From Ruminococcus sp. (GTDB lineage: Bacteria > Bacillota > Clostridia > Lachnospirales > Lachnospiraceae): a stretch of DNA of 33,227 bases. Below, in pieces: positions 1 to 33,227 of the stretch (its first letter is position 1; each line of letters begins with the position of its first letter). The notes beneath the pieces were generated by a model. The model was given only the letters and a program-made list of their open reading frames with translations, ran no database searches and had not been told where the DNA came from. The stretch is from contig JARIEI010000034.1 of assembly GCA_029256845.1 (NCBI GenBank), forward strand, positions 1 through 33,227, in the 5' to 3' direction. Both the position numbers and the translations under genes were made by a program.

Positions 1-239
1 GTCATTCAGAGTCTATCATCACAAATGATTATCAACATGCGTTACGTTTTCAAGATGAGATCGATGCAGCGGCAGTGTATGTAAATGCATCCACAAGGTT
101 TACAGATGGTTTTGAATTTGGCTTTGGCGCTGAGATTGGTATTAGTACGCAAAAACTCCATGCCAGAGGACCAATGGGACTTCTAGCACTTACAACTACA
201 AAATATGTGATTTTTGGAAACGGCCAAATTAGAAATTAG
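1..239 (+). CDS. proA: Gamma-glutamyl phosphate reductase, C-terminal part
   Basis: Partial gene: only the last 78 codons are inside the window, read from base 3 to the TAG at 237-239. ProA reduces gamma-glutamyl phosphate to glutamate-5-semialdehyde with NADPH, the second step of proline synthesis in the cytoplasm. Recognition rests on the family's C-terminal signatures: a [10 protein letters not shown] stretch, then [11 protein letters not shown], then the LHARGPMGL block followed by a LTT-KYVI-GNGQIR ending. These are the usual end of this aldehyde-dehydrogenase-fold enzyme, so the 3' end appears intact. The next gene begins 16 bases downstream with no visible promoter or terminator between, so the two are probably cotranscribed. 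The start and any proB partner lie outside the window. Confidence 0.93.
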
Positions 240-255
240 GAAAAGAGGAACGTAC

Positions 256-1401
256 ATGGAGTATATTTTCCCAGATTATTATTGGAATTTTCAATGTGTT
301 GCGGATCAATGTCCAGATACATGTTGTGCAGGATGGCAAATAGAAATTGACAAAAAGTCTCTGAAAAAATATAAAAATACAAAAGGAATTATTGGCAATA
401 GACTTCATAATGAAATAGATTGGAGAGAAAAAATATTCCGACAATACGATGGACGATGCGCTTTTTTAAATGACAATGATTTGTGTGATCTTTATCTAGA
501 AGGTGGAGAGGATATGTTTTGTAAAACTTGCAAAACATATCCCCGTCATATAGAAGAGTATGAAGGATTAAAAGAAATATCCTTATCTTTGTCATGTCCA
601 GTTGTAGCAAATATAATAGTTGGGTTAAAAGAACCTGTTCGATTTCTAGAACGACATAGGGAATGTCCGCAAAAAGAAGATGAGAAATTTGATTTTTTGT
701 TATTTTCCAAATTAGAAGATGCAAGGGATGTGGCTTTTCGAATCTTACAAGATAGAAGTTTGAAGATAAATACTAGAATTGCTATGGTACTTGGGATGGC
801 CCATGATTTGCAACTTAGATTGGATAAAAATGCAACTTTTGAAATAGATGATGTATTACAAAGATATGCAAAGGATACAACACCAAAACGTTTTGAAGAA
901 AAAAGGCAAAAAGAGAATAAACAGTTTACAACATTTGAACAGAAAAAGTGTTTACGGACCTTTTTTTCTGTGTTCCAAAATTTAGAGATTTTAAAACCAG
1001 ATTGGAAAACTTATTTAAATGAACGAAAAAAGGTTGCTTTCGCTTCAAAAGATACCAGCCAAGTGAATGAAATTGATAAAGAATGTGAAGATATTTGGGA
1101 ACAAATAATGGTATATTTTGTATATACATATTTTTGTGGAGCTGTATATGATGGTAGAGCTTACACACGAATGAAATTTTCGGCATTTAGTACAATTATG
1201 ATACGAGAATTGTCAAAGTCACTTTGGATTTCAAACCAAAGAACTTGCGAAGAGCCAAAAAAATTTGTACAAGATATTGCGGAAGTTACAAGAAGATATG
1301 CAAGAGAGATGGAGCATTCTGATTTCAATAAAAATAAAGCGTTTGAACTTCTTGACGATGAGCAAGAGTTTGGTCTTCAAAGCTTTTTTTTGTTCCTTTA
1401 A
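256..1401 (+). CDS. FliB-like lysine-N-methylase (CxxC-rich, SAM/Fe-S family)
   Basis: A 381-residue protein whose N-terminus carries the hallmark cysteine motif of the flagellin lysine-N-methylase (FliB) family: C14, C19, C23 and C24 in the pattern Cx4Cx3CC, followed by a GRCxFLx5C-type block near residue 70-80 and a FCKTCKTYPR motif near 100. In the family these cysteines bind a metal or Fe-S centre, and the founding member methylates lysines of flagellin. No flagellar gene is visible here, so the substrate is unknown. I chose ATG 256 because AGAGGA sits just upstream. The frame stays open upstream to a TTG at 214, but that lies inside proA and lacks a ribosome site. The gene is AT-rich, with Arg codons mostly CGA/AGA. 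The family assignment is firm; the methylase activity is inferred. Confidence 0.8.
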   Translation: MEYIFPDYYWNFQCVADQCPDTCCAGWQIEIDKKSLKKYKNTKGIIGNRLHNEIDWREKIFRQYDGRCAFLNDNDLCDLYLEGGEDMFCKTCKTYPRHIEEYEGLKEISLSLSCPVVANIIVGLKEPVRFLERHRECPQKEDEKFDFLLFSKLEDARDVAFRILQDRSLKINTRIAMVLGMAHDLQLRLDKNATFEIDDVLQRYAKDTTPKRFEEKRQKENKQFTTFEQKKCLRTFFSVFQNLEILKPDWKTYLNERKKVAFASKDTSQVNEIDKECEDIWEQIMVYFVYTYFCGAVYDGRAYTRMKFSAFSTIMIRELSKSLWISNQRTCEEPKKFVQDIAEVTRRYAREMEHSDFNKNKAFELLDDEQEFGLQSFFLFL

Positions 1402-1402
1402 G

Positions 1403-1431
1403 TTCTAAATATAGATTCCCTCTACTATACT
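1403..1431 (+). promoter_or_regulatory. Possible promoter for the first carboxypeptidase gene
   Basis: A good -10 hexamer TATACT lies at 1426-1431. The best-placed -35 is only TTCTAA at 1403-1408 with a 17-base spacer. Transcription would begin about 25 bases before ATG 1463. The poor -35 keeps confidence low. Confidence 0.3.
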
Positions 1432-1456
1432 GATAACAAATCATATGGCAGAGGGA
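1417..1456. repeat. Inverted repeat spanning the promoter and ribosome site of the carboxypeptidase gene
   Basis: TCCCTCT at 1417-1423 is the exact reverse complement of AGAGGGA at 1450-1456. Extending inward, 11 of 13 positions match. The left arm lies between the candidate -35 and -10; the right arm is the ribosome-binding site of the gene starting at 1463. It could be an operator or an RNA structure, but it may also be chance. Confidence 0.4.
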
Positions 1457-1462
1457 GTTTTT

Positions 1463-2623
1463 ATGAAGTCCTTTATTGCGCTAATTTTAAGTGTTGTACT
1501 TTTTGTTGGGGCTTGTCCAAGAAACGTAAAAGCAGAGGAAACAGAAGTGCAAATTCAATCTCCATCTGGAATACTTATGGAAGTATCAACGGGAAAAATT
1601 TTATATGCAAAAGATGCTGATACTAAGAGACCACCTGCCAGTGTAACGAAAATTATGACCATGCTACTTATTTTCGATGCGTTGGAAGAAGGAAAAATTC
1701 GATTAGATGACACGGTAACAACGTCTGAGTATGCAGCGTCTATGGGTGGGTCACAAGTGTTTCTAGAACCAGGAGAAACCCAAACAGTGGATACTTTACT
1801 AAAATGTATCTCCATTGCAAGTGCCAATGATGCATGTGTTACGATGGCCGAATATCTTTGTGGAAGCGAAGAAGAATTCGTGAAAAAAATGAATGATCGG
1901 GCTAGACAATTAGGAATGGAACATACCAATTTTGTTAATTGCAATGGTTTAGATGTCGATGGTCATGTTACAACGGCAAAAGATATTGCGTTGATGTCAA
2001 GAGAATTGCTCCTTAAGTATCCCCAAATTCATGATTACTGTACTGTTTGGATGGAAGAAATTACACATACGACTAAAAAAGGGAGTAGTCAATTTGGACT
2101 TACCAATACAAATAAGTTGATTCGTCAGTACGAATATGCAACTGGTTTGAAAACGGGATCGACTGGACTTGCAAAGTTTTGTGTATCTGCATCGGCAAAA
2201 AAAGATAATATTGAACTAATAGCAGTTATTATGGCGGCAGATGATTCAAAAACAAGATTTAAAGATGCAACGACTCTTTTAAATTATGGGTTTTCCAAAT
2301 GTCAGCTCTATGAAGATCACAAGCGAAAGAATTTACCGGAACTATGTGTGACAGGAGGAGTAAAAGAAAACGTTTCTTGTGAATACGACGGGGAATTTCG
2401 TTATCTAGATCTTGATGGAAAGAATATCAATGGTATTACGAAAACACTCTATATGAAAGAGAAACTGAGGGCGCCTGTGAAAAAAGGACAAAAAGCAGGT
2501 AAACTTGTGTATCGATTAGACGGAAATGAAATAGGTTATTTAGATGTAATCACAACAGAACCAGTGAGAAAAGCAAGGTATATAGATTGCATTAGAAAAA
2601 TTCTTTTTCAATATCGTATTTAA
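1463..2623 (+). CDS. D-alanyl-D-alanine carboxypeptidase (peptidase S11, PBP5/DacF type)
   Basis: A 386-residue secreted enzyme that trims the terminal D-alanine from peptidoglycan pentapeptides. A signal peptide covers residues 1-24 (basic Lys, hydrophobic core, cleavage near VKA). The three active-site motifs of the S11 family are present in order: SVTK at 60-63 with nucleophile Ser60, SAN at 120-122, and KTG at 230-232. The C-terminal ~100 residues form the usual beta-rich domain that holds the enzyme near the membrane. I took ATG 1463 rather than the in-frame ATG at 1445, because AGAGGGAG lies just before it and the protein then begins directly with a signal sequence. It is about 3.5 kb from a paralogue at 5014, and scpA/scpB lie between them. 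An inverted repeat overlaps its ribosome site. Confidence 0.9.
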   Translation: MKSFIALILSVVLFVGACPRNVKAEETEVQIQSPSGILMEVSTGKILYAKDADTKRPPASVTKIMTMLLIFDALEEGKIRLDDTVTTSEYAASMGGSQVFLEPGETQTVDTLLKCISIASANDACVTMAEYLCGSEEEFVKKMNDRARQLGMEHTNFVNCNGLDVDGHVTTAKDIALMSRELLLKYPQIHDYCTVWMEEITHTTKKGSSQFGLTNTNKLIRQYEYATGLKTGSTGLAKFCVSASAKKDNIELIAVIMAADDSKTRFKDATTLLNYGFSKCQLYEDHKRKNLPELCVTGGVKENVSCEYDGEFRYLDLDGKNINGITKTLYMKEKLRAPVKKGQKAGKLVYRLDGNEIGYLDVITTEPVRKARYIDCIRKILFQYRI

Positions 2624-2632
2624 ATGTTTGAT

Positions 2633-2661
2633 TTGAAATTATAGAAAGAAAATGGTAGGAT
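2633..2661 (+). promoter_or_regulatory. Promoter upstream of the metallophosphoesterase-scpAB group
   Basis: TTGAAA at 2633-2638, a 17-base spacer, then TAGGAT at 2656-2661 preceded by TGG, an extended -10. It sits about 44 bases before ATG 2705 and could drive the phosphoesterase, scpA and scpB. Confidence 0.45.
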
Positions 2662-2704
2662 ATAGGAAGTTGAAAAAGAACTTTAAAGAGGAAAGGGTGT
2701 CCTT

Positions 2705-3649
2705 ATGGTACGAATGTTTTGCATAGCTGTGGGAATTATACTTTTATTCATTGTGTGTGCATTATGTGAAGGCAAGAGAGAATTACGCTTTTTTAAAGTA
2801 AGAAGGTATCAGTTTACCCATCCTGACTTTTTTATGTTAGATTCTGAAAAAAAGATTATCCTTTTGGCTGATCTTCATAATAAAGTGTATGGGAATAAAA
2901 ATGATATACTTCTTGAGAAGATTCGACAAGACAGTCCAGACTATATTTTAATAGCAGGAGATATGCTTGTTGGCAGGCCAGAGGCAAAGTTAAAAGAAGC
3001 ACAAGAATTTTTGTGTGAATTACCTAAAATATGTCCGGTTTATTACGGACTTGGAAATCATGAACAGCGAATGAAAGTATATCCGGAAATTTATGGGGAA
3101 GGGATTTATTTAAATTTCCGGAATACACTAAAAGATGCAGGAATTCATTTTTTAGAGAATGAGCGTGTGACATTGCAGTGTGATCGCATGAAGATAGATA
3201 TTGCTGGTCTAGAACTTCCTATGGATACCTATCAAAGATTTCGTCGTACCACAATATCTGGAAAAGATATTGAGAATATAATAGGAAAAGCATCAAAGCA
3301 TTTTCAAATTTTAATTGCTCACAATCCAGTGTTTTTTCCAGCATACAAAGAGTGGGGAGCAGATTTAACGCTAAGTGGTCATTTGCATGGTGGAATTATC
3401 AGAATTCCAGGGTTTGGTGGTCTTATTACTCCACAAGCAGCACTTTTTCCGAAATATTCTGGAGAAATGACGGTGGAGGAAAATCAAGCAATTGTTGTAA
3501 GCCGTGGACTTGGAACACATACGATTAATTATCGTATTTTTAACCCGGCAGAAGTGGTTTCCATCTCACTTTTGCCATATGCGAATAAGAAAAAAACAAC
3601 AGTTTTGGAGAATAAATATGGGGATACCAGTAAAATTAGAAGTGTTTGA
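2705..3649 (+). CDS. Membrane-anchored metallophosphoesterase (calcineurin-like, YaeI type)
   Basis: A 314-residue protein with one N-terminal membrane segment (about residues 4-20) followed by a calcineurin-like phosphoesterase domain. The metal-binding motifs appear in order: DLH (D56, H58), GD (85-86), GNHE (117-120), an AHNP motif (H206) and GHLHGG (225-230, H226 and H228). This set supports a two-metal phosphohydrolase. Relatives of this architecture include YaeI-type proteins thought to act on lipid-linked or UDP-sugar phosphates at the membrane, but the substrate here cannot be told from sequence. AGGAAAGG precedes ATG 2705. The last 32 bases overlap the start of scpA in another frame, which suggests coupled translation. 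Confidence 0.82.
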   Translation: MVRMFCIAVGIILLFIVCALCEGKRELRFFKVRRYQFTHPDFFMLDSEKKIILLADLHNKVYGNKNDILLEKIRQDSPDYILIAGDMLVGRPEAKLKEAQEFLCELPKICPVYYGLGNHEQRMKVYPEIYGEGIYLNFRNTLKDAGIHFLENERVTLQCDRMKIDIAGLELPMDTYQRFRRTTISGKDIENIIGKASKHFQILIAHNPVFFPAYKEWGADLTLSGHLHGGIIRIPGFGGLITPQAALFPKYSGEMTVEENQAIVVSRGLGTHTINYRIFNPAEVVSISLLPYANKKKTTVLENKYGDTSKIRSV

Positions 3650-4361
3650 AGGACCATTGGATCTTTTACTTCATTTGATTGATAAAAATAAAATCGATAT
3701 CTACGATATACCGATTGTGGAGATTACAAGTCAGTACATGGATTATATTCGAAGTATGCAAGAAAGTAACCTAGATATTATGAGTGAATTTCTTGTAATG
3801 GCAGCAACGCTTTTAGACATAAAATGTAAAATGCTGCTTCCAAAAGAAGAAAAGGAAGAAGAGGAAGAGGAAGATCCTCGTCAAGCGCTTGTAGAACAAC
3901 TTCTACAATATAAGATGTATAAATATATTTCTTATGAATTAAAAGATAGACAAGAAGAAGCAGAACTTGTTTTGTACAAAAATCCAACGATACCAGGTGA
4001 AGTGGCAGAATATGAGGAACCTGTAGATTTGGATGAACTTCTAGAAGGAATTAATATGTCTGTTCTTGACAAAATTTTTCAAGAAGTCATGAAACGACAA
4101 GATGCAAAGATTGATCCAGTGCGCAGTAAATTTGGTAAGATTGAAAAGGAAGAAGTGCCGTTGCCGATGAAACTTGCGTATGTACAAGAGTATGCGAAAA
4201 CACATCGTAGATTCCGTTTTAAGGCATTGTTAGAAAGTCAAAACAGTAGGATGCATGTTGTTGTTACATTTTTAGCAGTGTTAGAGTTGATGAAAACGGG
4301 AAATATTCGTGTAGAACAGGAGGAAATATGCGGAGATATTATGATACAATCTCTGCTATGA
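3618..4361 (+). CDS. scpA: Segregation and condensation protein A (kleisin of the SMC complex)
   Basis: A 247-residue kleisin that bridges the Smc ATPase heads and, with ScpB, forms the bacterial condensin that compacts and segregates chromosomes. The N-terminus shows the family signature VFEGPLDLLLHLI followed by a DIYDIPI block; the middle has an acidic Lys/Glu-rich linker (a run of glutamates near residue 75), and the C-terminus is the winged-helix region that binds Smc. The frame is open further upstream, but the ATG at 3618 gives the canonical N-terminus and has TTGGAG about eight bases before it. The start lies inside the end of the preceding phosphoesterase gene, and scpB begins seven bases after the stop. 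Confidence 0.94.
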   Translation: MGIPVKLEVFEGPLDLLLHLIDKNKIDIYDIPIVEITSQYMDYIRSMQESNLDIMSEFLVMAATLLDIKCKMLLPKEEKEEEEEEDPRQALVEQLLQYKMYKYISYELKDRQEEAELVLYKNPTIPGEVAEYEEPVDLDELLEGINMSVLDKIFQEVMKRQDAKIDPVRSKFGKIEKEEVPLPMKLAYVQEYAKTHRRFRFKALLESQNSRMHVVVTFLAVLELMKTGNIRVEQEEICGDIMIQSLL

Positions 4362-4368
4362 AGAAGAT

Positions 4369-4947
4369 ATGAACAAGGCGAGTATAAAAAAAATGAAAGG
4401 AATTATAGAGGCTATTTTGTTTACAATGGGGGATTCCGTGGAATTGTCTAAAATCGCCAATGCAATTGAATGTGAGGAAAGTGTTACAAAAGAGATCATT
4501 CAAAGCATGATAAAAGACTATGAAGATATAGGTAGAGGGATTCAGATTATTGAACTTGGGAATTGTTACCAGATGTGTACAAAAAAAGATGCATATGAAG
4601 CGTTGATAAAAATTGCAAGACAACCGAAGAAATATGTATTGACAGATGTGCTTTTGGAAACGTTATCTATTATTGCATACAAGCAACCAGTAACAAAACT
4701 TGAAATTGAAAAGATTCGAGGGGTTAGTTCTTCTCATGCGGTCAACAAATTAGTGGAATTTGGACTAGTTGAAGAAGTGGGAAGGTTAGATGCGCCTGGA
4801 AAACCAATTTTATTTGGAACCACAGAAGAATTTCTGCGCCGCTTTAGTGTGCAATCTTTGGAAAATCTGCCGATAATAGAACATACGCAAATCGAGCATT
4901 TTAAAGAAGAGGCTGAAGATGAAGCACACTTGAAATTGGATTTATAA
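4369..4947 (+). CDS. scpB: Segregation and condensation protein B
   Basis: A 192-residue winged-helix dimer that binds the ScpA linker and regulates the Smc-ScpAB ring. It shows the ScpB N-terminal pattern (IIEAILF, then GDSVELSKIA) and the well-conserved central block LETLSIIAYKQPVTKLEIEKIRGV, here around residues 103-126, followed by a GLVEEVGRLDAPGKPILFGTT stretch typical of the second winged helix. The acidic C-terminal tail is short. The first ATG is used; an internal ATG at 4393 would also give a plausible N-terminus. Only seven bases separate it from scpA, so the two are made together as expected for complex partners. A 9-base inverted repeat spans its stop codon. Confidence 0.94.
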   Translation: MNKASIKKMKGIIEAILFTMGDSVELSKIANAIECEESVTKEIIQSMIKDYEDIGRGIQIIELGNCYQMCTKKDAYEALIKIARQPKKYVLTDVLLETLSIIAYKQPVTKLEIEKIRGVSSSHAVNKLVEFGLVEEVGRLDAPGKPILFGTTEEFLRRFSVQSLENLPIIEHTQIEHFKEEAEDEAHLKLDL

Positions 4948-4995
4948 AATTAGTTCTATCAATTTCAATTCTACATATATTTTAGAAAATAGAAC
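4930..4995. repeat. Two interleaved inverted repeats between scpB and the second carboxypeptidase gene
   Basis: TTGAAATTG at 4930-4938 pairs perfectly with CAATTTCAA at 4960-4968, and GTTCTAT at 4953-4959 pairs with ATAGAAC at 4989-4995. The second left arm lies in the loop of the first, so the two stems are interleaved. No T-run follows either, so this is not a clear intrinsic terminator. Confidence 0.4.
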
Positions 4996-5013
4996 AATGT
5001 GGGGAATTGTTAG

Positions 5014-6243
5014 ATGAAAAAAAGAATGATCGCTGTTTTCCTTAGCTGTGTAGCATTACTTAGTGCATTGTTGCAAATATCAAAAAAAAGCATTGTTTAC
5101 GCAGCAGAGGGAGAACCACAAGAATTGTATGCCCGTTCTGCTGTATTAATGGATGCAGATACTGGGCGTATTTTATTTTCAAAAGCAGGAAATGAAAAAA
5201 GAGCAATGGCAAGTACAACTAAAATTATGACGTGTATCCTAGCTTTGGAAAACGGAAATCTTGAAAGTGTCGTTACAGTTTCCAAAAATGCTGTTAGGCA
5301 GCCAAAAGTACATCTTGGAGCTGCACAAGGAGATACTTTTTACTTAAAGGATTTATTGTTTTCATTAATGCTAGAGTCTCACAATGACTCTGCAGTTATG
5401 ATTGCAGAGCATATTGCAGGTTCTGTAGAGAAGTTTGCAGCACTTATGAACAAAAAAGCAAAAGAACTATCATGCAGGCATACATATTTTATTACACCAA
5501 ATGGATTAGATGCTAAGGATGATCAAGATTTTCATCATACAACGGCAGAGGATTTGGCAAAAATCATGAGGTATTGCGTGAATATCTCTCCGGAAAAAGA
5601 AAAGTTTATCAACATTACTGGAACAAAAGAATATCACTTTACGGATTGTGATGGTCAAAAAAAATATTATTGTAGAAATCATAATGCATTTTTGGAAATG
5701 ATGGAAGGAGCATTTTCTGGAAAGACGGGATTTACAGGTGATGCTGGATATTGCTATGTAGGTGCATTGAAAAAAGACAATAAGAATTTAATCGTTGCAC
5801 TACTTGGATGTGGATGGCCAAACAATAAAGCATATAAATGGAGTGATAGTAAAAAATTAATGACCTATGGATTGGAGTATTTTGAAAATCGCAATATTTG
5901 GAAAAATGTATCAGTACGAAAGCTACATGTCGTTCACGGGATTGATGAGAAATGTCCATTAAAAAAATCAACATATGTGAAAGTGAAAATTAAAAATCCT
6001 GATCCGAATTGGAAAGTGCTTTTACATAAGTGCGATCAAGTAGATGTAAAAATATATAAGAAACAAAGTGTGCAAGCGCCGATTCGTAAGGGAGACAAGG
6101 TTGGAGAAATTTTGTATTTGTTAAATGGAAAAGAATTACGAAGATTTGATTTAGTGGCGGAAAAATCAGTTAGAAAGATCTCTTATAAACATTATTTAAA
6201 AACAGTACAAAAGATCTATTACAATGTTAAAAAAATAGCATAA
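5014..6243 (+). CDS. D-alanyl-D-alanine carboxypeptidase, second paralogue (DacF/PBP5-like)
   Basis: A 409-residue secreted S11 peptidase that removes terminal D-alanine from wall peptides. The signal peptide is about 31 residues (basic start, hydrophobic core, cleavage near VYAAEG). Active-site motifs: STTK at 67-70 (nucleophile Ser67), SHN at 122-124 and KTG at 237-239, followed by GFTGDAG. The C-terminal third is a basic beta-rich domain. It differs clearly from the paralogue at 1463: the second motif is SHN rather than SAN, and it has extra length around residues 190-225. GGGG precedes ATG 5014 by nine bases. Position after scpAB recalls the link between scpAB and a carboxypeptidase gene (dacB) in Bacillus, where the enzyme acts in spore cortex synthesis; such a role here is only inference. 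Confidence 0.9.
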   Translation: MKKRMIAVFLSCVALLSALLQISKKSIVYAAEGEPQELYARSAVLMDADTGRILFSKAGNEKRAMASTTKIMTCILALENGNLESVVTVSKNAVRQPKVHLGAAQGDTFYLKDLLFSLMLESHNDSAVMIAEHIAGSVEKFAALMNKKAKELSCRHTYFITPNGLDAKDDQDFHHTTAEDLAKIMRYCVNISPEKEKFINITGTKEYHFTDCDGQKKYYCRNHNAFLEMMEGAFSGKTGFTGDAGYCYVGALKKDNKNLIVALLGCGWPNNKAYKWSDSKKLMTYGLEYFENRNIWKNVSVRKLHVVHGIDEKCPLKKSTYVKVKIKNPDPNWKVLLHKCDQVDVKIYKKQSVQAPIRKGDKVGEILYLLNGKELRRFDLVAEKSVRKISYKHYLKTVQKIYYNVKKIA

Positions 6244-6258
6244 TGTTCCGAGAAAGAA

Positions 6259-6287
6259 TTGAAATTTTGTTGGATATATTATATACT
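6259..6287 (+). promoter_or_regulatory. Strong sigma-A-type promoter of the carboxylase/sodium-pump operon
   Basis: TTGAAA at 6259-6264, exactly 17 bases, then TATACT at 6282-6287. Each hexamer differs from consensus at one position. The predicted start near 6294 leaves a leader of about 50 AT-rich bases before ATG 6347. The previous gene ends at 6243, so this is the natural start of a new unit. Confidence 0.65.
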
Positions 6288-6346
6288 AAAATAGCCATAG
6301 ATTTTGGTTTAATTAATACTAATTATAAAATATGGAGGGCTAGATT

Positions 6347-7786
6347 ATGAGCTACAATGCTACAGAAAACACAGCAAGTAGACGAATTGCCATGCTTCTG
6401 GATGAGGGAAGCTTCGTGGAAATCGGCGGAGCGGTTACTGCAAGAAACACGGATTTCAATCTACAAGAAAAAGAAACTCCAGCGGATGGTGTCATCACTG
6501 GATATGGAGTGATTGATGGAAATCTCGTTTACGTGTATAGTCAGGATGCTTCTGTTTTAAAGGGAGCAATTGGAGAGATGCATGCCAGAAAAATTGCAAA
6601 TATTTATGATATGGCCATGAAGATGGGTGCACCAGTTATTGGACTTTTGGATTGTGCAGGATTACGACTTCAGGAAGCAACAGATGCTTTAGAAGCGTTT
6701 GGAAGCCTTTATTTTAAACAGGCAATGGCTTCAGGTGTGATTCCACAGATCACAGCAGTGTTTGGAATGTGTGGTGGAGGTCTTGCAGTTGTGCCAGGTC
6801 TTACTGACTTTACCTTTATGGAAAGTACAAAGGCAAAATTATTTGTAAATGCTCCAAATGCATTAGAAGGAAATCACGAATCAAAATGTGATACAGCTTC
6901 TGCAAAATATCAAAGTGAAACAGCAGGTCTTGTAGATGTGATGGGTGAAGAAGAAGAAATTCTTTCTCAGATCAGAACACTGATTGAGATCATTCCTGCT
7001 AATAATGAAGACGATCTTTCATACGCAGAATGTCTAGATGATTTAAATCGTGTATGTACAGATCTTGAAAATATGTCAGAGGATCCAGCACTTGTATTGT
7101 CTACGATTTCAGATAGTCATTTCTTCTTTGAAACAAAGAAAGATTATGCAAAAGACATGGTGACAGGATTCATTCGTTTGAATGGAATGACTGTTGGTGC
7201 AATCGCAAATCGATCCAAAGAATATGACGAAGAAGGAAATGTTGCAAAAGAGTATGGACAAGTTCTTACAGTAAATGGATGCAGAAAAGCAGCAGATTTT
7301 GTTAATTTCTGTGATGCATTTTCAATTCCAGTTCTTACCCTTACAAATGTAACAGGTTTCCATGCAACAATGTGCTCAGAAAGAAATATGGCAAGAGAAG
7401 TTGCAAAACTCACATATGCGTTTGCAAATGCATCTGTTCCAAAAGTAAATGTTGTGACAGGAAAAGCATATGGAAGTCCATATATTTGCATGAATAGCAA
7501 ATCAATTGGAGCAGACATGGTTTATGCTTGGCCTACATCAGAAATTGGAATGATGGATGCTACATTAGCAGCAAAGATTATGTATGCAGATGCAGATGCA
7601 GCAACACAACAAGAAAAAGCTGCTGAATACAAAGAACTTCAGTCTAGCCCACTAAGTGCTGCTAGAAGAGGATATGTGGATGCAGTTATTGAGCCTTCAG
7701 ATACAAGAAAATATGTGATCGGTGCTTTCGAGATGCTTTTCACAAAGAGAGAAGGTCGTCCGGATAAAAAACACGGTACGGTTTAG
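6347..7786 (+). CDS. Acyl-CoA carboxyltransferase subunit (MmdA/PccB, transcarboxylase 12S type)
   Basis: A 479-residue protein of the crotonase-like carboxyltransferase family, which moves CO2 between biotin and an acyl-CoA (methylmalonyl/propionyl-CoA or malonyl/acetyl-CoA). The N-terminal half holds the CoA-binding region with ARKIANIYDMAMKMGAPVIGLLDCAG and the oxyanion-hole glycines in GMCGGGLAVVPGLTDF; the C-terminal half has GFHATMCSERN and the second glycine site GKAYGSPYICM, then the AWPTSEIGMMDA block. At 479 residues it is somewhat shorter than typical ~510-residue members. GGAGGG precedes ATG 6347. It is the first gene of a five-gene operon containing a biotin carrier, a sodium-pump subunit and a 5S-type carboxyltransferase, but no biotin carboxylase. 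The acyl-CoA substrate cannot be settled from sequence. Confidence 0.85.
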   Translation: MSYNATENTASRRIAMLLDEGSFVEIGGAVTARNTDFNLQEKETPADGVITGYGVIDGNLVYVYSQDASVLKGAIGEMHARKIANIYDMAMKMGAPVIGLLDCAGLRLQEATDALEAFGSLYFKQAMASGVIPQITAVFGMCGGGLAVVPGLTDFTFMESTKAKLFVNAPNALEGNHESKCDTASAKYQSETAGLVDVMGEEEEILSQIRTLIEIIPANNEDDLSYAECLDDLNRVCTDLENMSEDPALVLSTISDSHFFFETKKDYAKDMVTGFIRLNGMTVGAIANRSKEYDEEGNVAKEYGQVLTVNGCRKAADFVNFCDAFSIPVLTLTNVTGFHATMCSERNMAREVAKLTYAFANASVPKVNVVTGKAYGSPYICMNSKSIGADMVYAWPTSEIGMMDATLAAKIMYADADAATQQEKAAEYKELQSSPLSAARRGYVDAVIEPSDTRKYVIGAFEMLFTKREGRPDKKHGTV

Positions 7787-7800
7787 AGAGGTGAAGCAAA

Positions 7801-8565
7801 TTGAAAAAGAAAATCAGTATAGTAGGTCTTGTGTTATTACTGATCTTTAGTTTTTCCGGTTGTGGGAAAAAGGCGGAAGACAAACCAGTATATGACAAAG
7901 AGGCTATGACCGCTAATGTAGAACGAATTGTTGAGACTTTCCGTGAAATGACAGATGAAGACTTTCAAGTCTTTGAAGATATGCCAGATGTGCAGCTTAC
8001 AATGACGATGGTAACAGCTGATCTTCCAATTGAAGGGGAAGATTTTCTTTCCATGATTGAAGCGTGGAAAGCCGGAGTGATTGAATGTGGTGAAATCAGA
8101 GAAATCAAAGATTATAATTTTGAAGAATTAAAATCTGGAGCAGTCGTTACTCTTGATACCGAGTTTGAAGAAAGGAACGGAGAGATTGTTGTAAAGTTTG
8201 ATGAAAAAATGAATATGGAATCTATGACAGTGAATGCAGACTATTCTATGGGTGAGATCCTGGAGAAAGCGGGACTTAACACAATTTTAGGAATGGGAAC
8301 TGTATTTGCAGTATTGATCTTTATTTCGTTTATCATTTATTTATTTAAATATATACCTGTTCTTGAAGCAAAATTCAGCAGAAAACCAAAAACAACTACT
8401 GAAGCAAAGACAACGACTACAAAGGTTGTAGAAGAGGTAGAAGAAACTGCTGATGATGAAGAATTGATTGCAGTAATTGCAGCGGCAATTGCGGCAGCAG
8501 AAGGAACATCAACAGATGGTTTTGTTGTACGTTCTATTAAGAGAAGAAAAACAAACAGATGGTAA
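7801..8565 (+). CDS. OadG-like subunit of the sodium pump, with lipoprotein N-terminus and extracellular domain
   Basis: A 254-residue protein starting at TTG 7801 (AGAGGTGA upstream). It has a lipoprotein signal with lipobox FSGC, Cys21 being the lipidation site. Residues 22-155 form a soluble domain on the outer face, one membrane helix spans about 162-183, and a Thr-rich, then acidic linker (195-222) leads to a short cytoplasmic end with an Ala-rich helix and FVVRSIKRR. That ending resembles the C-terminus of OadG-type gamma/delta subunits, which hold decarboxylase complexes together at the membrane. Classical OadG is much smaller (about 80-120 residues) and has no extracellular domain, so this is an extended form. 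Its place between the carboxyltransferase and the biotin carrier supports the assignment. Confidence 0.75.
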   Translation: MKKKISIVGLVLLLIFSFSGCGKKAEDKPVYDKEAMTANVERIVETFREMTDEDFQVFEDMPDVQLTMTMVTADLPIEGEDFLSMIEAWKAGVIECGEIREIKDYNFEELKSGAVVTLDTEFEERNGEIVVKFDEKMNMESMTVNADYSMGEILEKAGLNTILGMGTVFAVLIFISFIIYLFKYIPVLEAKFSRKPKTTTEAKTTTTKVVEEVEETADDEELIAVIAAAIAAAEGTSTDGFVVRSIKRRKTNRW

Positions 8566-8581
8566 TCAGGAGGAAATAAAA

Positions 8582-8941
8582 ATGAAAAATTATACAATTA
8601 CAGTGAATGGAAATGTTTATGATGTAACAGTAGAGGAAAATAATGGTGGAGCAGCAGCTACAACAGCAGCACCAGTGGCAGCGCCAAAAGCAGCGCCAAA
8701 AGCAGCACCAAAAGCAACAGGAGCTGGAAACATTAAAGTAACAGCAGGAGCAGCTGGTAAAGTATTTAAATTAGAAGCAAGTGTTGGCCAAAAGGTAGAA
8801 GCTGGAGATACTGTAGTAGTAATTGAAGCAATGAAAATGGAAATCCCTGTTGTTGCTCCAGAAGCAGGAACAGTTGCTAGTATTGATGTAGCAGTAGGAG
8901 ATGCAGTAGAATCAGGTGCTGTATTAGCTACATTAAACTAG
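8582..8941 (+). CDS. Biotin carrier protein (transcarboxylase 1.3S / decarboxylase gamma type)
   Basis: A 119-residue biotin carrier. It has an N-terminal segment (1-23, MKNYTITVNG...), a flexible Ala/Pro/Lys linker (24-47) and a biotinyl domain (50-119) with the classical EAMKMEI motif, Lys85 being the biotinylated residue. It carries CO2 on biotin between the two carboxyltransferases and the sodium-pump subunit. The open frame extends upstream into the OadG gene, but ATG 8582 is correct: CAGGAGGA lies eight to fourteen bases before it, and the protein then begins with the normal carrier N-terminus. The linker is encoded by three 12-base tandem repeats. Because no biotin carboxylase lies nearby, the carrier is expected to be charged by a carboxyl donor rather than by bicarbonate and ATP. 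Confidence 0.92.
   Translation: MKNYTITVNGNVYDVTVEENNGGAAATTAAPVAAPKAAPKAAPKATGAGNIKVTAGAAGKVFKLEASVGQKVEAGDTVVVIEAMKMEIPVVAPEAGTVASIDVAVGDAVESGAVLATLN
8681..8716 (+). repeat. Three 12-base tandem repeats in the biotin-carrier linker
   Basis: The unit GCGCCAAAAGCA occurs twice exactly (8681-8692, 8693-8704) and once with a single change (8705-8716). Each unit encodes Ala-Pro-Lys-Ala. Repeat-copy changes here would alter linker length without breaking the frame. Confidence 0.9.
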
Positions 8942-8961
8942 TTTACCGGGAGGTCTGACAA

Positions 8962-10110
8962 ATGGAATATATTTCAAATACATTAGGAAACCTTATACAG
9001 CAGACCGCGTTCATGAATCTTACCGTTGGAAATCTTATTATGATCGCAGTGGCCTGCGGGTTTCTGTTTTTAGCAATTAGGTTTGGCTTTGAGCCATTAC
9101 TTCTTGTGCCAATTGCATTTGGTATGTTGCTTGTTAATATCTTCCCAGATATTATGCTTCATGCAGCAGATGCGGCAAATGGAACAGGTGGCCTTTTATA
9201 CTACTTTTATCAGCTAGATGAATGGGCAATTTTGCCATCGCTAATCTTTCTTGGGGTTGGTGCGATGACAGACTTTGGTCCATTGATTGCGAATCCAAAA
9301 AGTTTTCTTTTAGGTGCAGCTGCACAGTTTGGTATTTTTGCAGCATATCTTGGAGCTATGGCTATGGGATTCTCAGACAAAGCTGCAGCGGCAATTTCAA
9401 TTATTGGTGGAGCAGATGGTCCTACATCAATCTTCCTTGCAAGTAAATTGTCACAGACAGCGATCATGGGACCAATTGCCGTGGCAGCATACTCATATAT
9501 GTCACTTGTGCCAATCATTCAGCCGCCAATTATGAAACTTCTTACAACAGAAAAAGAACGTAAAGTTAAGATGGAACAGCTTCGTCCAGTATCTAAATTG
9601 GAAAGAATTCTATTCCCAATTGTTGTTACAATTGTTGTTTCTGTAATCCTTCCTACAACTGCACCATTGGTAGGTATGCTTATGTTAGGTAACCTCTTTA
9701 AAGAATGTGGTGTTGTAAGACAATTGACAGAAACTGCATCCAATGCGCTTATGTATATCGTAGTTATCTTGCTTGGTACTTCTGTAGGAGCTACAACAAG
9801 TGCAGAAGCTTTCCTTAACTGGGATACACTTAAAATCGTTGCTCTTGGACTAATTGCATTCGCATTTGGAACAGCAGCAGGTGTTCTTTTTGGTAAGTTG
9901 ATGTGTAAGGTAACCGGAGGAAAGGTAAATCCTTTGATTGGATCAGCAGGTGTATCTGCCGTTCCTATGGCTGCCAGAGTTTCACAGAAAGTCGGAGCAG
10001 AAGCAGATCCTACAAACTTCTTGCTGATGCACGCAATGGGACCAAACGTAGCAGGTGTTATCGGTACAGCCGTTGCAGCTGGAACATTCATGGCTATCTT
10101 TGGCGTTTAA
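8962..10110 (+). CDS. oadB: Sodium-translocating decarboxylase beta subunit
   Basis: A 382-residue, very hydrophobic membrane protein, the OadB/MmdB/GcdB family that removes CO2 from carboxybiotin and uses the energy to export Na+. The family signature IIGGADGPTSIFLASKL is present around residues 147-163, with the Asp thought to bind Na+; a second inverted half follows, with PLIGSAGVSAVPMAARVSQKVG and a DPTNFLLMHAMGPNVAGVIG block near the C-terminus that is also typical. Length matches the family. GGGAGG precedes ATG 8962, and the gene is spaced 20 bases from its neighbours on both sides. It couples the two soluble carboxyltransferases to the sodium gradient. Direction in vivo (pumping Na+ out, or using the gradient to drive carboxylation) is not decided by sequence. 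Confidence 0.93.
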   Translation: MEYISNTLGNLIQQTAFMNLTVGNLIMIAVACGFLFLAIRFGFEPLLLVPIAFGMLLVNIFPDIMLHAADAANGTGGLLYYFYQLDEWAILPSLIFLGVGAMTDFGPLIANPKSFLLGAAAQFGIFAAYLGAMAMGFSDKAAAAISIIGGADGPTSIFLASKLSQTAIMGPIAVAAYSYMSLVPIIQPPIMKLLTTEKERKVKMEQLRPVSKLERILFPIVVTIVVSVILPTTAPLVGMLMLGNLFKECGVVRQLTETASNALMYIVVILLGTSVGATTSAEAFLNWDTLKIVALGLIAFAFGTAAGVLFGKLMCKVTGGKVNPLIGSAGVSAVPMAARVSQKVGAEADPTNFLLMHAMGPNVAGVIGTAVAAGTFMAIFGV

Positions 10111-10130
10111 AAATATTGGAGGACAGATAA

Positions 10131-11543
10131 ATGGCAGAAATTCAGAAAAAACCAGTTAAAATAACAGAAACAATTCTCCGTGATGCACATCAGTCCCTGA
10201 TTGCTACAAGAATGACAACAGAGCAGATGCTTCCAATCATTGAGAAGATGGATAAAGTGGGATACCACGCAGTAGAGTGTTGGGGAGGAGCTACATTTGA
10301 TGCGTCTCTTCGTTTCCTTCACGAAGATCCATGGGAGAGACTTCGTAAATTCCGTGATGGATTTAAAAACACGAAATTACAGATGTTGTTCCGTGGACAG
10401 AATATTTTAGGATATCGTCCATACGCAGATGATGTTGTAGAATATTTTGTACAGAAATCTGTAGCAAATGGTATCGATATCATTCGTATCTTTGACTGTA
10501 TGAACGATATCCGTAACCTTCAGACAGCTGTAACAGCTGCAAATAAAGAAAAAGGACATGCCCAAGTTGCAATGTCATATACACTTGGAGAAGCATATAC
10601 ATTGGAGTACTGGACAGATCTTGCAAAACGTATTGAAGATATGGGTGCAAATTCAATCTGCGTAAAAGATATGGCAGGTCTTCTTCTTCCATATCAGGCT
10701 ACTGAATTGGTAACAGCCTTAAAAGAAGCAGTAAATATTCCAATTGAAATGCATACACATTACACATCAGGTGTTGCATCTATGACATACCTTAAATCTG
10801 TAGAAGCAGGTGCAGATATTATTGATACGGCTATGTCTCCATTTGCAATGGGAACATCTCAGCCTGCAACAGAAGTTATGGTAGAAACATTTAAAGGAAC
10901 TCCATACGATACAGGCCTTGATCAAACATTACTTTCAGAGATCGCAGATTACTTTAGACCAATAAGAGATGAAGCACTTGACAGTGGACTTTTAAATCCG
11001 AAGAATCTTGGTGTTAACATTAAAACACTTCTTTACCAAGTACCAGGTGGAATGCTTTCTAACCTTACTTCTCAGCTTAAAGAGCAGGGAGCAGAAGATA
11101 AGTTCTACGAAGTGCTTGAAGAGGTTCCAAGAGTACGTAAAGACCTTGGAGAGTGCCCACTTGTAACACCATCTTCTCAAATTGTTGGTACACAGGCTGT
11201 ATTTAATGTTCTTATGGGAGAACGTTATAAGATGGCTACAAAAGAAACAAAAGATGTATTATCTGGAAAATATGGTGCAACTGCAAAACCATTTAATGAA
11301 GAAGTGAAAAAGAAAGTTATTGGGGATGCCGAAGTTATTACTTGTCGTCCTGCGGATCTTATTCCAAATGAATTGGATACACTTCGCAGTGAATGTGCAC
11401 AGTGGATTCAGCAGGATGAAGATGTTTTGACATATGCTTTATTCCCACAAGTTGCAACAGACTTCTTTAAATACAGAGAAGCACAGCAAACAAAAGTGGA
11501 TGCTAAAACAGCAGACACAGAAAATGGTTCATATCCAGTTTAA
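10131..11543 (+). CDS. oadA: OadA/PycB-type carboxyltransferase (oxaloacetate or pyruvate, transcarboxylase 5S type)
   Basis: A 470-residue TIM-barrel carboxyltransferase that exchanges CO2 between biotin and pyruvate/oxaloacetate. It begins with TETILRDAHQSLIATRM, the family's metal-site Asp and biotin-pocket region; then VECWGGATFDASLRFLHEDPWERLR, FRGQNILGY, IRIFDCMND, VKDMAGLL with the carboxylatable/metal-site Lys, and MHTHYTSG with the metal-binding His pair. It ends without the C-terminal biotinyl domain found in OadA of Klebsiella, so it must use the separate carrier encoded at 8582. GGAGGA precedes ATG 10131. CGT strongly dominates the CGN arginine codons, unlike most genes in the window, which suggests high expression. 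It is the last gene of the operon, and a strong terminator follows. Confidence 0.92.
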   Translation: MAEIQKKPVKITETILRDAHQSLIATRMTTEQMLPIIEKMDKVGYHAVECWGGATFDASLRFLHEDPWERLRKFRDGFKNTKLQMLFRGQNILGYRPYADDVVEYFVQKSVANGIDIIRIFDCMNDIRNLQTAVTAANKEKGHAQVAMSYTLGEAYTLEYWTDLAKRIEDMGANSICVKDMAGLLLPYQATELVTALKEAVNIPIEMHTHYTSGVASMTYLKSVEAGADIIDTAMSPFAMGTSQPATEVMVETFKGTPYDTGLDQTLLSEIADYFRPIRDEALDSGLLNPKNLGVNIKTLLYQVPGGMLSNLTSQLKEQGAEDKFYEVLEEVPRVRKDLGECPLVTPSSQIVGTQAVFNVLMGERYKMATKETKDVLSGKYGATAKPFNEEVKKKVIGDAEVITCRPADLIPNELDTLRSECAQWIQQDEDVLTYALFPQVATDFFKYREAQQTKVDAKTADTENGSYPV

Positions 11544-11576
11544 TAGAGAAGCGAGACAACGTTAAAATTAAAAATC

Positions 11577-11618
11577 AATCCGTTTCACAGAAATTATTTC
11601 TGTGAGGCGGATTTTTTG
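11577..11618 (+). terminator. Strong intrinsic terminator after the carboxylase operon
   Basis: A 17-base-pair stem (left 11577-11593, right 11597-11613, two G-T pairs) with a three-base loop TTA, followed by a T-run to about 11617. It lies 33 bases after the oadA stop. Confidence 0.92.
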
Positions 11619-11647
11619 TTACTACGTAAAGAAAATTATGATATAAT
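11619..11647 (+). promoter_or_regulatory. Extended -10 promoter of the RpiR regulator gene
   Basis: A perfect TATAAT at 11642-11647 is preceded by TGA (extended -10). The -35 is weak, TTACTA at 11619-11624, 17 bases away. The GTG start follows 42 bases later. Confidence 0.6.
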
Positions 11648-11689
11648 GTACAAGATATAAAATGTGAAACGAAAGTATAAGGAGTTATT

Positions 11690-12646
11690 GTGGCAAATCG
11701 AAATAATACAAATCAGAAAAATCATACCGATGAACTTTTGTCTAGGATTGAAGGACAATATAAAAAATTGAGCAAAGGTCAAAAAAAATTGGCAGAGTAT
11801 GTATGCAATAACTATGATAAGGCGGTTTTTTTAACAGCTTCAAAGTTGGGTGAGGTTGTAGGCGTTAGCGAATCAACCGTTGTAAGATTTGCAATCCAAC
11901 TTGGATACAAAGGATATCCAAGTTTTCAAAAAGCTTTAGAAGAAGTGGTTTGTAATAAATTAAGCTCCATTCAACGAATGGAAGTGACCCATGGGCGAAT
12001 TACACAACCGCAAATTTTAGACAGTGTACTTCAGTCAGATATCGATAAAATAAAAGTAACACTTTCAGAAATTGATCAAGTGGTATTTCAAGAAGCAATT
12101 GATACAATTTTAAGTGCAAAACGCATATATATCATAGGAATCAGAAGCTGTGCTCCACTCGCAATGTTTTTAAATTTTTATTTAAATTTAATATGTGACC
12201 ATGTTACTTTAATAAATACAACAGGGTCTACAGAGATTTTTGAGCAATTGGTACGAATTGGAGAAGAAGATGTATTAATCGGAATAAGTTTTCCAAGATA
12301 CTCGGTTCGTACGTTGAAGGCGTTAGAATTTGCGAGCAATCGAAAAGCAAAAGTAATCACGCTGACTGATAGTATCCATTCTCCTATGACATTATATTCT
12401 TCTTGTAATTTAATCGCAAAAAGTAACATGGTTTCCATTGTAGATTCATTAGTTGCTCCACTAAGTGTGATCAACGCACTTATTGTTGCGTTATGTATGA
12501 AACGTCAAAAAGAAGTAATTTCTACACTTGAAACATTAGAAGATGTATGGGGAGAATATCAAGTGTATAGTGGTGATGAATTGAATCGAGTGAATGATGA
12601 GTTTACTACAAAATTGACAGATGCAAAGGGGAATAGTTATGAGTAA
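11690..12646 (+). CDS. MurR/RpiR-family transcriptional regulator
   Basis: A 318-residue regulator starting at GTG 11690, with AAGGAG just upstream. The N-terminal ~80 residues form the HTH_6 domain, recognisable by LSKGQKKLAEYV and SKLGEVVGVSESTVVRFAIQLGYKGYPSFQKAL (helix-turn-helix about 52-75). The C-terminal half is a SIS sugar-phosphate-binding domain: AKRIYIIGIRSCAPLA near residue 143-158 and GEEDVLIGISFPRYS near 193-207. Family members sense phosphosugars and repress or activate sugar or wall-sugar catabolism. No sugar gene is nearby; the next gene overlaps by eight bases and encodes a flavoprotein, so the target is not clear from context. It may regulate its own operon or distant genes. 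Confidence 0.88.
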   Translation: MANRNNTNQKNHTDELLSRIEGQYKKLSKGQKKLAEYVCNNYDKAVFLTASKLGEVVGVSESTVVRFAIQLGYKGYPSFQKALEEVVCNKLSSIQRMEVTHGRITQPQILDSVLQSDIDKIKVTLSEIDQVVFQEAIDTILSAKRIYIIGIRSCAPLAMFLNFYLNLICDHVTLINTTGSTEIFEQLVRIGEEDVLIGISFPRYSVRTLKALEFASNRKAKVITLTDSIHSPMTLYSSCNLIAKSNMVSIVDSLVAPLSVINALIVALCMKRQKEVISTLETLEDVWGEYQVYSGDELNRVNDEFTTKLTDAKGNSYE

Positions 12647-13868
12647 AGTACTAATTATAGGTGGAGGAGCAGCAGGGATGATGGCAGGTGTTTTTGCTGC
12701 GAGAAATGGCCATGAAGTTCATATTTTTGAAAAGAATGAAAAACTTGGAAAAAAACTCTTTATTACCGGTAAAGGTAGATGTAACATTACAAATGCTGCA
12801 GATATTGAAACACTATTAAATGCAGTTGTGACCAATCCTAAATTTTTATATAGCGGATTTTACAGCTTTACAAATGATCAGGTTATTGATTTTTTTGAAG
12901 AATTAGGAGTGAAAACAAAAATTGAACGAGGAGACAGAGTCTTTCCAGCGTCCGATCATTCATCAGATGTTATTCAAGCGTTCTCAAGAGAGTTAAAGAC
13001 ACTCCAAGTATCTATTCATTTGGATACAGAAGTAGACAAAGTGATAGTAAAAGATCACAAGATCGAAGGGGTTCAGTTAAAAGATGGAAAGATAGTAAAA
13101 GGAGATAGTTGTATCGTTGCAACAGGAGGACTTTCTTATGCATCTACCGGATCTACAGGAGATGGATATCGTTTTGCAAAAGAAGCAGGACACCAGGTAA
13201 CAGAACTTCGTCCAGCACTTGTACCAATGGAAACAAAAGAGCCCTACGTTCAGGAACTACAAGGATTGTCTCTTCGAAATGTAGAAATTCGTATTTTGGA
13301 CGACAAAAAGGTGATTTATAAAGAGTTTGGGGAGATGCTTTTTACACACTACGGAGTGAGTGGACCCCTTATAATCAGTGCTAGTAGTAAAGTGGGAGAT
13401 CGTTTGATAAAGAAAAATCTCACTTTATCCATTGATTTAAAACCGGCACTTTCTTTTGAACAATTGGATGCAAGAGTGCTTAGAGATTTTCAAGAAAATA
13501 GGAATAAACAATTTAAAAACGCGGTGGATAAACTGTTTCCAGCAAAATTAAAACCGGTGCTTCTTGAACTTAGCGGAATTGATCTAGAAAAGAAAGTAAA
13601 TGAGATAAGTCGCGAAGAACGAGAACGTTTTGTTCATTTAATGAAAGATTTTCGACTTACATTGACGGGATTAAGAAGTTTTAAAGAGGCAATAATTACA
13701 AAAGGTGGGGTAAACGTCAAAGAAATAGATCCGGGAACTATGGAATCAAAGTCTGTGGACAATCTTTACTTTGTAGGAGAGGTCCTTGATTTAGATGCAC
13801 TAACCGGAGGATTTAATTTACAGATTGCATGGTCTACAGCGTATTTAGCAGGAAATGCAATAAAATAA
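12639..13868 (+). CDS. HI0933/YhiN-family FAD-dependent oxidoreductase
   Basis: A 409-residue flavoprotein with a classical N-terminal dinucleotide-binding motif, GGGAAGMMAG at residues 8-17, an acidic residue at the end of the second strand (IFEKN), and the HI0933 signature GKGRCNITNA around 43-52. Near the C-terminus the block GGVNVKEIDPGTMESK is followed by GLYF-type and FNLQIAWSTAYLAG segments that complete the FAD site. Proteins of this family include BaiN-type and aminoacetone-oxidase-like enzymes, but most have no known substrate, so only the fold and cofactor are claimed. ATG 12639 is chosen because AAGGGGA lies upstream; it overlaps the regulator's end by eight bases, so translation is likely coupled. 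Cytidylate kinase follows 20 bases after the stop. Confidence 0.88.
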   Translation: MSKVLIIGGGAAGMMAGVFAARNGHEVHIFEKNEKLGKKLFITGKGRCNITNAADIETLLNAVVTNPKFLYSGFYSFTNDQVIDFFEELGVKTKIERGDRVFPASDHSSDVIQAFSRELKTLQVSIHLDTEVDKVIVKDHKIEGVQLKDGKIVKGDSCIVATGGLSYASTGSTGDGYRFAKEAGHQVTELRPALVPMETKEPYVQELQGLSLRNVEIRILDDKKVIYKEFGEMLFTHYGVSGPLIISASSKVGDRLIKKNLTLSIDLKPALSFEQLDARVLRDFQENRNKQFKNAVDKLFPAKLKPVLLELSGIDLEKKVNEISREERERFVHLMKDFRLTLTGLRSFKEAIITKGGVNVKEIDPGTMESKSVDNLYFVGEVLDLDALTGGFNLQIAWSTAYLAGNAIK

Positions 13869-13888
13869 AAGATAAAGTGAGGAAAGAT

Positions 13889-14557
13889 ATGGGATTTAAT
13901 GTAGCAATCGACGGACCAGCAGGAGCTGGAAAAAGTACAATCGCAAAATTAGTGGCAAAAGAAACAGGATTTATTTATGTAGATACTGGTGCGATGTATC
14001 GGGCATTGGCAGTTCATTTTATAAATGAGGGACTAGATGGAGAAGATGTATCAGCAATTGAAACAGCATGTGAAGGTGCGTCTGTTAGTATTCGTTATGA
14101 AGATGGTATACAAAAAGTATTTTTAAATGGTAAAGATGTATCCACACTGATTCGTCAGGAAAACGTAGGAAATATGGCTTCCAAAAGTTCAACGGTTCCA
14201 AAGGTTCGAGAAAAACTATTGGAATTACAAAGAAATTTAGCAATAAAGGAAGATGTAATCATGGATGGGAGAGATATTGGAACCAATATTTTACCGCAGG
14301 CGGAAGTTAAAATCTATTTGACGGCAAGTGTGTCGACTCGTGCAAAAAGAAGATTTGATGAATTGATGGAAAAAGGTATATCATGCAATTACGATGAAAT
14401 CTATCATGATATTGAGGATAGAGATTTTCGAGATATGAATCGAGAAACTGCACCATTAAAACAGGCAGAAGATGCGATATTAATTGATAGTTCTAACTTA
14501 ACAATCGAAGAGGTTGTATGTGAGATACTAAAATATATAAAAAAATGTAGAAACTAA
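13889..14557 (+). CDS. cmk: Cytidylate kinase
   Basis: A 222-residue nucleoside monophosphate kinase that converts CMP/dCMP to CDP/dCDP with ATP. It shows the P-loop GPAGAGKST at residues 9-17, then VDTGAMYRA (the nucleotide-selective TGAMYR motif of Cmk), MDGRDIGT in the middle, LTASVSTRAKRR (the lid) and the ending DSSNLTIEEV. Length fits the short bacterial type. The open frame runs back into the flavoprotein gene, but ATG 13889 gives the canonical start and has GTGAGGAAAG before it. Neighbours ispH and an S1-domain gene follow, the order cmk-ispH-S1 that is common in Clostridia. Confidence 0.95.
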   Translation: MGFNVAIDGPAGAGKSTIAKLVAKETGFIYVDTGAMYRALAVHFINEGLDGEDVSAIETACEGASVSIRYEDGIQKVFLNGKDVSTLIRQENVGNMASKSSTVPKVREKLLELQRNLAIKEDVIMDGRDIGTNILPQAEVKIYLTASVSTRAKRRFDELMEKGISCNYDEIYHDIEDRDFRDMNRETAPLKQAEDAILIDSSNLTIEEVVCEILKYIKKCRN

Positions 14558-14569
14558 AAAGAGGGAAAA

Positions 14570-15427
14570 ATGGAAGTTATCCGAGCAAAGACAGCAGGTT
14601 TTTGTTTTGGCGTAAAGCGAGCGGTAGATACAGTATACGAGCAGGCAAAACAAAATCAAGAGAAAAAAACAATATATACGTATGGACCTATTATACACAA
14701 CGCTGAAGTCGTAAAAGACCTTGAAAAGCGTGGGATTAAAGTTATAAACAAAGAACAAGAGTTAGAGATGTTAGAAGAAGGAACGGTTATCATCCGTTCT
14801 CATGGAATTGAAGAACGAATCTACAAAAAAATGAAAGAAAAAAACATAAATATTGTGGATGCAACATGCCCCTTTGTAAAAAAAATACATAATATTGTGC
14901 AGAAAGAAAGTAGAGCAGGAAAGCATATTGTTATCATTGGAAATCCTGAACATCCAGAGGTAATTGGAATTAAAGGATGGGCAGGACAAGAAGTGACGGT
15001 GATTCAAAATCCACAAGAAGCAGAAGATTTTGAGCTAGAAGTAGATAAAAAAATCTGTGTAGTATCACAGACGACATTTAATTACAACAAATTTCAAGAT
15101 TTAGTTGAAATCATTTCAAAAAAGAGTTATGATATAAATGTTTTAAATACAATCTGTAATGCTACAAAGGAGCGTCAAAGTGAAGCTCGCACCATTGCAG
15201 AGAAGGTGGATGCTATGATCGTGATTGGTGACAAACATAGTTCCAACACCCAGAAGTTATTTGAAATTTGCAAAAAAGCATGTAAAGATACGTACTACAT
15301 ACAGACACTTGAAGATTTGGATTTAAATCAATTAAGGTCCGTGGAAACAGTAGGTATTACAGCGGGGGCATCCACGCCCAACAATATAATTGAGGAGGTC
15401 CAAAGTAATGTCAGAATTATCTTTTGA
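14570..15427 (+). CDS. ispH: 4-hydroxy-3-methylbut-2-enyl diphosphate reductase
   Basis: A 285-residue Fe-S enzyme that makes IPP and DMAPP in the last step of the MEP isoprenoid pathway. The three cysteines that hold the 4Fe-4S cluster are in place: C12 in AGFCFGVKRA, C100 in DATCPFVKK and C196 in TICNATKERQ. Substrate-binding histidines are visible at 43 (IHN), 78 (SHG) and 128 (PEHPE, with Glu130). The protein ends soon after ITAGASTPNNIIEEV, so it is the stand-alone form. In many Clostridium species IspH is fused to S1 domains; here the S1 gene begins inside the last 20 bases in a different frame. GAGGG precedes ATG 14570, 12 bases after cmk. Confidence 0.95.
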   Translation: MEVIRAKTAGFCFGVKRAVDTVYEQAKQNQEKKTIYTYGPIIHNAEVVKDLEKRGIKVINKEQELEMLEEGTVIIRSHGIEERIYKKMKEKNINIVDATCPFVKKIHNIVQKESRAGKHIVIIGNPEHPEVIGIKGWAGQEVTVIQNPQEAEDFELEVDKKICVVSQTTFNYNKFQDLVEIISKKSYDINVLNTICNATKERQSEARTIAEKVDAMIVIGDKHSSNTQKLFEICKKACKDTYYIQTLEDLDLNQLRSVETVGITAGASTPNNIIEEVQSNVRIIF

Positions 15428-16487
15428 ACAAATGTTAGACGAGTCATTTAAAACAATTCATAACGGAGAGGTGGTAGAAGGTACTGTAATCGATGTAAAA
15501 CCAGATCAGATCATTCTTAACATCGGATATAAAGCTGATGGTATCATTACAAGAAATGAATACACAAATGATCAGACATTAGATCTTACAACAGTAGTAT
15601 CTGCAGGAGACACTATGACTGTCAAAGTTTTGAAAGTAAATGACGGAGAGGGTCAAGTTTTATTAACATATAAGAGACTTGCAGCAGAAAAAGGAAACGA
15701 AAGATTAAGAGAGGCATTTGAGAACAAAGAAGTTCTGAAAGCTACAGTGACACAGATTCTTGGTGGTGGTATTTGCGTAAACGTTGAAGAAGCACGCGTA
15801 TTTATTCCAGCAAGTCTTGTATCCGACTCTTATGAAAGAGATTTAAGTAAATATGAAGGACAGGAGATTGAATTTGTTATTAGTGAATTCAACCCTAGAA
15901 GAAATCGCGTGATCGGTGACAGAAGACAGCTTCTTGTTGCTGAAAGAAATGAAAAACAAAAAGAATTATTTGCAAAACTTCAGGTTGGTGACAGAATTGA
16001 AGGTACTGTAAAGAATGTAACAGACTTTGGTGCGTTTATTGACCTTGGTGGAGTAGATGGACTTCTTCACATTTCAGAAATGTCATGGGGAAGAGTTGAA
16101 AATCCTAAAAAAGTATTTAACGTAGGGGATACTGTTACAGTTCTTGTAAAAGATATCAACGATACAAAGGTTGCATTAAGCCTTAAGTTCCCAGAGACAA
16201 ATCCATGGGCAAACGCAGCAGAAGATTATGCTGTAGGTACTGTAGTTACAGGTAAAGTTGCTCGTATGACAGACTTTGGTGCATTTGTTGAATTGGCAGC
16301 AGGAGTAGATGCATTACTTCATGTATCTCAGATTTCAAGAGCACACGTGGAAAAACCATCTGATGTTCTTTCAATTGGACAGGAAATCACAGCAAAAGTT
16401 GTCGACTTCAATGAAGAAGATAGAAAAATTAGCTTAAGTATGAAAGCGTTGGAACCAGAGGTTCAGGAAGAATCAGAAGAAGCATAA
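15408..16487 (+). CDS. S1 RNA-binding-domain protein (RpsA-like), four S1 repeats
   Basis: A 359-residue RNA-binding protein with four S1 domains, starting near residues 17, 98, 186 and 272. The third and fourth are the best conserved, each with the pattern GTV...VTDFGAFIDL...GLLHISEMS. Such proteins resemble ribosomal protein S1, which helps mRNA bind the 30S subunit, though the shorter Firmicutes versions are not clearly equivalent to the six-domain E. coli S1. ATG 15408 has GAGGAGGT ten bases upstream and lies inside the end of ispH (20-base overlap). Arg and Leu codon use (CGT, CTT) suggests good expression. The C-terminus is acidic. A hairpin terminator follows 23 bases after the stop. 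Confidence 0.9.
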   Translation: MSELSFEQMLDESFKTIHNGEVVEGTVIDVKPDQIILNIGYKADGIITRNEYTNDQTLDLTTVVSAGDTMTVKVLKVNDGEGQVLLTYKRLAAEKGNERLREAFENKEVLKATVTQILGGGICVNVEEARVFIPASLVSDSYERDLSKYEGQEIEFVISEFNPRRNRVIGDRRQLLVAERNEKQKELFAKLQVGDRIEGTVKNVTDFGAFIDLGGVDGLLHISEMSWGRVENPKKVFNVGDTVTVLVKDINDTKVALSLKFPETNPWANAAEDYAVGTVVTGKVARMTDFGAFVELAAGVDALLHVSQISRAHVEKPSDVLSIGQEITAKVVDFNEEDRKISLSMKALEPEVQEESEEA

Positions 16488-16510
16488 TTAAAAATCATAG
16501 ATAAAAAATA

Positions 16511-16545
16511 AAAATGCTACAGTCTATATATGGCTGTAGCATTTT
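16511..16545 (+). terminator. Intrinsic terminator after the S1-domain gene
   Basis: AAAATGCTACAG at 16511-16522 pairs with CTGTAGCATTTT at 16534-16545, and the stem may grow by two more pairs (C-G, T-G). The stem ends in TTTT on the right and AAAA on the left, so it could work in both directions. It separates the cmk group from rnf. Confidence 0.75.
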
Positions 16546-16600
16546 ATACGTTATAGCTTTTGTTAAAAAAATGTCTTGTAAAAGAAAGGTGGAAATAAAT

Positions 16601-17920
16601 ATGAGACTTTTAACCTTTAAAGGCGGTATTCATCCAGAAGATGGAAAAAGTCTTTCAAAAGATCATCCTATTAAAGAACTATTTCCAGGAAATGAATTAG
16701 TGTACCCATTGTCACAGCATATAGGTGCACCAGCAGTTCCTATTGTGAAAAAAGGAGATTCTGTTTTAAAAGGACAGAAAATTGCTGAGCCAGGCGGGTT
16801 TGTGTCGTCTCCAGTTTATGCGTCTGTATCAGGAACGGTAAAGGGGATTGAGAAACGCTTTAATCCAACAGGTACAAAAGTAGATTGTATTATTATAGAG
16901 AATGATGGTTTATACGAAGAAGTTAAGTATGCATCGGTACAGTCAGTAGATGAACTATCAAAAGAAGAAATTATAAAGAAAATCCAAGAAGCTGGTGTTG
17001 TGGGAATGGGAGGGGCTGGTTTTCCAACCCATGTAAAATTATCACCAAAAGATGCAGATAAAATTGAATATATTATTGCAAATGGAGCAGAGTGTGAACC
17101 ATATTTGACTGCTGACTATCGAAGTATGTTGGAAAATACAGAAGAAATTGTAAGTGGAATGCGTATTGTGTTATCGCTATTCAAAAATGCAAAAGCAATT
17201 TTTGGTGTTGAAGATAACAAGTTGGATTGTGTTGCTAAGTTAAAAGAAGCAATCAAAGAAGAGCCGCGCATGGAAGTGATGACACTTCAGACAAAATATC
17301 CACAAGGAGCAGAACGTCAGCTTATTTATGCGCTAACAAAACGAGCATTAAATTCTTCTATGCTTCCAGCGGATGCAGGCTGTATTGTAGATAATGTAGA
17401 AACATTTGAAAGTATTCATAAGGCAGTGATGGAGGGAAAACCTTTAATTGAACGTGTTGTAACGGTAAGTGGAGATGCCGTTGCATGTCCAGCTAACTAC
17501 AGAGTTCCATTAGGAACAAATCACAGAGAACTAATAGAAGAAGCGGGTGGATTCAAAGAATGGCCAGAAAAGATTATTTCTGGTGGTCCAATGATGGGAT
17601 TTGCGATGCCTGTCCTTGATGTACCAGTTACAAAAACATCTTCCGGAATTCTGGCTTTCTTGAAGGATGAAGTTAAACAGGATGTACCATCTGCATGTAT
17701 CAATTGTGGAAGGTGTGTAGAAGTCTGTCCTAGCAGGATTATACCATCAAGACTTGCTGACCTTGCAGAACGACATGAGGAAGCAGGATTTGTTTCTATG
17801 AATGGTCTTGAATGCGTGGAATGTGGTTCTTGTAGTTATGTTTGCCCTGCCAAACGTCAGTTAAAACAGGCAATTGGCTCTATGCGAAAGATGGCACTTG
17901 CAAACAGAAAAAAGAAATAA
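16601..17920 (+). CDS. rnfC: Rnf electron transport complex subunit C
   Basis: A 439-residue subunit that exchanges electrons with NAD at the cytoplasmic side of the Rnf complex (ferredoxin:NAD oxidoreductase coupled to Na+ or H+ export). It has the N-terminal HPEDGK region and barrel domain, the NADH/FMN-site loop GVVGMGGAGFPTHVKL at 132-147 followed by NGAECEPYL, and two 4Fe-4S motifs at C366/C369/C372/C376 and C405/C408/C411/C415. The open frame extends back through the upstream terminator hairpin, which cannot be coding; ATG 16601 has AAAGGTGGA in front. I saw no convincing promoter in the 55 bases between that hairpin and the start. First gene of the order C-D-G-E-A-B. Confidence 0.96.
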   Translation: MRLLTFKGGIHPEDGKSLSKDHPIKELFPGNELVYPLSQHIGAPAVPIVKKGDSVLKGQKIAEPGGFVSSPVYASVSGTVKGIEKRFNPTGTKVDCIIIENDGLYEEVKYASVQSVDELSKEEIIKKIQEAGVVGMGGAGFPTHVKLSPKDADKIEYIIANGAECEPYLTADYRSMLENTEEIVSGMRIVLSLFKNAKAIFGVEDNKLDCVAKLKEAIKEEPRMEVMTLQTKYPQGAERQLIYALTKRALNSSMLPADAGCIVDNVETFESIHKAVMEGKPLIERVVTVSGDAVACPANYRVPLGTNHRELIEEAGGFKEWPEKIISGGPMMGFAMPVLDVPVTKTSSGILAFLKDEVKQDVPSACINCGRCVEVCPSRIIPSRLADLAERHEEAGFVSMNGLECVECGSCSYVCPAKRQLKQAIGSMRKMALANRKKK

Positions 17921-17939
17921 CAAAGGAGGAACTACACAA

Positions 17940-18875
17940 ATGAATGAAAAACTGAATATCTCTTCATCACCACATGTTCGTGATAAGATGACAACGAATA
18001 AAATTATGCTATATGTTTTGATTGGACTTTTGCCAGCAACGATTTTTGGAATTTATAACTTCCGAAATGAGCATGCGTGGATTCTAGTTGTAGTTACAAC
18101 TTTTACAGCAGTGCTTTCGGAATATCTATACGAACGTTTGATGCACAAACCAATTACAATTGGAGATTTAAGCGCTGCAGTTACTGGACTTTTATTGGCA
18201 CTGAACCTTCCCCCAACTTTACCAGTTTGGATGGGAGCTTTAGGATCAGTATTTGCAATTGTAGTTGTAAAACAGTTGTTTGGTGGATTGGGACAAAATT
18301 TTATGAATCCAGCGCTCGCTGCAAGATGTTTCTTATTGATTTCATTTACAGGGAGAATGACTTATTTTGTTTACGATGGAATTACAGGAGCAACACCACT
18401 TGCTAAATTAAAAGCAGGGGAAACAATCAATACATTTGATATGATGGTAGGAACCATTCGAGGAACCATTGGTGAAACTTCCATGTTCGCAATTATTCTA
18501 GGCGCTTGTTTTCTTCTATTGATGGGAGTGATCGACCTTAGAATTCCAGGTACATATATTGTTACTTTTGTTATTTTTATTAGTATATTTGGTGGGCAAG
18601 GATTTGATCCAAGTTTTATTACAGCACATCTTTGCGGAGGTGGATTAATGCTTGGAGCATGGTTTATGGCGACAGATTATGTGACCTCACCAATTACAAA
18701 AACGGGACAAATCGTATATGGTGTATGTCTTGGAGTGTTGACGGGGCTATTCCGTTTGTTTGGTGGATCTGCAGAAGGGGTTTCTTATGCAATTATAATT
18801 AGTAACTTACTAGTTCCGTTGATTGAAAAGATGACTCTTCCAAAACCATTTGGAAAAGGAGGAGAAAGAGTATGA
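17940..18875 (+). CDS. rnfD: Rnf electron transport complex subunit D
   Basis: A 311-residue integral membrane subunit with about nine helices, related to NqrB. The covalent-flavin motif TGAT is seen at residues 149-152 in DGITGATPLAK; Thr152 is the expected FMN attachment site, made by the ApbE encoded at 21641. Other family features are the N-terminal SSSPHVRDKMTTNKIM and GGLGQNFMNPALAARCFLLISF. ATG 17940 is preceded by AAAGGAGGA; the longer frame that begins inside rnfC is rejected. It passes electrons across or within the membrane between RnfC/RnfB and RnfG, and is one of the ion-channel candidates. Its stop overlaps the rnfG start by four bases (ATGA). Confidence 0.95.
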   Translation: MNEKLNISSSPHVRDKMTTNKIMLYVLIGLLPATIFGIYNFRNEHAWILVVVTTFTAVLSEYLYERLMHKPITIGDLSAAVTGLLLALNLPPTLPVWMGALGSVFAIVVVKQLFGGLGQNFMNPALAARCFLLISFTGRMTYFVYDGITGATPLAKLKAGETINTFDMMVGTIRGTIGETSMFAIILGACFLLLMGVIDLRIPGTYIVTFVIFISIFGGQGFDPSFITAHLCGGGLMLGAWFMATDYVTSPITKTGQIVYGVCLGVLTGLFRLFGGSAEGVSYAIIISNLLVPLIEKMTLPKPFGKGGERV

Positions 18876-19486
18876 AGAAAATTATAAAAAATACAGCAAT
18901 TCTAACAGCAATTACATTGGTTGCAGGAATGCTTTTAGGATTGGTGTATGAAATCACAAAAAAACCAATTGCTGTAGCACATGAAAATGCAAAACAAGAA
19001 GCATACAAAAAAGTGTTAGAAAATGCCAGCTCTTTCGAAAATATGGATTCTTTTGATAAAAATGATGCAAATAAGCTTTTAAGAGAAGCAGCATTGCTTG
19101 AAAATGAAATATCAGAAGTAGCAGTTGCAAAGGATGAAGCGGGCGAAGTATGTGGATATGTCATTACAGTTGTATCACATGAAGGCTATGGTGGAGATAT
19201 TGTTGTTTCTGTTGGAATTCAAAATGATGGAACTGTAAAAGGAATTGAAATGTTAAAAATAGGAGAAACAGCAGGTCTTGGAATGAAAGCTACCGAAGAT
19301 GTGTTTAAAAATCAGTTCAAAGACAAACAGGTTTCTCAGTTCCAATATACAAAATCTGGAGAAGCAGGGGACGAAATGATTGATGCATTAAGTGGGGCAA
19401 CGATTACTACAAATGCCGTTACAAATGCAGTGAATGCATCTTTAGTGTATTTTCAAAACATGATAGGAGGTGCAGTGAATGAATAA
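18872..19486 (+). CDS. rnfG: Rnf electron transport complex subunit G
   Basis: A 204-residue protein with one N-terminal membrane helix (about 8-27) and an extracytoplasmic FMN-binding domain. Its covalent-flavin motif SGAT lies at 174-177 in DALSGATITTNAV, so Thr177 is the FMN-ester site. The upstream block GLGMKATEDVFKNQF is also typical of RnfG/NqrC. Electrons reach it from RnfD or the RnfA/E iron-sulfur centre. GGAGGAGAAAG precedes ATG 18872, which overlaps the end of rnfD by four bases; its own end overlaps rnfE by eight. Nothing is truncated. Confidence 0.95.
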   Translation: MKKIIKNTAILTAITLVAGMLLGLVYEITKKPIAVAHENAKQEAYKKVLENASSFENMDSFDKNDANKLLREAALLENEISEVAVAKDEAGEVCGYVITVVSHEGYGGDIVVSVGIQNDGTVKGIEMLKIGETAGLGMKATEDVFKNQFKDKQVSQFQYTKSGEAGDEMIDALSGATITTNAVTNAVNASLVYFQNMIGGAVNE

Positions 19487-20162
19487 GTATGCAGAAAGAC
19501 TGTACAATGGTCTTATTAAAGAAAATCCAACCTTCGTATTGATGCTTGGAATGTGTCCTACATTGGCTGTTACAACATCCGCAATTAACGGGATTGGTAT
19601 GGGACTTTCTACAACCGTAGTTCTCATTCTTTCGAATATGCTAATTTCTATGCTTAGAAAAATCATACCAGACTCTGTTCGAATGCCTGCGTTTATCGTC
19701 GTGGTTGCATCTTTTGTAACAATGGTACAATTTTTAATGGAAGGGTTTGTGCCAAGTTTGTATGATTCTTTGGGAATTTATATTCCATTAATTGTTGTAA
19801 ACTGTATTATTTTAGGTAGAGCAGAAAGCTATGCCTCAAAAAATCCAGTCCTACTATCCGTTTTTGATGGAATTGGAATGGGACTTGGGTTTACAGTTGG
19901 TTTAACATCTATTGGTATTGTTCGAGAGTTGATAGGATCTGGAAAAGTATTTGGATTTTCTATACTCCCAGCTTCATATGAACCAATTTCTATTTTCATA
20001 CTTGCACCAGGAGCCTTTTTTGTACTGGCAATACTTACTGCAGTGCAAAATAAAGTAAAAGCAGGAAAGCAAAATCAGGTGCAAAAGACAGAAGAACGTG
20101 GATGTAGTTTTAATTGTGCATCTTGTGGAAATAAAACAGGTTGTAAGGAACAGGAGGATTAA
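19479..20162 (+). CDS. rnfE: Rnf electron transport complex subunit E, with cysteine-rich tail
   Basis: A 227-residue membrane subunit with about six helices, paired with RnfA in the ion-translocating core. The conserved half-motifs are present: GMCPTLAVT with Cys26 and VVNCIILGRAE with Cys109, the residues that, with their RnfA counterparts, hold an intramembrane 2Fe-2S cluster in studied Rnf/Nqr complexes. After the last helix (ending near 190) it carries a cytoplasmic tail of about 35 residues with four cysteines, C209, C213, C216 and C222, spaced Cx3Cx2Cx5C. That tail is not needed for the core fold and resembles a metal-binding knot. AGGAGG precedes ATG 19479. It overlaps rnfG by eight bases and ends three bases before rnfA. 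Confidence 0.94.
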   Translation: MNKYAERLYNGLIKENPTFVLMLGMCPTLAVTTSAINGIGMGLSTTVVLILSNMLISMLRKIIPDSVRMPAFIVVVASFVTMVQFLMEGFVPSLYDSLGIYIPLIVVNCIILGRAESYASKNPVLLSVFDGIGMGLGFTVGLTSIGIVRELIGSGKVFGFSILPASYEPISIFILAPGAFFVLAILTAVQNKVKAGKQNQVQKTEERGCSFNCASCGNKTGCKEQED

Positions 20163-20165
20163 AGC

Positions 20166-20741
20166 ATGAAGGAATTATTATTGATCGCAGTAGGTTCTGC
20201 ATTTGTAAATAATGTAGTACTTAGTCAGTTCCTTGGAATTTGTCCATTCCTAGGTGTTTCTAAGAATGTAAAGACAGCGGCAGGAATGGGTGGAGCAGTT
20301 GTTTTTGTTATCACGATTTCTTCCTTTGTAACAGGACTTATTTATAAATTCATATTAGTAAAGACAGGATTTGAATACCTGCAAACGATTGTATTTATCC
20401 TTGTAATTGCTGCACTTGTTCAATTTGTCGAAATGTTTTTAAAGAAAGTGATGCCGCCATTGTATGATGCGCTGGGTGTTTATCTTCCTTTGATTACAAC
20501 AAACTGTGCTGTATTAGGGGTTGCTCTTACCAATGTACAAAAATCCTATTCAATTCTAGAAAGCGTGGTAAATGGATTGGCAACAGCTGTAGGTTTTCTT
20601 GTATCGATTGTGTTAATGGCAGGAATTCGAGAAAAAATCGAATATAATGATATTGCACCGTCATTTAAAGGAACACCAATTGTGCTTGTGACAGCAGGCC
20701 TTATGGCAATTGCATTTTTTGGATTTTCAGGTTTAATATAG
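20166..20741 (+). CDS. rnfA: Rnf electron transport complex subunit A
   Basis: A 191-residue membrane protein with six helices, homologous to RnfE and inverted relative to it. The signature GICPFLGVS contains Cys26, and TTNCAVLGVA contains Cys114; these are the expected ligands of the shared intramembrane 2Fe-2S centre. The segment MPPLYDALGVYLPLITTNC is almost diagnostic for RnfA/NqrE. AGGAGG lies before ATG 20166, only three bases after the rnfE stop. Length is standard for the family, with no tail, unlike its partner. Confidence 0.96.
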   Translation: MKELLLIAVGSAFVNNVVLSQFLGICPFLGVSKNVKTAAGMGGAVVFVITISSFVTGLIYKFILVKTGFEYLQTIVFILVIAALVQFVEMFLKKVMPPLYDALGVYLPLITTNCAVLGVALTNVQKSYSILESVVNGLATAVGFLVSIVLMAGIREKIEYNDIAPSFKGTPIVLVTAGLMAIAFFGFSGLI

Positions 20742-20753
20742 GAGGGAAGATTC

Positions 20754-21560
20754 ATGTTAACAGGAATCATAATTGCTGCTGCCATTGTTGGAGGAACAGG
20801 GCTGTTTATTGGAATATTTCTAGGAGTATCTGGTAAAAAGCTGGCAGTAGAAGTAGATGAAAGAGAAGAAGCAATTCTAAACGCATTACCAGGAAACAAT
20901 TGCGGAGGATGCGGATATGCAGGATGTTCTGGACTTGCATCTGCAATTGTAAAAGGAGAAGCACCAGCAGGAGGGTGTCCAGTCGGTGGAACACCAGTTG
21001 CTGAAAAAGTTGCTGCGATCATGGGACAGTCTGTAGAAGATCAAATGCGTATGACAGCATTTGTAAAATGTGCAGGTACATGTGAGAAAGCACAGCAACA
21101 ATATGAGTACACAGGTATTAAAGATTGTACAATGGTCAATATGATGCAAGACAATGGCCCAAAAGGATGCTCCTATGGCTGCCTTGGTTATGGTACATGT
21201 GTAGAAGCATGTCCATTTGATGCAATTCATATTGTAGATGGAGTGGCTGTAGTAGATAAAGAGGCATGTAAAGCATGCGGAAAATGTATTGCGGTCTGTC
21301 CAAAACATCTAATCGAATTGATACCATATGAGCAAAAGACAATGGTTCAATGTAACTCCAATGAAAAAGGAAAAGCCTTGATGGATGTATGTTTGGTCGG
21401 ATGTATCGGATGTAAACTTTGCGAGCGAAATTGTGAAGCAGGGGCAATTACAGTAACCAATTTCCTTGCACACATTGATGCTTCCAAATGTACGAATTGC
21501 GGAGTATGTGCAGAAAAATGCCCACGAAAGATTATTATTCCACGGCAGATTCCTGTATAA
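20754..21560 (+). CDS. rnfB: Rnf electron transport complex subunit B (polyferredoxin)
   Basis: A 268-residue subunit that accepts electrons from ferredoxin. One N-terminal membrane helix (about 4-25) is followed by a 4Fe-4S domain with C50, C53, C58 and C75 (NNCGGCGYAGC), then ferredoxin-like cysteine sets at 139/143/149/153, 172/175/178/182, 213/217/220/223/227 and 246/249/252/256. This is enough for about five cubane clusters, as in Clostridia, where RnfB is longer than the Gammaproteobacterial form (about 190 residues). ATG 20754 has AGGAGGG before it. It is the last gene of rnfCDGEAB, and a terminator follows within 15 bases. Confidence 0.95.
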   Translation: MLTGIIIAAAIVGGTGLFIGIFLGVSGKKLAVEVDEREEAILNALPGNNCGGCGYAGCSGLASAIVKGEAPAGGCPVGGTPVAEKVAAIMGQSVEDQMRMTAFVKCAGTCEKAQQQYEYTGIKDCTMVNMMQDNGPKGCSYGCLGYGTCVEACPFDAIHIVDGVAVVDKEACKACGKCIAVCPKHLIELIPYEQKTMVQCNSNEKGKALMDVCLVGCIGCKLCERNCEAGAITVTNFLAHIDASKCTNCGVCAEKCPRKIIIPRQIPV

Positions 21561-21572
21561 AATAGAAACAGA

Positions 21573-21626
21573 AAAGCTCACCAAAGAGAAGATTTATATA
21601 GAAGAATCTCTGGGGTGAGCTTTCTT
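21573..21626 (+). terminator. Hairpin terminator between rnfB and apbE
   Basis: AAAGCTCACC at 21573-21582 pairs with GGTGAGCTTT at 21614-21623; an inner AGAGA/TCTCT stem can form after a 2x2 mismatch. A short pyrimidine run follows. The apbE ribosome site starts only four bases later, so some read-through could feed apbE. Confidence 0.7.
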
Positions 21627-21640
21627 AACAAGGAGCATTT

Positions 21641-22627
21641 ATGTTTAGAGCAAGAAAAAGGAAATTGGCAATTGGATGTATGTTGTTAGGTGTTTTTTTT
21701 CTATGTAGTTGTACAAAATATCAAGAAGGAAAGAAACCAATGCAGATGGATGGCTTTTTCTTTGATACAGTTATAAAAATACAAGTCTGGGGAAAAAACG
21801 ATGAGAATCTAATGGCGGAATGTGAAGAGTTATGTAAAAAATATGAACAGCTTTTTGATCGTAAAAACGAAAACAGTGATGTTTGGAAAATAAACCATTC
21901 CAATGGAAATTCTGTAGAAGTCTCAGAAGAAACAGCATTTTTGATAAAAGAAGCATTGGAATATAGTAGAGTATCAAAAGGAGCGTTTGATATTTCTGTC
22001 GCACCGCTTAGTGATTTATGGGATGTGAAAAATAATCCTGGAAATATTCCATCTAATGATGAGATTGAAAAAGCGAAAGTCCATGTAGGATACGATAAAG
22101 TGAAACTTCAGGGAAATACGGTCACTTTGGAAGATCCCAAAATGGCAATTGATCTTGGAGCAGTTGCAAAGGGATATATAGCAGATCAATTGAAAGAGTT
22201 TCTTTGTGAAAAAGGGGTAAAACAAGCGATCATTGATCTAGGAGGAAATGTCTTAGCAATCGGGCATAAACAAAGTGGAGAGCCATATCACATTGGAATT
22301 CAAAGGCCTTTTGCAAATCGTGGAGAAATTATAACAACAGTAACAATACAAGATAAGTCTGTTGTTTCTTCAGGAACGTATGAGCGTTATTTTAAGGTGA
22401 AAGACAAAATTTACCATCATATCATGAATCCGAAAACAGGATATCCTTATGAGAATGACTTACTCCAGGTTACAATCATATCAGATTCTTCTTTAAAAGG
22501 AGATATTTTTAGTACAATGTGTTATACATTAGGATTAGAAGAAGGAAAAAAACTTGTAGAGCAGCAAAAAAATATGCAGGCTATATTTGTGACAAAAGAT
22601 GAAACAATACATCGAGTTGGATTTTGA
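21641..22627 (+). CDS. apbE: FAD:protein FMN transferase, lipoprotein
   Basis: A 328-residue lipoprotein that transfers FMN from FAD to the Thr of (S/T)GAT motifs on exported proteins; the obvious targets are RnfG (Thr177) and RnfD (Thr152) encoded just upstream. It begins with basic residues, a hydrophobic stretch and the lipobox LCSC (Cys24 lipidated). Family motifs: FFDTVIKIQVWG, then FDISVAPL, then the Mg/FAD site DLGAVAKGYIAD (around 169-180) and IIDLGGNVLAIG (around 195-206), with SSGTYERYF and HHIMNPKTGYP toward the C-terminus. AAGGAG lies just upstream of ATG 21641. It lies directly behind the rnf terminator and about 60 bases before a NusG-domain-II protein. Confidence 0.95.
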   Translation: MFRARKRKLAIGCMLLGVFFLCSCTKYQEGKKPMQMDGFFFDTVIKIQVWGKNDENLMAECEELCKKYEQLFDRKNENSDVWKINHSNGNSVEVSEETAFLIKEALEYSRVSKGAFDISVAPLSDLWDVKNNPGNIPSNDEIEKAKVHVGYDKVKLQGNTVTLEDPKMAIDLGAVAKGYIADQLKEFLCEKGVKQAIIDLGGNVLAIGHKQSGEPYHIGIQRPFANRGEIITTVTIQDKSVVSSGTYERYFKVKDKIYHHIMNPKTGYPYENDLLQVTIISDSSLKGDIFSTMCYTLGLEEGKKLVEQQKNMQAIFVTKDETIHRVGF

Positions 22628-22643
22628 GAAATCGAACATATGG

Positions 22644-22672
22644 TTGCAAAGGATATAGGGGTATGCTATGAT
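22644..22672 (+). promoter_or_regulatory. Promoter for the NusG-II / Gx-transporter / ruvAB group
   Basis: TTGCAA at 22644-22649, a 17-base spacer, then TATGAT at 22667-22672 with an extended -10 (TGC immediately before). The predicted start is around 22679, only about 11 bases before ATG 22690, so the mRNA leader would consist almost entirely of the ribosome site. Confidence 0.55.
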
Positions 22673-22689
22673 AATTGCTGGAGGATTGT

Positions 22690-23046
22690 ATGAAAAAAAA
22701 TGATTGGATATTAATTGGCTGTCTAGTTCTTGTAGCAGGAATCTTCTCTTTGTTTTATGTTTTTGCAAAAACAGATGAGAATGCTAAAGTTATTATCACA
22801 ATTGATGGACAGAACTATGGAACGTATTCGTTGAAAGACGAGACAGAGATTGACGTGAAAGGGAAAAATACACTGTGTATAAAAGATGGGCAAGTTAAGA
22901 TGTTAGAGGCAGATTGCAAAGATCAGATTTGTGTACATCATAAACCAATTTCGAAGTCAGGGGAAAGCATCATATGTCTTCCAAATAAATTGATTGTTAC
23001 CATTGAAAGTGAAGAGTCAGAAAAGTTGGATGCTGTTTCACAGTGA
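22690..23046 (+). CDS. NusG domain II-containing membrane protein (EetA-like)
   Basis: A 118-residue protein with an N-terminal membrane helix (about 7-26) and an extracytoplasmic NusG-domain-II fold (30-110). The domain shows the family pattern C76-x4-C81 in DCKDQICVHHKPI, followed by GESIICLPNKLIVTI with Cys96; Cys63 is a further cysteine. Despite its name the domain is not a transcription factor. Similar proteins occur next to ApbE and a Gx-transporter protein in flavin-based electron-transfer loci (EetA of Listeria, from memory), so a redox or flavinylation role is inferred. ATG 22690 is preferred over the upstream TTG at 22675 because TGGAGGA lies six to eleven bases before it. Confidence 0.78.
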   Translation: MKKNDWILIGCLVLVAGIFSLFYVFAKTDENAKVIITIDGQNYGTYSLKDETEIDVKGKNTLCIKDGQVKMLEADCKDQICVHHKPISKSGESIICLPNKLIVTIESEESEKLDAVSQ

Positions 23047-23065
23047 TGAATATAGAGGTGAGAAA

Positions 23066-23563
23066 GTGAAAAATAAAGTACCCTATTTTGGAATGATGAC
23101 GGCTTTGTCTCTTATACTTAGTTATGTAGAATCGTTGATTCCAATTCAATTTGGAGTGCCTGGAATTAAGCTTGGACTTGCAAATTTAATCGTTGTGATT
23201 GTATTGTATATGCGTGGATTTCAATCCGCTCTTTTGATTTGCATTTCAAGAATTTTATTATCTGGCTTTTTGTTTGGAAATATGTTTGCTATTTTTTACA
23301 GTCTTGCAGGTGGTATACTCAGTTTGCTGATTATGAATTTCTTGAAGAAAAAAAAGTGTTTTAGCATAATTGGTATTAGTATAGCAGGAGGGGTGGCTCA
23401 TAACTTGGGACAATTATTTGTGGCGATGTTAGTTGTAGAATCTTATAAAGTTGGATTTTATTTTCCAGTACTAATGTTTGCAGGGATGCTAACGGGAGCT
23501 TTTATCGGTGGATTGTCTGCAGAAATTATAAAACGAGTAAGAAAAATATCAATGATAGAATAG
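23066..23563 (+). CDS. Gx transporter / heptaprenyl diphosphate synthase component I family membrane protein (EetB-like)
   Basis: A 165-residue integral membrane protein with about five helices. It starts VKNKVPYFGMMTALSLILSYVESLIP and continues with GVPGIKLGLANLIVVIVLY and LLSGFLFGNMFAIFYSLAGG, blocks seen in the Hpre_diP_synt_I family. The family name suggests prenyl-diphosphate synthesis, but the fold looks like an ECF-type substrate-binding component, so transport of a small cofactor is as likely. The reading frame opens upstream, but GTG 23066 has AGAGGTGAG before it and avoids long overlap with the previous gene. Paired with the NusG-II protein and close to apbE and rnf; see findings for the possible electron-transfer link. 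Confidence 0.78.
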   Translation: MKNKVPYFGMMTALSLILSYVESLIPIQFGVPGIKLGLANLIVVIVLYMRGFQSALLICISRILLSGFLFGNMFAIFYSLAGGILSLLIMNFLKKKKCFSIIGISIAGGVAHNLGQLFVAMLVVESYKVGFYFPVLMFAGMLTGAFIGGLSAEIIKRVRKISMIE

Positions 23564-23583
23564 AAAAGGAAGGAATAGGACAG

Positions 23584-24186
23584 ATGATTTCGTATTTAAA
23601 CGGAGAACTGGCAGCAGTGGAAAAAGAGAAAGTAATTGTAGAAGTTTCGGGGATTGGATACGGTGTCTTTATGTCAAGTAGATCCTTTGATTTACTCCCG
23701 CCGGTTGGAAATAAAATAAAAATCCATACTTATATGAATGTAAGAGAAGATGCAGTACAGTTATTTGGCTTCCTTACAAAGGAAGAACTCGATTTTTTCA
23801 AGCTTTTAATTACGGTAAACGGAATTGGTCCGAAAGGTGGACTTGGAATTTTATCGAAATTATCCGTTGATGAATTACGATTCTCTGTTTTATCAGGTGA
23901 TGTGAAAGCAATCTGTAAAGCACCTGGAATTGGAAAGAAAACGGCAGAAAAATTAATCATAGAGTTAAAAGATAAACTTGATATTGAAGAAGTATTGAAC
24001 CACGCAGAAGGAACAGCTTCAGCACAAGTTTCTACGGTGAAAGATGAGGCGCATACGGAAGCAATTCAGGCGCTAGTTGCGTTGGGCTATGGAAATGCTG
24101 AAAGTCTTCGTGCGGTAAAAGCGGTTGCTCTTGAAAATCCAACTGCAGAAGATATTTTAAGAGAAGCATTAAAGAAAATGATGTAA
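23584..24186 (+). CDS. ruvA: Holliday junction DNA helicase subunit RuvA
   Basis: A 200-residue protein that binds four-way DNA junctions and loads RuvB for branch migration in recombinational repair. The N-terminal OB-fold shows MISYLNGELAAVEKEKVIVEVSGIGYGV, followed by YMNVREDAVQLFGF; two helix-hairpin-helix motifs follow, VNGIGPKGGLGIL (around 79-91) and APGIGKKTAEKLI (around 119-131), then an acidic-Ala linker and a C-terminal domain (EAIQALVALGYG) that contacts RuvB. Length is standard. AAGGAAGGA precedes ATG 23584. It follows the Gx-transporter gene by 20 bases with no terminator, so the promoter at 22644 may serve it. Confidence 0.96.
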   Translation: MISYLNGELAAVEKEKVIVEVSGIGYGVFMSSRSFDLLPPVGNKIKIHTYMNVREDAVQLFGFLTKEELDFFKLLITVNGIGPKGGLGILSKLSVDELRFSVLSGDVKAICKAPGIGKKTAEKLIIELKDKLDIEEVLNHAEGTASAQVSTVKDEAHTEAIQALVALGYGNAESLRAVKAVALENPTAEDILREALKKMM

Positions 24187-24216
24187 GAAAAAAAGTTTAG
24201 ATTTTAGAGGAAATCA

Positions 24217-25230
24217 ATGGGAAAACGAATTATTACGACAGAAAATTTAGAGGAAGATGTTAAGATAGAAAGTAGTCTTCGTCCGCAAATGTTAAAAGAC
24301 TATATCGGACAAGAGAAGACAAAGGAAACGTTAAAGATCTATATTAAAGCGGCAAAGGAACGAAAAGAAGCGTTAGATCATGTTTTGTTTTATGGTCCAC
24401 CCGGTCTTGGGAAAACAACTTTGGCAGGAATTATTGCGAACGAAATGGGAGTTCATTTAAAGATCACATCTGGACCAGCCATTGAAAAGCCAGGGGAAAT
24501 GGCAGCGATTTTAAATAATCTCCAGGAAAATGATGTGTTATTTGTAGATGAAATTCACAGATTAAACCGGCAGGTAGAAGAAGTGTTGTATCCAGCTATG
24601 GAAGATTATGCTATTGATATTATGATCGGAAAAGGTGCAACAGCACGTTCCATTCGTTTGGATTTACCAAAGTTTACGCTGGTTGGTGCTACTACTCGTG
24701 CAGGTATGTTAACCGCACCATTACGAGATAGATTTGGCGTGGTCAATCACCTGGAATTTTATACGGAAGAGGAGCTTCAGACAATCATTATAAGATCAGC
24801 AGGAATGCTAGGAGTAGAGATTGAGGAAAAAGGAGCTTTGGAATTGGCGAAACGTTCGCGTGGAACCCCACGTCTTGCTAATAGACTTTTAAAACGTGTG
24901 AGAGATTTTGCACAAGTAAAATATGATGGCGTGATTACAGAAGCAGTTGCGCAGTACGCATTAGATTTATTAGATGTTGACAAGTATGGATTGGATCATA
25001 TTGATCGGAACATTTTACTTACCATGATTGAAAAATTTCATGGTGGACCTGTGGGACTTGATACGCTTTCCGCTACGATTGCAGAAGATTCTGGAACTTT
25101 GGAAGATGTATATGAACCTTATCTTCTAAAAACTGGCTTTATTCAAAGAACTCCAAGAGGTAGAGTTGTTACGGAATTGGCTTATTCTCACCTTGGAATT
25201 CCTTATATTACAGACGATGAGAAGAAATAG
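24217..25230 (+). CDS. ruvB: Holliday junction DNA helicase subunit RuvB
   Basis: A 337-residue AAA+ ATPase, the motor of RuvAB branch migration. The N-terminus has [17 protein letters not shown]; Walker A is GPPGLGKT at 60-67, Walker B is LFVDEIH (D111, E112), sensor 1 is the GATTRAGML segment, and the arginine finger lies in [10 protein letters not shown]. The C-terminal winged helix includes [16 protein letters not shown] and the ending [19 protein letters not shown], both typical. AGAGGA lies before ATG 24217; ruvA ends 30 bases upstream. Complete, with no unusual residues. Confidence 0.97.
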
Positions 25231-25252
25231 AGTAAATAAAATATAAAAATAG

Positions 25253-25281
25253 TTGGTTTTTCTTTCCAATTAGTTTATAAT
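25253..25281 (+). promoter_or_regulatory. Promoter of the zapA / cell-wall gene group
   Basis: TTGGTT at 25253-25258, 17 bases, then a perfect TATAAT at 25276-25281. The predicted start near 25288 leaves about 22 bases before ATG 25310, which has AAGGAGGG in front. Confidence 0.65.
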
Positions 25282-25309
25282 AACACATAAGAAACGCAAG
25301 GAGGGTATT

Positions 25310-25720
25310 ATGAGTTCAGCAAAACATTTTACAGAAGTACTGATCGGAGGAAAGGTTTATACATTAAGTGGTTTTGAAGGGGAGGAGTATCTTCAGAAAG
25401 TGTCTTCCTATTTGAATCATAAGATCACAGAGTGTACCAACAGTGAAGGATACAGAAAACAAAGTGCTGATACACGAAATGTACTCCTTGCCTTGAATAT
25501 TGCAGACGATTATTTTAAGGCGAAAAAGCAAGGGGATTCTCTTGAAAACGACATTGAGTTAAAAGACAAAGAGATGTACGATTTAAAGCATGAATTGATT
25601 TCTGTTCAGATTAAATTAGAAAATGCGGAAAAAGAACTTGCAAAAATGAAAGAAGATAACAACAATCTTCAGATGCAGATTGTAAAATTAGAAACTGAAA
25701 TGAAAAATCGAAGAAAATGA
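25310..25720 (+). CDS. zapA: Cell division protein ZapA
   Basis: A 136-residue cytoplasmic protein that bundles FtsZ filaments at the division site. The N-terminal domain has the ZapA pattern VLIGGKVYTLSGFEGEEYLQKVSSYLNHKI, then TRNVLLALNIADDYFKAKKQ; residues about 75-136 form a long charged coiled coil through which ZapA dimerises. The coil is longer than in the ~85-residue Bacillus protein, as is common in Clostridia. AAGGAGGG precedes ATG 25310 and a strong promoter lies just before. A small hairpin follows the stop. Confidence 0.85.
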   Translation: MSSAKHFTEVLIGGKVYTLSGFEGEEYLQKVSSYLNHKITECTNSEGYRKQSADTRNVLLALNIADDYFKAKKQGDSLENDIELKDKEMYDLKHELISVQIKLENAEKELAKMKEDNNNLQMQIVKLETEMKNRRK

Positions 25721-25724
25721 AACT

Positions 25725-25744
25725 AGGCTGTCAAAAGACAGCTT
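25725..25744 (+). terminator. Small hairpin after zapA, possible weak terminator
   Basis: GCTGTC at 25727-25732 and GACAGC at 25737-25742 form a six-pair stem with an AAAA loop, extendable by G-T and A-T pairs, followed by a broken T-run (TTATTTCATTTT). It is short, so it may only attenuate transcription into the U32 gene. Confidence 0.5.
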
Positions 25745-25774
25745 ATTTCATTTTAAGATCAATGGAGGAGTATT

Positions 25775-28180
25775 TTGAAAAAAGACAAATCGAATCACAG
25801 AAATATAGAAATTTTGGCACCAGCAGGTTCTTATGAAAGTTTTATGGCAGCTATACGTGCAGGTGCGGATGCAGTTTATGCTGGAGGACCTTATTTTGGA
25901 GCTCGTGCTTTTGCAGATAATTTTACAGTAGAAAAATTATTAGAAGCGATTGATTATGCACACCTTCATGGAAGAAAATTTTATCTTACAGTGAATACAC
26001 TTCTAAAAGATCATGAGATGAGTCGTCTGTACGAGTATCTTCTTCCATTGTATCGGCAAGGATTGGATGCGGTAATTGTTCAAGATGTGGGAGTACTTGA
26101 CTTTGTGAGAAGTCATTTTCCAGAAATGGATATTCACGCCAGCACACAAATGACAATTACAAATCTAAAAGGCGCCAAGTTTTTGGAAGAACAAGGGGTG
26201 GAGAGAGTTGTTCCGGCAAGAGAGCTTAATTTAAAAGAAATTGCACAAATAGCAAAAGGAACGAATCTTGAAATTGAATGTTTTGTGCATGGTGCACTTT
26301 GCTACTGTTATTCAGGTCAGTGCCTTTTGAGTAGTCTTATTGGTGGACGAAGTGGAAATAGAGGACAGTGTGCGCAGCCATGTCGATTACCTTATACAGT
26401 AGAGAAAAAAACGGCTTACTTTATGAGTCCAAAAGATATTTGTACCCTAGATTATATTCCGGAAATGATAGAGGCAGGAATCACATCTTTTAAAATTGAA
26501 GGACGAATGAAAAAACCAGAGTATGTGGCTGCGGTTACATCTTTATATAAAAAATACACAGATCTTTATTTCGAAAAGGGGAGAGAAAATTATAAAGTAT
26601 CTGCCGAGGATGTAGAGAAGTTAATGGATGTATACAATCGAGGCGGATTTAGCAAAGGTTATTACCATCAGCAAAATGGGAAAGATATGATTTCACTAAA
26701 TCGTCCAAATCACGCCGGAGTAGCTGCATTGAAAGTGATTTCTCAAAATGGAAGAGAGGTTACGGCTTCTGTTTTGACTGATATTCACAAAGGAGATATT
26801 TTAGAAATTGCAAAGAAAAAAGAATACTCCGATGGAAAGGAAAATTATACTTTTGGAAAGGAATACACAAAAGGACAGAAAGCAACCATTCTTGTTCCGC
26901 GTGGATACATGTATACAAAAGGAATGATTTTACATAGAATCAGAAATCAAGAACTTTTAGGAACCATTCAAGAGCAATATGGATCTGGATTGGTTCAAGA
27001 ACCAATTACAGGATATTTTCAGGCTATGGTTGGTAAACCTGCAGTGCTTACCCTAAATAAGAATGAGGTGTCTGTTTCAGTTTGTACGCAAGATCCTGTA
27101 GAAGAAGCTCAAAATCAACCGTTAGATCCAGAACGATTACGGAAGCAATTAAATAAAACAGGAAACGCAGAATTTAGATTTGAATCACTTGAGATTTCTG
27201 TGGAGGGAAACATCTTTCTTCCAATGCAAAAATTAAATGAACTTCGAAGAACGGCTATGGAAGAATTGGAAAAGAAAATATGCGTTTCCTATCGACGTGA
27301 AGAGAAGGAGTGTAAAGAGGAAGTGCAAATCGATCTTCAGTCTAGACAATCAAAGAAGTCTCAATTGACTGTCCTTGTTGAGACAAATGAGCAATTTTCA
27401 GCTGTATTAGAAAGTAAGATAATCTCACGTGTATACGTGGATGCAAATTATTCGCATGATTTATTTAATGATGTTGAACTTCAAAATAAATGTGCAAAAT
27501 GTCATCAAAATGGAATAGAAATTTTTTTGGCCATGCCACATATTTTTCGAGAAAATGCGGTGCAATACTATGAGCAAAATTATGAGAAGTTTTTAAAACT
27601 GAAATTTGATGGAGTACTTGTTCGTAACTACGAAAGCGTTCAATTCCTAAAACAGAAGAATTATGAAAAAGAGATTCTTCCAGACTATAATCTCTATATA
27701 TTCAATCAAAGTGCAAAAGAATTTTGGCGAAATATTGGAATGTCAAAGTTTACAGCTCCTTTGGAATTAAATAAAAGAGAGTTGGAAAGACTTGGAATAA
27801 AAGAGGCAGAACTTTTATTGTATGGAAGAATTCCATTAATGATTTCAGCTCAGTGTATACAAAAAACTTCCGAAGGTTGTTCAAAAGTCCCTAGAACATT
27901 ATGGATGAAAGATCGATTAAAAAAGCAACTTCCTGTTAAAAATTTCTGTAAATTCTGTTATAATATTATTTATGATTCAGAAGTTTTGTGGATTGGAGAT
28001 TTAAAACAACAAATAAAAGAAATTTCTCCTATGAGTTTTAGGTGCCAGTTCACTACGGAAACAGCGGTACAAGTAGCAGATATTTTACATGTATGTGAAA
28101 CAGTTCTTTTCAAGGATCGTATTTTAGAAAAGCTTGAAGTTCCATATCATCATGGACATTTTGATCGAGGAATTTCATAG
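25775..28180 (+). CDS. U32-family protein with C-terminal extension (RlhA/YhbU-like)
   Basis: An 801-residue protein. The N-terminal domain (about 10-300) is a U32 TIM barrel, with LAPAGSYESFMAAIRAGADAVYAGG at the start and the Cys-rich signature ECFVHGALCYCYSGQCLLSS followed by GNRGQCAQPCRLPY. Cysteines 169, 176, 199 and 203 are candidate 4Fe-4S ligands. A DUF3656-like middle region and a long C-terminal part with KNFCKFCYN follow. Although called peptidases, characterised relatives such as RlhA and TrhP make 5-hydroxylated pyrimidines in rRNA and tRNA, so an RNA-modification role is the better inference. It starts at TTG 25775, with GGAGGAG upstream. It is longer than E. coli RlhA (about 650). 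Confidence 0.85.
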   Translation: MKKDKSNHRNIEILAPAGSYESFMAAIRAGADAVYAGGPYFGARAFADNFTVEKLLEAIDYAHLHGRKFYLTVNTLLKDHEMSRLYEYLLPLYRQGLDAVIVQDVGVLDFVRSHFPEMDIHASTQMTITNLKGAKFLEEQGVERVVPARELNLKEIAQIAKGTNLEIECFVHGALCYCYSGQCLLSSLIGGRSGNRGQCAQPCRLPYTVEKKTAYFMSPKDICTLDYIPEMIEAGITSFKIEGRMKKPEYVAAVTSLYKKYTDLYFEKGRENYKVSAEDVEKLMDVYNRGGFSKGYYHQQNGKDMISLNRPNHAGVAALKVISQNGREVTASVLTDIHKGDILEIAKKKEYSDGKENYTFGKEYTKGQKATILVPRGYMYTKGMILHRIRNQELLGTIQEQYGSGLVQEPITGYFQAMVGKPAVLTLNKNEVSVSVCTQDPVEEAQNQPLDPERLRKQLNKTGNAEFRFESLEISVEGNIFLPMQKLNELRRTAMEELEKKICVSYRREEKECKEEVQIDLQSRQSKKSQLTVLVETNEQFSAVLESKIISRVYVDANYSHDLFNDVELQNKCAKCHQNGIEIFLAMPHIFRENAVQYYEQNYEKFLKLKFDGVLVRNYESVQFLKQKNYEKEILPDYNLYIFNQSAKEFWRNIGMSKFTAPLELNKRELERLGIKEAELLLYGRIPLMISAQCIQKTSEGCSKVPRTLWMKDRLKKQLPVKNFCKFCYNIIYDSEVLWIGDLKQQIKEISPMSFRCQFTTETAVQVADILHVCETVLFKDRILEKLEVPYHHGHFDRGIS

Positions 28181-28194
28181 TAAGTAGGTGAAAA

Positions 28195-29631
28195 ATGATT
28201 AATATTGTAGTGGAATTATCAAAATATCTTATTATCATACTGATGGGAGTTTATACATTCTCATGTTTTTCAGTATTTGCAAAGGAAAATGATGAAGAGC
28301 GAAAGTGGGTACTTCTTCGACAAAATATTTTAATGTTTTTGATTCATTTTACGGCATATTTTGTTATATATTTAAAAATTCAAGAGAAAAAAATTATTGT
28401 ATTTTATTTAGCGCAAGTTGTATTTTTTTTACTAGTGATCATTTTGTACCGTATTCTTTATCCAAAAGTATCACGGTTGATTGTTAATAATATGTGCATG
28501 CTTCTTAGTGTCGGACTTATTATGATTACAAGATTAGCGTTTCCGATGGCTGTAAAGCAATTTGTTTTTGCAGTGGTAGGAACCAGTATTGGATTGATTG
28601 TTCCAGTTTTAATTCGTAAGATAAAAGGTGTGCAAGATTGGACGATGATTTACGCAGGGATTGGTATTGCATCCTTACTTCTCGTAGCGGTGTTTGCAAG
28701 ATACTCAGGCGGGGCAAAACTTGGATTTACCATTCCTGGAATTGGAATCACAATTCAACCATCCGAATTTGTGAAGATTTTATTTGTGTTTTATGTGGCA
28801 TCTAGTTTGAGTAAAGATGCATCTTTTAAGAATATAGTGATTACTACTGCGATTGCGGCAGGGCATGTACTAGTGCTTGTTTTATCAACAGATCTAGGAG
28901 CAGCATTAATCTTTTTTGTTGTATATTTAGTGATGCTTTATGTGGCAACTAGAAATCCACTTTATGCACTTGCGGGAATTGGAGCAGGTAGCCTAGCCTC
29001 TGTTGTAGGGTATCGCTTGTTTGCACATATTAAAGTACGTGTTGCGGCTTGGAAAGATCCGTTTTCTGCCTATGATTCAGGTGGATACCAAGTTGCCCAA
29101 TCCCTGTTTGCAATTGGAACAGGAGGTTGGTTTGGTATGGGACTTTATCAAGGGCTTCCAGATAGCATTCCAGTGGCAGAGTCTGATTTTATATTCTCTG
29201 CTATTTCAGAGGAACTAGGTCTTATTTTCGCATTATGTTTGATTTTAGTATGTGTGAGTTGTTATGTGATGTTTCTTAATATTGCAATGGCCCTTCATAA
29301 TCAATTTTATAAATTGATTGCACTTGGACTTGGAACATGCTATGTTTTTCAAGTTTTTTTAACCATAGGAGGGGTGACGAAGTTTATTCCGTCTACAGGG
29401 GTGACACTGCCACTTGTAAGTTATGGAGGAAGCTCCATTTTAAGTGTAATGATCATGTTTGGCATTATACAAGGACTTTATATTGTAAGAGAAGATGAGG
29501 AAGAGAATATTGAGAAGAGAAGAGAGAGACAACTTCGTAGAAGTGGATATTCCAAGAAGAAAAATCAAAAAAGAACACAGCGTAGAGAAAAGACAACGTT
29601 CGAAGAGGTTCCGAAACAAAGAATTCGCTAG
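28195..29631 (+). CDS. SEDS peptidoglycan glycosyltransferase (FtsW/RodA/SpoVE family)
   Basis: A 478-residue polytopic membrane protein that polymerises lipid II into glycan strands. The SEDS core runs from about residue 150; typical segments are GIGITIQPSEFVKILFVFYVAS, the extracellular loop with DSGGYQVAQSLFAIGTGG and the conserved Asp in ESDFIFSAISEELG, and the signature STGVTLPLVSYGGSSIL near 405-421. It has about four extra helices before the core (1-130) and a basic cytoplasmic tail (about 435-478) rich in Lys/Arg. The next gene, a class B PBP, starts inside that tail, so the pair matches the known SEDS-bPBP partnership. Whether it serves division, elongation or sporulation is not decided by sequence. 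Confidence 0.88.
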   Translation: MINIVVELSKYLIIILMGVYTFSCFSVFAKENDEERKWVLLRQNILMFLIHFTAYFVIYLKIQEKKIIVFYLAQVVFFLLVIILYRILYPKVSRLIVNNMCMLLSVGLIMITRLAFPMAVKQFVFAVVGTSIGLIVPVLIRKIKGVQDWTMIYAGIGIASLLLVAVFARYSGGAKLGFTIPGIGITIQPSEFVKILFVFYVASSLSKDASFKNIVITTAIAAGHVLVLVLSTDLGAALIFFVVYLVMLYVATRNPLYALAGIGAGSLASVVGYRLFAHIKVRVAAWKDPFSAYDSGGYQVAQSLFAIGTGGWFGMGLYQGLPDSIPVAESDFIFSAISEELGLIFALCLILVCVSCYVMFLNIAMALHNQFYKLIALGLGTCYVFQVFLTIGGVTKFIPSTGVTLPLVSYGGSSILSVMIMFGIIQGLYIVREDEEENIEKRRERQLRRSGYSKKKNQKRTQRREKTTFEEVPKQRIR

Positions 29632-31021
29632 AGTGACATATGCTTTTGTTGTACTTTTTTTGGCATTGATGTGCTATATTGTATATTTTAATATTGTACG
29701 GGCTAAGACGATTGTAAATAGCCCGTATAATCAAAGACAAGATGCATTTGCAGATCGAATCATACGAGGCACTCTTACAGATCGATCAGGAAATATTCTT
29801 GCTGAAACAAAGGTGTTAGAAGACGGAACGGAAATTCGAAACTATCCATATGGATCAGCATTTGCACATGTCATTGGATATAGCAATGCACATATTGGAA
29901 AAAGTGGATTGGAGTCTGTTGAAAATTTTGAATTGTTAACTTCAAATTCATTCTTTTTAGAAAAAATAGCCAATGATTTTAGAGGGCAGAAGAATATGGG
30001 GGATACAGTAGTAACAACATTGGATGCGAACCTTCAACAGGCAGCTTACAATGCGCTTGGTGACAATAAGGGTGGCATCGTTGTTATGGAAGCAGGTACT
30101 GGTAAGATTTTAGCTATGGTATCAGGTCCTACATTTGATCCAAATACTGTTGAAGACAGTTGGGATTATTTAAATTCAGAAGATAGTGGCAGCCCACTTC
30201 TTAATAGAACTACACAAGGATCGTATGCACCAGGATCCACCTTTAAAGTCATTACTGCACTGGAGTTTATGAGAGAATATAGTGATTATGAAAATTATAC
30301 TTATGAGTGCAGTGGGCAGATTGAAAAAGATGGAACAACTATTCCGTGTTTCAACGGAAATGTTCATGGTCATGAAGATTTACGAGCTTCTCTTGCCAAT
30401 TCATGCAATGCATCTTTTGCAAATATTGGATTAATGTTAGACAAAACTGCATATCGTCAAACGGTGGAGAGTTTGCTTTTTAATAAAAAGTTACCATGCT
30501 TGTTTGATTATAGTAAAAGTTTATTTCAAGTCACAAAGGATAGCGGAACAGCTGAGATGATGATGACAGCCATGGGGCAAGGAAAGACTATGACAAGTCC
30601 GTACCATATGGCGTTAATAACCGCTGCAATTGCTAATGGTGGTGTTTTGATGGAACCATATCTTGTAGAAAAAGTTACCAATCACAAGGGAGCACAAATT
30701 CGTAAGAACGTTCCTAAAAGTTATAAAAAGCTAATGTCCGTACAGGAGGCTGCGCAGTTAAAATCTTACATGCATTCTGTAATTGAAGAAGGAATTACAG
30801 CTACCGCACTTCAAGGATTATCTTATTCCGTTGCTGGAAAAACAGGGACCGCAGAATATAGCTTAGTAGATGAAAATAAAACCCATTCTTGGTTTATTGG
30901 TTTTACAAATGTGGATCATCCTGAATTGGTAATTAGTGTTGTGATTGAAGGAAATGATGGAGATTTAAGTACCAACGCAGTTTCAATTGCAAGACAGGTA
31001 TTAGATGCGTATTATAATTAG
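29495..31021 (+). CDS. Class B penicillin-binding protein (transpeptidase, FtsI/PbpA type)
   Basis: A 508-residue peptidoglycan transpeptidase that cross-links strands made by its SEDS partner. A basic cytoplasmic tail is followed by one membrane helix (about 47-69), a short dimerisation region, and a transpeptidase domain with STFK at 248-251 (nucleophile Ser248), SCN at 303-305 and KTG at 449-451. It lacks the long N-terminal and PASTA regions of many PBPs and is close in size to actinobacterial PbpA. The start is uncertain: ATG 29495 has a poor ribosome site; TTG 29510 has GAGG at better spacing; GTG 29633, just after the SEDS stop, has none and would remove the basic tail. The first two starts overlap the SEDS gene by more than 120 bases. 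Confidence 0.88.
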   Translation: MRKRILRREERDNFVEVDIPRRKIKKEHSVEKRQRSKRFRNKEFARVTYAFVVLFLALMCYIVYFNIVRAKTIVNSPYNQRQDAFADRIIRGTLTDRSGNILAETKVLEDGTEIRNYPYGSAFAHVIGYSNAHIGKSGLESVENFELLTSNSFFLEKIANDFRGQKNMGDTVVTTLDANLQQAAYNALGDNKGGIVVMEAGTGKILAMVSGPTFDPNTVEDSWDYLNSEDSGSPLLNRTTQGSYAPGSTFKVITALEFMREYSDYENYTYECSGQIEKDGTTIPCFNGNVHGHEDLRASLANSCNASFANIGLMLDKTAYRQTVESLLFNKKLPCLFDYSKSLFQVTKDSGTAEMMMTAMGQGKTMTSPYHMALITAAIANGGVLMEPYLVEKVTNHKGAQIRKNVPKSYKKLMSVQEAAQLKSYMHSVIEEGITATALQGLSYSVAGKTGTAEYSLVDENKTHSWFIGFTNVDHPELVISVVIEGNDGDLSTNAVSIARQVLDAYYN

Positions 31022-31044
31022 GTGAAACCAAAAGGAAGAGATTC

Positions 31045-31389
31045 ATGCAAATAAAATTTTATTGTAATTTGTTTATAAGCGAAGATTTTGAAAGCAAAAA
31101 GAAAAAAATCATAAGAAAATTACGAAACAATAAAGTACAACCGCATGTCTATGTGCTGGCATTGCCATTTGAAACTTGTAATCAGTTAGAATTTTACTCT
31201 TCTATGATGCTTCGGCAACATGCTTATCAAAGCAAACAGATTTTTGTTGTAGGAATTGCAAATGGATATGAGGATGCAATTTACATGACGCAAGAGATTG
31301 TTCAAAAAGTATACGAAGACACGAAAGATACAAACATTCGAAAGTATATTGAACGAAAGCAAGAAGAATTCGAAAAAGAAGGAAGGTAA
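31045..31389 (+). CDS. Conserved-looking unknown protein, 114 residues
   Basis: I do not recognise a family. The protein is soluble, with no signal peptide or membrane helix. It starts MQIKFYCNLFISEDF, has a basic patch (KKKKIIRKLRNNK, residues 19-31), a hydrophobic strand HVYVLALPF and a second strand QIFVVGIANGYEDAIYMT, and ends in a charged helix rich in Lys and Glu. The alternation of strands and helices suggests a small alpha/beta fold. GGAAGAG precedes ATG 31045 and the next gene starts five bases after the stop, so it is a real member of the operon running from the PBP to the DUF2953 protein. Its position suggests a role tied to wall or spore synthesis, but no function is claimed. Confidence 0.7.
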   Translation: MQIKFYCNLFISEDFESKKKKIIRKLRNNKVQPHVYVLALPFETCNQLEFYSSMMLRQHAYQSKQIFVVGIANGYEDAIYMTQEIVQKVYEDTKDTNIRKYIERKQEEFEKEGR

Positions 31390-31394
31390 CAGGT

Positions 31395-32288
31395 ATGTTA
31401 CATATAATACTGTGTATTCTAAAAATAATCGGTTGGATTCTACTTGTGATGTTGGCTGTCATCCTTCTAGTTGTTGGAGTTTTTCTGCTTGCCCCAGTAC
31501 GATATCGTTGTAATCTTAATATACAAGATGACTTTAAAAATGTGAATTTGAAGCTTAAATTTTCTTGGATTTTTCATTTGATTCGAGGTCAACTTTTATA
31601 CAACAATGATGGTTTGGATGTTCAAGTTAAGATTGCGTGGAAAACATATCCTATTGATCAAGAAGAAAAAAAAGCACAGGAAGATAGAAAAGACAACACG
31701 GTAGTTGCAAATGTAACGAACGCATCGCTAGAGATGCATTCCGAACAAAGAGAGGAACCCTTCATAGAAAAGAAACCAAAAAGGGAAAGACCAATACAAG
31801 ATGTAGAGAAAGAACCAAAAAAATCTCAAAAAAAAGAACCAAATAAACTAGAACAACTGATTGAAAAAATAAAATACACATTTCAAAAAATATGTGCTAC
31901 TATAAAAACATTACAAAAGAAGAAAGATTATGTACAAAGGTTTTTAAAAAATGAAATTCATAAAAACGCATGGTCTGTATGTCTTTTACATGTAAAAATA
32001 TTGTTGCGTAGAGTGAAGCCTAAAAAGCTCTTTGGAACTGTGGAGTACGGGACGGATGATCCTGCGCTTACAGGACAAGTACTTGCGTTTATCAGCATGA
32101 TTTACCCTTTTACAGAAGAAAAGATTGAAGTTATACCAGATTTTAATGAAAAAAAGTTAAATGCAGATATTTGTGTGGTGGGAAAAATTCGGAGCTTTTA
32201 TTTTTTACAAATGGGAATAAAGTTGCTGCTAAACAAAAATGTACGTATTACGTATAAGCATATTAGAACAATAATAAATAGAATATGA
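31395..32288 (+). CDS. DUF2953-domain membrane protein (YtfI-like)
   Basis: A 297-residue protein with one N-terminal membrane helix (about 7-33), a short domain ending near residue 92, a long charged linker (93-165, rich in Lys, Glu and Gln), and a C-terminal DUF2953 region with the block GTVEYGTDDPALTGQVLAFISMIYPF, which is the most conserved part of the family. Function is unknown. The following gene is gerW (ytfJ); the same pair, ytfI-ytfJ, occurs in Bacillus subtilis, which supports both the identification and a sporulation or germination role. The start ATG lies five bases after the previous stop, with GGAAGG upstream. Confidence 0.8.
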   Translation: MLHIILCILKIIGWILLVMLAVILLVVGVFLLAPVRYRCNLNIQDDFKNVNLKLKFSWIFHLIRGQLLYNNDGLDVQVKIAWKTYPIDQEEKKAQEDRKDNTVVANVTNASLEMHSEQREEPFIEKKPKRERPIQDVEKEPKKSQKKEPNKLEQLIEKIKYTFQKICATIKTLQKKKDYVQRFLKNEIHKNAWSVCLLHVKILLRRVKPKKLFGTVEYGTDDPALTGQVLAFISMIYPFTEEKIEVIPDFNEKKLNADICVVGKIRSFYFLQMGIKLLLNKNVRITYKHIRTIINRI

Positions 32289-32304
32289 TTGGAGGTTCAT
32301 AATT

Positions 32305-32694
32305 ATGGCAGAGGGAAATAATTTTAAAAATACGGTAGATGCATTGTTTCAGGGTATGGATCGTGTGATTTCATCCAAAACAGTAGTGGGGGATGCAATT
32401 CACATAAATGATACCATTATTCTTCCGTTAGTTGATGTTTCTTTTGGAATGGGAGCGGGTTATCTGTCGGATGATAAGAAAGGACGTGGAACAGGGGGAT
32501 TAGGCGGAAAGATTTCTCCAAGTGCAGTTTTAGTCATTAAAGATGGTACAACAAAACTTGTGAATATTAAGAATCAAGATACAGTAACAAAAATCTTGGA
32601 TCTTGTACCAGATGTAGTAGATCGATTTACGACCAAAAAAGAAGATCGAGTTACAGAAGAAGATGTGATGGATATTTTAAATTCTGAAGAATAA
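32305..32694 (+). CDS. gerW: GerW-family sporulation protein (YtfJ)
   Basis: A 129-residue protein of the GerW/YtfJ family, linked in Bacillus to spore proteins and germination. It shows the typical order: short N-terminal helix (FKNTVDALFQGM), VVGDAIHINDTIILPLVDVSFGMGAG, a Gly-rich loop (GRGTGGLGGKISPSAVLVI) and the ending DLVPDVVDRF followed by an acidic tail. No signal peptide. TTGGAGGT precedes ATG 32305, 16 bases after the DUF2953 gene. Its presence suggests that the host makes spores, or descends from a spore former. Confidence 0.88.
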   Translation: MAEGNNFKNTVDALFQGMDRVISSKTVVGDAIHINDTIILPLVDVSFGMGAGYLSDDKKGRGTGGLGGKISPSAVLVIKDGTTKLVNIKNQDTVTKILDLVPDVVDRFTTKKEDRVTEEDVMDILNSEE

Positions 32695-32754
32695 GGCAAG
32701 AATTTTTTTAAAGAGCATACAATAGTATAAATAGATTTTCTGGGGGAACCACTT

Positions 32755-32892
32755 TTGAAAAGAGTAATAGGATTTGCCTTGATTTGGTTTGCGCTTGGTA
32801 TGATTTTGATGTGTTTTCTTCCGGAATGTGCAGGGATATGCGTTATAGTCATATGCCTGCTTTTAGGCTACAAACTTTTTTGCTGCGACTAA
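32755..32892 (+). CDS. Small cysteine-rich hydrophobic membrane peptide, 45 residues
   Basis: A short reading frame from TTG 32755 to TAA 32890-32892, with a clear ribosome site GGGGGA at 32742-32747. The peptide starts Met-Lys-Arg and contains two hydrophobic segments (about 4-22 and 26-42) separated by a Pro-Glu turn at 23-24. Six of its 45 residues are cysteines (20, 25, 29, 34, 43 and 44), the last two adjacent at the end. No family is recognised. Its good ribosome site, membrane-like composition and position before a terminator, 60 bases after gerW, support a real gene; the function is unknown. Confidence 0.6.
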   Translation: MKRVIGFALIWFALGMILMCFLPECAGICVIVICLLLGYKLFCCD

Positions 32893-32911
32893 TTAATTGG
32901 TAGAAATGAAA

Positions 32912-32963
32912 AAGGACACAGAAAAAAAGTACTCACAATCTTGTGGGTACTTTCCGTGTCCTT
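32912..32963. terminator. Bidirectional terminator between the + strand operon and rpmB
   Basis: AAGGACAC at 32912-32919 pairs with GTGTCCTT at 32956-32963, and an inner AAGTACTCACA / TGTGGGTACTT stem with one G-T pair closes on a small loop; a few extra A residues bulge out. Read on the - strand, the stem is followed by TTTTTCATTTC, so it is best as the rpmB terminator. On the + strand the T-run is weak. Confidence 0.85.
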
Positions 32964-32974
32964 AAAATGTTTTA

Positions 32975-33160
32975 TTATGCACGCTCAACGCAACCTGATT
33001 TTAAGCAAGATGTACATACGTACATTTTCTTAGCACCGTTATCAGTTTTTACTTTAACGGACTTTACGTTTGATTTCCACATTTTTGGTGTTTTTCTATG
33101 AGAGTGACTTACATTGTTTCCGAAGTGAGCACCCTTTCCGCAAATAGCACATTTAGCCAT
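32975..33160 (-). CDS. rpmB: 50S ribosomal protein L28, zinc-binding form
   Basis: A 61-residue ribosomal protein of the large subunit, the only - strand gene in the window. It begins MAKCAICGKGAHFGNNVSHSHRKT and has the zinc-ribbon cysteines C4, C7, C49 and C52 (CxxC...CxxC), so it is the zinc-dependent (C+) type rather than the zinc-free variant made under zinc shortage in some bacteria. The frame continues six codons upstream, but the ATG ending at 33160 gives the standard N-terminus and has AGGAGGTG seven to fourteen bases before it. It converges with the + strand operon on a shared hairpin terminator. Confidence 0.97.
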   Translation of the reverse strand: MAKCAICGKGAHFGNNVSHSHRKTPKMWKSNVKSVKVKTDNGAKKMYVCTSCLKSGCVERA

Positions 33161-33212
33161 CATTGCACCTCCTAACAATCTGAAATAGTCTTTACAGACT
33201 CACAACACTATC

Positions 33213-33218
33213 ATTCTA
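33213..33218 (-). promoter_or_regulatory. Likely -10 element of the rpmB promoter
   Basis: On the - strand TAGAAT lies at 33218-33213, preceded by TGT, an extended -10 form. A matching -35 would fall outside the window. A five-pair hairpin (AGTCT/AGACT, 33187-33200) follows in the leader. Confidence 0.4.
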
Positions 33219-33227
33219 ACAGAAAGA

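Follow-up and report, generated by a model that had tools for sequence, protein, structure and literature searches.

A long, conserved and apparently dual-coded overlap between a SEDS glycosyltransferase gene and its class B penicillin-binding protein gene in Lachnospiraceae

The end of a SEDS glycosyltransferase gene and the beginning of the class B penicillin-binding protein (PBP) gene that follows it appear, from comparison with relatives, to share 122 nt of coding DNA (29510-29631, + strand) in the window, by which is meant the whole stretch of 33,227 nt from Ruminococcus sp. that was analysed. Judged on these comparisons, the overlap is real, conserved and dual-coded, and lies in an otherwise ordinary SEDS-PBP pair. 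It comprises 39 SEDS residues plus the stop codon and 41 PBP codons, with position 1 of the PBP codons falling on position 2 of the SEDS codons, so that the PBP frame is +1 relative to the SEDS frame. Very probably, a single mRNA carries SEDS and PBP in two frames overlapping by 122 nt, with the PBP starting at the UUG codon at 29510. The sequence-only reading of the window had proposed long dual coding of the SEDS tail and the PBP start, and this has been borne out by suppression of synonymous change in both frames, examined together with codon resampling; the tail sequences quoted there for the two proteins also read as given. An overlap of ~120 nt is unusually long for same-strand bacterial neighbours, and is common in the family.

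The gene pair and its neighbourhood

The open reading frame of the SEDS gene (FtsW/RodA/SpoVE-type; 28195-29631, + strand) encodes 478 amino acids and ends with the stop codon TAG at 29629-29631. Its match to PF01098 (E 4.2e-61, model positions 8-348 of 356) establishes family membership, and the closest solved chains are those of RodA/MrdB and FtsW. All of its matches to the NCBIfam ftsW, rodA and spoVE models fall below cut-off and by these models it can be assigned to none of the subtypes. It is one of four PF01098 matches in the source genome, an assembly of 2.08 Mb in 207 contigs; within its genus the analysis covered two genomes, and in the genera around G148 and G191 two and one.

The PBP frame is open from ATG 29495 to 31021 and, counted from the preferred TTG start, the gene occupies 29510-31021 (+ strand). 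It matches PF00905 (E 1.2e-52) and PF21922 (E 6.3e-11). The presence of a transpeptidase domain and an N-terminal dimerisation domain with no GT51 match in Pfam identifies a class B PBP of the PbpA-like kind, and penicillin-binding protein A is among the named solved chains closest to it. The motif set for a class B PBP is SxxK, SxN and KTG, and the translation shows STFK, SCN and KTGT.

Upstream of the pair lie a ZapA-like gene (25310-25720, + strand; PF05164, E 8.1e-21) and, directly before the SEDS gene, a gene of the U32 peptidase family (25775-28180, + strand; PF01136, E 1.7e-91). Other neighbours are a DUF2953 gene and a YtfJ-type sporulation gene. The 114-amino-acid gene directly 3' of the PBP (31045-31389) gave no Pfam or NCBIfam match at E 0.001. 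Elsewhere in the window, D-alanyl-D-alanine carboxypeptidase genes (PF00768) at 1445-2623 and 5014-6243 flank scpA (3504-4361) and scpB (4369-4947). By its PBP the nearest named relative is Ruminococcus sp. isolate cluster1_bin.14 (92%), followed by Faecalicatena, Mediterraneibacter, Hespellia and Muricomes, names that point to Lachnospiraceae as the family.

Constraint on both reading frames

The check put forward in the sequence-only reading, whether the SEDS frame diverges normally at synonymous sites across the overlap, was run against the other genome of the genus. The divergence is not normal: synonymous differences are 3/36 in the overlap, as against 138/291 in the rest of the gene, and the PBP frame behaves alike (2/36 in the overlap, 194/400 in the rest of the gene). 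The six differences in the overlap fall three times on SEDS codon position 3, three times on position 1 and never on position 2 (41 codons), as against 146, 26 and 8 differences at positions 3, 1 and 2 of the SEDS core (326 codons). Core divergence between the two genomes amounts to 180 differences in 978 nt for SEDS and 256 in 1386 nt for the PBP.

The comparison was extended to 15 tree-independent pairs, picked by eye from a FastTree tree so as to have separate paths, with expectations matched for amino acid and pair. Pooled over these pairs, synonymous differences in the overlap were 68 of a possible 406 in the SEDS frame, where 184.1 were expected (z -12.5), and 79 of a possible 412 in the PBP frame, where 185.7 were expected (z -11.4), a suppression of approximately 2.5-fold in each frame. 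The Lys, Arg and Glu codons taken alone gave z values of -9.8 (SEDS frame) and -8.3 (PBP frame). Not every pair reached p<0.05 by itself; 11/15 did so for SEDS and 12/15 for the PBP. The controls, which are not perfectly flat, were the first 40 codons of SEDS (176/457 observed, 199.5 expected, z -2.4) and the last 40 codons of the PBP (228/519 observed, 242.7 expected, z -1.4).

Frame-separated ratios were calculated by a simplified version of the idea behind OLGenie, with single-pair values for 14 pairs; all are point values. The seven TTG pairs nearest to the window gave a dNN/dSN of 0.42 for SEDS and a dNN/dNS of 0.38 for the PBP, and the clade of L016-L025 gave 0.63 and 0.38, the pair L022/L021 having a SEDS ratio of 1.29. 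Three Mediterraneibacter-like pairs, in which the best PBP start is a later ATG, have weaker suppression (z -2.6 and -4.1) and ratios of 0.70 for SEDS and 1.35 for the PBP, with no sign of PBP constraint. From these alignments dual constraint is clear in the window's own clade and weaker for the SEDS tail in L016-L025. With both frames open, synonymous variation reduced in both and purifying selection estimated on each, the stretch has the signature of a true dual-coded overlap.

Distribution of the overlap in relatives

The family survey took the top of a similarity-ordered list of 179 genomes with a match, leaving out G002 and G170 where the match lies at a contig start. It covered 108 loci, of which 105 were used, L026 (no SEDS on the contig), L120 (single frame) and L132 (contig end) being dropped. 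PBP starts were picked by the best ribosome-site energy, a rule of thumb which can mispick (e.g. L023, L073, L140). By this rule the overlap ranges from none to >200 nt, and among the best-matching 105 usable family loci 99 have an overlap of 4 nt or more, 76 of 30 nt or more, 55 of 60 nt or more and 31 of 100 nt or more, with a median of 65 nt. The same phase is found in 100 of these 105 loci, and in 83/83 where the overlap is at least 20 nt. The best-scored start codon is ATG in 54, TTG in 42 and GTG in 9.

Outside the family, 40 loci of the order were examined and 34 used. Those dropped were L168, L180, L186 and L189, which have no SEDS match, and L166 and L169, where the SEDS frame continues into the PBP without a change of frame. 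Overlaps of at least 20 nt occur in 9/34 (at least 60 nt in three, with a maximum of 341 nt) and overlaps of 1-19 nt in 15/34, while 10/34 have none. At order level, then, 25/34 have either no overlap or one shorter than 20 nt, and overlaps of 8 or 11 nt are frequent. Five family loci (L146, L147, L148, L149 and L150) have SEDS and PBP in a single open frame of 914 to 1009 codons. Five others (L069, L070, L075, L138 and L141) carry a different SEDS C-terminal motif in the overlap, T/D-L/F-E-x-K/R-I-x-E-x-T-E-x-S-L/I-N/H-W; this separate group of sequences suggests that SEDS tails may have a function of their own.

The spread of lengths bears on the proposal, made in the sequence-only reading, that the overlap is a coupling device which fixes the SEDS:PBP synthesis ratio. 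SEDS and PBP act as a complex, and according to PMC10666635 heteromeric complexes are enriched among overlapping pairs; the 8 or 11 nt overlaps of order-level relatives would suit reinitiation, and a few relatives have one-frame versions. However, the length of the overlap is not conserved, as the family median by best-scored start and the range above illustrate, and that paper's measurements in E. coli and Haloferax show reinitiation to be local, whereas long overlaps start well upstream of the SEDS stop. Termination-reinitiation would place the PBP start within a few to ~20 nt of the upstream stop; the preferred start was found 122 nt before the SEDS end, far outside the measured range. The ratio proposal is left unsupported by these data and we regard it as unlikely.

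Choice of the PBP start

The sequence-only reading offered ATG 29495 or TTG 29510 as the start of the PBP. The second of these has held up and the first, with its 137-nt overlap, has not. Starts were compared over 34 near loci, after exclusion of the same-place records L040, L041, L061 and L063, of L026 and L058 at contig starts and of the more distant L059 and L062. TTG is present in 27 of the 34 and ATG in 11, both being present in five and neither in one. In one of the 27 TTG loci, L050, the PBP frame is closed before the TTG and only 86 nt of open overlap remain, leaving 26. The near relatives have a common start site and phase, and the window's clade also shares the SEDS end F-E-E-V-P-K-Q-R-V/I-R. 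Ribosome-site (SD) energies favour TTG 29510 at -5.6 kcal/mol, with -4.4 for GTG 29543, -1.1 for GTG 29633 and -0.4 for ATG 29495. The core of the predicted site, GAGG at 29497-29500 (+ strand), lies 9 nt 5' of the TTG and is spelled by the SEDS codons for Asp-Glu-Glu.

The first Glu codon after this Asp is GAG in 26/26 of the near loci with TTG and an open frame, as against 2/8 of the others (Fisher p 2e-5), a value which overstates independence because all eight others belong to one Mediterraneibacter-like clade in the tree. This clade (L047, L048, L049, L050, L051, L053, L056 and L057) is without a usable TTG, its two Glu codons are mostly in the order GAA-GAG, and the PBP start that scores best in it is an ATG located deeper in the frame. 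The start site therefore appears to have moved there. Among TTG pairs the Glu codons flanking the Asp have no synonymous differences in the SEDS frame (0/12 and 0/12) and the Asp codon has 4/12. Between the TTG and the place of GTG 29543 there are 16/110 (a hand sum; p 6e-13 against 0.47), and a comparison stretch, in which 11 codons were scored at offsets -52 to -22, has 45/127 (also a hand sum). On this evidence the overlap most likely starts at TTG 29510 with 122 nt, and not at ATG 29495 with 137 nt.

A start at GTG 29543 (29543-29545, + strand), either alone or as a second in-frame start with an 89-nt overlap, draws on its fair ribosome-site energy and on the ATG or GTG found near the same place in several relatives. 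Its spacing from the site is long (12), L013 and L046 lack such a codon, and synonymous suppression is already present between the TTG and this GTG and at the GAGG site itself; a start there, alone or as a second one, is improbable.

The ATG at 29495-29497 (+ strand) lies in an open frame and, as a codon for initiation, is stronger than TTG, but it is distinctly improbable that the PBP starts at it. It exists because the SEDS Asp codon here is GAT; it is missing from the same-genus genome, where ACG is found, and from 23/34 near loci, its ribosome-site energy is the poorest of the four, and the Asp codon that creates it varies synonymously between two fixed Glu codons.

Seven further apparent overlaps, in longest-ORF coordinates, were seen elsewhere in the window (3504-3649, 8477-8565, 12621-12646, 13829-13868, 15390-15427, 17874-17920 and 22994-23046). 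Each is removed or shortened by an alternative start with a better ribosome-site score.

Base composition and other explanations of the conserved stretch

Purines make up 71% of the overlap and T 15%; among 320 segments of equal length from the window's other genes, only one reaches this purine content. No stop codon can be formed without a T, and purine-rich codons yield Lys, Arg, Glu and Gly in every frame. Since the stretch is low in T, an open second frame comes cheaply. Random synonymous recoding of the SEDS tail left the PBP frame open in 9928/20000 trials, which is unremarkable within this one genome. Recoding of the PBP tail left the SEDS frame open in 1/20000, which is remarkable, and chance openness was rejected as the sole explanation on this count, the comparative test being the decisive one. 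The purine bias of the DNA also accounts for the abundance of Lys, Arg and Glu in the two tails. The sequence-only reading had supposed that the two charged tails bind the same acidic partner; their charge follows from the base composition and nothing tested points to such a partner.

Lowered synonymous divergence might also come from an RNA element or a locally low mutation rate in place of dual coding. In favour of this, suppression is found jointly in the two frames and, to a slight degree, in the SEDS 5' control as well. However, Rfam gave no notable match (one at E 0.88, on the other strand), the consensus fold of 11 loci is only -1.34 kcal/mol with 2 of its 13 pairs changed on both sides, and the length of the stretch shifts in steps of three with both frames kept open, and the sequence on either side has diverged. 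Such an origin is very improbable.

A +1 frameshift in the overlap could yield some SEDS-PBP fusion protein, the PBP frame being +1 to SEDS and one-frame versions existing in relatives, but on inspection of the conserved stop (CGC TAG A) no known type of +1 slippery site was noticed and the event would be unneeded given the conserved ribosome site and TTG; it can be considered highly improbable. Weakest of all, and given almost no credence, is an annotation-type artefact in which the PBP starts at GTG 29633 (29633-29635, + strand) or later and the overlap codes for SEDS alone: all 715 hand-examined co-directional overlaps >60 bp are put among misannotations in PMC2478687, and the PBP frame could well be open by chance here, but the SEDS-frame synonymous sites are PBP codon position 2 and are strongly suppressed, and the PBP-frame motif N-K/R-E-F/Y upstream of this GTG is conserved even where the SEDS gene ends far earlier and overlap is lost (e.g. 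L027, L034, L038). The lack of a ribosome site at GTG 29633, noted in the sequence-only reading, was confirmed by the almost absent match there and the codon was rejected as a start. Misannotation would predict that one of the genes extends beyond its orthologues on the side of the overlap, and neither was found to do so.

Proposed mechanism and history

The comparisons show the predicted ribosome site and the UUG to be conserved, and both frames to be under apparent purifying selection, in near relatives. The GAGG site would be embedded in the part of SEDS that encodes a conserved Arg-Glu-Asp-Glu-Glu-Glu motif, just past the last membrane helix, and PBP translation would initiate from it at UUG 29510 within the SEDS frame. 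Both frames would then traverse the purine-rich stretch, which is predicted to encode the cytoplasmic C-terminal tail of SEDS and the cytoplasmic N-terminal tail of the PBP, as far as the TAG that ends SEDS (29629-29631). As a start codon UUG is weak and ATG stronger. Most of the PBP would come from new initiation events within the SEDS frame and not from termination-reinitiation at a stop 122 nt further on; reinitiation after the SEDS stop is unlikely over this distance because it is local in the pairs tested in PMC10666635. Ribosomes translating SEDS may help by opening a weak stem at the site, or they might hinder by covering it. The fold of the start region (-8.9 kcal/mol, z -0.99) is no stronger than that of shuffled sequences; at minimum energy the ribosome site is paired with SEDS sequence lying upstream of it.

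As to history, we infer an old, order-wide short overlap, often of 8 or 11 nt and in the same phase, which would have lengthened in Lachnospiraceae, presumably because stop codons seldom arise in purine-rich tails, whichever frame is read. The SEDS and PBP genes of a few relatives would have merged to one frame. More tentatively, and with less than even expectation on our part, the overlap may be a stable instance of long same-strand dual coding, maintained by selection in Lachnospiraceae, in which the tails of a complex evolve as one piece of DNA, initiation of the PBP is gated by passing SEDS ribosomes at a ribosome site coded by SEDS, and the arrangement is a halfway state toward single-frame proteins.

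Comparison with known systems

No report of a SEDS-PBP overlap was found in the literature among the matches listed. PMC2478687 accepts no co-directional overlap >60 bp, the longest real one being that of holD-rimI, at up to 56 bp. That overlap is likewise co-directional, terminal and conserved across genera; it measures 32 bp in E. coli, whereas the SEDS-PBP overlap is 122 nt and has constraint in both frames. The present case would be a well-supported exception to the 60-bp rule as worded there, at approximately twice that length and with counterparts in many genera. The rule encourages annotators to trim starts, and trimming here would cut off or mislabel the N-terminal tail of the PBP.

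Long phase-1 overlaps are described in PMC2542354 and PMC3887535, where annotated overlaps are counted and the bias is ascribed to composition. The SEDS-PBP overlap is also of phase 1, and ATG 29495, formed by the Asp codon GAT and the next G, is of the source type described there. It differs from those overlaps in having measured constraint in both frames. The short reinitiation-coupled pairs of PMC10666635 are also same-strand operon neighbours whose products form a complex, but the SEDS-PBP start lies 122 nt before the upstream stop and is served by an internal ribosome site of its own.

Single-frame SEDS-PBP fusions are stated in PMC10449877 to exist. They have the same order of proteins and the same join, the C-terminal tail of SEDS to the N-terminal tail of the PBP on the cytoplasmic side. 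Unlike these fusions, the window does not have one frame for both proteins; it has two frames, separated by the SEDS stop codon, and two predicted proteins. The overlap offers a natural system for how partner proteins share code, and a possible route from overlapping genes to one gene.
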